Under the pieces are notes generated by a model. That model was not told the origin of the DNA and did not search any database. It was given only the letters and a program-made list of their open reading frames with translations. Shown piece after piece: positions 1 to 64,000 of a stretch of DNA of 64,000 bases. Both the position numbers and the translations under genes were made by a program. The first letter of the stretch is position 1; every line of letters begins with the position of its first letter. The DNA is from Catellatospora citrea (GTDB taxonomy: Bacteria; Actinomycetota; Actinomycetes; Mycobacteriales; Micromonosporaceae). The stretch spans positions 186,001 through 250,000 of the forward strand of contig NZ_RAPR01000001.1 in NCBI RefSeq assembly GCF_003610235.1, in the 5' to 3' direction.

Positions 1-145
1 GCATCAGCGCCAGGCCGACCGCCAGCACCAGGGCCTCGGTGAGCACGACCGGCGTGGACACGGTCACCGGCCCGAGCAGCAGCACCATGGTGGCCGCGAC
101 CAGCACCGCCGCATTGAGCAGGAAGATCCGCCAGAACAGCGACAC
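1..145 (-). CDS. Sensor histidine kinase, N-terminal fragment
   Basis: Only the first 48 codons lie in the window; the gene continues past the left edge. The peptide starts MSLFWRIFLLNAAVLVAA and is one long hydrophobic helix followed by PVTVSTPVVLTEALVLAVGL, which I recognise as the amino end of actinobacterial membrane sensor kinases. The GTG at 145 is chosen because GGGAGG (152-157 on the complement) sits six bases before it; an in-frame ATG at 172 is the alternative. It is divergent from the permease operon. The kinase domains are not visible, so the assignment rests on the N-terminal pattern only. Confidence 0.5.
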   Translation of the reverse strand, partial: MSLFWRIFLLNAAVLVAATMVLLLGPVTVSTPVVLTEALVLAVGLALM

Positions 146-576
146 GGTGCGCCTCCCTTCGCCGGAGTTCATCGAGCCCGCCTTCCTGATCTCGAAACTA
201 TCGCCTCACGAACCCACCGGACCCGCGCTTGAGCGCCACCCGGGCCGTGGCGCACCGGTGGCATCCAGGCAACCGCACGGACGGGCGATCGCCCATGGGT
301 GTCGACACCCATTTCCGGCCCGCGCCGCCGCCAACCCACGTGCGTTCCGCGAGAGGCAGGTGTCACCGGACATCGGTCACCGCCCCAGCACACCGCCGCC
401 GGGCGAGCCGTTTCACCACTGCCGCGGGGCGCGGATGCGGGCTGCCGCCGTACCCAAATGGGTGCCGGACCGCATGGCCGTCCGCTCGCGGCCAGATGAC
501 CATGAAGACAGACCGGCCGCGACAGGCCCGGTCATGCACGTCATGGCGAACCGCCGTGACCTTACGAGGAGACGCG
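146..576. other. Divergent intergenic region, 431 bp
   Basis: This stretch separates the leftward sensor kinase from the rightward permease operon. I see no convincing gene: the reading frames that cross it have no family resemblance and no ribosome binding sites. It contains two abutting perfect palindromes (283-312) and a smaller inverted repeat ACCCA-AA-TGGGT (452-463) sharing the ATGGGT/ACCCAT half-sites. It most likely carries the promoters and operators of both flanking transcripts. Confidence 0.6.
283..312. promoter_or_regulatory. Two abutting perfect palindromes
   Basis: GGGCGATCGCCC (283-294) is a perfect 12-bp palindrome, immediately followed by ATGGGTGTCGACACCCAT (295-312), a perfect 18-bp palindrome. 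A weaker relative with the same TGGGT half-site lies at 452-463. Palindromes like the 18-bp one are typical sites for dimeric repressors. No regulator gene is seen nearby, so the protein that binds is unknown. Confidence 0.45.
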
Positions 577-678
577 ATGACCCTGCCAGCCGCCGACCAC
601 GGTCGCTCGTACAACCCGCCCGAGACGGGGCTGCGCCCCGCCGACGCCGACACCGGCCCGCCGGGCGGGCGCCCGTGA
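577..678 (+). CDS. 33-residue leader-like ORF coupled to the permease
   Basis: A short ORF (MTLPAADHGRSYNPPETG at its start) begins with ATG five bases after an AGGAG motif and ends in TGA at 676-678. This overlaps the GTG start of the permease (675) in a GTGA junction. The permease has no Shine-Dalgarno of its own, so translation probably couples through this ORF. The product is polar and proline-rich with no known domain. It may be a leader peptide rather than a functional protein. Confidence 0.45.
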   Translation: MTLPAADHGRSYNPPETGLRPADADTGPPGGRP

Positions 679-1973
679 GCCTGCAGGCCGTCACCGCACT
701 CGTCATCTTCGCGGTCGCGTTCGTGCTCATCGCGACCGAGAAGATCAACCGCGTCGCCGTCGTGCTCGGCGCCGCCGGTCTCATGACCCTGCTGGGCCTG
801 GTGCCCGGCTCGCACGTGTTCTACTCCCCGCACGCGGGCATCGACTGGGACGTCATCTTCCTGCTGCTCGGCATGATGATCATCGTCGGGGTGATCAAGC
901 AGACCGGCGTGTTCGACTTCCTCGGCATCTGGGCCGCGCAGCGCTCACAGGGCCGCCCCTACCGGCTGATGGTGCTGCTGATGGTGATCACCGCCATCGC
1001 GTCGCCGTTCCTGGACAACGTCACCACGGTCATGCTCGTCGCCCCGATCACCATCTCCGTCTGCCGGCGGCTGGGCATCCCCGCCGCGCCGTACCTCATC
1101 GCCGAGGCACTGGCCTCCAACATCGGCGGTGCGGCCACCCTCATCGGCGACCCGCCGAACATCATCATCGGCAGCCGGGCCGGGTTGAGCTTCAACGACT
1201 TCATCGTCCACATGGCACCGATCACCGTGGTGCTGTTCGCAGTGTTCGTGCTGATGGCCCGGGTGCTGTTCCGCAAGTCGTTCGTGTACCGGCCCGAGCG
1301 CTTCGCCGCGGTCAAGGAGCTGGACGCCCGCGCACAGATCACCGACCGGTCGCTGCTGGCCCGGTGCCTGGCCGTGCTGACGCTGGTCAGCGTCGGGTTC
1401 ACCCTGCACACCGTCATCCACGTCGAGCCGGCGATCATCGCGATGCTCGGCGCGGGCCTGATGGTGCTGGTCTCCCGCGTCGACAGCACCCGCTACCTCG
1501 CCGAGGTCGAATGGCCGACGCTGGTGTTCTTCATGGGACTGTTCGTCATGGTCGGCGGGCTCGTCGACACCGGCGTCATCCACCAGATCGGCGAATGGGC
1601 CGTCGACGCCGTCGGCGGCGACCACTTCCTCGCCGCCACCGGACTGATCTTCGGCTCGGCCGTGCTCGGCGCGTTCTTCGACAACATCCCCTACGTCGCG
1701 ACCATGGCCCCGATCGTCGAGGACGTCGTGGCGCAGACCCCCGACCCGGCCACCGGACAAGCCCTGTGGTGGTCCTTCGCCCTCGGCGCCGACCTCGGCG
1801 GCAACGGCACCGCGGTCGCCGCCAGCGCCAACGTCGTCGTGCTCGGCATCGCCGCCCGCGCCGGGCAGCCGATCTCGTTCTGGCAGTTCACCAGGTACGG
1901 CATCGTCACCACGGCGGTGACCACCGTGATCGCATGGGGGTACGTGTGGCTGCGCTACTTCGCGGACTTCTGA
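675..1973 (+). CDS. ArsB/NhaD-type ion permease
   Basis: A 432-residue polytopic membrane protein of the ion transporter superfamily that includes ArsB, NhaD and the P protein. About ten to twelve hydrophobic segments are visible. Two family signatures repeat in the two halves: SPFLDNVTTVMLVAPITI with GDPPNIIIGS in the first, and GAFFDNIPYVATMAPIV with GADLGGNGTAVAASANVVV in the second. The start is the GTG at 675, because the hydrophobic region begins directly after it and the upstream in-frame sequence is low-complexity and unlike the family. The gene is followed by an overlapping small membrane protein and an RCK_C protein, suggesting a cation/proton antiporter with a regulatory subunit. 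The substrate cannot be read from the sequence. Confidence 0.8.
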   Translation: MSLQAVTALVIFAVAFVLIATEKINRVAVVLGAAGLMTLLGLVPGSHVFYSPHAGIDWDVIFLLLGMMIIVGVIKQTGVFDFLGIWAAQRSQGRPYRLMVLLMVITAIASPFLDNVTTVMLVAPITISVCRRLGIPAAPYLIAEALASNIGGAATLIGDPPNIIIGSRAGLSFNDFIVHMAPITVVLFAVFVLMARVLFRKSFVYRPERFAAVKELDARAQITDRSLLARCLAVLTLVSVGFTLHTVIHVEPAIIAMLGAGLMVLVSRVDSTRYLAEVEWPTLVFFMGLFVMVGGLVDTGVIHQIGEWAVDAVGGDHFLAATGLIFGSAVLGAFFDNIPYVATMAPIVEDVVAQTPDPATGQALWWSFALGADLGGNGTAVAASANVVVLGIAARAGQPISFWQFTRYGIVTTAVTTVIAWGYVWLRYFADF

Positions 1974-2209
1974 CCCTGCTGGCCGCCGTCGCCGCAATGG
2001 GCGCGGCACTGGCCACCGCCAGCGGGGAACTGCTCGCCCTCGGGCTGCTGGCCGCCGCCGCCGCGGCACGCATGCTCGACCGCGGCGCGGGCGGCTCGTT
2101 CACCAGAACCGGTGGTCCCGAACCGCCGCCCGCCCGCACCGTGCCCGAGCAGCCCACCGGTCCGGGCACCCGGTCCGCCACGACCACCAGACAGGAGACG
2201 ACCGTATGA
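1934..2209 (+). CDS. Small membrane protein between permease and RCK_C subunit
   Basis: A 91-residue ORF overlaps the last 40 bases of the permease gene and ends at the start of the next gene (ATGA overlap at 2206-2209). The first half is hydrophobic enough for one or two membrane helices (LLTLLAAVAAMGAAL and LLALGLLAAAAAARML). The second half is a proline/threonine-rich polar tail. An alternative ATG lies at 1997. I do not recognise a family. The strict overlap on both sides argues that it is translated as part of the transporter operon. Confidence 0.5.
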   Translation: MGVRVAALLRGLLTLLAAVAAMGAALATASGELLALGLLAAAAAARMLDRGAGGSFTRTGGPEPPPARTVPEQPTGPGTRSATTTRQETTV

Positions 2210-2694
2210 CGATCATCGAACGTTCCGCGCTGCCAGGGATCGGGATGCGCTACACCCTGGCCACCGTCGACGGCCGCGGGCTGGCCGTGATCTGCCATGC
2301 CTCCGGCCGCCGGGACCTGCTGGTGTACTCCTCACCGCATGCCGAGGTCGCCCACGGGAGCGTCTCGTTGACCCCCGCCCAGGCGCACGACGTGGCGGAA
2401 CTGCTGCACACGCTGGGCGTCGTCGACCGGCTCGCCAGCGCGGGGCGCCCCGGCTCGGCCGACGTCGCCGCGCTGCCGGTCCCGGCCGGCTCCCCGTACG
2501 CCGGGCGGCCGCTGGGCGAGCTGGGCAGCCGGCTGCCCGCCGGGATCAGCGTGCTCGCGCTGATCCGCGACGGCGACGCCCGGCCCGGGGCGGACCCCGA
2601 CACCGTGCTGCTGCACGACGACGTCCTGGTCCTCACCGGCGGCCGCGCCGACCTGGCGGCCGCCGCCGAAGCGGTCACAGGCCATCCGACCTGA
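2206..2694 (+). CDS. KhtT-like cation/proton antiporter regulatory subunit (RCK_C domain)
   Basis: A soluble 162-residue protein. Residues 1-75 (MTIIERSALPGIGMRY onward, with GRRDLLVYSS) match the amino domain of KhtT-type regulatory subunits. Residues about 85-155 form a TrkA-C/RCK_C ligand-binding fold, with the characteristic PVPAGSPYAGRPLGEL start and VLLHDDVLVLTGGRADL end. Such subunits gate K+/H+ antiporters in response to a nucleotide ligand, c-di-AMP in Bacillus KhtT. The start overlaps the preceding stop by four bases. KhtT normally accompanies a CPA2 antiporter, so pairing with an ArsB/NhaD-type permease is unusual. The stop lies three bases from the convergent htpG stop. Confidence 0.75.
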   Translation: MTIIERSALPGIGMRYTLATVDGRGLAVICHASGRRDLLVYSSPHAEVAHGSVSLTPAQAHDVAELLHTLGVVDRLASAGRPGSADVAALPVPAGSPYAGRPLGELGSRLPAGISVLALIRDGDARPGADPDTVLLHDDVLVLTGGRADLAAAAEAVTGHPT

Positions 2695-2697
2695 CGG

Positions 2698-4563
2698 TCA
2701 GAGGGTGCGGGCCAGCCGGTCGGCCAGCCGCCGGGTGAACCCTGCCGGGTCGTCGAGCTCGCCGCCCTCGGCGAGCACCGCCATCGCGTGCAGGAGTTCG
2801 GCGGTCTCGGCGAGCGTGTCGTCGTCGCCGCGCTCGGCGTGCGCGGCGCGCAGCTTGTCGACCAGCGGATGCTGCGGGTTCAGCTCCAGGATGCGCTTGG
2901 CCTTCGGCAGGTCCTGGCCCATCGCCCGGTACAGCTTCTCCAGTGCCGGCGGCGCGTCGAACGCGTCGGAGACCAGGCACGCCGCCGAGGTGGTCAGGCG
3001 GGTGCTCAGCCGCACCTGCTTGACCTTCTCCCCCAGCCGGGCGCCCATCCAGGCCAGCAGCTCCGCGTAGTCGCCGGCGTCCGGGGCCTGGTCCGACGGG
3101 GTCTTCAGGTCCACCTCGCCGCGACTGGCCGACGCGAAGGGCTTGCCGTCGTAGTCGCCGACCAGCTCGACCCACATCGCATCGACCGGGTCGTGCAGCA
3201 GCAGCACCTCGACACCGTTGGCCGTGAACGCCTCCAGGTGCGGCGAGTTCTCCAGGGTGGTGCGCTGCTCCCCGACCAGGTAGAAGATCTCCGTCTGGTC
3301 GGGGTTCATGCGCTCGACGTACTCCCGCAGCGTGGTCGGCCGGGCCGGGTCGCCGGTCGAGGCGAGCTGCACGACGTCGAGGATCGCGGCCCGGTTGTCG
3401 GGGTCGTTGATCAGGCCTTCCTTGACGGCCTGGCCGAATTCGCGCCAGAAGCCCGTGTAGCGCTCGGGGTCCTTGGCGAGCATGTCCTTGAGGGTGCCGA
3501 GGACCTTCTTGACGAGGCGGCGGTGGATCGTCTGGATCTGCCGGTCCTGCTGGAGGATTTCGCGGGACACGTTGAGCGACAGGTCGGCGGAGTCGACGAC
3601 GCCCTTGACGAAGCGCAGGTACTCCGGCAGCAGCGCCTGGCAGTCGTCCATGATGAAAACGCGTTTGATGTAGAGCTGCACGCCGCGGCGGGCGTCGCGG
3701 GAGAACAGGTCGTAGGGCGCGCGGGTGGGCAGGAACAGCAGCGCGTCGAACTCCAGGGCGCCTTCGGCGCGCAGGTGGATGGTCTCCAGCGGGTCGGTCC
3801 AGTCGTGGCTGACGTGCCGGTAGAACTCGGTGTACTCGTCGGGCTTGATGTCGGCGGCGGGCCGCGACCACAGGGCCTTCATGGAATTGAGCGTGGCGGG
3901 CTGGTCGGTGTCGGGTTCGCTCATCCGGATCGGCCAGGCGATGAAGTCGGAGTAGCGCTTGACGATGCGCCGCAGCACGGCCGGGTCGGTGTAGTCGTGC
4001 AGCTGGTCGTCCTCGTCGGCGGGCTTGAGGTGCAGGGTGACGGCGGTGCCCGGGTCGGCGTCGGCGACGGTCGAGATCTCGTAGGTGCCGGTGCCGGTGG
4101 ACTCCCAGCGGGTGGCCTCGGTCTCCCCGGCGCGACGGGTGATCATGACGACCCGGTCGGCGACCATGAAGCTGGAGTAGAACCCGATGCCGAACTTGCC
4201 GATGAGTTCCGCGGTGCCGTCCTGCTTGGCCTGCTGCCAGCGGGTGACGAACTCGGCCGTGCCGGACCGGGCGATGGTGCCGATCAGTTCGATGACCTGG
4301 TCGCGGGTCATGCCGATGCCGTTGTCGCGCACGGTCAGGGTGCGCTGGGCGGGGTCGGCGGCGAGCTCGATGCGCAGGTCGCCGGTGTCGGCGTCCAGGT
4401 CCTTGTCGATCATCGACTGCAGGCGCAGCTTGTCCAGGGCGTCGGAGGCGTTGGAGACCAGTTCCCGCAGGAAGACGTCCTTGTTCGCGTAGACCGAGTG
4501 GATCATCAGTTGAAGCAACTGTTGAGCCTCTGCCTGGAACTCGAATGTCTCGACCTGACCCAC
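2698..4563 (-). CDS. htpG: Molecular chaperone HtpG (Hsp90)
   Basis: A 621-residue bacterial Hsp90, near the normal family length. The GHKL ATPase domain shows [22 protein letters not shown] and [17 protein letters not shown]. The middle domain contains [12 protein letters not shown] and [11 protein letters not shown], and a C-terminal dimerisation region follows. It is a cytoplasmic ATP-dependent chaperone for stress-damaged or regulatory proteins. The GTG start (4561-4563) has an AGGAG motif about six bases upstream. The 5' region carries a CIRCE-like inverted repeat just downstream of a plausible -10 box, suggesting heat-shock repression by HrcA or a similar regulator. Confidence 0.97.
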
Positions 4564-4578
4564 CGGTGTCTCCTCTCC

Positions 4579-4611
4579 GCGTCGGCACTGTCCGTGCTGG
4601 AGTGCCGACGC
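4579..4611 (-). promoter_or_regulatory. CIRCE-like inverted repeat in the htpG leader
   Basis: Perfect 11-bp arms GCGTCGGCACT (4579-4589) and AGTGCCGACGC (4601-4611) are separated by 11 bp. On the htpG strand this reads GGCACTC-N9-CAGTGCC. The GCACT/AGTGC cores have the same spacing as CIRCE (TTAGCACTC-N9-GAGTGCTAA), the HrcA operator. The outer bases differ from consensus (CGG instead of TTA). It overlaps the expected transcription start, a good place for a repressor. Confidence 0.5.
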
Positions 4612-4612
4612 A

Positions 4613-4642
4613 GATTTAGCATCAAGGCTCCGGCCGGGGCAA
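4613..4642 (-). promoter_or_regulatory. Candidate htpG promoter
   Basis: On the complement, TTGCCC (4637-4642) is followed after 18 bp by TAAATC (4613-4618), a reasonable sigma-70-like -35/-10 pair. The CIRCE-like repeat begins two bases downstream. Assignment is by pattern only. Confidence 0.4.
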
Positions 4643-4705
4643 CTCGGCGGGCCGGGTGCGGCGCGTCGAGCTGTCCCGGTCCGGGCGTGCCGGATGCCGT
4701 GGCGG

Positions 4706-5506
4706 CTACTGGACGCTGCGGACCGTGCCGCCGTCCACGCGCAGCGTCGCGCCGCTGATGTAGCCCGCCAGCGGGCTGGCCAGGTAGGCCACTGCCGAGG
4801 CGATCTCCGCCGGGCGCCCGAAGCGGCCGGTGTCGTTGGGCACCCAGTCGGCCGCCGCGGCTCGCTCGATCTCGTCGAGGTCGTCGCCCCAGCCGTGCGA
4901 GGGGGCCAGCCGCAGCAGCAGGTCCCGGACGGCGTCGACCATGATCGCGCCGGGTGCGACGACGTTGGACGTCACGCCGGTGCCGGCCAGCTCACGGGCC
5001 AGGGAGACGGCGAGGTTGTGCCGCGCGGCCAGGGTCGCGGTGTAGTGCGGCTGGTCGGCTGTCGGCTGCGCCGCCAGGCCGCCGCCGATCTGGATCACCC
5101 GGCCCCAGCCGCGCTCGCGCATGCCGGGCGTCAGGTGCTGGATCATGCGTACGCCGGAGATGACGTTCACCTCGTACAGGTGCGCCCACTGGGCGGGCGT
5201 GGCCTGTGCCCAGCCGATCGGGTCGTACGCGCCCGCGTTGTTGACCAGGATGTCGATCGGCCCGCCCGACCGGGCCGCGGCGGCGACGATCGCCGCGCCG
5301 TCGTCCGTGGCCAGGTCGCCGATCGCGACGTCGGCCTGTCCCCCGTCGGCGCGGATGGCCTCGGCGACCTTGGCCGCGCGCTGCTCGTCGCGGCCGTGGA
5401 CGACGACCGCGGCGCCTTCGGCGCAGAGCCGGCGGGCGATGGCCTCGCCCAGCCCGTTGGTGCTTCCGGTGACCAGTGCGCGCTTGCCTGCCAGTTGCAG
5501 GTCCAT
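4706..5506 (-). CDS. SDR-family protein lacking the catalytic Ser and Lys
   Basis: A 266-residue Rossmann-fold short-chain dehydrogenase-like protein. The cofactor loop TGSTNGLG (13-20) and the structural ILVNNAG motif (86-92) are intact. The active site is not: Tyr155 is present in HYTATLAA, but the position of the YxxxK lysine is Leu159 and the position of the catalytic serine is Gly142. It may bind NAD(P) without normal oxidoreductase chemistry, or belong to a divergent subfamily. The ATG has a GGGGGAG motif two bases upstream. It is divergent from a TetR gene with two matching palindromic operators between them, so it is probably the main target of that repressor. Confidence 0.85.
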   Translation of the reverse strand: MDLQLAGKRALVTGSTNGLGEAIARRLCAEGAAVVVHGRDEQRAAKVAEAIRADGGQADVAIGDLATDDGAAIVAAAARSGGPIDILVNNAGAYDPIGWAQATPAQWAHLYEVNVISGVRMIQHLTPGMRERGWGRVIQIGGGLAAQPTADQPHYTATLAARHNLAVSLARELAGTGVTSNVVAPGAIMVDAVRDLLLRLAPSHGWGDDLDEIERAAAADWVPNDTGRFGRPAEIASAVAYLASPLAGYISGATLRVDGGTVRSVQ

Positions 5507-5536
5507 GACTCCCCCATGCGGTGTGTCGGATCAGAT

Positions 5537-5552
5537 GTCTACGACTGTAGAC
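5537..5552. promoter_or_regulatory. TetR-type operator 1
   Basis: GTCTAC-GACT-GTAGAC is an inverted repeat with perfect 6-bp arms and a 4-bp centre. The same arms recur exactly 32 bp downstream. It lies between the divergent SDR and TetR genes. Confidence 0.7.
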
Positions 5553-5568
5553 GCCGCTGACCTGCATT

Positions 5569-5584
5569 GTCTACACTCGTAGAC
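5569..5584. promoter_or_regulatory. TetR-type operator 2
   Basis: GTCTAC-ACTC-GTAGAC has the same arms as the site at 5537-5552. It ends at the base immediately before the TetR ATG (5585), so binding here would block transcription or translation initiation of the regulator itself, as in autorepression. Confidence 0.7.
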
Positions 5585-6178
5585 ATGATGGTGACGCAAC
5601 AGCCACGCCGCCGGGACGCCGCGGCCACCCGCGAGGCGATCCTCGACTCCGCCGTCGAGGCGTTCACCCGCGCCGGATACGACGGCGCGGGCGTGCGCGA
5701 GGTCGCCGCCGCCGCCGGAGTCACCGCGATGCTCGTCAACCGCTACTTCGGCTCCAAGGAGCAGCTGTTCGCCGAGGTCGTGGACCGGTCCTTCGCCCCG
5801 CCCACCATCGTGGGTTCGACACCCGCGGCACTGGCGGCACAGCTCGCCGAGGCCCTGGTCGCCCGCACCGACCCGACCGCCGCGCAGCTGAGCCCGTTCC
5901 TGCTGATGCTGCGCTCAGCCGGCAACCCGCGCGCCGCCGAGATCATGCGCGACGCGATCTCCAGGCACGTCGGCGCGCGCCTGACCAACCTGCTCGACGG
6001 AACCGACGCCGAGCAGCGAGCCGAACTGATACTGGCGCTGATCTCGGGCGTCTGGCTCATGCGCGACATCATCGCCACCCCAGCACTCACCAGCGCCGAC
6101 CCCGCACGGCTGACCGCACGGCTGACCGAAGCGCTCCAGGCTCTGAGCAACACCGGGCCCCACCACGCGAGCAGCTGA
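5585..6178 (+). CDS. TetR/AcrR-family transcriptional repressor
   Basis: A 197-residue regulator. The N-terminal helix-turn-helix is clear: TREAILDSAVEAFTRAGYDGAGVREVAAAAG, then VTAMLVNRYFGSKEQLFAEVV (written here in two parts). The C-terminal part is a helical ligand-binding and dimerisation domain. I choose the ATG at 5585, directly after operator 2; an upstream in-frame TTG at 5567 would lie inside the operator and is unlikely. No Shine-Dalgarno precedes it, suggesting a leaderless transcript. It probably represses itself and the divergent SDR gene through the two GTCTAC-N4-GTAGAC sites. The inducer is unknown. Confidence 0.9.
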   Translation: MMVTQQPRRRDAAATREAILDSAVEAFTRAGYDGAGVREVAAAAGVTAMLVNRYFGSKEQLFAEVVDRSFAPPTIVGSTPAALAAQLAEALVARTDPTAAQLSPFLLMLRSAGNPRAAEIMRDAISRHVGARLTNLLDGTDAEQRAELILALISGVWLMRDIIATPALTSADPARLTARLTEALQALSNTGPHHASS

Positions 6179-6385
6179 CCCGCCGCCAGCCGGACCCTCG
6201 TCCCGCGGCGGCACCAGCACGCACAACCAGCCGCCGGCCTCAGGTTGGCGCGCGGACGACTTCGGCCGATCGGGCGAAAACCGGTCGGCTACGGCGTGTG
6301 TCCTTGGCTACGGGCGACCGGCCAGGCAATCTGTAGCCCGTGCTCAGCCGGACCACGCGCTGAGGTCTTTCCTGGGGAGTTGGTC

Positions 6386-6793
6386 ATGGACCTGGTGCGG
6401 GAGTACGTGCGCCGGTATCTGGTCGCACAGCGCGAGGCGGACCTCAGCCTGGCCGACGCCGCCGACAAGCTCAAAGCCGACGGGCACCGGATCATCGACG
6501 GCGGGCAGACCAGCCAGACCACCTGGAAGTACACGGACTGGCACACCGGTGAGGTCATCGCCAGCGGCGACGCCGGCATGAGCGACGACGAGGCGCTGGA
6601 CGCCCTCGACCCCGACGGCATGTTCATCCACATCGACAACCTCGCGCCGCAGCGGGCCCGGCCCGACAATCCGGGGATCCCGCACAGCCTGGCCGGCGCG
6701 CTGGAAGACTGGGTCGACCTGCTGACCACGCCCGACGAGGACATCGCCCGGTTCGTGGGGTGGCCGGTGACAGACGTCGCCGCCGCCCGGTAG
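6386..6793 (+). CDS. Hypothetical protein, 135 residues
   Basis: The start ATG at 6386 has GGGGAG six bases upstream, which decides it over a longer upstream frame. The protein is acidic and soluble, beginning MDLVREYVRRYLVAQREAD, with a helical N-terminal part and a middle section rich in Thr, Trp and Gly (TTWKYTDWHTGEVIASGDAG) that looks like a small beta-sheet. I do not recognise a family. It precedes the clpP pair by about 100 bp and could share a transcript, but nothing shows a functional link. Confidence 0.65.
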   Translation: MDLVREYVRRYLVAQREADLSLADAADKLKADGHRIIDGGQTSQTTWKYTDWHTGEVIASGDAGMSDDEALDALDPDGMFIHIDNLAPQRARPDNPGIPHSLAGALEDWVDLLTTPDEDIARFVGWPVTDVAAAR

Positions 6794-6900
6794 CGGCCGC
6801 TCTGCCCTCGGCTAAGTCGCTGTCAGCAGAATGCCTTGGTACGCCGCACCCTCGGGCCTGATCGTGGACTACGAACAGGCCGAGGAACAGGAGTACACCG

Positions 6901-7497
6901 ATGGGCGTCACCGCCACGCTGGACGACGAACTCAGCAAGAGGCTGCTGCACGAGCGGATCATCGTGCTCGGCTCCGACGTCGAAGACGAGATCGCCAACC
7001 GGATATGCGCCCAGCTGCTGGCACTGTCCGCCGAGGACCCGCGCCGCGACATCGCGCTGTACCTGAACTCGCGCGGCGGATCCGTGCTCGCCGGGCTGGC
7101 CGTGTACGACATGATGCAGCTCATCCCCAACGACGTGATCACCGTGGCGATGGGGCTGGCGGGCAGCATGGCCCAGTTCCTGCTGTGCGCCGGCACGCCG
7201 GGCAAGCGGTTCGCGCTGCCCAGCGCGCAGGTCCTGATGCACCAGGGGTCGGCCGGTCTGGGCGGCACCGCGGCCGACGTGGAGATCTACGCCGGGCAGC
7301 TGGAGCGGCTCAGCAACCTGATGAGCGTGCTGACCGCCGGGCACACCGGCCGGCCGGTGGCCGAGATCGTCGAGGACGGGCAGCGCGACCGCTGGTTCAG
7401 CGCGCAGGAGGCGCTCGACTACGGGATGGTCGATCACATCGTCGCCCGTCTCGACGACATCCGCCCGCGCGTGGTCAAGCAGCGGATGGGGGTGTAG
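6901..7497 (+). CDS. clpP: ATP-dependent Clp protease proteolytic subunit (first of a pair)
   Basis: A 198-residue ClpP-family serine peptidase. The catalytic triad is visible: Ser89 in GLAGSMAQF, His114 in LMHQ, and Asp163 in QRDRWFSA. The NSRGGS segment before the active site is conserved. It would form heptameric rings that work with Clp ATPases in the cytoplasm. It is followed after four bases by a second clpP and then, convergently, by a PopR/ClgR-like regulator. That set resembles the clpP3-clpP4-popR locus of Streptomyces rather than the housekeeping clpP1P2-clpX locus, since no clpX or tig is adjacent. Confidence 0.93.
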
Positions 7498-7501
7498 GAC
7501 C

Positions 7502-8122
7502 GTGGGCCAGTACACGATTCCCACCGTCGTCGAACGGACCTCGCGCGGCGAACGCGCCTACGACATCTACTCCCGGCTGCTGTCGGAGCGGATCATCTTC
7601 CTCGGCACGGAGATCACCGACGACGTCGCCAACGTGATCATCGCGCAGCTGCTGCACCTGCAGTCCGAGAGCGCCGACATGGACATCTCGTTCTACATCA
7701 ACTCACGGGGCGGCTCCTACAGCGCGCTCACCGCGATCTACGACACGATGCAGTACGTGCGCCCGGACGTCGCCACCCTGTGCGTCGGGCAGGCGTCCTC
7801 CGCTGCGGCCGTGCTGCTGGCGGCGGGCACCGCCGGCAAGCGGGCCGTGCTGCGGCACGCCAAGGTGGTGCTGCACCAGCCGTCGACCGAGGAGGGCTCC
7901 TTCGACGTGGCCCAGGGCACCCTGCCGGACCTGGCGATCCGGGCCCGCGACGTGTCGCGGGTGCGAGCCGAGATGGACGACATCCTGAGCCGGCACACCG
8001 GTCACCCCGCGCAGAAGATCCGGCACGACCTCGATCGGCACAAGACCTTCAGCGCCGCCGAGGCGGTCGCGTACGGCCTGGCCGACCAGGTCATCACCAC
8101 CGTGAAGGCGCCGACGGGCTAG
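7502..8122 (+). CDS. clpP: ClpP-family subunit with altered catalytic triad
   Basis: A 206-residue ClpP paralogue with a GTG start four bases after the first clpP. Ser100 ([10 protein letters not shown]) and His125 (VVLHQPS) are in place. In the segment that normally reads DTDRDNF this protein has DLDRHKTF, so the catalytic Asp position is His180. The subunit may be weakly active or active only in mixed rings with its partner, as described for some two-component ClpP systems. Its N-terminus is extended (residues 1-20) compared with the first copy. The TAG stop overlaps the stop of the convergent PopR-like gene. Confidence 0.92.
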
Positions 8123-8502
8123 GCGGCCAGGGCGTAGGCGTCGCCGGCTCGCCGGGTCGGCGGCGCCGCCACCTCGAACCGCCCCACGGCCGTCCGGCGG
8201 ACCGGCACCACCGTGACCGCGCCGTTGCTCGCCGAGATGTGGAAGGCGACGGCGACGAGCAGGTCCGACAGCTCGATGCCCAGCGCCGCGCACAGCGCCG
8301 CGAGCACCTCGGAGGAGATCTCCTTGAGGCCGCGCTCCACCTCGGACAGGTAGGGCATCGAGATCCGCGCTGCCAGCGCGACCTCGGCCAGCGTGCGCCC
8401 CTGCTCAAGGCGCAGGCGCCGCAGTGCTTCGCCCAGCGCCGAGCGCAACAGCACTCGACGCGCAGGCGCCTGGGCGTGTGCCCGCTCCGCTGGATTCCGC
8501 AT
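8119..8502 (-). CDS. PopR/ClgR-like XRE-family regulator with ssrA-like C-terminus
   Basis: A 127-residue regulator with an XRE helix-turn-helix at about residues 24-82 ([30 protein letters not shown]), the closely conserved core of ClgR and PopR, activators of clp genes in actinobacteria. The final residues are GDAYALAA. In Streptomyces, PopR activates clpP3P4 and is itself degraded by ClpP through C-terminal alanines, so a self-limiting loop with the neighbouring clpP pair is likely. The stop codon overlaps the clpP stop tail to tail. The start sits eight bases downstream of a TATAAA box, suggesting a leaderless transcript. Confidence 0.85.
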
Positions 8503-8508
8503 GGATCG

Positions 8509-8537
8509 TTTATAGCCGGGCCGGCCACGACCTGACA
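8509..8537 (-). promoter_or_regulatory. Candidate leaderless promoter of the PopR-like gene
   Basis: On the complement, TGTCAG (8532-8537) and TATAAA (8509-8514) are 17 bp apart. The ATG (8502) follows the -10 box by only six bases, leaving essentially no leader. No Shine-Dalgarno is present, which fits leaderless initiation. Confidence 0.45.
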
Positions 8538-8632
8538 GCTCAGTTCGCTACCGGCAGAGTCGGCAGCCGGGTGGAGCGCTCCGGGGCCGCCTCGTTCGGC
8601 GGCTGAGCGCCGCACGGCCATATCATGCCGGG

Positions 8633-9316
8633 ATGCGGCCGTTCCCCCGTGTCACCGCGATCGTCTTCCTGCTGACCGCAGTCCCGAGCCTGCTGCAGTT
8701 CGCCCATCCGTCACTGCTGACCAGCCTGCGACGCGATCCTGCGCTCATCGCCGACGGTCAGCTCTGGCGGCTGGTCACGTCCTCGCTCGTCCAGGACAGC
8801 GGTGTCCCCGGCACCGTCAGCAACCTGGGCTTCCTACTGGTGCTCGGATGGCTGGCGGAGCGTGCCGTCGGCCCCGGCCGTTGGCTGCTGTTCTTCCTCG
8901 GCGGTGTCGCCCTGGGCCAGGTCGGCGGGCTGCTGTTCGACACTGTCGGCGCCGGCAGCTCGATCGGGCTGTGCGGCTTGGTCGGCGGCACCGCGGTCGC
9001 GGCGTGGCACGGCCGCAATCCGCTGCCCGCAGCGATCGGCGCCGCGTACGCGCTCGCCGTCGCCGCGTCGGCCGTGGACGTTCTGTGGTCCTTCGTGGCA
9101 GCCGCCGTCCTGGCGGGATTGCTCATCAGCCAGCGCGGCCGCCTGCCCCGCTGGACATACTGCCTGGTGGCCCTGACGGTGGGCATCGGTCTGACAGCGG
9201 TCGCCGACCTGCACGGCACTGCCCTGCTGGGCGGAATGGCCTCCGGCAGCCTCGCCTACCGCTCCCGCATGCGGGCATCGCCGCAGGTGCGCGCCGACGC
9301 ACCCGATGCGGTCTGA
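8633..9316 (+). CDS. Rhomboid-like integral membrane protein
   Basis: A 227-residue protein with about six hydrophobic segments and the rhomboid order of features: WRLVTSSLVQ in the first loop, a region GAGSSIGLCGLVGG where the GxSG serine would lie, and DLHGTALLGGMASG near the end, matching the helix that carries the catalytic His. The GxSG motif is not canonical, so proteolytic activity is uncertain; it may be a pseudoprotease. The start is an ATG at 8633 with no strong ribosome binding site. It stands alone between the PopR-like gene and a leftward membrane protein. Confidence 0.65.
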   Translation: MRPFPRVTAIVFLLTAVPSLLQFAHPSLLTSLRRDPALIADGQLWRLVTSSLVQDSGVPGTVSNLGFLLVLGWLAERAVGPGRWLLFFLGGVALGQVGGLLFDTVGAGSSIGLCGLVGGTAVAAWHGRNPLPAAIGAAYALAVAASAVDVLWSFVAAAVLAGLLISQRGRLPRWTYCLVALTVGIGLTAVADLHGTALLGGMASGSLAYRSRMRASPQVRADAPDAV

Positions 9317-9417
9317 CCGCCGCGCTGCTGGAGGTCGCCGAGCTGCAGGCCGGTGAAGGGTGCCGGCTTGGGTGGGCCCGCGACGGCGTGGGCGGTTCGA
9401 TGCGCTCGGCGGCGTTC

Positions 9418-10122
9418 CTACGTCGTGGGCTCGACGACCATCTCGTTGATCGCGGGTGGGTACGCGAGAGTCTGATCGTGTCTGTCCGCCCGATTGGTGC
9501 GGAACCGAGCGCGCAGCACGTGGACGCCGAGCACCATGATCAGCAGCACGAAACAGGCCAACTCGATGACCGGGTCGACCATCCGCACCGCATCGGTATA
9601 GGTCGGCGGATGGTTGTGGCTGACAAAACCGGGGACCGTCGGCAGGAACCACGAGATCGAAAGAAAGATCAGCAGCGCACTGCCCGCCGAGGCGATCAGC
9701 GCGAGCCGCAGGGAACTCTCGCGGCCGCTGCGGTGGGACAGCGCCGCCACGACGATGCCGACTCCGGCGACGACACACAGAGCTGCCGCGTTGCCAGTGG
9801 CGGTCGACGGGGCAGCGAGCGCGAGCACCGTCCACATTGCGGTCGCGGTGACCGCCGCCAGTGCAGCCGGCGCCGCCGCCCGAAGTGCGCCCGTCGACCT
9901 GCGATCGGTGGCCCAGAGGACAGCGGCGAGCTGCAGGACGACCAGCACAGCGCAGACGACCTGGGCGAGCGGCCGGTTGGTCCGGGTCGCGATGGCCGTC
10001 GTCTCGGCGGCAAGGACGGCGAGCCCGGCAACACGGGCGGACATGCGCGTGGTCACGGCCAACCATAACCCCGCAGTCGGTGAACGCAATGGCCGAGCGT
10101 CCACCACGGTCCGGCCCGTCAC
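9418..10122 (-). CDS. Membrane protein of unknown function
   Basis: A 234-residue protein with about six hydrophobic segments (for example VVCAVLVVLQLAAVLWA and SALLIFLSISWFLPTVP) and a short polar C-terminus. I recognise no family. The GTG start at 10122 overlaps the stop of the PPOX gene (GTGA), suggesting coupled translation. An internal GTG (10056) or ATG (10044), closer to the first membrane helix, is also possible because the first 25 residues are polar and atypical. Confidence 0.55.
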   Translation of the reverse strand: MTGRTVVDARPLRSPTAGLWLAVTTRMSARVAGLAVLAAETTAIATRTNRPLAQVVCAVLVVLQLAAVLWATDRRSTGALRAAAPAALAAVTATAMWTVLALAAPSTATGNAAALCVVAGVGIVVAALSHRSGRESSLRLALIASAGSALLIFLSISWFLPTVPGFVSHNHPPTYTDAVRMVDPVIELACFVLLIMVLGVHVLRARFRTNRADRHDQTLAYPPAINEMVVEPTT

Positions 10123-10778
10123 TCGTACCGGTACTTCAGCGAATCCGCCTCCGCCTGCTCGATGTCAGCGATCGTCAGCTCCGGCATCCGCAGCTGGGCC
10201 AGCGTCACCTCGGCCGACGTCGGCTGGGCGTCCGCCGGCAGCCACTGCTCCGGCTGCCAGGCCCCGCTGCGCAGCAGCGACTTGGGACAGTGCGGGTAGA
10301 CCTCCTCGATCCCCAGCACCAGCGCACTGGCCGGCGGCTTGCCCACGGCGGTCAGCTGCGACAGCAGCTCGGGGCGCGTGGAGACGCAGGCCCGGCCGTT
10401 GACCCTGAGCGTCGTGGTGCGCCCCGGGATGATGAACAGCAGCCCCGCCCGCCCGGTGGCGATGATGTTCTGCAGCGTGTCCAGACGCTTGTTGCCGGTC
10501 GCATCCGGGATCGCCACCGTTCGCGCGTCCAGGACGGCGACGAACCCGGCGGGACCGCCGCGCGGGGAGACGTCACAGTTGCCGTCGGCGTCCACGCTGG
10601 CGACCAGGACCAGCGACGAGCAGCCGATCAACCGCCGGGTCTCGTCGGTGAGTTCGGTCATCTGCTTGCGCACGGCCGCGTCGCTGGGGAGTTCGTAGGT
10701 CCGGCGCAGCGCCTCGTGGTCGGGCACGGCGTCGAGGCGCAGCGAGTCGAAGGCACTGGCGGCAACGATGGGCGTCAT
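10119..10778 (-). CDS. FMN-dependent PPOX-type flavoprotein (MSMEG_1061-like)
   Basis: A 219-residue member of the pyridoxamine 5'-phosphate oxidase-like split-barrel family. Typical features are SSLVLVASVDADGNCDVSPRGGPAGF, DATGNKRLDTLQNI and GRAGLLFIIPGRTTTLRVNG (each part of one FMN-binding barrel), and EVYPHCPKSLLRSGAW near the end. Such proteins bind FMN or F420 and reduce or oxidise small molecules; the substrate is unknown. The ATG at 10778 is chosen because the 63 upstream in-frame residues are low complexity and would overlap the promoter of the divergent hydrolase. It overlaps the downstream membrane protein by four bases. Confidence 0.85.
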   Translation of the reverse strand: MTPIVAASAFDSLRLDAVPDHEALRRTYELPSDAAVRKQMTELTDETRRLIGCSSLVLVASVDADGNCDVSPRGGPAGFVAVLDARTVAIPDATGNKRLDTLQNIIATGRAGLLFIIPGRTTTLRVNGRACVSTRPELLSQLTAVGKPPASALVLGIEEVYPHCPKSLLRSGAWQPEQWLPADAQPTSAEVTLAQLRMPELTIADIEQAEADSLKYRYE

Positions 10779-10860
10779 GCCGCCGACCCTAACGGGCCGA
10801 ACCCGGCTCCGCAGCGGTCGCGGCGCACCGCGAGCGGGGCAGGCGGTAGCGTGCTGCCGT

Positions 10861-11397
10861 ATGCAGCCAAACGCGATCATCTTCCACGGCACGGGCGGGA
10901 GTCCGGAGATTCTCTGGTTTCCGTGGCTGGGCGCGCGTCTCGGTGAACGCGGGTACGCCGTCGACATCCCGCACTATCCCGGGATGAACGCCGAGCCGGT
11001 CGCCACCTTGTTGCCGAAGGTGCTGGCCGGCCACCGATTCGATGAGCGCACTGTGCTCGTCGGGCATTCCGGCGGTGCCGCGTTCCTGCTGGCTCTGCTG
11101 GAACACCTCGACGTCACCGTCGCGCAGGCGATCCTCGTGGCCGGCTACTCGACGCGGCCCAACGATTCAGACGAGCCGGTGCTGCAGGACGCGTACGACT
11201 GGGCCGCGATCAGGGCTCACGTCCGCGACATCTACTTCGTCAACTCCACCCGCGATCCGTACGGGTGCGACGCCGCGCAGGGCCGCGCCATGTTCGAGCG
11301 CCTCGGCGGCACGCAGATCATCCGCGACGACGGACACTTCGGCGACTACAACCAGCAGTACGACACCTTCGAACTGCTGGACCGGCTCATCGACTGA
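10861..11397 (+). CDS. RBBP9/YdeN-type serine hydrolase
   Basis: A 178-residue small alpha/beta hydrolase. It begins MQPNAIIFHGTGGSPEILWFPWL, has the nucleophile elbow GHSGGAAF (Ser about 65), and ends with DDGHFGDYNQ, where the catalytic His lies. The size and the WFPWL motif fit the RBBP9/YdeN group, whose physiological substrates are mostly unknown. The ATG at 10861 is used because the upstream in-frame 31 residues lie in the divergent promoter region and are basic and unlike the family. Confidence 0.82.
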   Translation: MQPNAIIFHGTGGSPEILWFPWLGARLGERGYAVDIPHYPGMNAEPVATLLPKVLAGHRFDERTVLVGHSGGAAFLLALLEHLDVTVAQAILVAGYSTRPNDSDEPVLQDAYDWAAIRAHVRDIYFVNSTRDPYGCDAAQGRAMFERLGGTQIIRDDGHFGDYNQQYDTFELLDRLID

Positions 11398-11506
11398 GGT
11401 GGCCTGAGAGCTGCTTAGCACGGCTAATGTCGTAATCACGGCGGTATGAACCATACGAGTGGGATGATGACCTGCATGCGCCGGCGCTGAGCAGGAGATC
11501 CCGACC

Positions 11507-12721
11507 ATGACCGAGCCCAGCCTCTACGACCAGATCCTCGACTTCGCCAACCGCGCCCACCCGTGGCCGCTGTACGAGAAGCTGCGCTCCCAGCCGGTGT
11601 GGCAGGAGGCCGACGGCACCTTCGTCGTCAGCACGTACCGCGAGATCTACGCGCTCATGCACGACCCGCGGCTGAGCTCGGACCTGACAAACCTGCTGCC
11701 CCAGTTCGCCGACGTCATGCCGCACGACGACGGACCGCGCAGCTTCATCGTCACCGACCCGCCGCGCCATGACGTGCTGCGCCGCCTCGCGATGCGCCAG
11801 TTCGGCCCGCCGCACCAGCCAGATCGCATCGACAAGCTCACCCCGAGGCTGACCGAGATCGTCACCAAGCTGATCGACAAGATCTCCGACAACCAGGAGG
11901 TCGACCTCGTCGACGAGGTGGCCTACCCGTTCCCGGTCGCCGTCATCTGCCACCTGCTCGGCGTCCCGCCCGAGGACGAGCCGAAGTTCAGCGCCTGGGT
12001 CGACCCGATCGTCAACGCGCTCACCCGGCCCACACCCGAGCAGGTGCAGGCGCGCAACGACGCACGGCAGCACATGATCGACTACATGTCCGAACTCGCC
12101 CAGCGCCGCCGCACCGAACCCGGCGACGACATGATCTCCGGCTACGTCACCGACGACAGCCCCGACGGTCGCCTGGAGGACGGCGATCTGCTCGCCACCC
12201 TGATGCTGCTGCTGATCGCCGGGCACGAGACCACCGTCAACCTCATCACCAACGGCTGGCTGACCCTGCAACGCCACCCCGAGGTGCTGCAGCGGCTGCG
12301 CACCGAACCCCATTTCGCCATCCGCCTGGTCGAGGAGCTGCTGCGATACGAACCGTCCGTGCACATCCTGCCGTTCCGGACCGCGGTGTCCGACATCGAG
12401 CTCGGCGACGCCACCATCCGCAAGGGCCATCCGATCGCCGTGATGCTCGCATCGGGCAACCGTGACCCCGAGTGCATCCCACACGCCGACCGCTTCGACC
12501 CCGACCGCGCCGACAACATCCACCTGTCGTTCGCCGGGGGCGTCCACTACTGCTTCGGCGCGCCCCTGGCCCGCCTGGAGGCACAGATCGCGCTTACCCA
12601 GCTCGCCAAACGGCTGCGGAACCCGCGCCTGGTCGCCGATCCGCCGCCCTACCGCCCGAGCCCGGTCCTGCGCGGACCGATTCACCTGCAGATCGCCTAC
12701 GACAGCGTCGACCCGGCTTGA
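11507..12721 (+). CDS. Cytochrome P450
   Basis: A 404-residue soluble bacterial P450. The I-helix AGHETTVN, the K-helix ExxR in EELLRYEPS, and the haem-ligand loop FAGGVHYCFGAPLAR are intact, so it should be an active monooxygenase. ATG at 11507 follows a GGAG motif. It has no adjacent redox partner. It is a clear paralogue of the P450 at 39935-41164: both open with a DFANRA segment, share EADGTFVVSTYRE, the same haem loop ending, and PPPYRPSPVLRGPIHL near the C-terminus. The paralogue's fused ferredoxin-reductase could serve both. Confidence 0.95.
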   Translation: MTEPSLYDQILDFANRAHPWPLYEKLRSQPVWQEADGTFVVSTYREIYALMHDPRLSSDLTNLLPQFADVMPHDDGPRSFIVTDPPRHDVLRRLAMRQFGPPHQPDRIDKLTPRLTEIVTKLIDKISDNQEVDLVDEVAYPFPVAVICHLLGVPPEDEPKFSAWVDPIVNALTRPTPEQVQARNDARQHMIDYMSELAQRRRTEPGDDMISGYVTDDSPDGRLEDGDLLATLMLLLIAGHETTVNLITNGWLTLQRHPEVLQRLRTEPHFAIRLVEELLRYEPSVHILPFRTAVSDIELGDATIRKGHPIAVMLASGNRDPECIPHADRFDPDRADNIHLSFAGGVHYCFGAPLARLEAQIALTQLAKRLRNPRLVADPPPYRPSPVLRGPIHLQIAYDSVDPA

Positions 12722-12813
12722 TGCCGGACCAGGACGATGATCGCCGGCAGCGGCACGAAGCCGACGGCGCCGACCGGGATGAACGTCGTTGACCGTATCG
12801 CTTCGAGGCGGGC

Positions 12814-13491
12814 TCAGGCGGTCGGCTCTGCCGGCAGGAGTCCGCGCAGGACCACCTCCGCCAGCGAGTCGGTGGCCCGCTGCCACTCCGCGGCCGACTG
12901 GTCCGGCGCGCGTCCCAGCCGCCGGGCCAGGCCGCCCTGGGTGAGGGCCAGCGCGGGCCCGCTGAGCGCCGTGAACAGGATGTCCATCGATATTCTCGGC
13001 ATGCGCCCGGCGTCCATCAGCCGTTGTGCGATCGGCTCGACCCGCTCCAGCATCGCGGTCGTGTACTTGTCGAAGATGTAGTCGAGGCGGTCGGAGTCGA
13101 GCACGAACTCCGCGGCCAGGATCCGGTTCATCTGCGGGGCGTTGGCGGCGACGGAGTAGAAGGCCTTGATGACCGCTTCGAGTTTCTCGTAGTCGTCGGA
13201 GCCCAGCTCAAAGGCGAGGGAGAACCGGCTCTGCATCGCGCCCATGGCGTGGTCGACCACCGCTCGCCAGAAGTTGTTCTTCGAGCCGAAGCGGTCGTTG
13301 ATGAAGTTGTGGTTGACCCCGAGGCGCTTGGCGAGCTCGCGCACGGAGGCTCCCTCGTAGCCCAGTTCCGAGAACGCTTCGAGCCCGCGCCGGAGGATCT
13401 CGGCGTCGGTGAGGTCGACATGCGTGGCCCGGCTCGCACCGGGCCGCGGCGGCACCGGATCCGGCTGACTTCCGACCATCTCCGGTCCCAC
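12814..13491 (-). CDS. TetR-family transcriptional regulator
   Basis: A 225-residue regulator. The helix-turn-helix spans about residues 28-75 (AEILRRGLEAFSELGYEGAS, then VRELAKRLGVNHNFINDRFGSK). The rest is a helical effector domain. The GTG start has AGGAA about six bases upstream; an in-frame ATG four codons later is possible. It is divergent from a cupin gene with two closely similar palindromes in the shared promoter region, and is the obvious candidate to bind them. The P450 upstream at 11507-12721 is convergent with it. Confidence 0.88.
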   Translation of the reverse strand: MGPEMVGSQPDPVPPRPGASRATHVDLTDAEILRRGLEAFSELGYEGASVRELAKRLGVNHNFINDRFGSKNNFWRAVVDHAMGAMQSRFSLAFELGSDDYEKLEAVIKAFYSVAANAPQMNRILAAEFVLDSDRLDYIFDKYTTAMLERVEPIAQRLMDAGRMPRISMDILFTALSGPALALTQGGLARRLGRAPDQSAAEWQRATDSLAEVVLRGLLPAEPTA

Positions 13492-13640
13492 CCCATTCCT
13501 CGCCCCGCGCTGAGATTGACCAGCTTACGGGAGCCCCCGAGCGGGCCGGCGCACACGGCCGCAGCGCCTGCGTCCCACGGTACGGACGGGTAGCTCCGTC
13601 ACCTGACCCGTGCTGACGGAGCCCTCGCCGCGTCTGTAAT

Positions 13641-13673
13641 CTGACAGCTGTCAGACGACCTGACACCTGTCAG
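13641..13673. promoter_or_regulatory. Paired palindromic operators before the cupin gene
   Basis: CTGACAGCTGTCAG (13641-13654) is a perfect palindrome. CTGACACCTGTCAG (13660-13673) repeats it with one mismatch pair, starting 19 bp later, nearly two helical turns. Together they form a typical double site for a TetR dimer pair. They lie 64 bp before the cupin start and 150 bp before the TetR start. Confidence 0.6.
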
Positions 13674-13736
13674 AAGGCGTCGGGCAGGCCCGCACCCGGG
13701 CACCGCTCGGCCCGTTACTGCGTGACGGAGGATCCC

Positions 13737-14264
13737 GTGAGCATCTCCCTTCCAGAAATCGACACCGACGACCCGCGCTGGACCAAACGCGGCGTCATCT
13801 ACGTCCCCGCCGGTGAGGGCATCACCAAGTGGATCGCCGGTGACGTCTACTCGGTCAAGGTCCACGCGAACAACACCGACGGCAGGCTCGGATTCATCGA
13901 AGCCTCCGTGCCGCCCGGCGCGGGCCCGGTCGCCCACGTGCACAACAACGCCAGCGAAGCCTTCTACGTGCTCGACGGCGAGCTCGAATTCCTCAACGGC
14001 GACGAGAAGATCACCGCCCGCTCGGGAGACTTCCTCTACGTCCCGCCGGGGGTCCGCCACCGGTTCAAGAACAAGAGCTTCCACACCACGAAGCTGCTGT
14101 TCCTGTTCACCCCGGGCGGTCTGGAGGAGACCTTCATCCAGGCCGGCGACGACCCCGTCCCGGGCGTGCCCGCGCCGCTGTGGGACGCGGCACGTTTCGC
14201 GAAGGCCGGCGAGGTCGCCAACCGGCTCGGCGGTGACACCGACTTCCTCCCGGAAGCCGAGTGA
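13737..14264 (+). CDS. Cupin-domain protein
   Basis: A 175-residue single-domain cupin. Motif 1 is visible as PVAHVHNNASEAFYVLDGELEF (two His and one Glu as metal ligands) and motif 2 as GDFLYVPPGVRHRFKN. It may be a quercetinase-like dioxygenase or a non-enzymatic sugar- or ligand-binding cupin. The GTG at 13737 has GGAGG five bases upstream, preferred over the GTG at 13722. The double palindrome upstream suggests control by the neighbouring TetR protein. A strong hairpin follows the stop. Confidence 0.87.
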   Translation: MSISLPEIDTDDPRWTKRGVIYVPAGEGITKWIAGDVYSVKVHANNTDGRLGFIEASVPPGAGPVAHVHNNASEAFYVLDGELEFLNGDEKITARSGDFLYVPPGVRHRFKNKSFHTTKLLFLFTPGGLEETFIQAGDDPVPGVPAPLWDAARFAKAGEVANRLGGDTDFLPEAE

Positions 14265-14288
14265 CGGATCTGCCCTGACCCGTCTTCG

Positions 14289-14316
14289 CCGAAGCCGTGC
14301 CGGACCGCGGCTTCGG
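14289..14316 (+). terminator. Hairpin after the cupin gene
   Basis: Arms CCGAAGCC (14289-14296) and GGCTTCGG (14309-14316) pair perfectly, extended inward by a G-C pair. There is no U-tract, which is usual for terminators in high-GC actinobacteria. It separates the cupin gene from the multicopper oxidase. Confidence 0.6.
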
Positions 14317-14487
14317 TAATCCCTCCACCAGCAATTACGCACCCGCAGCGCGGCGCAGCCGCCGCGCCGCCACACGCGCCTGCGCGCTTCGCGGGCGCGG
14401 ATCCCCTCGTGTGCTGCCCGCGGAAGCCGTCCCCGGCCTTCCGCCGACCGGTATGCACTCATCCCACCACAATGGAGCAGAATCCCC

Positions 14488-16434
14488 ATGTCCCACATCA
14501 ACAGGCGTTCCGTGCTCGGCCTGGCCGGTGCCGGAGCGGCCGTCGTCGTGGCCGGTGCCGGCATCCTCGGCGCGACCGACCTCCTCCAGGGGCAGGCGCA
14601 CGCCGCCGAAGGGCTCAACGGTGTCGACGAGCCGAAGTTCACCGAGCTGACGCCGTTCGAGGACCCGCTGAAGGTGCCGCCGACACTGCGGCCCCAGGGA
14701 ACCGTGAACATCGACCTGGTCGAGTCGTACCAGCGGTTGCACTCCCAACTGCCGCCGACCAGGCTGTGGACCTACCAGGGCCACTTCCCCGGCCCGACCA
14801 TCGAGGCCCACGGCGGCGAGCGGTTCCGGGTCGCGTGGCGCAACAAGCTCAAGGGCGCCATTCCCGTCAAGGCGGTGTGGGTTCGCCCCGACGGCCCCGG
14901 GCCTGGGCTGCTGCCGTACAACCGCCCGGGATCCGAGGGCGGGCTGGCCCGCCCGGAGGTCGACCGGCTCACCGCGTGGACGAGCGTCCACCTGCACGGC
15001 GGCCACCAGAACGCGCTCGACGACGGGGCGGCCGACCACGCCGTCAGCCCCGGCGACACGCAGTTGGCCGAGTACGCCAACGACCAGGCCGCCGCGCACC
15101 TGTTCTACCACGACCACGCCATGGCAGTGACCTCACTGAACGTGGCGGCGGGCCTGGTCGGCAACTACCTGGTGCGCGATCCGCGGGAGGACCGGCTCGA
15201 CCTGCCCGGCGGCAAGTACGAGATCCCGCTGACGATCCAGGACGTCAACTTCGACACCGACCGGCAGGGACATCTCAACGGCCGGATCCTGGCCAAGCGG
15301 ATCATCGGCCACCACGTGCAGCCGACCCCGGCCGCGATGCCGCCCGCACTGGCCGGTCTCGGCCCCTACACCATGGTCAACGGCGTGGTGTGGCCGTACC
15401 TGGAGGTGGAGGCCCGCGCCTACCGGTTCCGGATGGTCAACGTCGCCAACGCCCGGATCTACCGGCTGGTCGTCGTCGACGAGCAGACCGGCGCGGTCGT
15501 CCGCAACGCCATGCAGCTCATCGGCACCGACCTGGGCCTGCTCGGCAAACCGCAGACGATCGACGAGGCGCTGTCGCTGTCGCCCGCCGAACGCGCCGAC
15601 ATCGTGATCGACTTCGCGGCGTTCCCGGGCCGGCAGCTCAAACTCGTCAACACCATCCCCGGCCAGACGCCCGGCGCGCCACTGCCCGACTTCCTCATCC
15701 CGTACCCGCAGGTCATGCAGTTCCGCGTCGGCCGCAAGCGGCACGCGCCCCAATCGCTGCCCGCGACGCTGTCGCCCGCCTTCCGCAAGGTCACCGCCGC
15801 CGACCTGCCCGCCGGCACCGCCGAGCGCTTCGTCGTCCTGAGCCTGGACAAGGCCGGCGAGATGCCGCAGATCTGGGAGATGCAGCAGGTCCCCGCCGAC
15901 ACGCCTCCCGGCGAAGGCATCGTGACGGTCCAGCTGCCCGACGGGCTGAAGACCCTGCGCCGCACCGGCACGGTGTTCGAGGACACCACCACCTTCTTCG
16001 CGGCGTCGGGCACCTGGGAGAAGTGGCACTTCATCAGCGCCGCACCGGCCGGGGTGCCGATCTACCACCCGATGCACGTCCACCTGATGGACTTCCAGGT
16101 GATCGACCGGCGCGCGGTCGACGCGAGCGGCATGAACTTCGCCGCGGCCCGCACCGAGCGGCCCCTGACCCTGGGCGCGCCCGTGCCGGTCGCCGCCGAG
16201 GAGTCCGGCTGGAAGGACACCATCACCGTCCACGCCAACACCATCGTCACGGTCGCCGGGAAACTCGCCCGGCAGAGCGGCCGGGTCATGTACCACTGCC
16301 ACATCTTCGACCACGAGGACGAGGGCATGATGCGGCCGTTCGTGGTCATGCCGCCCGCGGTCCACCAGATCCACGGCATGGTCATGGCGATGAACGGGGC
16401 CATGGGCGCGCACCACGCGAGCACGCACCACTGA
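14488..16434 (+). CDS. Tat-exported multicopper oxidase, phenoxazinone synthase-like
   Basis: A 648-residue multicopper oxidase. The N-terminus MSHINRRSVLGLAGAGAAVVV is a twin-arginine signal, ending near QAHAAEG (about residue 40). The copper ligands are complete: HLHGGH (168-173), YHDHAM (207-212), HPMHVHLMDF (about 528) and the His-Cys-His motif YHCHIFDHEDEGMM (about 602). Length and motif context match phenoxazinone synthase/CotA/bilirubin oxidase types, which oxidise phenolics or o-aminophenols with O2. The His/Met-rich tail (IHGMVMAMNGAMGAHHASTHH) may help bind copper. A PepSY membrane protein follows after a strong terminator-like hairpin. Confidence 0.92.
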   Translation: MSHINRRSVLGLAGAGAAVVVAGAGILGATDLLQGQAHAAEGLNGVDEPKFTELTPFEDPLKVPPTLRPQGTVNIDLVESYQRLHSQLPPTRLWTYQGHFPGPTIEAHGGERFRVAWRNKLKGAIPVKAVWVRPDGPGPGLLPYNRPGSEGGLARPEVDRLTAWTSVHLHGGHQNALDDGAADHAVSPGDTQLAEYANDQAAAHLFYHDHAMAVTSLNVAAGLVGNYLVRDPREDRLDLPGGKYEIPLTIQDVNFDTDRQGHLNGRILAKRIIGHHVQPTPAAMPPALAGLGPYTMVNGVVWPYLEVEARAYRFRMVNVANARIYRLVVVDEQTGAVVRNAMQLIGTDLGLLGKPQTIDEALSLSPAERADIVIDFAAFPGRQLKLVNTIPGQTPGAPLPDFLIPYPQVMQFRVGRKRHAPQSLPATLSPAFRKVTAADLPAGTAERFVVLSLDKAGEMPQIWEMQQVPADTPPGEGIVTVQLPDGLKTLRRTGTVFEDTTTFFAASGTWEKWHFISAAPAGVPIYHPMHVHLMDFQVIDRRAVDASGMNFAAARTERPLTLGAPVPVAAEESGWKDTITVHANTIVTVAGKLARQSGRVMYHCHIFDHEDEGMMRPFVVMPPAVHQIHGMVMAMNGAMGAHHASTHH

Positions 16435-16439
16435 CCCCC

Positions 16440-16475
16440 TGCCCCGCCGGCCCGCATCGCCGGGCCGGCGGGGCA
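16440..16475 (+). terminator. Strong hairpin after the multicopper oxidase
   Basis: TGCCCCGCCGGCCC (16440-16453) and GGGCCGGCGGGGCA (16462-16475) pair perfectly, 15 bp including one inner G-C pair, with a 6-nt loop. It begins within six bases of the oxidase stop codon. It may attenuate rather than fully stop transcription into the PepSY gene. Confidence 0.75.
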
Positions 16476-16586
16476 GCCCGTCCACCACCCCGCCGCCGTC
16501 CACGCCGTGCCACCACACCGCGGGACACATCGCCGGCCGACTCACACCCGTGCCCTCCGACGCCGGGTGCCGCGAGGGAACAACAG

Positions 16587-18086
16587 ATGCGACACGTCCA
16601 CGAACGAACTCCACGCGACCAGCACGACAAGGCCGCGGCGGCCGCGCCGAACGCCGCCGCCGCGCGGCCGGACCGGTCACGCGGCGGCCTGCGGGCCGCG
16701 CTGCTGCGGCTGCACTTCTACGCCGGGGTGTTCGTCGCCCCGTTTCTGCTGCTGGCTGCCCTGACCGGACTCGCCTACACCCTCACGCCGCAGCTCGACC
16801 GGCTCGCCTACGGCAACCTGCTGACCGTCGACCGGGTCGCCGGCGAGCCGCGCCCGCTGGCCGCGCAGGTCGCCGTGGCACGCGCGGCGTACCCGGAGGG
16901 CACGATCGCCTCGGTGATCACGCCACCGGGACCCGAGGACACCACCCGCCTGGTGCTGTCGCTGCCGGAACTCGGCGACCGGCAGCGCACGGTGTACGTC
17001 GACCCGTACACCGCGGAGGTCAAAGGTGAGCTCACCACGACCTGGGGTGCCACGCCGCTCACCACGTGGCTCGACGACCTGCACCGCAACCTGCACCTGG
17101 GCGAGGTCGGCCGGCTGTACTCCGAAGCCGCCGCGAGCTGGCTCTGGGTGATCGCCGCCGGTGGCGTCGCGCTCTGGCTCGGCCGCGTCCGAAAGCCGCG
17201 GAGCGGTTCCGTACGCCGGTTCCTGCTGCCCGAGCGCTCCGCCCGCGGCGTGCGTCGCACCCGCGGACTGCACGCGACCCTGGGCGTATGGCTCGCGGTC
17301 GGGCTGTTCTTCCTCAGCGCCACCGGCCTGACCTGGTCGGCTCACGCGGGCGGCCGGTTCGGGCAGCTGCTGGACGCAGTCGGCGGCCGCGCGCCGGAAC
17401 TGGACACCGAACTGCCCGGCACGGCTGCCGGTCGCGGCCGCCCAGGGCACACCTTCCCACCGCTCACCACCCTGCCGGACGCTGCCTCCGGCGACGGCCA
17501 CATCGGACACGGTGCCGCGACGAGAGGCGTCGACGGCGACCCCGCCACGTTCGACGCGGTCCTGGCGATCGCCCGTGACGACGGCCTGACCGGCTCGGTC
17601 GTGCTGACCCCGCCCGACGGCGCGGACCGCGCCTGGACGGTGGCCCAGGACGACGACACCTGGCCGGTGCGTTACGACCGCGTCGCGGTCGACGCGGCGG
17701 CAGGTGAGGTGACCGCCCGCAGCCGCTGGGCCGACTACCCGGTGCCGGCCAAGCTCAGCCGGCTCGGTGTCCAGGCCCACAAGGGCGTGCTGTTCGGGGC
17801 CGTCAACCGGATCGTGCTCGCCGCCGTCGCGTCGGGGCTGGTCGTGGTCATCCTGTGGGGCTACCGGATGTGGTGGCAGCGCCGCCCGAGGAGGGCGGAC
17901 CGGACGGCGGCGTTCGGCCGGGCTCCGGCCCGGGGCGCGTGGCGGCAGCTGCCCCGGCCGTTGCTGGTCCTCGGTGTCCCGGCCATCGCCGCGATCGGCT
18001 GGGCGCTGCCGGTGCTGGGGATCACCCTGCTCGGTTTCCTGGTGGCGGACGCGGTGGTCGGGCTCGCCAAGCCCGCCCGGCGGTGA
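16587..18086 (+). CDS. PepSY-associated membrane protein (PiuB-like)
   Basis: A 499-residue membrane protein of the PepSY_TM group. After a polar 30-residue N-terminus come the first helix (HFYAGVFVAPFLLLAALTGLAY), a PepSY-like extracellular segment with VYVDPYTAEVKGE, DDLHRNLHLGEVGRLYSE, further helices, and the HATLGVWLAVGLFFLSATGLTW segment. Another helix pair ends in VVILWGYRMWWQRRP. Such proteins are linked to iron or copper handling and often lie beside metal-dependent oxidases. The ATG at 16587 follows AGGGAACAAC. Position behind the multicopper oxidase suggests a shared metal-related role, an inference. Confidence 0.82.
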   Translation: MRHVHERTPRDQHDKAAAAAPNAAAARPDRSRGGLRAALLRLHFYAGVFVAPFLLLAALTGLAYTLTPQLDRLAYGNLLTVDRVAGEPRPLAAQVAVARAAYPEGTIASVITPPGPEDTTRLVLSLPELGDRQRTVYVDPYTAEVKGELTTTWGATPLTTWLDDLHRNLHLGEVGRLYSEAAASWLWVIAAGGVALWLGRVRKPRSGSVRRFLLPERSARGVRRTRGLHATLGVWLAVGLFFLSATGLTWSAHAGGRFGQLLDAVGGRAPELDTELPGTAAGRGRPGHTFPPLTTLPDAASGDGHIGHGAATRGVDGDPATFDAVLAIARDDGLTGSVVLTPPDGADRAWTVAQDDDTWPVRYDRVAVDAAAGEVTARSRWADYPVPAKLSRLGVQAHKGVLFGAVNRIVLAAVASGLVVVILWGYRMWWQRRPRRADRTAAFGRAPARGAWRQLPRPLLVLGVPAIAAIGWALPVLGITLLGFLVADAVVGLAKPARR

Positions 18087-18140
18087 CCTCGACGGCATCA
18101 TCCCATTGATGGTTGCCCATGCACACGGCATGATTTGCGC

Positions 18141-18914
18141 ATGGACAGTCGTGAGGGTGGACGCTCGATCGAGCAGGCCGTGGCTGAAGCCGGCCTGGGT
18201 GAGCAGCACGGCCGCTACCGGTCTGCGGTTGCCGCCGACATCGCCATCGTCGTGTGCTGCGCCGCGCTGGGCTTCGTGCTGCTGGCCGCCGCGGGCGGTG
18301 CGGGCGCGGTCGTCGCGACGGGCCTCGGCGTGCTCGCGCTGGCGGCGGTCGGCGGGCTGGTCACCTGGCGCAAGGCCAACACCTGGCGTCACCTGTACAC
18401 CGGCGGGACGCTGACCGTCGGCCCCCGGGGCACGGTGACCTCGTTGGTGACCTGGCACGACGTGGCGCACCTGCGGCACTGGACGAGGGTCGTCAATCTC
18501 GGCACCGCGTACACCGAGGTGCCGCAGTGCCGCCTCGACCTGACCAGTGGCGAGGTCCTCGACCTCGCCAAGCCGCGCTACAAGGAGATGCCGGAGATCG
18601 TGTCGTTCATCGACGCGAACATCTCCGCCGTCAAGCTCCCCCTCAAGACCGAGGAGTTCCGCAAGACCGGTGCCGCAGTCTTCGGGCCGATCACGCTGGC
18701 CGCCGAGGGGGTGCGCTGGCGCGAGTCGCTGGTGCCATGGCAAGCCGTCACGAGGGTCGAGGTCGGCAAGACCCGCCTGAAGATCTGGACCGACGGCCGC
18801 CAGCCGGTGGTCTCGCAGCTGCTCAGCGCGGTCCCCGAGCTCACCGTCCTGATCCACATGTTCGGGCACTGGCAGGAGCTGCAGGACCAACCTGACCCGT
18901 CCACGCAGGCGTAG
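18141..18914 (+). CDS. Membrane protein of unknown function
   Basis: A 257-residue protein with two adjacent membrane helices near the N-terminus (IAIVVCCAALGFVLLAAAG and ATGLGVLALAAVGGLVTW). A soluble domain with mixed beta structure follows, including LYTGGTLTVGPRG and FGPITLAAEGVRWRESLVPW, repeated strands resembling PH-like domains. It resembles actinobacterial DUF6585-type proteins, but I am not certain of the family. The ATG at 18141 is used; an ATG two codons earlier (18135) is possible. It is convergent with the LAL regulator. Confidence 0.65.
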   Translation: MDSREGGRSIEQAVAEAGLGEQHGRYRSAVAADIAIVVCCAALGFVLLAAAGGAGAVVATGLGVLALAAVGGLVTWRKANTWRHLYTGGTLTVGPRGTVTSLVTWHDVAHLRHWTRVVNLGTAYTEVPQCRLDLTSGEVLDLAKPRYKEMPEIVSFIDANISAVKLPLKTEEFRKTGAAVFGPITLAAEGVRWRESLVPWQAVTRVEVGKTRLKIWTDGRQPVVSQLLSAVPELTVLIHMFGHWQELQDQPDPSTQA

Positions 18915-18954
18915 CGCGACACGAAGGCCTGACCGCACCCGAGGGTGGAACAGC

Positions 18955-21720
18955 TCACCTCTGCGCCGGCTCGGCGAACGGCAGCGCCGTGTGCAGGCGG
19001 CGGCGTGAGCTCACGCCGAGTTTGGTGAACACGTTGCGCAGGTGCCACTCGACGGTGCGCGGGCTGATGAACAGCTGGGCGGCGATCTCCGGGTTGGTGA
19101 GGCCGTCGCGGGCGAGTCTGGCGATCTGGGCTTCCTGGCCGGTCAGTGCGCTCAGTGCGCTGTCGCCGCGCTTGCGTACGGTCTCCCCCGTCGCGGTCAG
19201 CTCCCGGCGGGCTCGCTCTGCGAAGCCGTCGGCGCCGGCCATGGTAAAGGCGTCGTACGCGGCACGAAGCTGGATGCGGCTCTCCTGACGACGGTTCTCG
19301 CGGCGCAGCCATTCGCCGTAGACGAGCCGGGTCCGTGCCAGGTGGAGGGTGATCCGGCAACGTTCGAGCTCGTCGATTGCCTGCCGGTAGAGCGCGTCGG
19401 CGGCTGGGCCGCCGGCCAGCAGGGCACGTGACCGGGCTACGACGCCGCGCGCCCAACCGGTCGTACTGGTGCTGGTCCGCGCCGCGAGCCTGTCGAACGC
19501 GGCCGCGGCGGTGACCGGGTCGCCGCCGCGGACCGCGGCCTCGATCAGCTCGATCAGTGCCCAGGCATGGAACCCCAGGTCCTCGTACTCGCATGCACGG
19601 GTGGCGGCGTCCTGCGCGAGGCTGTATTGACCGAGGCCGTTGTGCAGGAGCGCGGTGGCGTACTCGGCCAGGGCCAGCGCGCGTCCCTCGCCCTGGGCTC
19701 TCGCCTGCCGGGCGCCGGCCTCGATGGCGTCCAGCGATTCGGGCTCGTGTGCCCGCCAGGCGTGCAGCAGCAGCGAGGTGTACATCACGGGGGTGCTGTG
19801 CGTCGCCTCCGAGATCGCGGTTGCCTCGTCGATGAGTGCCGCCGCGGCTTCGAAGTCGCCGGTGTGCACGAGGTAGTTCGCTCGGTAACTGAGTGCCATC
19901 GGCAGGACGGACAACCTTCCCGCCCGGCGGGCGATGTCGACGGCGTGGTGGGTCAGCTCGTGCCACGCGTCGTCCTCCCACAGTTCCTGGGCGATCACCA
20001 TGCAGGCCAGCCACAGCCAGTCGGGGCTGTCGACCCCTTCGGGGTCCTGCTGCCGGCGCACGGCGCACAGCGCCTCGCGCAGCCTGTCGGCGTCGGCGAC
20101 ACAGCCGTCGATGATCCGGTCGGCGACGCTGTCCAGCAGCAGGTCAACTACCCGCGGCGGCACGGGAGCCGAGGGTCCGGCGCGGGTCGCCAGCGCGACC
20201 TCACGTTCGCCGGGCCCGAGCCGGCCTGCGAAGATGGCCGCCCCGAGGGCTTCGAGCAGCGTGTCGCGGGCGAGGGTGGCGTCGAGCGGCGCCATCCTGG
20301 CGGCGGCATCGAGCAGCAGACGCGCCGTGTCACCGCCGCGCACCTGCGTCGACACCAGTTTCGCGCGCACCCGCTCCAGCCGGGCGCGCTGCAGGTCGTC
20401 CAGGGGCCCCGACTCCGCGACCGCCAGCAGGTCATGGGTGCGGTCCACGGTGCCGACAGCGAGTGCGGCCTCGGCGGCGGCCAGCGCACGGGCGACCCTG
20501 CGGGCCGGGTCAGGGCTCATCTCGGTCGCCCAGCTGAGGAAGGTCGCTGTCGCGGCGGCGCCGCCCCTGCTGCGCGCCCGGGCGGCGGACTGCTCGAGTT
20601 CGGAGGCGATGCTCTCGTCGGGCTGGGTGGTGGCGCGGGCGCGGTGCCATGCCCGACGGTCGGGGTCGTGTATCGGATCGGTGACCTCGGCCAGCGCCAG
20701 ATGCGCGGCACGCCGGTCGGTGACACTCGCGCTGCGGTACACGGCTGAGCGTACGAGTGGGTGGCGGAACCGCACTCGACTGCCGAGTTCGACCAGCCCG
20801 GCCGCCTCGGCGGCGGTCGCGGCGGCCGAGGTGATACCGCGGGCCACGGCAGCGCGCCAGACCAGGGCGGCGTCGCCGGTGGAATCGGTCGCGGCGATCA
20901 GCAGCAGCTGGCGGGTGTCCTCCGGCAGTGCCTGGACCTGCTGGCGGTATGCGTCCTCGATGGGGCTCGTCGCGGAGTGTCCCGTCGGCTGCCAGAAGCC
21001 TCCCGTGAGTTCGGCAGGCGCGAGGAAGCTGGGCAGTTGCAGCAGGGCGAGCGGGTTGCCCTGGGCCTCGGCCACTATCCGGTCGCGTACCTGGGGGTCG
21101 AGGGGCATCTGCCGGACGGCGGCGAGCAGCGCGAGTGCGTCGGCGTCGTTCAGCCCGGCCACGACGAGTTGGGGAAGGCCTGCCAGCACGGGTGGGTCGA
21201 CCGGCTCGCGTACCGCGAAGATCATCGCGACCGGATCAGCCTGCAGCCGCCTGGCCACGAAGGACAGTGCCTGCATGGAGGCATGGTCGATCCACTGCGC
21301 ATCGTCGATGAGACAGGCCAGGGGCTGTTCGGTCGCCGCCCCGGCGAGCAGGCTGAGCACCGCCAGGCTGACCATGAAACGATCCGGGGGCGGACCGGAC
21401 TCCAGCCCGAACGCGACAGACAGCGCCGCGTGCTGCGGGGCGGGCAGCTGCGGCAGCCGGTCCAGCATTCGTGCGCAGAGTTGGTGCAAGCTGGCGTAGG
21501 GCAGCTCCATTTCGGATTCGACTCCGCTGACGGCGGTGATGTGCATCCCGGATGCGTGCGCGGAGGCGTACTCCAGCAGCGCCGTCTTTCCGATCCCGGC
21601 CTCGCCGCGCAGGACCAGGACCGCGCTGGCGCCCAACCGGGCGTCGGCCAGCACACGCTCCAGCGAGGCCGCCTCGCTCCGCCGTCCCTGCAATCCCAAG
21701 CCTGATGCGGATGCGCTCAT
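18955..21720 (-). CDS. LAL-type LuxR-family transcriptional regulator
   Basis: A 921-residue large ATP-binding LuxR regulator. Walker A is GEAGIGKT (residues 39-46) and Walker B is CLIDDAQWID (about 135-145). A long helical repeat region follows, and a C-terminal LuxR helix-turn-helix is visible at about 855-910 (LTGQEAQIARLARDGLTN, PEIAAQLFISPRTVEWHLRN). LALs of actinomycetes often activate secondary metabolism or sugar-use genes, but no such target is adjacent. A TACAAT box lies just upstream of the ATG, so the leader is probably very short. Confidence 0.95.
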   Translation of the reverse strand: MSASASGLGLQGRRSEAASLERVLADARLGASAVLVLRGEAGIGKTALLEYASAHASGMHITAVSGVESEMELPYASLHQLCARMLDRLPQLPAPQHAALSVAFGLESGPPPDRFMVSLAVLSLLAGAATEQPLACLIDDAQWIDHASMQALSFVARRLQADPVAMIFAVREPVDPPVLAGLPQLVVAGLNDADALALLAAVRQMPLDPQVRDRIVAEAQGNPLALLQLPSFLAPAELTGGFWQPTGHSATSPIEDAYRQQVQALPEDTRQLLLIAATDSTGDAALVWRAAVARGITSAAATAAEAAGLVELGSRVRFRHPLVRSAVYRSASVTDRRAAHLALAEVTDPIHDPDRRAWHRARATTQPDESIASELEQSAARARSRGGAAATATFLSWATEMSPDPARRVARALAAAEAALAVGTVDRTHDLLAVAESGPLDDLQRARLERVRAKLVSTQVRGGDTARLLLDAAARMAPLDATLARDTLLEALGAAIFAGRLGPGEREVALATRAGPSAPVPPRVVDLLLDSVADRIIDGCVADADRLREALCAVRRQQDPEGVDSPDWLWLACMVIAQELWEDDAWHELTHHAVDIARRAGRLSVLPMALSYRANYLVHTGDFEAAAALIDEATAISEATHSTPVMYTSLLLHAWRAHEPESLDAIEAGARQARAQGEGRALALAEYATALLHNGLGQYSLAQDAATRACEYEDLGFHAWALIELIEAAVRGGDPVTAAAAFDRLAARTSTSTTGWARGVVARSRALLAGGPAADALYRQAIDELERCRITLHLARTRLVYGEWLRRENRRQESRIQLRAAYDAFTMAGADGFAERARRELTATGETVRKRGDSALSALTGQEAQIARLARDGLTNPEIAAQLFISPRTVEWHLRNVFTKLGVSSRRRLHTALPFAEPAQR

Positions 21721-22038
21721 AATGGTTCATTTCTCATTGTAGGTGCGCAAACCGGCTATCGGGCTCATCCTACCCAGCGTCCGGCCGCCTGCAGGCCCGG
21801 CACGTGCGCAATCAGTCCCAGCCCGCATCGCGAATCGGACATGAAAGACACCCGACGCGCGGGGACACATAACTGAGAAGGCCCAGGATGCCCCCCGTCG
21901 CACAACCCAGGTTCGCGGGGCCGGTTCCCAGGACACCACCCCAGGGGGTTGCCTGGGGCGCCGGGGAGTCGATTCGGCGACCGTGGACAGGTCGGCGCGA
22001 CGACCGCCGACCTCACGACGACGCGCCGACCGGGAGGC
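21721..22038. other. Divergent intergenic region, 318 bp
   Basis: The region lies between the LAL regulator and the GGDEF-EAL gene. A TACAAT -10-like box for the LAL gene is at 21736-21741 (complement). A CCCAGG/CCTGGG inverted repeat at 21927-21957 could form a hairpin. I looked for a c-di-GMP or c-di-AMP riboswitch because of the downstream GGDEF gene and could not match a consensus. No gene is supported. Confidence 0.5.
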
Positions 22039-23529
22039 ATGAGCAAAGTGACGACCCCAGTAACCACGACCGATCACGCCCTCCGCACGTTGCCTGGTGA
22101 CACCCAGGCAAGCGGGCACGTCGCCACCTGCCTCGACGTCGCCGCGTACCCGCCGCCGCAGCAGCCCCCGCCCGACCCGCACGTCTGCGGCCGACAGGCC
22201 ATGCACGACCCGCTGACCCGACTACCGAACCGCACCACGTTCCGGCAGGCACTGCTCGCCGCCACGTCCTCCGGCGTCGCCGAGCCGCCGATCGGGCTGT
22301 GTCACCTGGACATCGACGGGTTCACCGCGATCAACCACACGCTCGGCCACGACATCGGCGACCAACTGCTGCAGGCGATCGCAGCGCGCCTGACCGCCCG
22401 GCTCGGGGCGGACTGCCTGCTCGCGCGTACCGGCAGCGACGAGTTCTCCATCCTGGTCGCCGCGACAGCAGCCGGCGCCGACCTCGCCCACACGGCCGAC
22501 ACGATCCAGCAGGTGATCCACCGGCCCTTCGAGGTGGCCGGACAACGGCTGCACATGACCGCGAGCGTCGGTGTCGTCGCGCACAGCCCATCACTCGGCC
22601 CAGCCGGTGACCTGATGAGCGCCGCCGAAGCCGCACTGGCGCAGGCCAAGGCTGGCGGCCGCGGCCGCATCCGCCATTTCGACCCGGAGCAGCACGCCCG
22701 CCAGGTCGCCCGGCACGAGATCGCCCAGGCGCTGCCGCAGGCGCTGGAACGCGGCGAGCTGTTCGTGGAGTACCAGCCGATGGTGCGCGCCGGCGACGGC
22801 GAGCTGTACGGCGTCGAGGCGCTGGCCCGGTGGCATCATCCCGAGCAGGGCCGGCTCGGCCCCGCACAGTTCATCCCGGTCGCCGAGGACACCGGGCTGA
22901 TCGGCGACGTCGGCCGGTTCGTGCTGCGTACCGCCTGCGCGCAGGCCGCGCGGTGGAACGTCCGCCATCCCGGCCGCCGTCTGGTCATGAGCGTGAACCT
23001 CGCCCCGGCGCAGGCCGACGACCCGGCGTTCGCCGCGCACGTGGCCGGCCTGCTCGGGCAGCACGGCATCGACCCGGCACTGCTGCAGTTGGAGGTCACC
23101 GAGACCGCCATGATTCCGGCCACCGGGCACGCTGTGGAGACGCTCCACGCGCTCGCCCGCCTAGGTGTGCGTATCGCGATCGACGACTTCGGCACCGGCT
23201 ACGCCAACCTCACCAACCTGCGGTCGCTGCCCGTGCACCAGGTCAAGCTCGCCCGGCAGTTCGTCTTCTCGGCCGCCGACGAGAGCACCGACCAGGTCGA
23301 CTGCGTACTGATCGAGATGGTCGTCCGGCTCGCCCGCAGTCTCGGCCTCGGTGTGATCGCCGAAGGGGTCGAGTCCGAGGCCCAGGTCGAGAAGCTGCGA
23401 CTGCTCGGCTGCGACATCATCCAGGGGTACGTCTACGGCGCGCCGCAGTCACCCGAAGCCATCGAGGCCCGGCTGGGCGCACCCGCCGGGCAGCCGCCAC
23501 GCCGGTCCGGAAAGGACGATGCGATATGA
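22039..23529 (+). CDS. GGDEF-EAL protein, probable c-di-GMP phosphodiesterase
   Basis: A cytoplasmic protein of about 496 residues. After a proline-rich N-terminus comes a GGDEF domain whose signature reads GSDEF (in RTGSDEFSIL), so cyclase activity is doubtful. The EAL domain that follows looks competent: GVEALARW, VNLAPAQ, LEVTETAMI, IDDFGTGYANL, the lysine in VHQVKLAR, EGVES and QGY. This suggests a c-di-GMP hydrolase with a regulatory or degenerate GGDEF. There is no sensor domain or membrane segment. GGGAGG lies one base before the ATG at 22039; the GTG at 22048 is better spaced and may be the true start. It overlaps the next gene by four bases. Confidence 0.9.
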   Translation: MSKVTTPVTTTDHALRTLPGDTQASGHVATCLDVAAYPPPQQPPPDPHVCGRQAMHDPLTRLPNRTTFRQALLAATSSGVAEPPIGLCHLDIDGFTAINHTLGHDIGDQLLQAIAARLTARLGADCLLARTGSDEFSILVAATAAGADLAHTADTIQQVIHRPFEVAGQRLHMTASVGVVAHSPSLGPAGDLMSAAEAALAQAKAGGRGRIRHFDPEQHARQVARHEIAQALPQALERGELFVEYQPMVRAGDGELYGVEALARWHHPEQGRLGPAQFIPVAEDTGLIGDVGRFVLRTACAQAARWNVRHPGRRLVMSVNLAPAQADDPAFAAHVAGLLGQHGIDPALLQLEVTETAMIPATGHAVETLHALARLGVRIAIDDFGTGYANLTNLRSLPVHQVKLARQFVFSAADESTDQVDCVLIEMVVRLARSLGLGVIAEGVESEAQVEKLRLLGCDIIQGYVYGAPQSPEAIEARLGAPAGQPPRRSGKDDAI

Positions 23530-24293
23530 AGATCACCGTCATCGGCGCAACCGGCCTCATCGGCGAGCACCTCACCCGATGCCTGCGGGCCCGCGGCCAC
23601 CACGTCACCGCGGCCTCGCCCAGCGCCGGCGTCGACGCCTTCGCCGGCGCGGGCCTGAGCACGGCGGTGGCCGGGGCGGACGCCGTCGTCGACGTGAGCG
23701 ACGCGCCGTCGTTCGGCGAGGCCCGTGCCATGGACTTCTTCCAGACCGCCGGGCGCAACCTGCTCTCCACCGAGCTGGCCGCCCGGGTACGCCACCACGT
23801 CGCGCTGTCGGTCGTCGGTGCCGACCTGATGCCCACCAGCACCTACATGCGCGCGAAGGTCGCCCAGGAGCAGCTGATCGGGTACGGACTGGTGCCGTAC
23901 ACGATCGTGCGCAGCACCCAGTTCTTCGAGTTCGTGAGCGGCATCGCCGACCCGCGCGGCGCCGACGGCAGAGCGATCTGCCTGTCCCCGGTGCTCATGC
24001 AGCCGATCGCCGCCGGTGACACGGCCGCGATCCTGGCCGACGTCGCCGAAGGCACCCCCCGCGAGGGCCGCGTCGACATCGCGGGGCCCGAGCGGATGCG
24101 ACAGGACGACCTGGTCCGGCGGCTGCTGGCCGCCCGGCACGACCCGCGCGACGTGGTGAGCGACCGGACGTTCTACTACTTCGGCGCGGCCGTCGACGAC
24201 ACGACGCTCGTGCCCGCCCACCCGTGGCGGCTGGGCGGCACCCGCCCGTCGGACTGGCTCGCCTCCTGTCGCGCCCGAGGACGCCATCGCTGA
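23526..24293 (+). CDS. NmrA-like NAD(P)-binding protein
   Basis: A 255-residue Rossmann-fold protein of the atypical SDR/NmrA group. It begins MKITVIGATGLIGEHLTRCL, the GxxGxxG dinucleotide motif, and later has YMRAKVAQEQLI and IVRSTQFFEFV, typical of sugar-epimerase-like or NmrA proteins. It may be a quinone- or NADP-sensing protein or a reductase; the substrate is unknown. Its ATG overlaps the stop of the GGDEF-EAL gene (ATGA), so the two are co-translated. That makes a link between c-di-GMP and redox state possible, which is inference. Confidence 0.85.
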   Translation: MKITVIGATGLIGEHLTRCLRARGHHVTAASPSAGVDAFAGAGLSTAVAGADAVVDVSDAPSFGEARAMDFFQTAGRNLLSTELAARVRHHVALSVVGADLMPTSTYMRAKVAQEQLIGYGLVPYTIVRSTQFFEFVSGIADPRGADGRAICLSPVLMQPIAAGDTAAILADVAEGTPREGRVDIAGPERMRQDDLVRRLLAARHDPRDVVSDRTFYYFGAAVDDTTLVPAHPWRLGGTRPSDWLASCRARGRHR

Positions 24294-24588
24294 CCTGCCA
24301 GACCGGCCCCTTGTTATAGCCGAACAAACTGATCATCTCCGTGCAGCCGCAGAGGATCGGCACGTCGGCCGCGATAAGCGGGAGGACGGGAACGGTTCCG
24401 GATCGCCGGTGGCCGATCAGCACGCCCACTGAAATGGACTACGAGAGAAGCGAGGTTAGTAGATATTAGACCTTTCGTCATGATGACCCGTCAGGAAAAT
24501 GATTTCATGGCATAGATAGTGGTTTACGCAATTTAACCGGGATGGATGTACGGGTGTCGCGCACACGGTCAGGTGGGACAATCGCCCG
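24294..24588. other. AT-richer intergenic region before rsbQ, 295 bp
   Basis: The second half (about 24450-24545) is clearly richer in A and T than the rest of the window, as expected of a promoter region. It carries a SigB/SigF-like candidate promoter listed separately. I see no gene in it; short frames here have no family resemblance or ribosome binding site. Confidence 0.5.
24521..24544 (+). promoter_or_regulatory. Candidate SigB/SigF-type promoter of rsbQP
   Basis: GGTTT (24521-24525) is followed after 13 bp by GGGATG (24539-24544), resembling the actinobacterial stress-sigma consensus GGTTT-N14-17-GGGTA. The spacer is slightly short and the -10 has one mismatch. It lies about 45 bp upstream of the rsbQ start, which would fit autoregulation of a stress-sigma module. 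Confidence 0.3.
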
Positions 24589-25392
24589 ATGGATCTCCGC
24601 ACGCGAAACAATGTCACCTTCGCCGGGCCGCCGGACGCGCCGGTGGTCGTGTTGTCGCACGGGTTCGGCTGTGACCAGAACATGTGGCGGCACCTGGTGC
24701 CGGAGTTGTCGCGTACGCACCGGGTGGTCCTGTTCGATCATGTCGGTTCGGGCCGAGCTGACCCTGCCGCATGGGACGAGGCGCGGTATGCCGCTCTCAA
24801 CGGCTACGCCGACGACGTGCTGCAACTCTTGGAAGGACTGGACCTGCCGCAGGTGACGTTCGTCGGTCACTCGGTGAGCGCGATGATCGGAGTGCTGGCG
24901 GCCAACGCCGACCCCCGACGCATCGCCGCCCTTGTGCTGGTGACGCCCTCGCCGTGCTACCTCGACGACGGGCCCTACCGGGGCGGTTTCACCCACGAGG
25001 ATATCGATGAACTGCTGGCATCATTGGACAGCAACTACCTCGGCTGGTCAGCCACCATGGCACCAGTGATCATGGGTAACGCCGACCGCCCTGAGCTGGG
25101 CGACGAACTGACCAACAGCTTCTGCCGCACCGACCCCGCCATGGCTGCGGTATTCGCCCGAGCCACGTTCCTCGCGGACAACCGCGCGGATCTGCCGGCA
25201 GTCTCGGTGCCCACACTGATCCTGCAGTGCACCCACGACGCGATCGCACCGCCGGAAGTTGGAGCTTACGTCCACGAGCACATCCGTGACAGTCAGCTGG
25301 TCACTCTGCCCGCGACTGGGCACTGCCCGCAGCTCAGTGCCCCTGAGGCCACCGCCTCGGCGATCGGCCGGTTCCTCGCCCGGTCCGCGTGA
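24589..25392 (+). CDS. rsbQ: RsbQ-like alpha/beta hydrolase, energy-stress regulator
   Basis: A 267-residue alpha/beta hydrolase closely resembling Bacillus subtilis RsbQ. The triad is Ser95 (GHSVSAMIG), Asp217 (THDAIAPP) and His245 (GHCPQLS), one or two positions from the B. subtilis residues 96, 219 and 247. Shared stretches include SPCYLDDGPYRGGF, FCRTDPAMAAVFA and LILQC. In Bacillus, RsbQ acts with the PAS domain of RsbP to signal energy stress to sigma-B. The downstream RsbP-like gene overlaps it by four bases, so the pair is conserved. The same fold is also used by strigolactone/karrikin receptors and DLH-type hydrolases, but the RsbP neighbour decides the call. Confidence 0.93.
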   Translation: MDLRTRNNVTFAGPPDAPVVVLSHGFGCDQNMWRHLVPELSRTHRVVLFDHVGSGRADPAAWDEARYAALNGYADDVLQLLEGLDLPQVTFVGHSVSAMIGVLAANADPRRIAALVLVTPSPCYLDDGPYRGGFTHEDIDELLASLDSNYLGWSATMAPVIMGNADRPELGDELTNSFCRTDPAMAAVFARATFLADNRADLPAVSVPTLILQCTHDAIAPPEVGAYVHEHIRDSQLVTLPATGHCPQLSAPEATASAIGRFLARSA

Positions 25393-26615
25393 GCAGCGAA
25401 CCTGGCCGGCAGCAGACGGCCGGCTCGCCGTTCCCGGCGATGCTGGAGGACAACATCGACGATCTTTACGAGCATGCGCCCTGCGGCAACCTGACGACCC
25501 TGCTCGACGGCACCATCGCGAAAGTCAACGCGACCCTGCTGGACTGGCTCGGCTACACCCGCGACGAAGTCGTCGGTGTGCGGCGCTTCGCCGACCTGCT
25601 GACCGTCGGCGGCAAGCTCTACCACGAAACCCACTACGCACCGCTACTGGCACTCCAGGGCGAGATCGCCGGGATCGCCCTGGAGCTACGGACCAGCGAC
25701 GGGCGCCGGCTGCCGGTGCTGGTCTCCTCCACCGTCAAAACCGGCAGCGACGACCGGCCGCAGCTGATCCGTACCGTGGTCTTCGACGCCCGTGATCGGC
25801 GCGCCTACGAGCAAGAACTGCTGCGAGCCCGCCAAGCCGCCGAACAAGACCGCGAGCGGCTACGCCACCTGGTCGCCGCCCTGCAGGCCAGCCTGCTGCC
25901 CGACACCCTGCCGACACCGCCGGCCATGACCACCGCCGCCCACTACCACATGGCCTCCCCGGACCAGGTCGGCGGCGATTTCTACGACCTGTTCGCTCTC
26001 GACGGCGACCGGTGGGGCTTCTTCCTCGGAGACGTCTGCGGCAAAGGCATCGAAGCCGCCGCCATCACCGCGCTGGCCCGGTACACACTGCGCGCAGCCG
26101 CGGTCTACGACCCGGACCCGGCCGCGGTGATCAGCAACCTCAACACGGTGCTCTATCAGGAATACCGCAACAGCGGGCACCGCTACTGCACCGTCGTGTT
26201 CGGTGTTCTGTCCAGCCCGGCCGCCGACGGCTCACGCACCGCCGCCATCGCCGGTGGCGGCCACCCGGCCGCGCTGCTGACCCGCGCCGACGGCAGCACC
26301 AGGTACCAGAACACCACCAGCGGACCCATCGTCGGCATCATCCCCGAAGCCGCCTTCACCACCAACACGCTGACCCTGCGCCCCGGCGACACCCTGCTCC
26401 TGTACTCCGACGGGATACTCGAGGCCCGTAGCGGCGGGCCCGAGACCATGTTCGGCGAAGACGCGCTACGAGAAGCCGTCAACGCCGTCGACCCCGCCGA
26501 CGCGCCCAACGTCATCGTTGCCCTCATCACGGTCCTGGCCGCACTCGGCGACAGCGTCGACGACGACGTCGCCCTGATGGCACTCGGGATCTCCGATGGC
26601 CAGACCGGGCGCTAG
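25389..26615 (+). CDS. rsbP: RsbP-like PAS-PP2C serine phosphatase
   Basis: A 408-residue protein with an N-terminal PAS domain (about 20-140, with GTIAKVNATLLDWLGYTRDE), a coiled-coil linker (about 140-165), and a C-terminal SpoIIE/PP2C phosphatase (about 185-400). Metal-site motifs QVGGDFYDLF, GDVCGKGIEAA, AGGGHPAALL and LLLYSDGILEAR are all present, so it should be active. The architecture is that of RsbP, which dephosphorylates the anti-anti-sigma factor RsbV. No rsbV, rsbW or sigma gene lies in the window, so the target is encoded elsewhere. The GTG start overlaps the rsbQ stop (GTGA). A perfect 20-bp hairpin follows downstream. Confidence 0.93.
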   Translation: MSSEPGRQQTAGSPFPAMLEDNIDDLYEHAPCGNLTTLLDGTIAKVNATLLDWLGYTRDEVVGVRRFADLLTVGGKLYHETHYAPLLALQGEIAGIALELRTSDGRRLPVLVSSTVKTGSDDRPQLIRTVVFDARDRRAYEQELLRARQAAEQDRERLRHLVAALQASLLPDTLPTPPAMTTAAHYHMASPDQVGGDFYDLFALDGDRWGFFLGDVCGKGIEAAAITALARYTLRAAAVYDPDPAAVISNLNTVLYQEYRNSGHRYCTVVFGVLSSPAADGSRTAAIAGGGHPAALLTRADGSTRYQNTTSGPIVGIIPEAAFTTNTLTLRPGDTLLLYSDGILEARSGGPETMFGEDALREAVNAVDPADAPNVIVALITVLAALGDSVDDDVALMALGISDGQTGR

Positions 26616-26681
26616 AGCTGTACGCGCTCACGCGCCTACAGCTACCGGCCTCGGCCAGCTACCGGCGTCGACACCGGGTGC

Positions 26682-26834
26682 GTGAGTACGAGTGACACGG
26701 AACCCGAGCTGAGACAGCTGCGCGAGTATGCGTCGGTGCGGTGCAGTGATCATGGTTGTGGCCGACTTGCGCCTGTGCCTGACGGCCGCTGGGAGCGGCT
26801 CGCGGCGGAGCCGCTCCCAGCGGCCGTAGCCTGA
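26682..26834 (+). CDS. Doubtful 50-residue ORF overlapping a terminator
   Basis: A GTG-initiated frame downstream of rsbP encodes a hydrophilic peptide with two Cys and a His in RCSDHGCGRLAP. Its 3' half runs through the perfect terminator hairpin at 26782-26827, whose symmetry shapes the last residues. There is no Shine-Dalgarno. It may be a decayed remnant or chance; it is recorded because it is the only ORF in the 240-bp gap. Confidence 0.15.
   Translation: MSTSDTEPELRQLREYASVRCSDHGCGRLAPVPDGRWERLAAEPLPAAVA
26782..26827. terminator. Bidirectional terminator between rsbP and the Old Yellow Enzyme gene
   Basis: Two perfectly complementary 20-base arms (26782-26801 and 26808-26827) flank a 6-base loop GCGGCG. 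It is the longest perfect stem I found in the window. It sits between convergent genes, so it can terminate both. Confidence 0.85.
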
Positions 26835-26855
26835 TCGACGGGCCTCGGCCGCAGA

Positions 26856-27923
26856 TCAGTGCTGGTAGCTCACGTAATCCAGGTAGCCTGCATCGCTGCC
26901 GCCATACCAGGTGTTGCGGTCGCTCTCGGTCAACGGCGCCCCGGTGCGCAAGCGCTCCACCAGGTCGGGGTTGGCGATGTAGGCACGGCCGAAGCTGACC
27001 AGGTCTGCGCCGCTGGCGAGCCAGTGGTCAGCCATCGCCCGGTCGGTGTGCTGGGGGCCGAACTTGCCGCCCGGGTTGACGATGAACGCGTGGGGCCACG
27101 CCTTACGCAGCGCGATGAGCACGTCGTCGTCGATGGTGGCCTGAGCGTGGACGTAGGCGAGCCCGATCGGCGCCAGCGCCTCGATCAGGGTGGAGTAGAG
27201 CTGCGGGACGTCGTCCTCGACGATCTCCCAGACCTGGCCCCCGGGGGAGACGCGGATACCGACGCGATCAGCGCCGACGGCGTCGGCAACCGCCTCGGCC
27301 ACCTCGACGGCGAAGCGGATGCGGCCCGTGATGGAGCCGCCGTAGGCGTCGGTGCGCTGGTTGGCGTTCGAGGACAGGAACTGCTGGATCAGGTAGCCGC
27401 TGGCACCCTGCAGTTCCACACCGTCGAAGCCCGCGTCGACAGCGCGGCGCGCCGCGGCGGCGAACGCCTCCACTTGGTCCTTGACCTCTCCCGTCGAGAG
27501 GACGAGGGGGACGGGTGCGGGCAGCAGTCCCCGGGGGGTGAACAGTTCGGCGTTGAGGGCGACTGCCGAGGGCGCGACCGGGTGGTGACCGGCGATCTCG
27601 GGGTGGCTGACCCGTCCCGCGTGCAGCAGCTGCGCGAAGATCCTGCCGCCGTTGGCGTGTACGGCGGCGGTCACCTGCCGCCACGCGGCGACATGTTCGT
27701 CGCTGTGCAGTCCGGGGGTGTGGGGGGCCGACTGTCCCTGCGGGCTGGGCTGTGTGGCCTCGGTGATGATGAGTCCTGCGGTGGCTCGCTGGGCGTAGTA
27801 CGTCGCCATTGACGGCGTGGGCGATCCGTCCGCAGCGGCGCGGTTCCGGGTCATCGGTGACATCACGATGCGGTTGGAGACGCGGAGGTTGCCAAGCTGG
27901 TAGCTGTCGAAGATGCTGGTCAC
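26856..27923 (-). CDS. Old Yellow Enzyme family NADH:flavin oxidoreductase
   Basis: A 355-residue FMN-dependent TIM-barrel ene-reductase. Landmarks include NRIVMSPMTRNRA, ITEATQPSPQG, FAQLLHAGRVSHP, the barrel strand GFDGVELQGASGYLIQQFL, and SFGRAYIANPDLVERL near the C-terminus. It reduces activated C=C bonds, nitro groups or quinones. The GTG start at 27923 has AAGGAA about eight bases upstream; the longer in-frame extension would cover the divergent promoter and is rejected. It is divergent from a MerR gene with a palindrome in between, suggesting induction of the reductase by MerR in response to an electrophile. Confidence 0.93.
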   Translation of the reverse strand: MTSIFDSYQLGNLRVSNRIVMSPMTRNRAAADGSPTPSMATYYAQRATAGLIITEATQPSPQGQSAPHTPGLHSDEHVAAWRQVTAAVHANGGRIFAQLLHAGRVSHPEIAGHHPVAPSAVALNAELFTPRGLLPAPVPLVLSTGEVKDQVEAFAAAARRAVDAGFDGVELQGASGYLIQQFLSSNANQRTDAYGGSITGRIRFAVEVAEAVADAVGADRVGIRVSPGGQVWEIVEDDVPQLYSTLIEALAPIGLAYVHAQATIDDDVLIALRKAWPHAFIVNPGGKFGPQHTDRAMADHWLASGADLVSFGRAYIANPDLVERLRTGAPLTESDRNTWYGGSDAGYLDYVSYQH

Positions 27924-27976
27924 GGTCTGTTCCTTGCCTTGAGGAGTTGTTCTCCGTCGCTCGGTTACGCTAAAAC

Positions 27977-27992
27977 CTGACGTTGACGTCAG
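27977..27992. promoter_or_regulatory. MerR-type operator palindrome
   Basis: CTGACGT-TG-ACGTCAG is an inverted repeat with 7-bp arms. On the reductase strand it falls between a TTGGCC -35-like box and TTTAGC, a spacer of about 19 bp. An elongated spacer filled by the dyad is the hallmark of MerR-regulated promoters. Confidence 0.55.
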
Positions 27993-28033
27993 AGGCCAAA
28001 ACTTGTCGTCCAGCTCACACAAGGAGGCATGGG

Positions 28034-28408
28034 ATGCGTATCGGCGAGGTCGCGGCAAGGTCCGGGGTCAGCGTGCGGGCGTTGCGCTACTACGAGGAGC
28101 AGAACCTGCTGGCGTCCGAGCGCAGCCTCAGTGGGCAGCGGCACTATCCGGACAGCGCCGTCGACCGGGTCCGTTTGATACAGCATCTTTTCCGGGCTGG
28201 GGTGCCGAGCAGGTCGGTAGCAGAGATCCTGCCGTGCCTGGTGGCCGGCAAGGCGGTGACGTCGGCCCTGCTCGACCGGCTGAAGGCGGAAAGAGACCGC
28301 ATCGACAAGCAGATCGCCGAGCTCGTCGCGACCCGCGACACGCTCGACGCCGGCATCGCCGAGGCCGCCGCCAAAGCTGCCGAGGGTGCGCCGTGTCGCC
28401 TGGTCTGA
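28034..28408 (+). CDS. MerR-family transcriptional regulator
   Basis: A 124-residue regulator. The N-terminal winged helix-turn-helix (MRIGEVAARSGVSVRALRYY) and the second part (EEQNLLASERSLSGQRHY) are typical. A coiled-coil dimerisation helix follows (about 75-115), and the short C-terminus has a single Cys in GAPCRLV. ATG at 28034 has AAGGAGG six bases upstream. With no metal-binding loop visible, it may sense an organic ligand or use the Cys for redox or electrophile sensing. The divergent Old Yellow Enzyme gene is its likely target. Confidence 0.93.
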   Translation: MRIGEVAARSGVSVRALRYYEEQNLLASERSLSGQRHYPDSAVDRVRLIQHLFRAGVPSRSVAEILPCLVAGKAVTSALLDRLKAERDRIDKQIAELVATRDTLDAGIAEAAAKAAEGAPCRLV

Positions 28409-28511
28409 GCGGACCTTCCCAGGCGGTTTACGGACCCGCTCGCCAATGAGAACGCCGCGCCAGGGCGGCGCAGGAAATGAGAACGGGTACTTCTGCGTTG
28501 ACAAGTTGGTC

Positions 28512-29057
28512 ATGTCCACCGCATCGCCGACCCGTCGCCCCGGAGGCCGCAGCGCCGCCGTGCTGACCGCCGTCCGCCAGGCGGTCGAAGAGTTGGTGCA
28601 GGAGCGGGGCAGTGAGCGGATGACCATCCCCATGGTCGCCGAGCGAGCGGGCGTCAACCCCACCAGTATCTACCGACGCTGGGGCGACGCCGCCACAATG
28701 ATCAACGAGCTGGCCACCTACCGGCTTTCGCCGAACCGGCCGTTGCCCGACACCGGCGACCTGCGCGAGGACCTGATTCGGTGGGCGCAGGAGATCGTGG
28801 TTCATTTCCGCGACCCGAGCGTCGCGGCGCTGTTGCGCGGGAGCACCGCTTCGGCAGGAGCCGGCGCCTCGGATTGCCTGCGCGACCGCCGTGCCGAGGC
28901 CGTGGGCCTGGTCGAGCGAGCCGAGAACGCGATCGTCGTCGACGAGGTGGTCGACCACGTGATCGCGCCGATCGTGTTCCGCGTGTTGTACCTGCCCGAG
29001 ACCCTCGACGACGATCTGGCCGCAGACCTCGTCGACCGCCTGTTCAGCGAGCGCTGA
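28512..29057 (+). CDS. TetR-family transcriptional regulator
   Basis: A 181-residue regulator with an N-terminal helix-turn-helix (VQERGSERMTIPMVAERAG, VNPTSIYRRWGDAATMINE) and a short helical C-domain of the TetR_C group found in many actinobacterial repressors. The ATG at 28512 begins the recognisable protein; no Shine-Dalgarno precedes it. The gene follows merR on the same strand after about 100 bp and could be on the same or a separate transcript. No operator or obvious target was recognised beside it. Confidence 0.85.
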   Translation: MSTASPTRRPGGRSAAVLTAVRQAVEELVQERGSERMTIPMVAERAGVNPTSIYRRWGDAATMINELATYRLSPNRPLPDTGDLREDLIRWAQEIVVHFRDPSVAALLRGSTASAGAGASDCLRDRRAEAVGLVERAENAIVVDEVVDHVIAPIVFRVLYLPETLDDDLAADLVDRLFSER

Positions 29058-29159
29058 AGGAGACGGGCCCTGTCGGACGACTGCGCTCGGCAGCCGCGGT
29101 TTTAGCCTATTTCTGCAGATCATGAACTGCGCGCGGCGGTCCCCATCGAAGGCTTGTGG

Positions 29160-29633
29160 TCATCCTCGACGGGTCGTGCTGAGCGCGATGCCCTCGCCGA
29201 CCACGGTGTGCCCTCGGGAGCAGCAAGCCTGGACCGTCACGGGCGCACCGCACCCGTGGTGGCGCGCCTGCAGGGCGGGGCCGCGTACGCCGGTGAGATG
29301 CCGGTCGCCCCATTGCATCAGGGCGAGCAGGACCGGGGCGAGGTCGGCGCCGGCCGGGGTGAGCACGTACTCGTGCCGGGTGCGCGAGCCGGGTTCGCGG
29401 TAGGGGCGGCGTTCGAGCAGGCCGGCGTCGACCAGGTCGCGCAGCCTGCCTGCGGCGACCTTCTCGGTCACGCCGACCCGGCTGACAAAGTCGTCGTAGC
29501 GGGTGGTGCCGTAGTGGGCCTCCCGCATGATCAGCATGCCGGAGCGGGTCCCGACGACCCCCAGGGCTAGGTCGATCGAGCAGAGGTCCGCCGTCCAGGC
29601 GTCGCGATCGGCGAGGGTGCCCGTCAAGGTCAT
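29160..29633 (-). CDS. HxlR-family transcriptional regulator
   Basis: A 157-residue winged-helix regulator. The HxlR core reads REAHYGTTRYDDFVSRVGV, RLRDLVDAGLLERRPYREPGSR and YVLTPAGADLAPVLLALMQWG (three consecutive parts). The start is uncertain: ATG 29633 and an in-frame GTG at 29648 are both close to the conserved region, and neither has a strong ribosome binding site. It is divergent from the thiolase operon; an inverted repeat that overlaps the intergenic region suggests control of itself and the thiolase genes. Confidence 0.85.
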   Translation of the reverse strand: MTLTGTLADRDAWTADLCSIDLALGVVGTRSGMLIMREAHYGTTRYDDFVSRVGVTEKVAAGRLRDLVDAGLLERRPYREPGSRTRHEYVLTPAGADLAPVLLALMQWGDRHLTGVRGPALQARHHGCGAPVTVQACCSRGHTVVGEGIALSTTRRG

Positions 29634-29663
29634 CGTCTCGGTTGTCACCTGTTGATCGTACCC

Positions 29664-29732
29664 AGCTGACTTTCCCGCAGGGCAGCCAGCTGTCGCGTAC
29701 GCCACTCTGACTATGGTTAAGGGAAGTCAGCT
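29664..29732. promoter_or_regulatory. Inverted AGCTGAC-TTTCCC / GGGAAGTCAGCT sites
   Basis: AGCTGACTTTCCC (29664-29676) and GGGAAGTCAGCT (29721-29732) are inverted copies differing by one base, about 45 bp apart, in the divergent HxlR/thiolase region. HxlR proteins bind such widely spaced dyads. Assignment to this regulator is inference. Confidence 0.4.
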
Positions 29733-29777
29733 TCTATCGTTGCGACTGCACCTGACCCACGACCGGAAGGGCTCACC

Positions 29778-30962
29778 ATGCGTGACGCGGTCATCGTCGA
29801 AGTCGTCCGCACCCCCATCGGCCGGGCCAAGCCCGGCGGCGCGCTCACCGGCGTGCATCCGGTCGAGCTGCTCGGGCAGACACTGCTCGCCCTGCTCGAC
29901 CGGACCGGCATCGACCCGGAACTGGTCGACGACGTCATCGGCGGCTGCGTCGACCAGGTCGGCGAGCAGGCCAAGAACACGACCCGCAACGCGTGGCTCG
30001 CCGCCGGGCTGCCCGAATCCGTGCCGGCGACCACCGTGGACCGGCAGTGCGGCTCCTCGCAGCAGGCGGTGCACTTCGCCGCACAGGGCGTCATCAGCGG
30101 GGCGTACGACATCGCGATCGCCTGCGGTGTCGAGTCGATGAGCCGGGTGCCCATGTGGTCCAACGTGCCGCCGGGCACCGACCCGTTCGGTCCCTCGCTG
30201 CCCGCCCGGTACGACGGCGGACTCGTGCCGCAGGGCATCAGCGCCGAGCTCATCGCCGCGCAGTGGTCGATCGGCCGCACCCGGATGGACGCCTACGCCG
30301 CCGAGTCCCACCAGCGCGCCGCTGCCGCACAGGCCGCCGGCCTGTTCGCCGCGGAACTCGCCCCCGTCCCCACCCCGACCGGACTGGCCACCGCCGACGA
30401 GTCAATCCGACCCGCCACCACACCAGAAGTGCTGGCCGGGCTTCGTCCGGCCTTCGTCGATCCGACTTTCAGCGACCGCTTCCCGCAGATCAACTGGTCC
30501 GTCACCGCGGGCAACAGCAGCCCCGTCAACGACGGAGCATCGGCTGTGCTCATCACCTCCAGCGACACCGCCGCGCGGCTCGGGTTGCGGCCCAGGGCCC
30601 GGCTGCACAGCTTCGCGGTCACCGGATCAGACCCGCTACTCATGCTCACCGGCGTCATCCCCGCCACCCGCAAGGTGCTGCAACGGGCCGGACTCGACTT
30701 GGCCGACATCGACCTGTTCGAGGTCAACGAGGCCTTCGCCGCCGTCGTCCTGGCGTGGATCGCCGAAACCGGAGCCGACCCAGCCAAGGTCAACGTCAAC
30801 GGCGGCGCCATCGCCCTGGGCCATCCGCTGGGCGCCAGCGGCACCCGCCTGATGGCGACCCTAGTCAACGCCATGGAACAGCGCGGCGCCCGCTACGGGC
30901 TACAGACCATGTGTGAGGCCGGCGGCCTGGCCAACGCCACCGTGCTCGAAGCCATCCGCTGA
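29778..30962 (+). CDS. Thiolase (acetyl-CoA acyltransferase family)
   Basis: A 394-residue thiolase. The nucleophile is Cys91 in DRQCGSSQQA; later motifs are NEAFAAVVLAW, GGAIALGHPLGASG (catalytic His) and CEAGGLANA, where the second catalytic Cys sits. It would make or cleave 3-ketoacyl-CoA in the cytoplasm. GMPs such as substrate length cannot be read; the CEAGGLANA variant of the usual CIGGGQG motif places it among acyl-CoA thiolases of degradation pathways. ATG at 29778. A membrane protein and a lipoprotein-carrier-like protein follow on the same strand. Confidence 0.93.
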   Translation: MRDAVIVEVVRTPIGRAKPGGALTGVHPVELLGQTLLALLDRTGIDPELVDDVIGGCVDQVGEQAKNTTRNAWLAAGLPESVPATTVDRQCGSSQQAVHFAAQGVISGAYDIAIACGVESMSRVPMWSNVPPGTDPFGPSLPARYDGGLVPQGISAELIAAQWSIGRTRMDAYAAESHQRAAAAQAAGLFAAELAPVPTPTGLATADESIRPATTPEVLAGLRPAFVDPTFSDRFPQINWSVTAGNSSPVNDGASAVLITSSDTAARLGLRPRARLHSFAVTGSDPLLMLTGVIPATRKVLQRAGLDLADIDLFEVNEAFAAVVLAWIAETGADPAKVNVNGGAIALGHPLGASGTRLMATLVNAMEQRGARYGLQTMCEAGGLANATVLEAIR

Positions 30963-30988
30963 AACTCCACGCAGGACGAGGAGACACC

Positions 30989-32161
30989 ATGCAGCCGCAG
31001 ACCGAGACCGCACATCCGCCCGATCAGCTGCCGGCCCGCACGTCGAGACGCGGCGCCAGGCACTGCGGTCACCCACGCCGATCGGTGCGACCCTGGCTGC
31101 AACCCGCGATCATCGGCTTGGCCCTGGTCGCGGCGTTCATAACCTGCTACATCGGCCTGCAGCGCAACCCGCAGCCGCACCGCATCCCGATCGCGGTCGT
31201 CGGCAACCGTCTCGCCGCCGACATCGACAGCGCACTCGGCCAGAGCGCCGACGTGCACCCGGTGACCACCCTCGAGGCCGCGCAGTCGGCGCTGATCAGC
31301 CGTGACGTCGTGGCAGCTGTCGAGGACAGCGGCAGCACCCTCACCCTCCAGGTCGCCGGCGCCAACGGCCGATCCACCACCAACGCCGTGCAACGACTCG
31401 TCAACGCCTACGCCACCGGAGCCGAACGCGACCTCACGGTCGTCGATGCCGTGCCGCTCACCCACTACGACGCCAACGGCCTGGCCGGCTTCTACGTCGC
31501 CTTCGGCGTGAGCCTGGCCGGCTTCGTCCTGGCCCAGAACGCGCTCGGTCTGGCCGGCCGGCTGCGACTGCGGCAACGTTTCGCGCTGCTGGCGGGCTTC
31601 GCCGCAGCCGCCGGACTCGTCGCCGCCGTGCTGGCCGGTCCGGTGCTCGGCGCCGTTCCCGCACCAGTGCTGCCACTCGCGCTCACCCTCGGGCTGCTCA
31701 CCGCGGCAGCAGCGTTCACCACCAAACTCCTGGGCACCTACCTCGGACCGATCGGGATACCGGTCGCCACCGTACTGCTGCTCACAGTCGGCAACGCCAC
31801 CAGTGGCGCGGCAGTGGGATTCGACCTGCTGCCCGACCCCGCCCGCATCGCGTCGGCGGCGCTGCCGCCCGGCGCCGCCGTGCGGGCCATCACCGATCTG
31901 AGCTACTTCGACGGCGCGCACGCGGCAACGGCGCTGCTCACCCTGGGAGCATGGGTGCTGGTCGCCGCATTGCTGCTCGCGATACGGGCAAGACGCCGCC
32001 ACGACCCTCGGGCGCAGACCGGACACGTCGACGTCCGAGCCGCGGCCCCTCAGCACCGTCGGCCCTCGTCGCGACCACGGCTGCGACTGACCCGCCGAGT
32101 CCGCAACGTCAGCCACGAAGACCGCCACCCGCTCGTTGCAACAGGCGGGCACGTCGCTTAG
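30989..32161 (+). CDS. ABC-2/YhgE-like membrane protein
   Basis: A 390-residue membrane protein. A basic N-terminus precedes one helix (AIIGLALVAAFITCYIGLQ), then an extracytoplasmic domain of about 130 residues (PIAVVGNRLAADIDSAL onward), then five to six helices in the second half. The segment LTVGNATSGAAVGFDLLP, then ALPPGAAVRAITDLSYFDG, fits the ABC-2 permease/YhgE-Pip superfamily (DUF3533-like). No ATPase is adjacent. It starts 26 bp after the thiolase and is probably cotranscribed with it. Its exported substrate, if any, is unknown. Confidence 0.72.
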   Translation: MQPQTETAHPPDQLPARTSRRGARHCGHPRRSVRPWLQPAIIGLALVAAFITCYIGLQRNPQPHRIPIAVVGNRLAADIDSALGQSADVHPVTTLEAAQSALISRDVVAAVEDSGSTLTLQVAGANGRSTTNAVQRLVNAYATGAERDLTVVDAVPLTHYDANGLAGFYVAFGVSLAGFVLAQNALGLAGRLRLRQRFALLAGFAAAAGLVAAVLAGPVLGAVPAPVLPLALTLGLLTAAAAFTTKLLGTYLGPIGIPVATVLLLTVGNATSGAAVGFDLLPDPARIASAALPPGAAVRAITDLSYFDGAHAATALLTLGAWVLVAALLLAIRARRRHDPRAQTGHVDVRAAAPQHRRPSSRPRLRLTRRVRNVSHEDRHPLVATGGHVA

Positions 32162-32224
32162 CCCGTGGGACGCCATTGCGTGGTGCCCCACCCGGGCAAC
32201 CACCACAACCTACTGGAGACGGAC

Positions 32225-32944
32225 GTGAACGAGCTGCTGACCCGGGCGATCGAGGCCCATGGCGGGAGCCGGCGCTGGCGGGAACTGACCCAGGCCCGAG
32301 CGACCATCGTCAGCGGCGGCAGCCTGTTCGCCCGCAAAGGACTACCGCAGGATCCCGCACCACGGCAGATGACCGTCCGCCTCCATGAGGAACGCGCCTC
32401 GATCACGCCCTTCGGCGCTCCCGATCAGAAGACCGACTTCACACCGGCACGAATCGCCGTCCAAAAACTCGACGGCCGGGTGGTCGCCGAACGGCAGGAC
32501 CCGCGGACATCCTTCTCCGGCCACGTCCTGGAGACGCCCTGGGACGCACTGGACCGCGCATACTTCAACGGCTACGCGCTGTGGACATACCTCACCACGC
32601 CGTTCCTGCTCGCCATGCCAGGCTTTGCCGTCACCGAGATCGAACCGTGGCGGGAGGGCGACGAACTCTGGCGAGGACTGCGCGCCACCTTCCCACCGGA
32701 GATCGCCAGCCACAGCACCGACCAGGACTTCTACTTCGGCCCCGATCATCTACTGCGTCGGCACGACTATCACGTCGACGTCGCGGGCGGATTCGCCGCC
32801 GCGCAGTATGTCTACGACTGCGTCGAAGCCGACGGCATCGTGCTGCCCACCAGACGCCGCGCATACCGCCGCGACAGCGACGGCCGCTCCATCCCGGACG
32901 AGGTCATGGTCTCGATCGATCTCAGCGACATCCACTTCAGCTGA
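32225..32944 (+). CDS. Hypothetical protein, 239 residues
   Basis: A soluble protein beginning with GTG at 32225, seven bases after GGAG. The opening NELLTRAIEAHGGSRRWREL and the alternating strands that follow (ATIVSGGSLFA; FTPARIAVQKLDG; YFGPDHLLRRHDYHVD) resemble the half-barrel fold of outer-membrane lipoprotein carriers and related lipid-binding proteins. No signal peptide is present, so a secreted role is unlikely. I do not recognise a named family. It lies behind the thiolase and membrane protein genes and probably belongs to that operon. Confidence 0.7.
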   Translation: MNELLTRAIEAHGGSRRWRELTQARATIVSGGSLFARKGLPQDPAPRQMTVRLHEERASITPFGAPDQKTDFTPARIAVQKLDGRVVAERQDPRTSFSGHVLETPWDALDRAYFNGYALWTYLTTPFLLAMPGFAVTEIEPWREGDELWRGLRATFPPEIASHSTDQDFYFGPDHLLRRHDYHVDVAGGFAAAQYVYDCVEADGIVLPTRRRAYRRDSDGRSIPDEVMVSIDLSDIHFS

Positions 32945-33081
32945 CGCGCCGTTCTGTTCCGGCCCGGTCTCCGCGCCTACGGACGGTGGTCCTGCCGAGT
33001 CATCCGTCGCCAGGGGGCCGGTGCGGAAGTCGTCGCACACGGCGGGCACGCGCTCGTTCCCGTCGCACGAGTCGCAGCTCA

Positions 33082-33134
33082 CACTTGAACGTTCAAGTGA
33101 ACCGGCCTAGGGTGTCACTTGAATGTTCAAGTGA
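33082..33134. promoter_or_regulatory. Two palindromic operators before the FMN reductase gene
   Basis: CACTTGAACGTTCAAGTG (33082-33099) is a perfect 18-bp palindrome. TCACTTGAATGTTCAAGTGA (33115-33134) has perfect 9-bp arms with an asymmetric centre. Their centres are 34 bp apart. The core TGAACGTTCA is also the centre of the palindrome upstream of the MarR gene (37448-37463), implicating that regulator. Confidence 0.7.
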
Positions 33135-33146
33135 ACGGAGCACCTG

Positions 33147-33710
33147 ATGAGTGACCTGAAGATCGCCGTCATCCTCGGCAGCACCCGGCCGGGCCGCAAC
33201 GGCAAGGCCGTCGCCGACTGGGTGGTCGACCAGTCCGGCACCCGCACCGGCGTGGAGTACGAGCTGGTCGACCTCGCCGACTTCCCGCTGCCCCACCTGG
33301 ACGAGGCCATCCCGCCGGCCATGGGGCAGTACCAGGCAGACCACACCAAGGCATGGGCCGCCAAGATCGCCGAGTTCGACGGGTACATCTTCGTGACCCC
33401 GGAGTACAACCACTCCACCTCGGCCGTCCTCAAGAACGCGATCGACTACCTGTACGCCGAGTGGAACAACAAGGCCGCCGGGTTCGTGTCCTACGGCTCG
33501 CTCGGCGGCGCTCGGGCCATCGAGCACCTGAGGGGTGTGGCCAGCGAGTTGCAGCTGGCCCACGTTCGTCAGCAGCTGTCCTTCTCGCTGTTCACGGACT
33601 TCGAGAACTTCTCCGTGTTCAAGCCGGCCGCCCAACATGAAGCCGCCGCTACCATCCTTTTCGACCAGCTGGAGTCCTGGACCCGCGCCCTCCGGACGGT
33701 CCGGGTCTGA
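33147..33710 (+). CDS. NADPH-dependent FMN reductase family protein
   Basis: A 187-residue flavodoxin-fold reductase. It begins DLKIAVILGSTRPGRNGKAV, binding FMN phosphate, and has the TPEYNHSTSAVLKNAIDYL signature and VSYGSLGGARAIEHLR. It reduces quinones, azo dyes, chromate or free flavin using NAD(P)H. Two TTGAACGTTCAA-type palindromes overlap its promoter, so it is likely repressed by the MarR protein of this cluster and induced by electrophiles. It heads a rightward run of detoxification genes. Confidence 0.92.
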   Translation: MSDLKIAVILGSTRPGRNGKAVADWVVDQSGTRTGVEYELVDLADFPLPHLDEAIPPAMGQYQADHTKAWAAKIAEFDGYIFVTPEYNHSTSAVLKNAIDYLYAEWNNKAAGFVSYGSLGGARAIEHLRGVASELQLAHVRQQLSFSLFTDFENFSVFKPAAQHEAAATILFDQLESWTRALRTVRV

Positions 33711-33912
33711 CGCCCTCGCCCGCCGACAGGCGACGCGAACCGTCCGCACCAGCCGACTCCCTGCGCTGACCCCGCTCGTCGACGCCGGCACCGTCCGGGT
33801 CGACATCACCCGTCCCATCGCTCACCGGCTCGGCGTCGTGGCGCACCGCGACGCCGAGCCCGGTCGCACCCCCGCACAGCGAGATCGTCCTCGTTCTACG
33901 AAGGAGTCCTTG

Positions 33913-34323
33913 ATGACTGGTACGTCCCTCCCCCCGGCAGCCACGCGGCTGCGCGTAGGAGCGCTCACGGTCGGCGGTGCCGTCCTGGCCGCCGTGCTGC
34001 TCTGGACGGTCGCCCAGGTACTGGGTATCGAGCTACGCGTCGACCCCCGCAACGGCCAGGCGCCCTCAGCGGTCGGCCTGCCGCTCACCGTCACATTCAC
34101 GCTCGCCGTCAGCCTGCTCGGCTGGGGTACGCGGGCACTGCTGGGCCGGTTCACCCGCAGCGCCCCGGTCGTGTGGACCATCCTGGCCGGGTTGGTGCTG
34201 TTGGTGTCTTTCCTGCCCCTGATCGTCTTCGAGGCGAGCGGGCCGGCCAAGACGATCCTGGCGCTGATGCACATCGCGGTAGCCGCTGTGTTGATCTCAA
34301 CTTTCGGCCGCCGGAAGTCCTGA
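33913..34323 (+). CDS. Small four-helix membrane protein (DUF6069-like)
   Basis: A 136-residue membrane protein with four hydrophobic segments: GGAVLAAVLLWTVAQVLG, VGLPLTVTFTLAVSLLGWG, VWTILAGLVLLVSFLPLIVF and ILALMHIAVAAVLISTF. The size and arrangement fit the DUF6069 group of actinobacteria; function is unknown. AAGGAG lies six bases before the ATG at 33913. A 200-bp gap separates it from the FMN reductase; it may share that transcript. Confidence 0.75.
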   Translation: MTGTSLPPAATRLRVGALTVGGAVLAAVLLWTVAQVLGIELRVDPRNGQAPSAVGLPLTVTFTLAVSLLGWGTRALLGRFTRSAPVVWTILAGLVLLVSFLPLIVFEASGPAKTILALMHIAVAAVLISTFGRRKS

Positions 34324-34450
34324 CCACCGATCAGCCGAACTCGCGATCCCGGTCGCCGCCAAGCCTTCTCGGACGCGGCGGCCCCCTCGAAGCACCCTCA
34401 GGCGCGTTCAGCCAGCCCCATCCTCACGAAGTCCTGAACTGGATACCCTC

Positions 34451-35953
34451 ATGTCTCAAACAGCCGTGACGGCTGCCGGCGAGGCGCACTCCCGGCGCTG
34501 GAGAGCGCTCGTCTTCATCGCCCTCGCCCAACTGATCGTCGTCCTCGACGCCACCATCGTCAACATCGCCCTGCCCTCCGCCCAGCAGGAGCTGGGCATC
34601 TCCGACGGCGACCGGCAGTGGGTCGTCACGGCCTACGCCCTGGCCTTCGGCGGCCTGGTCCTGTTCGGCGGCCGGGTGGCCGACCTGTGGGGCCGCAAGC
34701 GTGCCTTCGTCATCGGCCTGATCGGTTTCGCGGCCGCCTCCGCGCTTGGCGGCGCGGCGACGACCGGCACGTTGATGTTCGGCGCCCGCGCCCTGCAGGG
34801 CGCCTTCGGTGCCCTGCTCGCCCCTGCCGCGCTCTCGCTGCTCGCCGTGATGTTCACCGACGCCAAGGAGCGCGCCAAGGCGTTCGGCATCTACGGCGCG
34901 ATCGCCGGCGGCGGCAGCGCTGTCGGCTTCATCCTCGGCGGTGCGCTCACCGAATACCTGGACTGGCGCTGGACGTTCTTCGTCAACATCCCGTTCGCGA
35001 TCGTCGCGGCGGCCGGCGCCCACTTCGTCGTCCGTGAGCCGGCGGGCAGCCGTAACCGCTCCCCGCTCGACATCCCCGGCGTCGTCCTGTCCATCCTCGC
35101 CCTGACCTCGCTGGTCTACGGCTTCAACCATGCCGAGTCCCACGGCTGGGGCGACCCCACGACGATCTGCCTGCTCGGCGGGTCGGTGGTCCTGCTGCTC
35201 GCGTTCGTCCTCACCGAGGCCAGGGTAAAGGCGCCACTGCTGCCCCTGCGCGTGATCACCGACCGCAACCGCGGCGGCGTCTACCTCTCCCTCGCCATCG
35301 CGGTCGTGGCCATATTCGGCACCTTTCTGTTCCTGACCTATTACCTGCAGGTGGTGAAGGGCTACTCACCGATCAGGAGCGGGTTCTGCTTCCTGCCGAT
35401 GGTGGCGGGCATGATGGTCGGCTCGACGCAGCTCGGGCCGCGTCTGATGACCCGGGTTCCGGCCCGGTTCCTGATGGGCGCCGGCTTCCTGGTGGCCGCG
35501 ACAGGCATGTTCCTGCTGGCGCAACTGGAGATCGGCTCGTCCTACGCCTCGACCGTCCTGCCTGCTCTGGCGCTGCTCGGTCTCGGCATGGGTATGACGT
35601 TCATGCCCGCCATGTCCCTGGCCACGCTGGGGGTCGAGCCTCGCGACGCCGGTGTCGCCTCTGCGATGGTCAACACCTCGCAGCAGGTGGGCGGCGCGAT
35701 CGGCACGGCCCTGTTGAACACGATCGCCACCTCCGTGACGACCTCGTATGTCCACGAGCACCGGACCGACGCCGCGACGAAGCCGGAGCTGGTCCACCTG
35801 CAGGGCGTCGTCCACGGCTACAGCACCGCCATCTGGTTCGCCATCGGCATGCTGGTGCTCGCCGCGCTGGTCGTCCTGTCCCTGGTCGACGTCGGCCGCG
35901 TGGACCACGAGGGCGCCGAGAACGAGATCGCGGTGCCGGCGCTCGCCCACTGA
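34451..35953 (+). CDS. DHA2-family (14-helix) MFS drug exporter
   Basis: A 500-residue major facilitator of the EmrB/QacA type. Typical features are VLDATIVNIALPSAQQELG in helix 1, FGGRVADLWGRKRAF (motif A), GARALQGAFGALLAPAALSLL, and DWRWTFFVNIPFAIV. About 14 helices are predicted by eye. It exports drugs or metabolites by proton antiport. The start ATG at 34451 has no clear Shine-Dalgarno. It is followed after 59 bp by mca, a pairing that suggests export of processed mycothiol conjugates (mercapturic acids). Confidence 0.93.
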   Translation: MSQTAVTAAGEAHSRRWRALVFIALAQLIVVLDATIVNIALPSAQQELGISDGDRQWVVTAYALAFGGLVLFGGRVADLWGRKRAFVIGLIGFAAASALGGAATTGTLMFGARALQGAFGALLAPAALSLLAVMFTDAKERAKAFGIYGAIAGGGSAVGFILGGALTEYLDWRWTFFVNIPFAIVAAAGAHFVVREPAGSRNRSPLDIPGVVLSILALTSLVYGFNHAESHGWGDPTTICLLGGSVVLLLAFVLTEARVKAPLLPLRVITDRNRGGVYLSLAIAVVAIFGTFLFLTYYLQVVKGYSPIRSGFCFLPMVAGMMVGSTQLGPRLMTRVPARFLMGAGFLVAATGMFLLAQLEIGSSYASTVLPALALLGLGMGMTFMPAMSLATLGVEPRDAGVASAMVNTSQQVGGAIGTALLNTIATSVTTSYVHEHRTDAATKPELVHLQGVVHGYSTAIWFAIGMLVLAALVVLSLVDVGRVDHEGAENEIAVPALAH

Positions 35954-36012
35954 GTCACCAGGTCCCCTGACCAAGCCACCGTGGAAGCGGGGCAATGCGG
36001 AAGGAACATCCG

Positions 36013-36882
36013 TTGACTGAGCAGTTTCGATTGATGGCGGTCCACGCGCACCCGGACGACGAGTCCAGCAAGGGCGCCGCCAGCATGGCGAAGTACGTCG
36101 CCCAGGGCGTGGACGTCCTGGTGGCCACCTGCACCGGTGGCGAGCGCGGTTCCATTCTCAACCCGAGGCTCCAAGGCGACCCGCGGTTCGAGGCCGACAT
36201 CCACGAGGTGCGGCGTAGGGAGATGGACGCGGCCCGCGAGATCCTGGGCGTCAAGCAGGCCTGGCTGGGGTTCGTCGACTCCGGCCTGCCGGAGGGCGAC
36301 CCACAGCCCCCGCTGCCCGCGGGCTGCTTCGCGCTGGAGCCGGTGGAGCATGCCGCCGAGCCGCTGGTCCGGCTGATCCGGAAGTTCCGTCCGCATGTGA
36401 TCACCACGTACGACGAGAACGGCGGCTACCCGCATCCCGACCACATCATGACCCACAAGATCACGATGGCTGCCTTCGAGGCGGCCGGCGACCCCGAGGC
36501 CTACCCGGAGTCCGGCGAGCCCTGGCAGCCGCTGAAGGTGTACTACAACCACGGCATCTCCACGGCCCGGATCCGCGCGCTGCACGCCTACTTGGTGGAG
36601 CACGGCCATGAATCCCCCTTCGGCGAGTGGGTCGCCGGCTGGGACAGCGAGGGCCGCAAGGAACGCGAGTTCACCACCCGGGTGCAGTGCGCCGACTGGT
36701 TCGAGTTGCGCGACCGGGCGCTGCTCGCCCACGCGACCCAGGTCGACCCGGACGGCCCGTGGTTCCGGGTGCCGCTCGACGTCCAGCGCGAGGTCTGGCC
36801 GACCGAGGACTACGAACTGGCCCGCTCGCTGGTCGAAACCCAGCTCCCCGAGGACGACCTGTTCGCCGGGATCACCGGCTGA
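36013..36882 (+). CDS. mca: Mycothiol S-conjugate amidase
   Basis: A 289-residue zinc amidase of the PIG-L/MshB/Mca family. It begins MTEQFRLMAVHAHPDDESSK, where His13, Asp16 and a later His in NGGYPHPDHIMTHK form the metal site. RGSILNPRLQGDPRFE and KEVWPTEEYEL-like ending (here REVWPTEDYELARSLVETQL) identify Mca rather than MshB. Mca cleaves mycothiol conjugates of electrophiles into a mercapturic acid, for export, and GlcN-Ins. The TTG start at 36013 has AAGGA seven bases upstream and gives the conserved family N-terminus; an ATG at 35995 is less likely. Its placement after an exporter and within a MarR-regulated cluster fits a dedicated detoxification role. Confidence 0.93.
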   Translation: MTEQFRLMAVHAHPDDESSKGAASMAKYVAQGVDVLVATCTGGERGSILNPRLQGDPRFEADIHEVRRREMDAAREILGVKQAWLGFVDSGLPEGDPQPPLPAGCFALEPVEHAAEPLVRLIRKFRPHVITTYDENGGYPHPDHIMTHKITMAAFEAAGDPEAYPESGEPWQPLKVYYNHGISTARIRALHAYLVEHGHESPFGEWVAGWDSEGRKEREFTTRVQCADWFELRDRALLAHATQVDPDGPWFRVPLDVQREVWPTEDYELARSLVETQLPEDDLFAGITG

Positions 36883-36901
36883 CCCTGGCCACGCCGACCA
36901 T

Positions 36902-36935
36902 CTGCCCAGGCAGCCGGACGGGGGTGCCTGGGCAG
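36902..36935. terminator. Bidirectional terminator between mca and marR
   Basis: CTGCCCAGGCA (36902-36912) and TGCCTGGGCAG (36925-36935) pair perfectly over 11 bp with a 12-base loop. It separates two convergent genes. Confidence 0.75.
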
Positions 36936-36942
36936 GAACGTG

Positions 36943-37431
36943 CTACTGCTCCCGGCGGTCGATTCGCTCGCTGATCTTCTCCGCTGCGGTGCGCAAGCTG
37001 TCCCGCTCAGCGGGATCGATGACGTCGAAGACCAGGTCGCGTACCCGGGCCACGTGCCCCGGAGCGGCCTCGGCGAGATGGGCCAGGCCCGCTTCGGTCA
37101 GGATCGCGTGGGTGTAGCGCCCATTGGCGGGGTCCGGTTCCCGGCGGACGAAACCCCGACGCTCCAACCTACTGACCATGTGGGAGAGACGGGACAGTTC
37201 GGCGTTGGTGAGGACGGCCAGTTCGCTCATGCGCATGCGCCGTCCCGGTTGGTCGGACAGTCCGGCGAGGACGTAGTACTCGACGTAGCTGAGTCCCGCA
37301 TCCTGCTGGAGTTGTGCCTCCAGGGCAATGGGCAGCTTGTGCATCATCAGCGCGAACTGCTGCCAGGTCGCCAGCTCCGCCGGAGTCAGCCAGCGCGGCT
37401 GATCGTTCGGGCGTGGCGGCTGTTCAGGCAT
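36943..37431 (-). CDS. MarR-family transcriptional regulator
   Basis: A 162-residue winged-helix repressor. The DNA-binding core is MRMSELAVLTNAELSRLSHMVSRLERRGFVRR, then EPDPANGRYTHAILTEAG (wing). There is no obvious sensing cysteine pair. A perfect palindrome ACGTGAACGTTCACGT lies 17 bp upstream of its ATG, and sites with the same TGAACGTTCA core flank the FMN reductase promoter 4 kb away. It therefore probably represses itself and the reductase/exporter/mca genes. It follows the OsmC gene by 44 bp on the same strand. Confidence 0.92.
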   Translation of the reverse strand: MPEQPPRPNDQPRWLTPAELATWQQFALMMHKLPIALEAQLQQDAGLSYVEYYVLAGLSDQPGRRMRMSELAVLTNAELSRLSHMVSRLERRGFVRREPDPANGRYTHAILTEAGLAHLAEAAPGHVARVRDLVFDVIDPAERDSLRTAAEKISERIDRREQ

Positions 37432-37447
37432 CCCCGGAGTCTAACTG

Positions 37448-37463
37448 ACGTGAACGTTCACGT
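37448..37463. promoter_or_regulatory. MarR autoregulatory palindrome
   Basis: ACGTGAACGTTCACGT is a perfect 16-bp palindrome just upstream of the marR start (37431). Its inner TGAACGTTCA matches the centre of the palindrome at 33082-33099. Confidence 0.7.
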
Positions 37464-37475
37464 GTCACACTCGCG

Positions 37476-37907
37476 TCACGGTGCCAGCTTCGCGTTCATG
37501 GTCGGTTCGACGACGAGCACCTTCGAGAAAGCGCAGCGGATTCGGGCCTGTTCGGCCAGGTGTTGGAAGACCTGCGGTGACATCCCGGGTGCCGTCGCCT
37601 CGACCGTGAGGTGCACGGCGACGATGGCGGGACCGCGGTCATCGACACCCATGGTCACATCCGCCGTGGTGCTGACGGAGGCGATCTGGGACCCCTCCTT
37701 GCCGGAGATGTTGGACAGGGCCTCGTTGTAGCAGGCGGCGTATGCCGCTGCCAGCAGCTCTTCCGGGCATGCTCCCGCAGCACCCTCGAACCGACTCGCG
37801 TAGGTGTACGGCACCGCGTCCAGGGTGCTGCTCCGGGTGGAGATCGTTCCCGCGCCGTCCAGGAGCGTTCCGCTCCAGTCCGACCAGCCGCTGACGGTAC
37901 GTGTCAT
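37476..37907 (-). CDS. OsmC/Ohr-family peroxiredoxin
   Basis: A 143-residue OsmC-fold protein. The two redox cysteines appear in AAYAACYNEALS (about residue 60) and in RIRCAFSKVLV (about residue 125); a further Cys in GACPEELL replaces the usual Asn. It reduces organic or inorganic hydroperoxides with a thiol donor in the cytoplasm. Its position between an epoxide hydrolase gene and marR, with gaps of about 45 bp on each side, suggests a leftward operon of electrophile and peroxide defence. Confidence 0.9.
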   Translation of the reverse strand: MTRTVSGWSDWSGTLLDGAGTISTRSSTLDAVPYTYASRFEGAAGACPEELLAAAYAACYNEALSNISGKEGSQIASVSTTADVTMGVDDRGPAIVAVHLTVEATAPGMSPQVFQHLAEQARIRCAFSKVLVVEPTMNAKLAP

Positions 37908-37952
37908 GTCTGTCCTTCGCGCCGATCAGGACGGCATTCGAACAATAGTCGA

Positions 37953-38942
37953 TCATGGTGTCGTGGACAGCCACATGAGGAAGTCCCGGAGTTCCCGGTT
38001 GACCTCGTCGGGGCGTTCCTGCTGAGTCCAATGGCCGCATCCGGGCAGGATCACGCTGCGCCGCAGCCGTGGCGCGGCCTGCTCGACGGCGCTCAGGGTC
38101 GCCTCGACGCCGCGCAGGCCGACGACCATGTCGCGGTCTCCGGCGACATAGAGGGCCGGCACCTCGATCCGGCGGCCGCGGAACGCCGCCAGCAGTTCCC
38201 AGTTGCGTTCGATGTTGCGGTACCAGTTCAGGCCGCCGGTGAAGGCCCGGTCGCCGTGAAGCGCGTAGTCGCCGGCGAACGCGTCGATGTCGTCGTCGGT
38301 GAGCCAGCCCGGCAGTCGCGACGGCTCGGGCATCACGTCCAGCAGCGAGCCCCCGTCCGGAACGACCCATGGCTGGGGCGGATCACTGGACGGGCTGTCC
38401 CCCGAGCCGCCGACCAGCAACCGGCGGAACGTGCTCACCAGATCCCGGGCCAGCTGCGCGTCAGCCACCCCGGGCTGCTGAAAGACGACCTGGTAGTAGC
38501 CTTCGCCGAACTTCTTGCGGGTGACCGACGGCGGGCTCATGCCTGCGGGCAGCACCGGCGGGACGCTCAGGCCCGCCACCGCGCGCACGACGTCCGGACG
38601 CAGCATCGCCGTCACCCATGCGACCGGCGCGCCCCAGTCGTGGCCGACGAGCACCGCTGTCTGCTCGCCCAGCGCGTCGATGAGCCCGATGACGTCGCCT
38701 GCGAGGTGGAGGAGGCTGTATGCCTCGACGGCCTCGGGCTGTTCACTGCGGGCGTATCCACGCTGGTCAGGCGCGACGACCCGGTATCCCGCTGCCGCCA
38801 GCGGACCGAACTGGTGCCGCCACGAGTACCAGCACTCCGGGAATCCGTGCAGCAGGAGGACCAGCGGGCCGGTGCCCTGCTCGGCGACGTGCAGCCTGAC
38901 GCCGTTGACCGTGACGGACTGGTGCTGGACATCGCCTGCCAT
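37953..38942 (-). CDS. Epoxide hydrolase-like alpha/beta hydrolase
   Basis: A 329-residue enzyme with the full soluble epoxide hydrolase signature: oxyanion loop HGFPECWYSWR, nucleophile Asp in GHDWGAPVAW, acid in VAGDRDMVV, and His in CGHWTQQERP. A cap domain with Tyr residues (FGEGYYQVVF) lies between. It adds water to epoxides to give diols. The substrate is unknown. The ATG at 38942 gives the typical VNGVRLHVAEQGTGP opening. It is the first gene of a leftward group with osmC and marR. Confidence 0.9.
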   Translation of the reverse strand: MAGDVQHQSVTVNGVRLHVAEQGTGPLVLLLHGFPECWYSWRHQFGPLAAAGYRVVAPDQRGYARSEQPEAVEAYSLLHLAGDVIGLIDALGEQTAVLVGHDWGAPVAWVTAMLRPDVVRAVAGLSVPPVLPAGMSPPSVTRKKFGEGYYQVVFQQPGVADAQLARDLVSTFRRLLVGGSGDSPSSDPPQPWVVPDGGSLLDVMPEPSRLPGWLTDDDIDAFAGDYALHGDRAFTGGLNWYRNIERNWELLAAFRGRRIEVPALYVAGDRDMVVGLRGVEATLSAVEQAAPRLRRSVILPGCGHWTQQERPDEVNRELRDFLMWLSTTP

Positions 38943-39182
38943 GAGATCCTTACCGAATCCGCCTGATCACGGAGCCCGCCCACCCGGACCTCGCATTTCG
39001 ATCAACGACCCGGCAACGCCGAAGACGCGATCCGGGGTCGCCGCGCCAGCCGATGGTTTGCCGCTCCCGTCGCTGCGGCATCCGCCGGCGGTAGCGGAGG
39101 CCACCAGCCGCTGATTGGTTCTGGACCCGGCAGCGGCACGTCAGGCAGGCTGACCGTCTGCTGCCGTACGTGAGGAGTGGTC

Positions 39183-39791
39183 GTGCAGGTTGCCGTGGTC
39201 ACCTTCGACGGGTTCAACGAACTCGACAGCTTCATCGCCGCCGCGCTGATCAACCGGTGCCGCAAGGACGGCCTGGAGGCCTTCATCACGACGCCGACGC
39301 CGGTGGTCACTTCGATGAACGGCGTCGAGGTGCGAGGCCAGCGCCCGATGGAGTTCGTGACCGAGGCGGGTGCCGTGCTGATCGGCAGCGGGGTCAGGAC
39401 GCGCGACGTGGTCGCCGACGACCGGCTGCTGTCCACGCTGGCGCTCGACCCTTCGCGACAGCTCATCGGTTCGCAGTGCTCCGGTGCGCTCGTGCTGGCG
39501 CGCCTCGGGCTGCTGGGCACCATGCCGGCCTGCACGGACCTGATCAGCCGGCCCTTCGTCCAGGCCTGCGGCATCACGGTGCTGGACGCGCCGTTCCACG
39601 CCGAGGGGAACATCGCCACGGCTGGTGGCTGCCTGGCATCGCAGTATCTGGCCACGTGGGTGATCACCCGAACGCTCGGGCCGGACGCCGCGCGCGATGT
39701 CATCGGTTATGTGGCTCCGGTCGGCGAAGGTGAGCAGACCGTCGAGCGCGCCATGCGTGCCGTCGGCACGGGCGAGATCGCACTGCGCTGA
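39183..39791 (+). CDS. DJ-1/PfpI-family protein
   Basis: A 202-residue class I glutamine amidotransferase-like protein. The conserved nucleophile elbow is GSQCSGALVLARLG (Cys about 99), with VVTFDGFNELDSFI at the N-terminus and AGGCLASQYLATWV later. Members include isonitrile hydratases, glyoxalase III-like enzymes, and the sensor half of GlxA-type regulators; no HTH is present here, so it is an enzyme-like member. GTG at 39183 has GAGGAG about six bases upstream. It is convergent with the P450 gene. Confidence 0.88.
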   Translation: MQVAVVTFDGFNELDSFIAAALINRCRKDGLEAFITTPTPVVTSMNGVEVRGQRPMEFVTEAGAVLIGSGVRTRDVVADDRLLSTLALDPSRQLIGSQCSGALVLARLGLLGTMPACTDLISRPFVQACGITVLDAPFHAEGNIATAGGCLASQYLATWVITRTLGPDAARDVIGYVAPVGEGEQTVERAMRAVGTGEIALR

Positions 39792-39934
39792 ACCCGGCCC
39801 CAGGGCCTCAGTGCCGAAGGCGGTCGGTGAACCAGCCGCTTACGGCGGTGCTCGCGGCGGCGGACCGTGCTTCGTGGGCTGCGTTGCATCTGCATGGAGG
39901 GGGTACAGGAAAAGCTCGTCGTCGCCGTGCTCGG

Positions 39935-41164
39935 TCAGCCGGTGATCTCGACCGGCTTGACCTTGTCGTAGGTCACGGGCAGGTGGATCGGGCCACGCAG
40001 CACAGGGCTGGGCCGATACGGCGGCGGGTCCTCTACCAGGCGCAGGTCGGCGAGCCGTTGCGCGATCTGGGTCAGGGCGATCTGCGCCTCCAGCCGGGCC
40101 AGCGGGGCGCCGAAGCAGTAGTGCGTGGCGCTGCCGAAACCGAGGTGCTCGTTGTCGTCGCGGTCCGGGTCGAACACGTCCGGGTCGCGCACGTGCGCCG
40201 GGTCGCGGTTGGCCGCCGCCAGCATCAGCGTGAGAGGCGCGCCCTTGGGGACGGTCATCCCGGCGATCTCGATGTCGGCGACGCAGGTCCGGTCCGGCAG
40301 GAACTGCACCGACGGCTCGTAGCGCAGCAGCTCCTCGACCACGCGGATGCTCGACTCCGGGTCCTGGCGCAGCCGCTCCAGCCATTGCGGGTGGCGCAGC
40401 AGCGTCAGCGTGCCGTTGGCGATCAGGTTGACCGTGGTCTCGTGCCCGGCCACCAGCAACAGCATCAGCCCCGAGATCAGCTGCTGGTCGTCCAGCCGCC
40501 CCTCGGGACCGTCGTCGGTGACCAGGCCCGACAGCATGTCCGGGCCCGGGTTCCGCCGCCGCTGCTCGGCCAGTCCGTTCAGGTACGCGCCCAGATCACG
40601 CGTGGCGCTGTCGCGTTTGGCTACCCGGTCCGGGGTCAGCTGGCTGATCGAGTCGACGATCGGGTCCACCCACTCGCGGAAGCGTGGCTCGTCCTCGGCC
40701 GGCACGCCGAGCAGGTCGCAGATGACCGCGACCGGGAACGGGTAGGCCAGGTCGGCGACGATGTCAACCTGATGCCTGTCGGCGAACCCGTCGATCAGCG
40801 CGGTGACGATGCGTTCGAGGTCGGGCTCCAGGTCGGCGATGCGGGTGGGGCGGTGCGGCGGCCCGAACTGGCGGGTGACGATGCGCCGGAGCCGGTCGTG
40901 CTCGGGGGGGTCGGTCCGGATGAAGCTCCCCCCGGACGCCTCGTCGGGTGGGATCTTGCCCGCGTACTCGGACGCCAGCTTGCGCCGGTCGTTGCTGAAC
41001 CGTGGGTCGTGCAGCAACGCCTGGACCTCCCGGTAGGTGCTGACCACGAACGTGCCGTCGGCTTCGCGGCGCACCGGCTGCTCGCGCAGCTGCCGGTAGA
41101 GCGGGTACGGGTCGGCCCGGTTGGCGAAGTCGAGGACCCGGTCGAAGATGCTCGGCGCGCTCAT
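39935..41164 (-). CDS. Cytochrome P450 with dedicated redox partner
   Basis: A 409-residue P450. AGHETTVN (I-helix), EELLRYEPS (ExxR) and FGSATHYCFGAPLAR (haem Cys) are intact. It is paralogous to the P450 at 11507-12721. Its ATG overlaps the stop of the upstream ferredoxin-reductase fusion (ATGA, 41161-41164), so the two proteins are made in step and likely form a complete electron-transfer system. The substrate is unknown. Confidence 0.95.
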   Translation of the reverse strand: MSAPSIFDRVLDFANRADPYPLYRQLREQPVRREADGTFVVSTYREVQALLHDPRFSNDRRKLASEYAGKIPPDEASGGSFIRTDPPEHDRLRRIVTRQFGPPHRPTRIADLEPDLERIVTALIDGFADRHQVDIVADLAYPFPVAVICDLLGVPAEDEPRFREWVDPIVDSISQLTPDRVAKRDSATRDLGAYLNGLAEQRRRNPGPDMLSGLVTDDGPEGRLDDQQLISGLMLLLVAGHETTVNLIANGTLTLLRHPQWLERLRQDPESSIRVVEELLRYEPSVQFLPDRTCVADIEIAGMTVPKGAPLTLMLAAANRDPAHVRDPDVFDPDRDDNEHLGFGSATHYCFGAPLARLEAQIALTQIAQRLADLRLVEDPPPYRPSPVLRGPIHLPVTYDKVKPVEITG

Positions 41165-42783
41165 CTGTTCCGCCTGGCCAGCGTGGCGTGCACCAGGGTG
41201 GCGCGCCGCTCGCTGGGGTCCTGCCCGGTGACCACCACCGTGGCGTCGTAGCCCGGGAAGGTGCGCTCAGGGAACTCCGCGGGCACCGCGGACGGGTCGT
41301 CGGCGGAGTTGGTCAGCTCGGGTCCGAGGGGGAACGGCGCGGCCTGTTCGATCAGGCCCGCGTAGTAGTCCAGTCGGCGGCCCAGGTTGAAGCTGACCGC
41401 GCCGACGACCCGGCCGTGGTATCCGTACGCGGCGATGAAGCGCCGGTCGGCGACCGAGCCCTGGGTGACGGCGATCTGGTCGGCGATCGGTGGCGCACCC
41501 ACCGATTTGATGTTGTTGCCGAACTGCAGGGACCAGAACGCGGGCACGGCCAGGTGCGGCCACCGGTCGCTTTCGGCGCTGATCATGTTGTGCGCGGCGA
41601 CCTCGGCCTGGGTGACCGAGTTGCTCCAGTGCTCGAGGGTCACGTACTGGTAGTTGAACATCGGCTGACGCTGGCGGGCCACGTCTCCGGCGACGAACAC
41701 GTCGTCGGTGACCAGGGCGTTGGCGTCGAACGCGCGACAGCCGGTGTCGCACGCCAGTCCCCACTCCCCGACCGCCAGACCCGAGCCCTGCAGCCACTCC
41801 ACGTTACGGATCCCGCCCAGCGCCACCACCGCCACGTCGACGTCGAGGACGGTGCCGTCGGACAGGTGCGCGCGCCGCAGCCGGCCGCCGTCGCCTTCCA
41901 GTGACGTGACCCTGGTGTCGTTGCGCAGGTCCACGCCCCGCTCCCGCATGATCTCGGCGGAGATCCGTCCGATGACCGCGCCGAGCGCGCCGTACAGCGG
42001 GACAGGGCCGGACTGGGCGACGGTGACGGGAACGCCCAGCTCGACGCAGACCGAGGCCATCTCCGAGCCGGTGAACCCGGCGCCGATGACGAGCACCCGC
42101 CGGGGCTTGGCCATCAGCTTCTCGCGCAGCCCGGCGGCGTCCTCGCGGGTACGCAGCGTGAACACGCCGTCGAGTTCCGCTTCGTGCGCCACGGGCCAGG
42201 GCCGGGCGCGTACGCCGGTGCTGATCAGGACGCGGTCGAACTCCAGCTCAGCGCCGTCGGCGAGCTGCACCACGTTGCGCTGACGGTCCAGTCCGGTCGC
42301 GGCGGTGCCGAGGCGCCACTCGGCGTCGACGTCGCAGCGGCGCGGCAGCGCGGTGTCGGCGGAGGTCACCCAGCCGGTCTGCACCTGCTTGGACAGCGGT
42401 GGCCGGTCGTACGGGTCGTGCGGCTCGTCGCCGACCATGGTGAGTGTGCCGGTGAAGCCCTCACTGCGCAGCATCTCCGCGGCGCGCAGCCCCGCGAGTG
42501 AGGCGCCCACGATGACGATCCGGCCGTTGCGTTTGAGTTCTTCGGTCTTGGGGCTCGCGGTGCCGGCCGGAGGGGCCTCGCGGCGCGGCGAGATGCTCAT
42601 GTCGACCTGCAGCGCCTGCACCGGGCAGGCCGCAGCGGCGCGCAACACCTGTTTGCGCAGGCTGTCGTCGGGCGCGGGGTCGAACATCAGCGCCTCGTCG
42701 CCGACCATGTGGAAGACCTCCGGAGCCAGGAACGCGCATTGGGCATATCCCTGGCACCGGGTGAGGTCCACGACAACTCGCAT
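41161..42783 (-). CDS. 3Fe-4S ferredoxin fused to FAD ferredoxin reductase
   Basis: A 540-residue fusion. Residues 1-65 are a P450-type ferredoxin with three cysteines (Cys10, Cys16, Cys53 in AAACPVQAL), the pattern of a 3Fe-4S cluster. After a proline-rich linker, residues about 85-460 are a pyridine nucleotide-disulfide-type reductase with FAD motif IVIVGASLAGLRAAEML, PPLSKQ, and NADH motif VLVIGAGFTGSEMASV. A C-terminal reductase domain follows. It should move electrons from NAD(P)H through FAD and the cluster to the overlapping P450. The ATG at 42783 has AAGGAGGA upstream, which rejects a longer frame. Confidence 0.92.
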   Translation of the reverse strand: MRVVVDLTRCQGYAQCAFLAPEVFHMVGDEALMFDPAPDDSLRKQVLRAAAACPVQALQVDMSISPRREAPPAGTASPKTEELKRNGRIVIVGASLAGLRAAEMLRSEGFTGTLTMVGDEPHDPYDRPPLSKQVQTGWVTSADTALPRRCDVDAEWRLGTAATGLDRQRNVVQLADGAELEFDRVLISTGVRARPWPVAHEAELDGVFTLRTREDAAGLREKLMAKPRRVLVIGAGFTGSEMASVCVELGVPVTVAQSGPVPLYGALGAVIGRISAEIMRERGVDLRNDTRVTSLEGDGGRLRRAHLSDGTVLDVDVAVVALGGIRNVEWLQGSGLAVGEWGLACDTGCRAFDANALVTDDVFVAGDVARQRQPMFNYQYVTLEHWSNSVTQAEVAAHNMISAESDRWPHLAVPAFWSLQFGNNIKSVGAPPIADQIAVTQGSVADRRFIAAYGYHGRVVGAVSFNLGRRLDYYAGLIEQAAPFPLGPELTNSADDPSAVPAEFPERTFPGYDATVVVTGQDPSERRATLVHATLARRNR

Positions 42784-42911
42784 GGCGTCCTCCTTCCGGA
42801 GGTTGACCCACATCAAACGGAGCCTATCCGCCCCTTCTTCCTGTTGGGCGGGTATTGCCCGATGGCGTCGCCTGGCCGGCGGCGGACATGCGTGTGGCAA
42901 GGTTGATCGCT

Positions 42912-43508
42912 GTGCCGAACCGCATCATGATGATCCGCCCGCACCTCGACGACCTGCCATTGTCCGAGCTGCCCGAGCCGTACACGATCCGCTGGTACCG
43001 CGACGGCGATGCCCAGCACTGGACGATGATCAAGTCCGCGTCCGACAGGCATCACCACGCCCCGCCGGACTACCACGAGCGCATCTACGGCGCGTACTCC
43101 GATGAGCTCAGGCGGCGGCAGGCGTTCGTCTGCGACGGTTACGGCGAACCGGTGGGCACGGCCACGGCCTGGTGGTTCGAGAACCTCGACGACTCCAGTC
43201 TCGGCAAAATCAACTGGATGCTGATCGCCCCTCATGCCCAGGGCCGCGGGTTGGCCAAGCCGCTGCTGGCTGCCTGTTGCGGGCGCCTGGCGTCCCTCGG
43301 CCACACCCGGGCGGCGCTCTTCACACTCACCCAGCGGCTCCCGGCCATCAACCTGTACCGCAGCTTCGGCTTCGTGCCTCTCATCAGGCACGCAGCCGAC
43401 ACGCAGGCCTGGGCTGCCACGAGTGCGCTGCTGAGAAGACCCTATGCCGAAACGGACTACCTGCATGCGACCGACCTCGGCATCGACGTCGCCATGCTGT
43501 CGGACTGA
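42912..43508 (+). CDS. GNAT-family N-acetyltransferase
   Basis: A protein of about 198 residues with a GNAT acetyl-CoA site: INWMLIAPHAQGRGLAKPLL matches motif A (V-x-P-xx-Q/RGxG), followed by LYRSFGFVPLI, motif B. The acceptor is unknown. The start is uncertain: GTG 42912 is preferred, with AAGG nine bases upstream; ATG 42888 is possible. It is divergent from the ferredoxin-reductase gene and convergent with the enoyl-CoA hydratase-like gene. Confidence 0.85.
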   Translation: MPNRIMMIRPHLDDLPLSELPEPYTIRWYRDGDAQHWTMIKSASDRHHHAPPDYHERIYGAYSDELRRRQAFVCDGYGEPVGTATAWWFENLDDSSLGKINWMLIAPHAQGRGLAKPLLAACCGRLASLGHTRAALFTLTQRLPAINLYRSFGFVPLIRHAADTQAWAATSALLRRPYAETDYLHATDLGIDVAMLSD

Positions 43509-43511
43509 GCG

Positions 43512-43530
43512 GAGGCCGCAGGCAGGCCTC
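43512..43530. terminator. Short hairpin between GNAT and hydratase genes
   Basis: GAGGCC (43512-43517) and GGCCTC (43525-43530) form a 6-bp GC-rich stem with a 7-base loop, right after the GNAT stop and between convergent genes. It is weaker than the other terminators listed. Confidence 0.35.
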
Positions 43531-43553
43531 GACACCGGAATGACCAGCCGCGA

Positions 43554-44489
43554 TCAGGTGTCCGACCGGGGCTCTTCGGCGTCCTCCGCGAGGACGCCGA
43601 GCATCCGTGGCAGGTCGAGCTCGGCGTCCCGAGTCTGGAAGCCGTGCCGTATCGCGCCCTTGATCCGACTCGCGCCCTCAGGGCTGCTCATACCCTCGCC
43701 GAACAGGTCGGAGTCGCGACGGAACTCCTCCGTGGACGCGAGCGTGATCGCGTTGACCCGTTCCTTGAGCATGACATGGGCGGCGGCCGGGAACCCGGCG
43801 ATGCGGTGAGCGAGGGACCTGACGAAGTCCGGCAGCTCGGCGCCGGGCAGCGCACGGTTTATCCAGCCGTATCGTTCGGCCAGTTCGGCATCGTAATCCT
43901 GCGCGCTCAACATGACCTCGAGCGCCCTCGCCCGGCCCATGAGACGAGTCAGTTGCTGCACACCGCCGGCCCCGGGGATGGCACCGAACGCCTGTTCAAA
44001 CTGGCAGAAGACAGCCGACTCCCGCGCGGCGAAGCGCATGTCGCACGCCAGCACGAACTCGCTGCCCGCGCCGCGGACACGGCCCTCGATCTGCGCGATG
44101 CTGACCAGGCGGCTTTCGGCCAGGCGGCGGAACAGCAGCCCGATCGACGGCTCGCCGACGAGCTTCGCCGCCTCGGCCCGGTATCGCGCGATCTGGGTGA
44201 CGTCGACGTGGGAGATGAAGTAGTCGGGGTCGGCACTGCTGAACACCAGTACCCGGACGTCGCCGTCGGCTTCGGCCGTTTGAATGAGCGACACCAGGTC
44301 GCGGACGAGTTCTGGGCCCAGGAGGTTCATCGGCGGCGAGGTGATCGCCGCGAAGAGAACCGGCCCTTCGCCGCGCACGTCGAGCGTCTCCAGAGCCACC
44401 AGGTCACCTCGACTTCGGTCACCGGCTTGCGCCGTATCACCTTTCGTGTCCACCTCGAGCGCTGGGCCCGCTGACACAGCGCGCGTCAT
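43554..44489 (-). CDS. Enoyl-CoA hydratase/isomerase family protein
   Basis: A 311-residue crotonase-fold protein. The oxyanion-hole segments are visible: VLVFSSADPDYFISHVDV and IEGRVRGAGSEFVLACDMRFAA, with FGAIPGAGGVQQLTRLMG after them. In the last, where hydratases carry a catalytic Glu, the segment contains Pro-Gly-Ala-Gly, so hydratase activity is uncertain and another crotonase reaction is possible. The ATG at 44489 is chosen from several in-frame starts because the upstream residues are basic and atypical. No beta-oxidation partner is adjacent. Confidence 0.87.
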   Translation of the reverse strand: MTRAVSAGPALEVDTKGDTAQAGDRSRGDLVALETLDVRGEGPVLFAAITSPPMNLLGPELVRDLVSLIQTAEADGDVRVLVFSSADPDYFISHVDVTQIARYRAEAAKLVGEPSIGLLFRRLAESRLVSIAQIEGRVRGAGSEFVLACDMRFAARESAVFCQFEQAFGAIPGAGGVQQLTRLMGRARALEVMLSAQDYDAELAERYGWINRALPGAELPDFVRSLAHRIAGFPAAAHVMLKERVNAITLASTEEFRRDSDLFGEGMSSPEGASRIKGAIRHGFQTRDAELDLPRMLGVLAEDAEEPRSDT

Positions 44490-44594
44490 CAAACTACCGT
44501 GACGGCGACCCTGCGCGCGCAGTTCCCAGGCGAACACGGCTGCACTGCTCGGCGGGCGGTGTCGCGTTCACTCGAACCCGGCATAGCGCAATAA

Positions 44595-45134
44595 TCAGGC
44601 AGAAAGCTCTGGGTCGCAACGTTGCCGGGTGCTGTCAGTAGCCACCACCAGTGCCGGCCGGGCGGCGGGGTTCAGCCTGATCTCGATGTCGTCGGCCCCC
44701 TTCTCCGGCACGGGATCGGCGGTGACCCGGACCCGCACCGGCCGTCCGGTGTCGGCCTCGACGAACGACAAGGGCGGGCGGCCTTCCTGCAGGTAGGTGT
44801 CCCCCCACTGGGTCAGCGACAGCAGCACCGGCAGCAGGTCCTCGCCGGCCTTGGTCAGCCGGTACTCGTCGCGGGCCCGGCTGCCCGGCTCCCGGTAGAC
44901 CACCGGCGTGATGATCCGGGCAGCCTTGAGCTGTGCGAGTGCCCGCGACACCGCGGGCGCCGAGGTCCCGATCCGCGCCACGAAGTCGTCGAACCTCGTT
45001 GTGCCGTAGAAGCACTCGCGCACCACCAGGAACACCGTCTTGGTGCTGAGCAGCAGGTCCAGCACCCGGCGCGCGGAGCATTCGTCGCCGATCGGCCAGG
45101 CATCCCGGTCGCGCAGCCGTTCTTCGAAGTTCAT
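44595..45134 (-). CDS. HxlR-family transcriptional regulator
   Basis: A 179-residue HxlR regulator, starting MNFEERLRDRDAW. The core reads VRECFYGTTRFDDFVARIG, VVYREPGSRARDEYRLTKAG and LLPVLLSLTQWGDTYL, similar to the HxlR protein at 29160. A C-terminal extension of about 50 residues is not in the minimal family. The ATG at 45134 is preferred; a GTG two codons earlier is possible. It is divergent from the SDR-tautomerase genes and likely controls them. Confidence 0.87.
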   Translation of the reverse strand: MNFEERLRDRDAWPIGDECSARRVLDLLLSTKTVFLVVRECFYGTTRFDDFVARIGTSAPAVSRALAQLKAARIITPVVYREPGSRARDEYRLTKAGEDLLPVLLSLTQWGDTYLQEGRPPLSFVEADTGRPVRVRVTADPVPEKGADDIEIRLNPAARPALVVATDSTRQRCDPELSA

Positions 45135-45225
45135 CGCCACCCGGACAGTGTAACTAACACTTGCGTTACCCAGCAGGTCGTGAGCTAGGCTAGATAACGC
45201 GATCATTACTCAGATGGGAGATGCC

Positions 45226-45927
45226 ATGGTTGCAGTAGCAGGCAAGGTGGTCATGGTGACCGGGGGACGGCGGGGACTGGGCGCGGCGCTGGTGGACGAG
45301 GTGCTCGCGCGCGGGGCGCGCAAGGTGTACTCGACCGCGCGCTCGGCGTACCTCGACGGCCGCCCGGCGGTGGTCACCGCCGAACTCGAGGTCCGCTCGG
45401 CGGCTTCGGTCGCCGCCCTCGCGGAGGTCGCGACCGACGTCGACGTCCTGTTCAACAACGCCGGAGTCCTGGTGCCCGCCCCGCTGCTGGCGGGTGATCT
45501 CGAACGCGCCACCGACATGTTCGACGTCAACGTCTTCGGACTGCTGCGGGTGGCCCGGGCGTTCGCGCCGATCCTGGCCGCGAACGGCGGAGGCGCACTG
45601 GTGAACATGCACTCCGTGCTGTCCTGGCTGGCCGGCAGCGGCGCCTACGGGGCGTCCAAAGCGGCGGCGTGGTCCGTCACCAACTCGCTCCGACTCGAAC
45701 TGGCTCGCCAGAACACGCAGGTCGTCGGCGTACACGCAGGGTTCATCGACACCGACATGGTCTCCGCCATGGACCTGCCGAAGGCGACGCCGACCGAAAT
45801 CGCCGCACGGATCGTCGACGGCCTTGAGGCCGACGCCACGGAAGTGCTCGCCGACGACGTCACCGTCGCCGCCAAGGCCGCACTGTCCGGTCCCGTGGAA
45901 CACCTTGCCTTCTCGTTCGCCCGCTGA
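45226..45927 (+). CDS. SDR-family oxidoreductase
   Basis: A 233-residue short-chain dehydrogenase with a complete active site: cofactor motif TGGRRGLGAAL, FNNAGVL, Ser in NMHSVLSW, and Tyr/Lys in AYGASKAAA. This contrasts with the SDR at 4706-5506, which lacks Ser and Lys. GGGAG lies about five bases before the ATG at 45226. A tautomerase-like gene follows after 32 bp, and a divergent HxlR gene precedes it. Substrate unknown; the context suggests a small inducible carbonyl- or quinone-reducing set. Confidence 0.9.
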   Translation: MVAVAGKVVMVTGGRRGLGAALVDEVLARGARKVYSTARSAYLDGRPAVVTAELEVRSAASVAALAEVATDVDVLFNNAGVLVPAPLLAGDLERATDMFDVNVFGLLRVARAFAPILAANGGGALVNMHSVLSWLAGSGAYGASKAAAWSVTNSLRLELARQNTQVVGVHAGFIDTDMVSAMDLPKATPTEIAARIVDGLEADATEVLADDVTVAAKAALSGPVEHLAFSFAR

Positions 45928-45959
45928 CACTCGATCCCGACAAGGAGGACCGAGCCGCC

Positions 45960-46385
45960 ATGCCGCTGTGGAACATCCATCACACGCCCGGAATCTTCAC
46001 CGACGAGGAGAAGCACCTTCTCGCCTCCCGCATCACCGACCACTACGAGCAGATCGGGTTACCCCGGTTCTACGTGATCACGCTGTTCCACGAGACCCGG
46101 ACCGAGGACTTCTACGTCGGCGGGGAGCCGACCCCGGCCGGGGTCCGCGTCGTCATCGACCACATCGCCCGCCACAACCCCGACCGCGAGAGCCGCCGCC
46201 GGACCGCCCAGTGGGTCAAGGGCATACTCCAGCCCCACCTCGAGCGGAAGGAAGGGCTGCACTGGGAGTTCCACGTCGACGAGACCAGCGAGGACCTCTG
46301 GATGATCAACGGGATCGTGCCACCCCCCGGCGGCTCCGACACCGAGAAGCTCTGGGCGGAGAACAACGCGACCTCAACCTATTGA
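45960..46385 (+). CDS. Tautomerase_3-like protein (cis-CaaD-related)
   Basis: A 141-residue protein starting MPLWNIHH; Pro becomes residue 1 after Met removal, the catalytic base of the tautomerase superfamily. IDHIARHNPDRESRRR holds the arginines and HWEFHVDETSEDLWMINGIVPPPGG matches the C-terminal half of Tautomerase_3 proteins. The His28 of cis-chloroacrylate dehalogenase is shifted to position 27, so dehalogenase activity is not assured. AAGGAGG lies upstream. It is cotranscribed with the SDR gene. Confidence 0.82.
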   Translation: MPLWNIHHTPGIFTDEEKHLLASRITDHYEQIGLPRFYVITLFHETRTEDFYVGGEPTPAGVRVVIDHIARHNPDRESRRRTAQWVKGILQPHLERKEGLHWEFHVDETSEDLWMINGIVPPPGGSDTEKLWAENNATSTY

Positions 46386-46464
46386 GCGCACCCCGACCCG
46401 GTGGTCCTGTCGGCCGCGCACGGATGTCGCCTCGGCGGTGCCGCCCGAGGAGCGGCGCCGGCAG

Positions 46465-48336
46465 CTACGAGTCGACGGCGTGGGCCCGGACGCCTTCATG
46501 ATCACGTTTCGCGGTGTACATCGCGGTGTCGGCATCGCGCAGCATGGCGTCGAACCGGCCGACGGAGCCGAACGCCACTCCGATGCTCGCGCCCGGCACC
46601 ACACGGTGCTCCCCCACCGTCACCGGTTCGGACAGGGCCGTGTGGATACGCCGAGCCGTGGCGAGAGCACCGTCCCTGGTGGTGTCGCTCAGCACCACCA
46701 CGAACTCGTCACCGCCGACCCGGGCCGCGATGTCGACCGGACGTACGTTGCGGCGCAGGCGCTGTGCGACGACGACGAGCAGGCCGTCGCCGGCCTGGTG
46801 ACCGAGCTGGTCGTTGACCGACTTGAAGTCGTCGAGGTCCAGCATGAGCAGGGCGTCGTGGCGCTCGGCCTCGCCTGCTCCGTCCTGCATGGTCTGGATC
46901 CGCTCGTTGAGCATGACCCGGTTGGGCAGCCCGGTGAGCTGGTCGTGCGTGGCCTGCTCGCGAAGCTGCTCCTCCAGCCTGCGCGAGTCGGTGACGTCGT
47001 GGACGTTGACGATGACCCCGCCGACCCCGGGGTCGTCCACCTGGTTGGTGGCCAGCGCCTCCAGCCAGCGGGGGCCGCGGTCTGCGGCCACGTACAGCTG
47101 CGCTCGGTGGGTCGAGTGCGGCTGTGCCTGTACGTCTGCGAGGAGCTGTTCGATCGCCGCCACGGCGTCCGGGGCGAGTGTGGTCAAACGGCGGCCGGCC
47201 GCTTGCCTTGGGTCGAGGCCGAGCAGGTCGCGTGACGCGGGACTGGCATATCTGACGGTGCCGTCCGGGTCGAGCAGCAGGGTCAGGTCGGATGCGTTCT
47301 GCACCAGGCTGCGAAAGCGCCGCTCCTGCTGGTGCAGGTCGCGCATGGCGACCCTCAGCCGCTGCAGCAGCCGGAGGTTCTCGCCGAAGGCGAGGTTCTG
47401 CCGCAGCATGGCCAGACCTGCGATGGCGACCACGCCGACCACCATGCCCCAGCCCCGCACGGTCAGTCCCTCGTGCATCAGCACCGTCACCAGCATCGTC
47501 AGGCCGGCGGCGATCGCGAGGTAGGGCAACGGGCTGTTCAGCGCACGGCGGCGCACGCTACGTCCGGCCGGCCGGACACGCATCCTCGTCCACTGGATCC
47601 GGGCGGCGACGGCGAACAGCAATGCGGCCACCAGCTGGCCGGCGTGCACCACGTTGATCTCGCCTGGGCTCAGGCTGACGAGGTTGGCCAACGACCACGA
47701 CCCCACCAGCACGCCCAGACAGAGGAACACACCCGCAGGCGAGATCCACGGCGCGGACCCGCCCAGCCGGAGCTTCACCCCGGCGGTGACTCCGAGCAGC
47801 GCCAGCAAGCACGCGAGCAGGCTCAGTCCCTCCTGCAACAGGCCCCCTTCAGGGGAGCCTTCGGGCAACCACAGCAGCCACGCGAACATCGTCAGGGCGG
47901 TCATCACCGTGGCCACGTCGAGCAGCAACCGCAGCCGGTCGCGACGGGGCACCTGCATCGGGTAGGTGACCACGGCCCAGCCCAGCGTGGCGACAGCCGC
48001 GGCGATGAGCGCCATGGCCGTGAGCCGGATCGGGTCTTCGGGCGTGCCACGTGGACGGGCGAGCGCGTACATCACGTGGGCCAGCGCGAACAGGATGCCT
48101 GCGGCGCCGACCGCGCACCAGTACACGCGGACCGCCCGTGCGGCTTGCGCTGCCGTTGCGATCCGCCCGCACTGCCCGGCGAAGGTCGACCAGACAGCGG
48201 TGCAGGCGACGTCGACCACCCGGGGGGCGATGACATTGCCGAGCACTGCGGGGATGCACAGCGCGACTGCCCCGGCCAGCGACGCGAGGACCGGGTCGAT
48301 GCGCTGCCGGTATGGCGCCTGCATCGATGAGCTCAT
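46465..48336 (-). CDS. Membrane-bound PAS-GGDEF diguanylate cyclase
   Basis: A 623-residue protein. The first 300 residues carry about eight to ten membrane helices. A PAS domain follows (about 340-450, SLVQNASDLTLLLDPDGTVRYASPA), then a GGDEF domain with intact RVGGDEFVVVL and the DLDDFKSVNDQLGH signature. There is no EAL domain. It should make c-di-GMP in response to a membrane or ligand signal. With the GGDEF-EAL protein at 22039 it gives the window both a probable synthase and a probable hydrolase, though they are 24 kb apart. Confidence 0.93.
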   Translation of the reverse strand: MSSSMQAPYRQRIDPVLASLAGAVALCIPAVLGNVIAPRVVDVACTAVWSTFAGQCGRIATAAQAARAVRVYWCAVGAAGILFALAHVMYALARPRGTPEDPIRLTAMALIAAAVATLGWAVVTYPMQVPRRDRLRLLLDVATVMTALTMFAWLLWLPEGSPEGGLLQEGLSLLACLLALLGVTAGVKLRLGGSAPWISPAGVFLCLGVLVGSWSLANLVSLSPGEINVVHAGQLVAALLFAVAARIQWTRMRVRPAGRSVRRRALNSPLPYLAIAAGLTMLVTVLMHEGLTVRGWGMVVGVVAIAGLAMLRQNLAFGENLRLLQRLRVAMRDLHQQERRFRSLVQNASDLTLLLDPDGTVRYASPASRDLLGLDPRQAAGRRLTTLAPDAVAAIEQLLADVQAQPHSTHRAQLYVAADRGPRWLEALATNQVDDPGVGGVIVNVHDVTDSRRLEEQLREQATHDQLTGLPNRVMLNERIQTMQDGAGEAERHDALLMLDLDDFKSVNDQLGHQAGDGLLVVVAQRLRRNVRPVDIAARVGGDEFVVVLSDTTRDGALATARRIHTALSEPVTVGEHRVVPGASIGVAFGSVGRFDAMLRDADTAMYTAKRDHEGVRAHAVDS

Positions 48337-48565
48337 CGGCTCAGCGCGGACCGGGACTTTCGGAGCGGTCGCCCTCGCAGGAACTCCCGAAGATCATCAC
48401 CTGGGACACGTCCGTGCACGCATCCACGCTATCGCTGACCGGTCGCACAGCCGCCGGGATCCGGCAAGGGGGCTCTGCCCCACCCTGCGTGCCGCACCTG
48501 AGGCGAAAACGCCTTCCCGGACGCCTGCGTCCCTGATGTCGATCTGCTGGTACCGGCCGTCCGGA

Positions 48566-48847
48566 TCACGGCGCGATGGATTCGTAGGGGTCGTCGGGAA
48601 ACAGCGCCTGCCACAGGCTGCGACGCCGGTCGGGGTGCCGCCCGCCGCCGTCTTCGCTCAGCAGGAAGGTCCACTGCTGTTCACTGATCAGGTCGTGATC
48701 GAGCACATGGCGTAGCTCGTCGCGTAGCCAGGGGTAACGCCCTGACCGCAGTGCCAGGCGCAGGTCGCTGAGGCCGATCGGGTCAAGCGACTCGCAGTAG
48801 GTCTTGAGAACCTGCAGCAGACGGACGCTGGGCACGTCACCTGCCAC
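48566..48847 (-). CDS. Small hypothetical protein, 93 residues
   Basis: A compact, charged, probably helical protein: VRLLQVLKTYCESLDPIGLS, then LRDELRHVLDHDLISEQQWTF, and a C-terminal LFPDDPYESIAP. Codon use is normal for the window. I do not recognise a family; the size resembles small immunity or adaptor proteins, but no partner toxin is adjacent. It lies upstream of the membrane GGDEF gene on the same strand with a 230-bp gap. Confidence 0.55.
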   Translation of the reverse strand: MAGDVPSVRLLQVLKTYCESLDPIGLSDLRLALRSGRYPWLRDELRHVLDHDLISEQQWTFLLSEDGGGRHPDRRRSLWQALFPDDPYESIAP

Positions 48848-48990
48848 ATGACCCTCCGCCGGTGGTGCCGGCCACGGGAGCCGCCCGCCACCGTATGTTG
48901 ATCCGCTCAGCGCAGGTTACCGCGTCGTAACAACGTCGCCGCCTACGAAGTGAGCAACAACCGCCGCGTTCGTACCGGGCCGCCAGACGC

Positions 48991-49749
48991 TTATCGGCCG
49001 TCCGCCGTCGGCTCGGCGGTCAGCCAGATGTCGAGGTCTGCCGCGGTGCGCAGCTCCGCGTCGACTCGTTCGCGCTCCGACTCGGTGAGTTCGATTGTCC
49101 GCAGCTCCGAGGCGTACGTCTCGATCTTTGCGGGTTCGTCCATGGCGACGGCCAGCTCGATCAGCGCCGCCAACGCCAGCGCCCGGTCGATCGGCGCTGC
49201 CTGGTCGCGGTGTTTGCGCAGCCCAGAGGTGAGTGCGCGGTAGGCTGCACGGTCGTCGTTCTTGAACTCGCGGTAGATCCGGGCGTTGTCGAGCACCCGG
49301 GCGAGCCCTTCGAGCTTCTTCGAGCCGCCGTACTCCACCTCCTCCGGCTCGTCGCGCTGGATGAAGATGATCGAGTTGCCGGACGGGTCCATCAGGGTGA
49401 AGCGGCTGGCGCCGGGCCGGTAGCGGGTCAGCCGGGGCAGCCCGGTGGCCAGCACTTTGCCGTACGCCTGGCGCATCGCCTGGGTGAAGGCGGCGTGGTA
49501 CGGCGCGATCGCGTCGACCAGCACCAGGCAGCCGCCGCTGTTCTCCTCGCTGGGGTCCAGCCCCTGCGGCGGATTCTTGAAGTGCAGGTCGAACCCGCCC
49601 AGCTTGAAGGCAAGATAGAGGTACGGCTTGGTCTGCCGCCAGGTGACCTGGAAGCCGAGCGCCTGGTAGAACGCCAGCGTGTCGTCGGCGGACACGCACG
49701 GCAGCAGCGGAACGGTCGTCTCGGTCGGTGGGCTCGTCGCCTCGTTCAT
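48991..49749 (-). CDS. VOC (glyoxalase/bleomycin resistance) family protein with helical extension
   Basis: A 252-residue protein. Residues about 10-135 are a single VOC module pair (VPLLPCVSADDTLAFYQALGF, FTLMDPSGNSIIFIQR), the usual length for a bleomycin-resistance-type protein. The remaining 115 residues are helical (IDRALALAALIELAVAMDEPAKIE) and are not part of the VOC fold. It may bind a small molecule or carry out a metal-dependent reaction. The ATG at 49749 is chosen over 49800 because the extra residues are lysine/alanine-rich and atypical. Confidence 0.8.
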   Translation of the reverse strand: MNEATSPPTETTVPLLPCVSADDTLAFYQALGFQVTWRQTKPYLYLAFKLGGFDLHFKNPPQGLDPSEENSGGCLVLVDAIAPYHAAFTQAMRQAYGKVLATGLPRLTRYRPGASRFTLMDPSGNSIIFIQRDEPEEVEYGGSKKLEGLARVLDNARIYREFKNDDRAAYRALTSGLRKHRDQAAPIDRALALAALIELAVAMDEPAKIETYASELRTIELTESERERVDAELRTAADLDIWLTAEPTADGR

Positions 49750-49912
49750 GTTCTGCGCCTTCCCCTTCGCGGCTTTCGCTTCCGCATTGTGGCCGGTCAC
49801 GGCGCTTTCCGCACATGGCGGAGTCGGCGTCGATGGATCACGGTCATGGCGTGGTAGTCCGCGTCGGTGATGCTGTTGGATGCGATGAGCCTGCCGTGAC
49901 TATCTTGGCGGC

Positions 49913-50419
49913 GTGACGGCAGCCAGGCTCTACCCATACGTCGGTCCCGAGGAATTCATGCATCTCGCGGCAGCCGCCACCGGCGGTCACCGCGTCCGCT
50001 CCGCCGCCGACCTCGGTGCCTGGCTGGACAGCTGCCACCGAGCCGACCTCAGCGAGGCGTTCACGTTCGTCGTTGATATCGATGGCATTCTTCGTCTGGC
50101 CCCACGACGCAGCGAGCACGTTGCCTGCGCGGCCGGCGCTGCCGTCCTGGCGGCCGGAGAGATCCTCTTCTGCCGAGACAAGGCGGACTGGGCCGTCGAT
50201 GAGATCACCAACCAGTCCACCGGCTACTGCCCAGACCTGGACTCGTGGACGGCCGTTGCTGCTGCGCTGGACGCCGCAGGATTACCTCACCCGGCTGGTT
50301 TCACCCAGCAGTACGTCTTCCGGCGCTGCCCCCAGTGCGGGGAGCGCAACATCGTCAGAGAGAACGACTTCGTCTGCGCTGTATGCGACGCAGACCTGCC
50401 GACCCTGTGGAACTTCTGA
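49913..50419 (+). CDS. Hypothetical protein with C-terminal zinc ribbon
   Basis: A 168-residue protein starting with GTG at 49913. The N-terminal 120 residues have no recognised domain. The C-terminus has two CxxC pairs (RCPQCGERN and VCAVCDADLP) separated by about 14 residues, the pattern of a small zinc ribbon. It could be a nucleic-acid- or protein-binding adaptor. It is divergent from the VOC gene. Confidence 0.7.
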   Translation: MTAARLYPYVGPEEFMHLAAAATGGHRVRSAADLGAWLDSCHRADLSEAFTFVVDIDGILRLAPRRSEHVACAAGAAVLAAGEILFCRDKADWAVDEITNQSTGYCPDLDSWTAVAAALDAAGLPHPAGFTQQYVFRRCPQCGERNIVRENDFVCAVCDADLPTLWNF

Positions 50420-50469
50420 CACGCCCGCCCGACGCCCCGCGTTCAACATCGGCACAACCCATACCGTCG

Positions 50470-51381
50470 TCAGAGCCGGTCGAAGCGGCGCAGCTGGTCC
50501 CGCAGCGTCCGGGCGACGTGCGCCATCAGCGCCTCGGCTTCGGGCTGCACCGCCGCCGCGACGCTGGACTCGGTCAGCGCCGCAACGGCGAAGGTCTGAC
50601 CGTCGGCGTGCTCGACGACGCCGATCTCATGGCGCAGGTTGAGCAGGGTGCCGGTCTTCGACGACCACACCGAGGCGTCCGAACTGAAATCCGGCGCCAG
50701 ACGGTGGCGCATCACCGTGGCGCCCATCAGCTCGCGTACCCGTTCGGCGACCGCGGTGTGCATGGTCGAAGGCCGCCACAGCGCGTGCAGCAGGTCCACG
50801 AAGGCGCGCGCCGAGCCGGTGTTGGCGCGGGCGATGTCCAACTGCGCGACCGCGTGCCCTCCGGTCGGCGTGGCGCCGGCGATGGCCAGCGAGTGGGCGA
50901 CGTGCACCTCGCCCGGGTCGAGCAGTTCGGCGGGGGTGCTGGCCAGTTCGCGCATCAGGTAGCGGACGCTGATGCCGGCCACGCCGAGCCGCCGCAGCTC
51001 GGCGGTCACCTGCGCGGGCCCGGTGAGTGCCAGCAGCGCGTCGGCGGCCGTGCTGTCGCTGACCGCCACGGCCAGGTAGGCCAGATCCTCGACGGCGAGT
51101 GTCGCGGGGTGCCGGAACCTGGTGAGCCCGGTCGGGCCCGGTGTGCTGACGCGGCCGGGTTGGACGGTGACCGGAGCTGCGGGGTCGAGTTCGCCGCGGG
51201 CGGCGCGTTCCAGCGTGGCCACGGCGATCGGGACCTTCACCAGCGACGCGACCGGCCACACCACGTCCGCGTCGATGCCCATCTCCTGCCCGGAGTCCAG
51301 ATCCCGCACCAGGAACGATCCTCGCAACCCCGCGTCGCGCAGGGCTTCGCGCGCTTCTGCCACGACCGCCGCGTCGTTCAC
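50470..51381 (-). CDS. BlaB-like cytoplasmic beta-lactamase-fold protein
   Basis: A 303-residue class A beta-lactamase-fold protein with SLVK (SxxK), SDS in AVSDSTAAD, and KTG in SKTGTLL. It has no signal peptide, so it stays in the cytoplasm, and no ExxLN glutamate motif is evident. The layout matches Streptomyces cacaoi, where BlaB, a cytoplasmic beta-lactamase-like protein, and BlaA, a LysR activator, control the secreted lactamase gene blaL. Its GTG start overlaps the LysR stop (GTGA, 51378-51381). It probably works as a regulator rather than as a hydrolase; a cryptic serine hydrolase is the alternative. Confidence 0.78.
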   Translation of the reverse strand: MNDAAVVAEAREALRDAGLRGSFLVRDLDSGQEMGIDADVVWPVASLVKVPIAVATLERAARGELDPAAPVTVQPGRVSTPGPTGLTRFRHPATLAVEDLAYLAVAVSDSTAADALLALTGPAQVTAELRRLGVAGISVRYLMRELASTPAELLDPGEVHVAHSLAIAGATPTGGHAVAQLDIARANTGSARAFVDLLHALWRPSTMHTAVAERVRELMGATVMRHRLAPDFSSDASVWSSKTGTLLNLRHEIGVVEHADGQTFAVAALTESSVAAAVQPEAEALMAHVARTLRDQLRRFDRL

Positions 51382-52274
51382 GACCGCCCCCTCCCCTGCC
51401 CCTGGCGCACACCCAGGCAGCGACCGATCTCGGCTTCCAGCAGCTGCCCCACCGCCGAGGCGTCCTCACGGCTGCCGACCGCCAGGTCGTAGCCGCGGCG
51501 CAGGTCGAGCTCACCGATCGGCCGCCAGTGCAGGCCCAGCTCCTCGGCTTGCGCGGGAGAGCACGCGAGCAGATCGTTCGAGGTCAGCACCTCTGACACC
51601 GCGGCCACCAGCGATGCCCCGGTCGCGACCTGCGCGGGCTGCAGCCCTACCGCTGCACCCAGGCGCGTCAGCTCGTCGCGTACATGCGCCACGTCGTCCT
51701 CGGGCTGCACCCAGATCCGCCGGCGGCGAGCCGTCCGCGCGGCCCGGCCGGCTCGCAGCGACTCCACGTGTACGGCCGGCCGGCCCGGGTCGGCGGCCGC
51801 GGCCACGCCGACCGGCACCTGCCACACCGCGCCGTCGGGCGCCACGGCCAGCAGCGCCGCACCGACCTGCTCCGCCCGCACCAGCTCCGCCCGCTCGACC
51901 GGACCCGCCGCGAGCAGGTCCAGGTGCACCTGCTCGTCACGGCCCGCCGCGGCCAGCCTGGCCAGCGCGAGCGTGCCGCAGACCGCCGGGACGGCCAGGC
52001 GGATCGGGCGCAGCAGTGCCCGCGCCGCGTCCAGCGCCATCGCGTCGGCCACGTCGACCACCCGCCTGGCCCATGGCAGCATGTCGCGGCCGAACGGCGT
52101 CAGCCGCACCGTCCGCGACGAGCGCGCGAACACGCGACCGCCCAGGTGCTCCTCCAGCGCGGCGACGCGCCTGCTGGCCACCGACTGCTGGATCCGCGCC
52201 ACCGCCGCACCTGCGGTGAAGCTGCCCTGCCCGCTCACCGCCAGGAAGGCACGACAGGCCGCCACAAGATCCAC
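51378..52274 (-). CDS. BlaA-like LysR-family regulator
   Basis: A 298-residue LysR regulator with the N-terminal winged HTH ([42 protein letters not shown]) and a periplasmic-binding-protein-like effector domain. It is divergent from the secreted beta-lactamase gene and coupled to the BlaB-like gene, the arrangement of AmpR/BlaA-type control. A CTATGC-N7-GCATGG dyad in the intergenic region is a plausible binding site. Lactam or a cell-wall fragment is the likely inducer, by analogy. Confidence 0.87.
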
Positions 52275-52283
52275 CCGAGCATT

Positions 52284-52302
52284 CTATGCACGAACAGCAT
52301 GG
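52284..52302. promoter_or_regulatory. Candidate LysR-binding dyad
   Basis: CTATGC (52284-52289) and GCATGG (52297-52302) form an imperfect inverted repeat with a T-N11-A-like core, ten bases upstream of the LysR start and within the divergent promoter region of the beta-lactamase gene. Confidence 0.4.
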
Positions 52303-52449
52303 ATCGGCTCGTTTTCGTCTTTGTCAGCATTCGTTGGGCGATGGGAGGCTCAACGCGCCGCTCCGGGAACGCTGTCGCCCGAACCTGGCGGCTCAGGCGT
52401 CCGGCGTCCCCGGATCGGCGCAGACACCAAACGAGGAAAGGGCACCAAC

Positions 52450-53343
52450 ATGATCATCTCTGTGCGGCGGGCCGCTGCGGCCGCCACGCTCACCTGCCTC
52501 ATCCTCAGCGGCTGCAAGACCACCACGCCCACCACCCCCACGCCCAGCGCTCCGGCGCCCTCGGCTGTCGCCGCCTTCGCGGAGCTGGAGACCCGGTTCG
52601 ACGCCCGGCTGGGGGTGTACGCGATCGACACCGGCACCGGCCGCACCGTCGAGCACCGCGCCGACGAGCGGTTCGCCTACGCCTCCACCTACAAGGCCCT
52701 GGCCGCCGCCGCGGTGCTGGACACCACGACCGCCGAGCAGCTCGACCGCGTCGTCCACTACACCGCCGCCGACCTGGTCACCTATTCGCCGGTCACCGAC
52801 AAGCGCGTGCAGACCGGGATGAGCCTGCGTGAGATCGCCGACGCCGCGGTGCGCTACAGCGACAACACCGCCGGCAACCTGCTGCTGGACCACCTCGGCG
52901 GCCCCGACGGCTTCGAGCGGTCGCTCCGCGGGATCGGCGACCGGACCACCGACGCCGCCCGCCACGAGACCGAACTCAACCAGGCCGCCCCCGGCGACAC
53001 CCGCGACACCAGCACCCCCCGCGCGTTGGCCACCGACCTGCGCGCCTACGCCCTCGGCGACGGCCTGGCCGACGACGACCGCACCGTGCTCAACGACTGG
53101 CTGCGCGGCAACACCACCGGCGCCAAGCTCATCCGCGCCGGCGTCCCGACGGGCTGGCAGGTCGGCGACAAGACCGGAGCCGCCGCCTACGGCACCCGCA
53201 ACGACATCGCCGTCGTCTGGCCCACCGACGGCGCCCCCATCGTCCTGGCCATCCTGTCCAGCCACGACGAGCAGGACGCCACGTACGACGACGCGCTCAT
53301 CGCGCAGGCCGCGGCAGCCGCCGTCACCGCGCTTCGGCCCTGA
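52450..53343 (+). CDS. bla: Class A beta-lactamase, lipoprotein
   Basis: A 297-residue class A serine beta-lactamase. Residues 1-22 are a lipoprotein signal ending in LILSGC, so the mature enzyme is anchored at Cys22. The motifs are all present: STYK (Ser79, Lys82), SDN (137-139), ETELN (Glu173, Asn177, Ambler 166/170) and KTG (241-243). It hydrolyses penicillins and possibly cephalosporins; spectrum cannot be read from this. It faces away from the LysR and BlaB-like genes, which probably control it. A strong hairpin follows the stop. Confidence 0.96.
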
Positions 53344-53362
53344 GCGGCGCCTTTCCCATCGC

Positions 53363-53413
53363 GAGGCCCCGGTCGTGCGGGCTCCTGACGGAGTCCCGTA
53401 CGACCGGGGCCTC
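53363..53413. terminator. Bidirectional terminator between bla and the metallophosphoesterase
   Basis: Nineteen-base arms 53363-53381 and 53395-53413 pair with one G-U, and the loop contains an inner CTCC/GGAG stem. It lies between convergent genes and ends two bases before the metallophosphoesterase stop codon. Confidence 0.8.
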
Positions 53414-53415
53414 GG

Positions 53416-54960
53416 TCAGTTGGTCTTCGCGACCCGGTCGTAGACGATCCGGTCCTCGATCGCCGCGTCGAACGGCGACGGCAGCGTGGCCACGTACTCG
53501 ACCAGGGCGCCGAGCTCGGACCCGTGTCCGACCACCTCGGCGCCGCCCAGCAGCGCCCGGTAGCCGTCGCCGCCGGCGGCGAGAAAGCTGTTCACCGCGA
53601 CCCGGTAGCGTTGGCTAGCGTCGGGTCGGATCGGCGCGCCCCGCTGACCCGCCGGGCCCAGGCGGATCTCGACCACCTCGCCGCCGTGCTCGTCATGCGG
53701 GCGGTAGCGGTAGTGCAGCCCGGACACCGCCAGGTTGCGCCGGAACCGGTGGCGGCGCTGCTGCGCCAGCAGCTCCCAGATCTGCGCGCCGGTCAGCGTG
53801 CAGGAGATCAGATCGTTGCCCGAGGGCAGCACGCCGAACAGGTCGCCCCAGGTGACCGCGCCGGCGGGGATGGCGGCGCGCATGCCGCCGGGATTGGTGA
53901 ACGCCACGTGCGCGCCGGTGGTGGCCCGCATCGCGTCGGCGAGCAGGTTGCCCAGCGGCGACTCCCCGGCGTGCGTGGCCCCGCCGTCGCGTCCGGACAC
54001 CAGGTGCCGCGAGCTGACGGCGACCACGCGGCCGGTCGCTTCGGCGGTCGCGGTGAGGGCGTGGTCGACGATGGCGGCGACGTCGGGCTCCGCCGCCCCG
54101 TCGGCCCACACCGGCACGAGTTCGCCGTCGGCGGTGGCGATGCGTCCGGTGCGCGGGTCCAGCGTGATCCGTACGTCGCAGAACGCGCGCCCGAACGGTG
54201 CGGCCTGCATGACCAGCGTGTTCCCGACGTACGTGTGGATGCTGTGGTGAGTGTGGGCTGCCATCACCACACCGATTTCGGGCAGACTCGCGGCGATCTC
54301 ATTGACCCGGGCGGAAACCTCGCCGCCGGGAAGCGTCTGCTGGTGGCCGCCCTCGTGCAGCAGCAGCACGATCGCGTGCACGCCCTGTGCCCGCAGTTCA
54401 GGCAGGCAGGCGCGCACCGCGTCCACCTCGTCGAGGAAGTCCAGGTCGTCGACGGTCCCGGGGCTGGTCAGCAGAGGCGTGAATCGCACCGTCGCGCCGA
54501 TGAACCCGATCTTCGTGCCGCCGGCAGCGGTGACCAGGTACGGCGGGAACAGGGTGCGGCCGGTGGGTCGGTGCAGGATGTTGGCGCTGATCAAGGGGAA
54601 GTTCTGGCCCTCGAACCCGTCCCCGCCGCGCACCAGGCGCAGGAACTCGGGCAGCCCTGCCCCGAACTCGTGGTTGCCGGGCGTGCCGACCAGCAATCCG
54701 AGCTGGTTGAGCACCCGGATGACCGGCTCGTCGCGCAGCAGTGCGGCTTCGGCGGGGCTGCCGCCGGTCATGTCGCCGGAGTGCACCACGAACGTGGGGC
54801 CCGCGTGCGCGCGCCGGCGCTGCCGGATCATCGCGGCCAGCGTGGCGACCCCGCCGACGGGGCCGGTGCGGCCGGTGTACGGGTCGGTGTAGGCCAGGCC
54901 ACGGCCGGTGAGATGGCCGTGCAGGTCGTTCAGTCCGAGGAGCCGGACCTCGGCGCCCAT
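53416..54960 (-). CDS. UshA-like 5'-nucleotidase/metallophosphoesterase without signal peptide
   Basis: A 514-residue two-domain hydrolase. The N-terminal calcineurin-like domain has NDLHGHL, HSGDMTGGSP, GNHEFG and AAHTHHSIH, giving the two-metal centre. The C-terminal 5'-nucleotidase domain has GDLFGVLPSGNDLIS and FLAAGGDGY for nucleotide binding. UshA and NadN enzymes, normally secreted, hydrolyse nucleotides, UDP-sugars or NAD+. Here the protein begins MGAEVRLLGLNDLHG, with no signal peptide or anchor, so it is probably cytoplasmic. Its ATG follows the ADP-ribosylglycohydrolase fusion gene by three bases, so the two are certainly co-expressed. Confidence 0.9.
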   Translation of the reverse strand: MGAEVRLLGLNDLHGHLTGRGLAYTDPYTGRTGPVGGVATLAAMIRQRRRAHAGPTFVVHSGDMTGGSPAEAALLRDEPVIRVLNQLGLLVGTPGNHEFGAGLPEFLRLVRGGDGFEGQNFPLISANILHRPTGRTLFPPYLVTAAGGTKIGFIGATVRFTPLLTSPGTVDDLDFLDEVDAVRACLPELRAQGVHAIVLLLHEGGHQQTLPGGEVSARVNEIAASLPEIGVVMAAHTHHSIHTYVGNTLVMQAAPFGRAFCDVRITLDPRTGRIATADGELVPVWADGAAEPDVAAIVDHALTATAEATGRVVAVSSRHLVSGRDGGATHAGESPLGNLLADAMRATTGAHVAFTNPGGMRAAIPAGAVTWGDLFGVLPSGNDLISCTLTGAQIWELLAQQRRHRFRRNLAVSGLHYRYRPHDEHGGEVVEIRLGPAGQRGAPIRPDASQRYRVAVNSFLAAGGDGYRALLGGAEVVGHGSELGALVEYVATLPSPFDAAIEDRIVYDRVAKTN

Positions 54961-54963
54961 TGC

Positions 54964-57900
54964 TCAGCGGCCTGCCTGCCGCAGCGCGACCAGCCCTTCA
55001 GCCAGTGCCGCGGTGCGATCGGCGTCCGGGATCTGCAATGCCGACGCATACGGCAGCTGTGTCATGACCTGCTCGCGGCTGTACGCCGCGCCGAGCAGAC
55101 CGCCGGTCATGGCCGCGACGGTGTCGGCGTCGCCGCCCAGTCCGATCGCCGTGACGATCGCCTCCCGCAACGGCTGCCCGGTGTGCACGCAGTACAGCAC
55201 CGCGCTCGCCGTCTCGGCCGGGTCCATGCTCGGCCCGTGGTCCGGCACGGTCCACGTGCCGTCGGCGACCCGGGCCAGCGCGTCCGAGACCGAGGTGGTG
55301 GCTCCGTACGCCTGCGTCGCCTGCGCGGCGGCCTCGATCGCGATCTCCATCAGCAGCGATCGTGAAGCGCCCTCCGCGGCCCACGCGCCACATTCGGCGA
55401 TCACACATGCGGCGACCAGCGCATCCGGGCTGCGGTGCGTGGGTCGGCTCAACTCGGCGACGCGCTCCTGCAGCCGCGCCCGGTCGCCGATGCCGACCGT
55501 CCAGCCGACCGGCAGCGCGCGCATCGCCGCGCCGTTGGTGTTGCCGGCCTGGTCCTGGGCGATCTGCCCGGTCTCGGCGAAATGTGCCACCGCCTTCGTG
55601 GTCGACGGGCCCAGGCCCCGGATCTGGCCGGCGCGCTCGCCCAGCAGTGCGAGGAACCCTTCCGCGCCGCCGTCGCCACTGGTGTTCAGCAGATACTCCC
55701 CGACCAGCAGGGTCAGCGCGGTGTCGTCGGAGGTGGAGCCGATCTCCCAGCCTTCACGGGCGTGCACGGTCTCGATCTCTTCGGTGCTCGCACCCGACGG
55801 GCCCTCCGGGGGGTAGGTCTCGTACGGCAGGCCGAGCGCATCACCGCACGCGTATGCCGTCAGCGAGCCCCCGATCCGCTCGGCGAGGGAGAACACCGTC
55901 TCGGGGTACATCCGCCGCAGCAGCCCGTACCCGTGCGCCGCGACGTCCGCGCGGGCCAGCGCGCCCAGCTCCACTGCCTCCCGCTCCCGGCCCGCCGCTG
56001 CCGCCGCCATGCTCAGCGCGACGCGGGCGTGGGTGATGTCGTAGCGGCACTGCGACTGCGCGAACGAGTCGAGCGCACCGCGGATCAGGTCATAGGCCTG
56101 CCGGACCTCACCCTGCTCCAGCGCCAGCAGTCCCCTGGTCTGCGCGACCTTGGCCCGCTCCAGCGTCTCGCCCAGGCTCGCCGCAAGCTGTTCGGTCTGC
56201 TCGAACAGCTCCACAGCGGCGGCGGTGTCGCCGGCCCGCAGATGGCACATGCCCAGCGCGTGCATGCTGTGCAGCGCGCCGCGGACGTCGGCGACCTCGC
56301 GGCGCTTCTTCAGCGCGGCAGCGTGGATCTCCGTCGCGGTGACGAGATCCCCCCTGGTCAGCGCGACATTGGCCAGGTTGCCCCGGAGCATCGTCTCGAT
56401 CAGCGCGTCCCGCTGCTGTTCGGGCAGCGCCGCGATGAGCGCGAGGCCCTGGCGGTAGTACGTCTCGGCGGCGTCGAGCTCGTCGCGGAAGTAGGAGATC
56501 GCGCCGAGCAGCGCGCAGAGCAGCGCGCTCGGGATCGGCGCGCCGTCGGCGGCGGCCTGCGCCTGCTCGGCGTACTGGCGGGCGTCGTCGAAGTTGCCGA
56601 GGTAGAGCTCGATGTCCCCGATGCGGTGCAGCACGGCGACCCGGTCCACGTCCGGGTCGGCCAACGCCGTACGGGCCGCGGCCAGGGCGCCTTCGAAATC
56701 GCCGCGCACGAAGCACAGCTGCGAACGCAGCAGACAGGTGCCGCTGTCGTCGGGCGGCAGCAGCTGGATGACCTCGTCGGCGCCGGCCCAGTCGCCCAGT
56801 GTGATCAGGGCCCGGCCGAGTCGGGGGCCTATCTCCTCGATTGCCATGTGCGGACGCGCCTTCTGGTAGTAAAACAGTGCGGAGTGGTAGAGACCTTGCT
56901 GCTCCGCGTGGGCAGCCGCCTGCAGCGCCGTTCGTACCATATCCGGCGTGCGTCCAGCGCGCTCGAAATGACCCGCGGCGCTCGCCGGCTGGCCGCGCTC
57001 GTCGAACCACTCCGCCGCCCGCGAGTGCAGGTACTTGCGGGCCGCCGCCCCGAGCTCGCCGTAGACCGCGTTACGCATGATGCCGTGCACGAAGCTGATT
57101 TCCCCCGCCGGTCCCTCCTGAAGGATGCCCAGTTCACAGGCCCTGCGCAGGAGGCGGACCGCTTTGCCCATCGGCGCTTCCATGACATGGAGCACCGCCT
57201 CGATGTCCTGAGACCCGTCGGCGACGACCGCGGCGGCGTCGAGCAGTTCGCGCACGTCCGCGTCGGCGCGCGCGAGCCGCTGGCGGACCACCGCGTCCAG
57301 CCCCGGCGGCAGCTTCAGCACGGCGTCATCGGCGATGGCGCCGTCCGCACCCGTGTCGGAGAGGATGTGCAGGGTCTCCTTGAGGTAGAACGGGTTGCCG
57401 CCGGTGAGCCGGAACACCTGGTCGATCAGCCCTTCGTCGGGCTCACCGCCCAACGCGAGGACCGAACGGACGTACTCTCCGACGTGCGCGCGCTCCAGCG
57501 GCGTCACGGTCACCGCGGCCAGGCCCTCCGTGCCCCACCGCGCCGTCAGCAGCTGGAGATTCGGTGCTTCCCGCAACTGCTCGGACTGCGCCGTCATCAG
57601 CACGAGCACCCTGCGCCCGCGGATCTTGCCGAGCAGGTAGTTCACGAAGTACAGCGTGTCCTGGTCGGCGTCGTGCAGGTCCTCCACCACGAAGCACAGA
57701 CCGTGCCGCTCAGAGATGCCGAGCAGGATGCGGGACAGCTCTTCGTAGATTCCGTCGAGGCTCGCCCCGTACAACGATCTGCTGTCGACCAGCGTTTCAC
57801 CGATCTTGCCGAGGAACGCCCCGATGAACGGGATCGCATCCAGGAGCCGGGGAGCCGCGCTGAGCAGGGTCCGGCGCACCTTGTCCGGGGTGGTCCCGAG

Positions 57901-58197
57901 GTATTCCCGCAGCGCGTCCTTCACCGGCAGCAGCGGCTCCGCGCCGCGGCCCAGGCCGCGCGCCAGGATCGCCACCATCTGCTGCTGTCCGGACTCTCGC
58001 ACCAGCTCGGTGACCAGCCGGGACTTGCCCACTCCCGAGTCGCCCAGCAGCAGCACGGCGTGCCCTCGCCCACCGCCGACGGTCTCCAGGTGGTCACGCA
58101 GCAGTTCGAGTTCGAGCTTGCGATTGACCATCGGCTCGGTGGGCCCGGGCACCGCGGCCGTCGCAGCGCGGCGTCGTCTGCGCCAGAACCAGGCCAT
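54964..58197 (-). CDS. AAA ATPase-TPR-ADP-ribosylglycohydrolase fusion protein
   Basis: A 1077-residue multidomain protein. Residues about 25-330 are an AAA_16-like ATPase with Walker A GDSGVGKS (52-59) and Walker B CFVVEDLHD. Residues about 400-760 are helical TPR-like repeats. Residues about 770-1077 are a DraG/ARH-type ADP-ribosylglycohydrolase with GDALG (785-789), SDDT (823-826) and GGDADT (1021-1026), the metal-binding motifs. The enzyme domain should remove ADP-ribose from proteins or nucleic acids, or cleave a related glycosidic bond. The ATPase-TPR part resembles a STAND-type sensor. The ATG at 58197 follows the SIR2-like gene by 43 bp, and the nucleotidase gene starts 3 bp after its stop. 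A poly-arginine segment (WRRRRRAAT) sits at the N-terminus. Confidence 0.9.
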   Translation of the reverse strand: MAWFWRRRRRAATAAVPGPTEPMVNRKLELELLRDHLETVGGGRGHAVLLLGDSGVGKSRLVTELVRESGQQQMVAILARGLGRGAEPLLPVKDALREYLGTTPDKVRRTLLSAAPRLLDAIPFIGAFLGKIGETLVDSRSLYGASLDGIYEELSRILLGISERHGLCFVVEDLHDADQDTLYFVNYLLGKIRGRRVLVLMTAQSEQLREAPNLQLLTARWGTEGLAAVTVTPLERAHVGEYVRSVLALGGEPDEGLIDQVFRLTGGNPFYLKETLHILSDTGADGAIADDAVLKLPPGLDAVVRQRLARADADVRELLDAAAVVADGSQDIEAVLHVMEAPMGKAVRLLRRACELGILQEGPAGEISFVHGIMRNAVYGELGAAARKYLHSRAAEWFDERGQPASAAGHFERAGRTPDMVRTALQAAAHAEQQGLYHSALFYYQKARPHMAIEEIGPRLGRALITLGDWAGADEVIQLLPPDDSGTCLLRSQLCFVRGDFEGALAAARTALADPDVDRVAVLHRIGDIELYLGNFDDARQYAEQAQAAADGAPIPSALLCALLGAISYFRDELDAAETYYRQGLALIAALPEQQRDALIETMLRGNLANVALTRGDLVTATEIHAAALKKRREVADVRGALHSMHALGMCHLRAGDTAAAVELFEQTEQLAASLGETLERAKVAQTRGLLALEQGEVRQAYDLIRGALDSFAQSQCRYDITHARVALSMAAAAAGREREAVELGALARADVAAHGYGLLRRMYPETVFSLAERIGGSLTAYACGDALGLPYETYPPEGPSGASTEEIETVHAREGWEIGSTSDDTALTLLVGEYLLNTSGDGGAEGFLALLGERAGQIRGLGPSTTKAVAHFAETGQIAQDQAGNTNGAAMRALPVGWTVGIGDRARLQERVAELSRPTHRSPDALVAACVIAECGAWAAEGASRSLLMEIAIEAAAQATQAYGATTSVSDALARVADGTWTVPDHGPSMDPAETASAVLYCVHTGQPLREAIVTAIGLGGDADTVAAMTGGLLGAAYSREQVMTQLPYASALQIPDADRTAALAEGLVALRQAGR

Positions 58198-58240
58198 CGC
58201 GAATCCCCCGCCTATCGGTCCGTGCCCGTCGCCACCGCAC

Positions 58241-60070
58241 TCAAGCGTGGCCCACCGCGGTGGCGCGCACAATACCGGGATGATCCGAATCAGACATCAT
58301 CTCCAGCCTGCTCGCCCACGTTCGCAGGCTGGCCACCTCTGACGCGGTGCGGGGACGCAACGCGGCGCCAGTCGGATCTCCGACAGCACCCATCGCCGCT
58401 GCGAACCCGGTCGCGTCCCGCGCGGTCAGCAGCATCAACGCCCTGGTCAGCTGCACCTCGACCACCCCGGACCGGTTCCCGCGATGAGCGTACGCACGCT
58501 CCACGCCGGCCAGCCGTACGGCAGCGTCCGGCGCCGGCGCCGTGCCGCGCAGCAGCGCCAGCAGCAGGTCAGCTCGCAGCCGCAACAGTTCGAGATCAGA
58601 CTGCCGGGTGACGGTGCCGGCGAGAATCGACCTCCGCCATGCTGCTTCCAGCACCCGGACAGCCGTCCGGGCGACCAGCACAGTCCGCGAGCGACCCGAC
58701 CGTGAGAGCCTGCGTCCCAGCCCCGCTTCGGTGCACCGCGACGCGACGCGGCCGAGGCCGGCCAGCACCCGGATCATCACCCGGAGCCGACCGTGGCCGG
58801 ACAACGCGACCAAGACCGCGCCGGCGCCGCCCGCTGCCGCCGTCAACAGGACCGGCATGGTCGGTGAGTGGTCGGCGCGACACTCGAGCCCGCGCGTGAT
58901 CGCGTAAGCCCGCAAGCCCGCAGGCGTGCTCCGGCCGCGCGACGTCTTGGCGTAGAGCACGGCCGCCTCGGCGAGATCCTCCGGGCCGCCCCGGCGCGCG
59001 AGCGCGTCGGCCAGACGCAGCCGCACCCGGGCCGCCGCGGGCCGCCGCGAGGTGCCCGCCGCGACAGCTCGCAGCACCAGCACGGCTTCGCCGTGGTGGC
59101 CCGCCTCCGACAGCATCCACCCGTACGCCTCCGCTGCCGCAAGCTGCGGCACACAGCGCCACCAGGCGGCGAACCGCTGCGAGAACGGCGGACCGGCAAC
59201 CGCGACCGACGGCCAATCGGGCAGTTCGCCCAACTCCGCCCGCAGCACGTGCTGAGCCGTGCCTCGTCGGGGCTGCTCCGGGTCGACTGCTCGGAGCCGC
59301 GCCGCGACCCTGTCATCGAGTTGCGGAGCGACCCACTCGAATCCGCCCGGCCGGAGCATCGCCTCCAGCGTCTCGAAGACGTCCAGGTCCCTGCCCGAAT
59401 GCCCGATCACCAGCAGGCGTCCGCCCGTCACCGCCTCGGACAGCGCCTCGCGGCGCTCGTCGTCGAGCAGTGTGCACTCCAGATCCTCCATGGTCGGCCG
59501 CAGCGGCACCACCGTGCCGTCGGTGCCGACATCCACCGATCCGCGCAGCTTCACCAGCAGTGGCCGGTGCCCGACGCCACGCGACGCGAAGTCCCGCGGC
59601 GTCGCGATCACGCGCAGCGGCGGCGCATCCGGCATCGCCTCCCGCCACCGGGCCAGTGCCCGCGCGTAGTCGGCCGGCACGTCCGGCGGAAGCTGGGCCC
59701 GCCCCGTGAGCAGCGCGTATGCCAGCTCGATGCCGTTGTCGAAGTTCAAGGTCAGTTGCAGCACGCCGCGCGCCGCCAGCATCGCGCACAGCAGATGATC
59801 CTCCGTGGGCAACCGCACCCGCATGCAGTCGAGCACTGCCGCGACCGTGCCGGAGTCCAGGCAGTCCTCGATGCAGCCCAGGATGTTGCGCCTGCCTCCC
59901 GACGTGAGCAGGCCCAGTCCGGACGTCGCGACAGCGCCACCGGTGATCGCGCTCGCGGCGTCGAAGCAACCGTGGAGAAGGGCGTCGTGGAACTCGTCAC
60001 CCAATGGCAGGTTCGCCGGACTTCCGCGGGAGATCCCGGCGCCGGAGAGCACAGCAGACACAGCAGGCAT
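58241..60070 (-). CDS. SIR2-like domain protein with helical C-terminal region
   Basis: A protein of about 609 residues. The first 240 residues match SIR2-like NAD-binding domains of bacterial defence and signalling proteins: GAGIS (10-14), TLNFDNGIE (Asn109, Asp111) and GHSGRD (223-228). At the KLHG catalytic His position it has KLRG (Arg176), so NADase activity is doubtful. The rest is helical, TPR-like. The ATG at 60070 begins right at the SIR2 fold; the longer in-frame extension would run into the divergent promoter. A TATATT box six bases before the ATG suggests a leaderless transcript. It is first in an operon with the ARH fusion and the nucleotidase. Confidence 0.82.
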   Translation of the reverse strand: MPAVSAVLSGAGISRGSPANLPLGDEFHDALLHGCFDAASAITGGAVATSGLGLLTSGGRRNILGCIEDCLDSGTVAAVLDCMRVRLPTEDHLLCAMLAARGVLQLTLNFDNGIELAYALLTGRAQLPPDVPADYARALARWREAMPDAPPLRVIATPRDFASRGVGHRPLLVKLRGSVDVGTDGTVVPLRPTMEDLECTLLDDERREALSEAVTGGRLLVIGHSGRDLDVFETLEAMLRPGGFEWVAPQLDDRVAARLRAVDPEQPRRGTAQHVLRAELGELPDWPSVAVAGPPFSQRFAAWWRCVPQLAAAEAYGWMLSEAGHHGEAVLVLRAVAAGTSRRPAAARVRLRLADALARRGGPEDLAEAAVLYAKTSRGRSTPAGLRAYAITRGLECRADHSPTMPVLLTAAAGGAGAVLVALSGHGRLRVMIRVLAGLGRVASRCTEAGLGRRLSRSGRSRTVLVARTAVRVLEAAWRRSILAGTVTRQSDLELLRLRADLLLALLRGTAPAPDAAVRLAGVERAYAHRGNRSGVVEVQLTRALMLLTARDATGFAAAMGAVGDPTGAALRPRTASEVASLRTWASRLEMMSDSDHPGIVRATAVGHA

Positions 60071-60084
60071 GTCAGCAATATAAG

Positions 60085-60113
60085 GACTGTCAACGGATCC
60101 TGATTGAACAGTC
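60085..60113. promoter_or_regulatory. Inverted repeat between the SIR2-like and GT20 genes
   Basis: GACTGT (60085-60090) and ACAGTC (60108-60113) are inverted copies; allowing one bulged base, the similarity extends to GACTGTCAA / TTGAACAGTC. It sits in the 104-bp divergent promoter region and could co-regulate both directions. No regulator is encoded beside it. Confidence 0.4.
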
Positions 60114-60174
60114 AAGGAACCGTCAGATCCACCATCCGATCGGGCGTAGCCGATTCCCGTTAGCGTCATACCCC

Positions 60175-61569
60175 ATGCGCATCGTGACGTGTAGCAATAG
60201 TGCGGTACAGGCGACGGCCGGGGCATCGCCACAACTCGTGCCGGTCTCACCCGGTGGACTGGTGCCCATGGTCGCCGCGCTGATGCGCCACCACGGCGGT
60301 CACTGGGTGTATGTCGGCAACGGCGATCACGCCGACTCGACCACCGTCGCCCTGGCGGGGACCACCACGACCCTGCACGGACACCGCGTCGATGCGCAGT
60401 CGGCCGAGCAGCACGACAGGATTTCGATAGAGGTGCTGCAGTGGCTGATGCACTACCTGCATGATCGCCTCAGCACCCCGATTCTCGACCCGGCGACATG
60501 GGACGCGTGGGGCGGATATCAGAAGGTCAACCTCGACGTCGCCACACGAATGCACGAACTTGCCGGCCCAGCGGACCTGCTCCTGGTCAACGACCACCAG
60601 TTCCTGCTCGTCGGTGGACGGCTACGCGAGCTGCGGCCGACGCATACGGGCCCCATCGTCTACTTCCATCAGACGCCGTGGTGCCAGGCCGACTATTTCA
60701 CCCTGCTGCCCGATCGCGTACGCGCCGAGATCCTCGACAGCCTGCTCGCGTGCGACGTCGTCGGCTTCCACGCGCGCCGCTGGGCGCAGGCGTTCCTGTC
60801 CTGCTGCGCCCGAAACCTGCCAGAGGCCCGTGTCACCGGCGACGACGTCGTCCACCGAGGGCGGCGAACGCGGGTGGTGGCCGCCCCCGGACCGGCCGAC
60901 GCCGCCGCGCTGCAACGGCTGGCCGCCGACCCGCTGACCGAGCGGTGGCGCGACCGGCTCACCGGGCAAGCGCGAGGGCGGCGCATGCTGGTGCGCGCGG
61001 AGCGCATGGATCTGTGGAAGAACGTCGCGGGCGGTCTGCTGGCGTACGAGCACCTGCTGGCGGGCCGGCCGGAACTGGCTCGCGACGTCTGGCACTGCGC
61101 GCTGCTCTCCGCCGTTCGCCGGCCCACCGAGCGGCACCGCAGGTATGAGCAGACGTGCGCGGCGATCGCCGCGCGCATCAACGCGCGGTATGGCGGGGGC
61201 GGTCCCGAGCCGGTGACGCTGCTGTACGCCGAACGCGGCGAGAACACCCAGCACCGTGTCGTCGCGGCGCTCCAGCTGGCCTGCGCGACGCTGGTGAATC
61301 CGACTTTCGACGGGCTCAATCTGGTTGCCAAGGAGTCGCTGCTGGTGAACCCGACGGCCCCGGTCGTGCTCTCGGTGAATGCGGGCGTCTACGACGAGCT
61401 GCGCCCTTACACCTTGGGTGTCGACCCGTTCGACGTCGGCGCCACCGCCGCCGCGCTCGGTCACGCGCTCGACCGCACTCACGAACTGCCGCGCTGGCCG
61501 GGCTCAGCGGCCACCGAATCCGCCGCCGAATGGTGCGCCGCCTTGGTCGGAGAAAGGCACCAGCACTGA
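60175..61569 (+). CDS. GT20-family glycosyltransferase (trehalose-6-phosphate synthase-like)
   Basis: A 464-residue GT-B fold protein of family GT20. Matching elements are LLVNDHQFLLVGGRL (Asp of the OtsA site), YFHQTPWCQADYFTLLP (catalytic His region), DVVGFHARRWAQAFL, RAERMDLWKN (Arg and Lys that hold the donor phosphates) and NPTFDGLNLVAKESLLVN. It belongs to the actinobacterial OtsA-paralogue group that includes the pseudoglycosyltransferase VldE, so trehalose phosphate is not necessarily its product. No phosphatase (otsB) is adjacent. ATG at 60175 has no Shine-Dalgarno. It is divergent from the SIR2-like operon. Confidence 0.82.
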   Translation: MRIVTCSNSAVQATAGASPQLVPVSPGGLVPMVAALMRHHGGHWVYVGNGDHADSTTVALAGTTTTLHGHRVDAQSAEQHDRISIEVLQWLMHYLHDRLSTPILDPATWDAWGGYQKVNLDVATRMHELAGPADLLLVNDHQFLLVGGRLRELRPTHTGPIVYFHQTPWCQADYFTLLPDRVRAEILDSLLACDVVGFHARRWAQAFLSCCARNLPEARVTGDDVVHRGRRTRVVAAPGPADAAALQRLAADPLTERWRDRLTGQARGRRMLVRAERMDLWKNVAGGLLAYEHLLAGRPELARDVWHCALLSAVRRPTERHRRYEQTCAAIAARINARYGGGGPEPVTLLYAERGENTQHRVVAALQLACATLVNPTFDGLNLVAKESLLVNPTAPVVLSVNAGVYDELRPYTLGVDPFDVGATAAALGHALDRTHELPRWPGSAATESAAEWCAALVGERHQH

Positions 61570-61573
61570 GCGC

Positions 61574-61614
61574 CGCCGGGCGCGGAGGACCTGAGCGGTC
61601 CCCCACGCCCGGCG
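61574..61614. terminator. Two-stem hairpin between GT20 and sugar-dehydrogenase-like genes
   Basis: Outer arms CGCCGGGCG (61574-61582) and CGCCCGGCG (61606-61614) enclose an inner stem GGACC/GGTCC (61587-61601). It starts five bases after the GT20 stop and lies between convergent genes. Confidence 0.7.
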
Positions 61615-61632
61615 ACATGCCGGCCCACGCGG

Positions 61633-64000
61633 TCAGCTGTAGACCTCGAACTCGAACAGCGAGTAACCGTAGGCGGTGCCCCGAGCCGTGCCGTTGATCC
61701 GCACGTACCGGCCGGTGGCCCCGAGGGCCGTGTTGTCGTCGACCCCGCCGTTGCCGCCGGTGACCGAACGGACCGTGGTCCAGGTCGTGCCGTTGGCCGA
61801 GGTCTGGATCTGGTACGCCGAACCGTACGCGGCCTCCCAGGTCAACTTGACCCGGTTGATCGCATACGACTGCCCCAGGTCCACCTGGATCCACTGCGGG
61901 TCGGCGAACGCGCTGCCCCACCGGGTGGTCAGCGAGCCGTCGACCGCCGCCGACGCCACGAACGCGCCTTCCACGCTGGATGCGGTGGCGGGCCGGTTCA
62001 GGGCGAGGTTGTTCGTCGGCGGCGGCGGCGGTGCGCCGTCGCCGTAGACCTCGAACTCGAACAGCGAGTAGCCCCACGCGGTGCCGCGGGCCGTGCCGTT
62101 GATCCGCACGTACCGGCCGGTCGCGGTGAGCCCCGTGTTGTCGTCGACCCCGCCGTCACCACCGGTGACCGTGCGTGCCGTCGTCCAGGTCGTGCCGTCG
62201 GCCGAGGTCTGGATCTGGTACGCCGAACCGTACGCGGCCTCCCAGGTCAACTTGACCCGGTTGATCGCATACGACTGACCGAGGTCGACCTGGATCCACT
62301 GCGGGTCGGCGAACGCGCTGCCCCACCGGGTGGTCAGCGAACCGTCGACCGCCGCCGACGCCACGTAGGCCCCCTCGACACTCGACGCCGTCGCCGGACG
62401 GTTGAGGGCGAGGTTGCTCCCCGTCGGCGGCTGGGTGCCGCCGGCGGTGAACGTGAAGTCGTCGATGTCGAACAGCGAGCCGGTGGCGGCGCCGGTGAAC
62501 ACCAGGTACAGCTGTTGCGTTCCGGCCGGCACGGTAACCGTGCCGGTCACGTCGACCCAGGTCTCCCAGCCGCCGGTCGGGGCGACCGGCACCGTGGACA
62601 CGACCGTGCCGGTGGGCGAGCCGACCCGTACGGTCAGCGTGCCACCGACGCCGGCCGAGGCGACCCGCGCCTTGAACCCGGTGACGCCGGTCAGGTTGTA
62701 CGGCGTGAACGAGATCCAGTCGCCGTTCTCGATGTAGCCGACGGCGTTGCCGCCGTGCGCGCTGGCCTTGGCGGCGATCTGGACACCGTTCATCGTGCTG
62801 AAGTGCTCGGCCTGCCGGGTCCTGGGCTGCAGCTGGTGCTGGGCCTGGACCGCGACGCCGGTGGGCGGGGTGTAGACCGCGGCGAGCACCCCGAATATGT
62901 TCGCGGCCGCGTCGTGCTCACCGTCGACCGTGGTCTGGATCGAGCCGGTGCAGCCGGTCTTGCTGGTGATGGGGTGTCCGTGGCTGTCGTGGCCGAGGAC
63001 GTAGTTGAGCACGACCCGGTTGCAGTCGACGGTGCCGACGTTCGGATCGGTGACCCGGATCTCGTAGGGCACCAGGTCACCGAACTGGAACACGGTGCCG
63101 TTGCCCGGGATGACGATCTGGATCCCCGCCCGGCCGACGCCGACGACGACGCTCGCCGTCGAGATCCGGCCGCCGGTGTCCCGCACCGTCAGCGTCGCGG
63201 TGTACTCGCCGTTGGCCGCGTACGTGAACGTCGGGTTGGCCGCGGTCGAGTCGGTGCTGCCGTTGCTGGTGAAGTCCCAGGCGTACGTGATCGCGTCGCC
63301 GTCCGGGTCGTTGCTGCCGGCCGAGCTGAACTGCACGGTCAGCGGTGCCGCGCCGGTGGACGGATTCGCCGCGGCCTGGGCGATCGGCGCCCGGTTGCCG
63401 CCGCTGTTGTACTCGATGCGGTAGACGGCCGAGTTAGCGTCGCCACCGAACCAGGTCGTGCCGTAGTCGAGCACGTACAGGGCGCCGTCCGGCCCGAACT
63501 CCAGGTCCATGATCGCGGTCCCGGACCACGGGATCGGCTCGATCGTGCCGGCGGTGCCGTTGGCGTTGATCGCGGCCGCCTTGATCCAACGGCTGGTGAA
63601 CTCGCCGAGGATGGCCTTGCCGTTGTAGGACGCCGGGAACTTCACGTCGGAGACCAGCGCCGGGTTGAAGTTGTAGACCGGGCCGCCCATCGGGCCGCCG
63701 CCACCCAGCTCGGGCCGCCAGGGTCCCGCGCCGCCGTACGGCAGCCAGGCGGCCTGCGACGGCGGAAGGGTGGTGATGCCCGTGTTGTTGCGCGAGTTGT
63801 TCGTCGGGCCGCCCGCACAGTTGAACAGACCGGCCGACGGACCGCTGGGGAACGTGTACTCGTGGTAGGGGGTGTTGTAGTTCGAGCAGTACGGCCAGCC
63901 GAAGTTGCCCGGCTGGGTGATCCGCTCGAACGCCACCGTGCCCGCCGGCCCCCGGTTAGGGTCGGCGCCGCCGTCGGGGCCGTAGTCACCGAGGTAGACG
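61633..64000 (-). CDS. Secreted sugar-dehydrogenase-like protein with PKD, CBM6-like and two F5/8-type C domains (partial)
   Basis: Only the last 789 codons are in the window; the frame stays open to the right edge. In order, the visible protein has the end of a glucose/sorbosone dehydrogenase-like (PQQ-type) beta-propeller (DYGPDGGADPNRGP, FGWPYCSNYNTPYHEY, FGPDGALYVLDYG), a PKD domain (DPDGDAITYAWDF), a Ser/Thr-rich linker, a CBM6-like domain (IENGDWISF, FDIDDFTF), then two nearly identical F5/8-type C (discoidin) domains, each with LALNRPATASSVEGA and WIQVDLGQSYAINRVKL. It is a secreted carbohydrate-binding and oxidising or hydrolysing protein, often with a ThuA domain at the missing N-terminus. 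Confidence 0.85.
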   Translation of the reverse strand, partial: VYLGDYGPDGGADPNRGPAGTVAFERITQPGNFGWPYCSNYNTPYHEYTFPSGPSAGLFNCAGGPTNNSRNNTGITTLPPSQAAWLPYGGAGPWRPELGGGGPMGGPVYNFNPALVSDVKFPASYNGKAILGEFTSRWIKAAAINANGTAGTIEPIPWSGTAIMDLEFGPDGALYVLDYGTTWFGGDANSAVYRIEYNSGGNRAPIAQAAANPSTGAAPLTVQFSSAGSNDPDGDAITYAWDFTSNGSTDSTAANPTFTYAANGEYTATLTVRDTGGRISTASVVVGVGRAGIQIVIPGNGTVFQFGDLVPYEIRVTDPNVGTVDCNRVVLNYVLGHDSHGHPITSKTGCTGSIQTTVDGEHDAAANIFGVLAAVYTPPTGVAVQAQHQLQPRTRQAEHFSTMNGVQIAAKASAHGGNAVGYIENGDWISFTPYNLTGVTGFKARVASAGVGGTLTVRVGSPTGTVVSTVPVAPTGGWETWVDVTGTVTVPAGTQQLYLVFTGAATGSLFDIDDFTFTAGGTQPPTGSNLALNRPATASSVEGAYVASAAVDGSLTTRWGSAFADPQWIQVDLGQSYAINRVKLTWEAAYGSAYQIQTSADGTTWTTARTVTGGDGGVDDNTGLTATGRYVRINGTARGTAWGYSLFEFEVYGDGAPPPPPTNNLALNRPATASSVEGAFVASAAVDGSLTTRWGSAFADPQWIQVDLGQSYAINRVKLTWEAAYGSAYQIQTSANGTTWTTVRSVTGGNGGVDDNTALGATGRYVRINGTARGTAYGYSLFEFEVYS
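61640..62417 (-). repeat. Tandem duplication of an F5/8-type C domain
   Basis: Two copies of about 372 bp (about 61640-62011 and 62045-62417) are offset by 405 bp and almost identical at the DNA level; a stretch of about 75 bp in the middle is the same in both. Synonymous sites are conserved, which indicates a recent duplication or gene conversion rather than ancient domain repetition. Confidence 0.85.

What the first reader, a model, noticed from the sequence alone, without database searches (positions are those of the whole stretch)
53416..60070. SIR2-like / AAA-TPR-ADP-ribosylglycohydrolase / cytoplasmic nucleotidase operon
Seen: three minus-strand genes with gaps of 43 and 3 bp encode a SIR2-fold protein, an ATPase-TPR protein fused to an ADP-ribosylglycohydrolase, and a UshA-like nucleotidase without a signal peptide. 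Known: SIR2-like domains bind or cleave NAD+ in bacterial defence (Thoeris ThsA, DSR, SIR2-HerA, AVAST); ARH enzymes remove ADP-ribose; UshA/NadN enzymes act on nucleotides including NAD+. Inference: the three form one pathway in which a STAND-like sensor controls NAD+/ADP-ribose turnover, possibly as anti-phage defence, toxin antagonism, or a stress signal. I do not know this gene set as a described system.
Basis: partly seen in the sequence, partly recalled or inferred. Interest (0 to 1): 0.85.

Follow-up and report, generated by a model that had tools for sequence, protein, structure and literature searches.

The report
SIR2 and STAND-ADP-ribosylhydrolase gene pair
A patchily distributed bacterial gene pair couples a sirtuin-like protein to a switch-like ATPase carrying an ADP-ribose-removing enzyme, and in several relatives it sits beside a spare NAD-making enzyme, which points to an undescribed system built around NAD and ADP-ribose.

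Summary
The three minus-strand genes exist as described: SIR2-TPR (609 aa), STAND ATPase-TPR-ADP-ribosylglycohydrolase (1077 aa), signal-less 5'-nucleotidase (514 aa). The three-gene set is not a conserved system: no nucleotidase homologue turned up beside the relatives tested. The SIR2 + STAND-TPR-ARH pair does recur: in Actinomadura craniellae, convergently, and with a different STAND ATPase and a different, short SIR2 whose gene overlaps the ARH gene by 4 bp (4 loci). In the Actinomadura genome's family, 5 of 7 genomes with a clear SIR2 of these kinds have a second, distinct NadD (NAD biosynthesis) beside it; none of the other 243 of 250 genomes has one. The pair is rare (SIR2: 1 of 11 genomes of the genus, the own). 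The window SIR2 has the SPARSA/KomC/ThsA fold, but Arg replaces the catalytic His in 16 of 19 aligned members; the short SIR2s keep it (5 of 5). Best reading: a STAND-gated ADP-ribosylation writer (SIR2) and eraser (ARH) with NAD-recycling accessories, in the style of SirTM-macrodomain operons. NAD-depleting phage defence is a close rival. No experiment supports either; 47 other window proteins scanned gave no clear defence gene.

The parts
58241..60070 (-). SIR2-like domain (residues 1 to about 289) plus TPR-like helical repeats (about 309-588); 609 aa, ATG start
   Evidence: start agrees with family alignment A1
59543..59545 (-). codon for Arg176 (KLRGS) at the position of the catalytic His of ThsA-type SIR2; Arg in 16 of 19 aligned rows, His in the 3 SIR2-TPR-adenosine deaminase fusions
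59744..59746 (-). codon for Asn109 (TLNFDN), invariant in 19 of 19 rows
54964..58197 (-). STAND/MalT-like AAA ATPase - TPR - ADP-ribosylglycohydrolase, 1077 aa
54967..55890 (-). ARH domain (residues 770-1077); motifs DxxGxxxE, TSDDT, TH and GDxDT kept in 25 of 25 aligned rows (window plus 24 of 120 listed homologues)
53416..54960 (-). 5'-nucleotidase (UshA/NadN superfamily) without signal peptide, 514 aa; seen beside the pair only in this genome
60268..61569 (+). divergent GT20 (OtsA-like) glycosyltransferase, also matched only in the own genome of 11 in the genus (E limit 1e-60); membership of the module uncertain

Best explanation
A two-gene NAD+/ADP-ribose conflict or stress module. Shown by sequence and predicted fold: a SIR2-fold protein is paired with a STAND ATPase-TPR protein whose C-terminal output domain is an ADP-ribosylglycohydrolase with its catalytic motifs kept. 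Inferred: the SIR2 protein uses NAD+ to attach ADP-ribose to a target (as SirTM does, which also lacks the catalytic His), the ARH removes it, and the STAND-TPR part switches the eraser according to a sensed trigger. Accessory enzymes (a second NadD in relatives, the cytoplasmic nucleotidase here, a PfkB kinase in relatives without the SIR2) process or restore NAD-derived nucleotides. The pair would behave like a regulated writer/eraser or toxin/antidote set, because these SIR2s rarely occur without the ARH while the STAND-ARH often occurs without them.
For: Pairing in different arrangements with two SIR2 subfamilies. Second NadD beside the SIR2 in 5 genomes, forming its own clade (FastTree support 1.000, 11 sequences); 5 of 7 SIR2-positive genomes against 0 distinct copies in the other 243 of 250. 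His to Arg in 16 of 19 rows, Asn invariant; SirTM has Gln in place of the His and is an ADP-ribosyltransferase in an operon with a macrodomain eraser (PMC4518038, passages). ARH motifs 25 of 25. Asymmetry: an ARH gene lies beside the SIR2 in 8 of 9 genomes with a clear member of the two SIR2 subfamilies and a seen locus (own, G591, G350, G623, G656, G683, G711, G784; not G625), whereas STAND-TPR-ARH has an adjacent SIR2 at 7 of 17 loci.
Against: Short SIR2s keep Asn and His (5 of 5) and match ThsA, SPARSA and KomC NADases, so in that branch NAD+ cleavage is as likely. No ADP-ribosylation target is evident in the operon. G625 has the SIR2 without the ARH; G623, G625 and the window genome have only one NadD. 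If four weaker, longer SIR2 matches without ARH are counted (G739, G783, G853, G883) the 8 of 9 becomes 8 of 13. Three of the five second-NadD genomes are close relatives (77-85% NadD identity), so independent events are fewer than five.
Confidence: 0.4

Rival explanations
1. NAD+-depleting abortive infection: the SIR2 protein is an NADase effector, the STAND-TPR-ARH is the phage sensor and regulator (possibly clearing ADP-ribose derived signals), and NadD or the nucleotidase helps recovery or deepens depletion.
For: SIR2 domain fold matches SPARSA, KomC, ThsA and DSR2, all NADase defence proteins; four short SIR2s match PADLOC PDC-S65 at 7e-50 to 3e-55; STAND plus SIR2 is the layout of Avs5 (recalled; PMC12931631 seen in a search listing only); patchy and partly mobile distribution.
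Against: Catalytic His replaced by Arg in 16 of 19 rows of the window's own SIR2 family; no clear defence gene among 47 other window proteins scanned; no relative of either protein found in viral contigs and no SIR2 relative in PLSDB plasmids.
Confidence: 0.3
2. NAD+/nucleoside salvage regulation: the ARH acts as a glycohydrolase on small NAD-derived or nucleoside substrates, and nucleotidase, PfkB kinase or NadD are salvage steps under a MalT-like STAND switch; the SIR2-fold protein binds NAD+ or ADP-ribose as a sensor.
For: Partners differ but all plausibly act on NAD or nucleoside metabolites: NadD, PfkB adjacent or fused in L118, L165, L166 and L168, nucleotidase; Arg-for-His could leave binding without catalysis.
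Against: Rare and patchy, unlike salvage genes; 4-bp overlaps of SIR2 and ARH genes suggest coupled partners; STAND gating would be unusual for salvage (recalled).
Confidence: 0.17
3. The nucleotidase is a chance or lineage-specific neighbour, perhaps co-transcribed but not functionally part of the module (compatible with the other readings).
For: No homologue found in L032-L036 (tblastn), among called genes of L159-L169 (blastp) or in L223-L231; none of the five contig lengths shared by SIR2 and ARH homologues appears among the 120 listed of 1017 nucleotidase homologues (only the longest contig of each cluster is shown, so C. citrea is not visible either).
Against: Only 3 bp from the ARH gene, same strand, and it lacks the leader of its paralogues; calcineurin-like phosphatases occur beside ARG domains (PMC9503650, section 3.8).
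Confidence: 0.5

Closest known systems
SirTM - macrodomain operons (class M sirtuins, PMC4518038)
   Same: sirtuin-fold protein lacking the catalytic His, encoded beside an ADP-ribosyl hydrolase
   Different: the eraser here is an ARH fused to a STAND-TPR switch, not a macrodomain; the SIR2 matches the SIR2_2/defence type and carries TPRs; Arg not Gln; no GcvH-L or LplA among the seven operon and neighbour genes scanned
ARG-centric conflict systems (PMC9503650, section 3.8)
   Same: ARH domain coupled to phosphatases including calcineurin-like ones; actinobacteria among hosts
   Different: that set was selected for absence of sirtuins/ARTs and often has Nudix or WYL regulators; here a SIR2 is present and the ARH is fused to a STAND ATPase
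SIR2 defence NADases: ThsA, SPARSA, DSR2, KomC (Kongming)
   Same: SIR2 fold; the short SIR2 branch keeps Asn and His
   Different: window branch has Arg for His; partner is STAND-TPR-ARH
Avs5 (SIR2-STAND), recalled
   Same: SIR2 plus STAND ATPase
   Different: two separate polypeptides and an added C-terminal ARH output domain
MalT/LAL STAND regulators
   Same: AAA_16 - TPR layout with a further domain at the C-terminus; best PDB match 6mfv STAND-TPR
   Different: the C-terminal domain is an ARH in place of a LuxR-type DNA-binding domain (LuxR layout recalled)

Membership tests
Defence-type SIR2 NADase | SIR2 Rossmann fold | tested here: met
Defence-type SIR2 NADase | catalytic Asn and His | tested here: not met
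   Asn109 kept in 19 of 19; His replaced by Arg in 16 of 19 including the window protein; short SIR2s keep both, 5 of 5
Defence-type SIR2 NADase | NAD+ hydrolysis on phage trigger | not testable with these tools
   needs biochemistry
SirTM class M | catalytic His replaced, operon with ADP-ribosyl hydrolase | tested here: inconclusive
   His replaced and ARH in the gene cluster, but a different residue and hydrolase fold; class M motifs not compared
SirTM class M | macrodomain partner (GcvH-L/LplA2 in extended operons) | tested here: not met
   the seven genes scanned at the locus are SIR2, STAND-ARH, nucleotidase, GT20, LysR and two beta-lactamase-like proteins
ARG-centric system of PMC9503650 | no coupled sirtuin or ART | tested here: not met
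   SIR2 adjacent
ADP-ribosylglycohydrolase (ARH/DraG) | metal-site motifs and TH motif, ARH fold | tested here: met
   invariant in 25 of 25 aligned rows; 2yzw TMt 0.84
STAND ATPase | Walker A/B ATPase followed by a repeat region | tested here: met
   AAA_16, TPR; Walker A Lys in 24 of 25 rows, one row lacks the N-terminus; 6mfv E 3e-11
Kongming (KomABC) | adenosine deaminase + KomB + SIR2 KomC | tested here: not met
   no deaminase among the seven genes scanned at the locus; but 3 of 18 SIR2 homologues are fused to an adenosine deaminase domain
UshA/NadN exported 5'-nucleotidase | metallophosphatase + 5_nucleotid_C domains, exported | tested here: not met
   both domains met, export signal absent

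The most novel reading that the evidence does not exclude
A previously undescribed immune or conflict module in which a STAND ATPase gates an ADP-ribose eraser against a partner sirtuin that writes ADP-ribose with an Arg-substituted active site, carried in several lineages with its own NAD-resynthesis enzyme (second NadD) so that the cell can survive its own NAD+ expenditure.
Probability: 0.27. Interest if true: 0.82.

Novelty: new variant of a known kind. Interest (0 to 1): 0.62.

Why it matters
SIR2 defence systems described so far spend NAD+ with, to my knowledge, no encoded way back. Here the SIR2 gene is linked to an ADP-ribose eraser under an ATPase switch and, in five relatives, to an extra NAD biosynthesis enzyme. 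If this works as inferred, it would be a reversible NAD+/ADP-ribose response, and it would make testable whether His-less SIR2 proteins of the defence type write ADP-ribose instead of destroying NAD+.

Tried and rejected
Three-gene conserved system: rejected. tblastn with the nucleotidase gave no hit in L032-L036 or L223-L231, and blastp none among called genes of L159-L169; congeners hold only 38-42% paralogues. Housekeeping locus: rejected (SIR2 in 1 of 11 genomes of the genus; SIR2 profile in 2 of 394 class genomes, the own one and a partial match in G312 over profile positions 8-117 at 1e-11 that was not followed further; STAND-TPR-ARH profile at 1e-80 in 7 of 394, of which only the own one is full-length and six cover the ARH part). 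In 200 family genomes, 191 match the middle protein at 0.001, but the listed matches other than the own one cover the ATPase/TPR or the ARH part only (list cut). These class- and family-level calls scored only 2-8 first-look candidates per genome, so presence counts are lower bounds.

Defence island around the window: not found. 47 window proteins (46 of the 54 genes called plus a LysR gene) were scanned against PADLOC at 1e-10; one matched, to HTH_VI at 3.5e-13. Five called ORFs were not scanned; the three operon proteins were scanned (weak SIR2-Argonaute and TPR matches). Phage and plasmid carriage: none in viral contigs for A2 or A1; plasmids gave no SIR2 match and two partial matches to the middle protein, one in an 11.8-Mb record. 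The phage record collection was not searched. ARH-only proteins (L003, L112-L114, L116, L117): called neighbours looked at by eye showed no SIR2.

Results against the SIR2 call: Foldseek gave no PDB match at E below 0.001, and the top VIA rows are TPR proteins. hhalign of A1 against A3 is weak overall (probability 2.5%, E 0.018) though the motifs align; the Arg/His column is secured by the three His rows inside A1.

Counts and dropped rows: four weaker short-SIR2 matches (G739, G783, G853, G883; E 5e-34 to 6e-44; open frames of 603-919 codons; no ARH in the fetched stretch) were left out of the 7 SIR2-positive genomes; adding the two that sampled gives 5 of 9 against 0 of 241. The type-I SIR2 profile (A1) was run in that family only on the genomes of L032-L036 and on whatever members fell into the class sample, so some of the 243 may hold one. 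G698 also shows two NadD matches; the two called genes have the same length and the same first 90 residues, and were counted as a duplicate. The G693 copy of the STAND-ARH gene looks interrupted.

PMC9503650: section 3.8 whole and passages; PMC4518038, PMC7050489, PMC12948488, PMC12774641, PMC8195603, PMC7159879: passages only; all others: search listing only.
Full report

Active sites. In the SIR2 family alignment Asn109 is kept in 19 of 19 rows, but the catalytic His position holds Arg in 16 of 19, including the window protein; the 3 His rows are SIR2-TPR-adenosine deaminase fusions (Pfam rerun on two of them). The Actinomadura homologue, not in that alignment, also reads KLRGS. That the column is the catalytic His follows from the short-SIR2 profile, whose KLHGD aligns to the corresponding HGD of ThsA and SPARSA SIR2; KomC was matched over the same range. 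The numbers H171 (DSR2) and H146 (KomC) appear in PDB titles; ThsA H152 is recalled. The ARH motifs are kept in 25 of 25 aligned rows (window plus 24 of the 120 listed homologues), and the model matches DraG/ARH3-type structures (2yzw TMt 0.84) and the STAND-TPR protein 6mfv. The nucleotidase keeps the metal-binding motifs of UshA by eye (recalled motifs) and lacks a signal; 9 of 11 paralogue genes called in congeners begin with leader-like stretches.

Distribution. Within the genus the SIR2 gene and the divergent GT20 gene are each found in 1 of 11 genomes, the own; the nucleotidase at this locus is likewise own-only, the others having 38-42% paralogues. Of 394 genomes in the class, the own has the only full-length SIR2 match (one partial match in G312) and the only full-length STAND-TPR-ARH match (six others at 1e-80 cover the ARH part). 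A database of 5.8 billion proteins gave 18 SIR2 homologues and 343 relatives of the middle protein (120 listed). Five of the 18 SIR2 homologues share a contig length with a listed ARH homologue (568878, 8569, 7655, 14416, 19096), which suggests but does not prove linkage; five of the other 13 lie on contigs under 5 kb, and the two deaminase fusions on long contigs (P0017, P0018) show no such match. None of the five lengths appears among the 120 listed nucleotidase homologues, though that column shows only the longest contig per cluster.

The pair recurs. A scan of genome contigs gave five full-length STAND-TPR-ARH loci among 77. In Actinomadura craniellae (L032) a SIR2 homologue (44% identity) lies convergently beside it; the other four genomes have no A1-type SIR2. 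L034-L036 share flanking genes (where L034 is represented by L169); a serine recombinase lies near L034 and a GntR/UTRA regulator beside L035. In the family of that Actinomadura genome (297 genomes) 33 have matches at 1e-60: 2 full-length window-type, 10 with a different N-terminal ATPase but the same TPR-ARH part, and 21 covering the ARH part. Of the ten, four (G683, G784, G656, G711; loci L159-L162) have a short SIR2 gene overlapping the ARH gene by 4 bp; the same overlap joins a short SIR2 to a shortened TPR-ARH gene in G350 (L119). These SIR2s keep Asn and His (5 of 5), pass Pfam's SIR2_2 cut-off in two of three tested (L159, L161; the L115/L119 one is just below) and match PADLOC's candidate PDC-S65 at 2e-49 to 3e-55. 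A glycosyltransferase gene is divergent from the ARH gene in the four loci, and lies upstream in L119; the one scanned matches Glyco_transf_4 below cut-off. At the other six no SIR2 was detected; L165 and L166 have a PfkB kinase overlapping, L168 is fused to one, and L118 (Nonomuraea, apparently the same locus as L165) lies by RepSA, FtsK, integrase and GntR genes of the pSAM2 type.

NadD. Profile TIGR00482 finds two copies in G591, G683, G784, G656 and G711, the second beside the SIR2 each time, and one copy in the window genome. Of 250 genomes of the family, 242 match at 1e-20 and six have two copies: these five and G698, whose two copies look like an assembly duplicate. The locus copies form a clade (FastTree support 1.000, 11 sequences), 52-58% identical to housekeeping copies and 62-85% among themselves. 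A search with the short SIR2 adds G623 (fragmentary STAND-TPR-ARH with the start of the SIR2 at a contig end, one NadD) and G625 (SIR2 with the glycosyltransferase, no ARH seen, one NadD). Hence 5 of 7 SIR2-positive genomes have a distinct second NadD against 0 of the other 243 (Fisher p 2.7e-9; 5 of 9 against 0 of 241 if two weaker SIR2 genomes are added). That p ignores relatedness: G656, G711 and G784 are close, so the independent evidence is nearer two or three events, with L032 the most telling because its SIR2 and ATPase are of the other type.

Mechanism. SirTM sirtuins have Gln in place of the catalytic His and act as ADP-ribosyltransferases reversed by an operon macrodomain (PMC4518038, passages). 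ARH enzymes cut ADP-ribose from proteins and, for ARH3, O-acetyl-ADP-ribose (PMC7050489, passages). I therefore favour a writer (SIR2) and STAND-gated eraser (ARH), with NadD or nucleotidase handling NAD-derived nucleotides. The asymmetry fits a toxin/antidote logic: an ARH gene lies beside the SIR2 in 8 of 9 genomes (8 of 13 if the four weaker, longer SIR2 matches are counted), whereas a SIR2 lies beside the STAND-ARH at 7 of 17 loci (window, L032-L036, the ten, G623). Shown: gene linkage, motifs, predicted folds, distribution. Inferred: all activities, the trigger, the target and the role in defence or stress.

Relation to the literature. PMC9503650 (section 3.8 read in full) describes ARG-centred conflict systems, chosen for lacking sirtuins, often with phosphatases; the present pair differs by its SIR2 and STAND fusion. 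My searches showed no description of this pair or of a NadD with it. The library holds open-licence papers only, so that absence is weak.

Noticed in passing
window 52300-53343 and 50470-51381: A lipoprotein-like class A beta-lactamase (NCBIfam bla_class_A above cut-off) and a second Beta-lactamase2 serine hydrolase with a LysR regulator lie just downstream of the operon; described only.
   Followed up: no
P0015, P0017, P0018: SIR2-TPR-adenosine deaminase fusions (950-980 aa); in P0017 and P0018 the deaminase part matches PADLOC's CARF-ADA effector model, and all three keep the catalytic His. This recalls the KomA + SIR2 KomC pairing of Kongming.
   Followed up: partly
L168:6595-10794, L165:6148-10387, L166:6485-10724, L118:7324-11563: STAND-TPR-ARH fused to, or overlapping with, a PfkB-family kinase; L118, L165 and L166 lie beside pSAM2-like integrative element genes.
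   Followed up: partly
L159-L162, L119, L223: A glycosyltransferase gene accompanies the short SIR2, also in G625 where no ARH was seen; the window has an unrelated GT20 gene in the corresponding divergent place.
   Followed up: partly
G312 (L109): A partial match to the SIR2 profile (positions 8-117, E 1e-11) in a distant genome of the class; context not examined.
   Followed up: no
window 60070-60090: TATATT lies six bases before the SIR2 start codon, which would suit a leaderless transcript; seen by eye, untested.
   Followed up: no
window 61633-63999: Part of a large, probably secreted protein (running past the window end) with PKD-like and discoidin-like repeats; names are recalled, not searched.
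   Followed up: no
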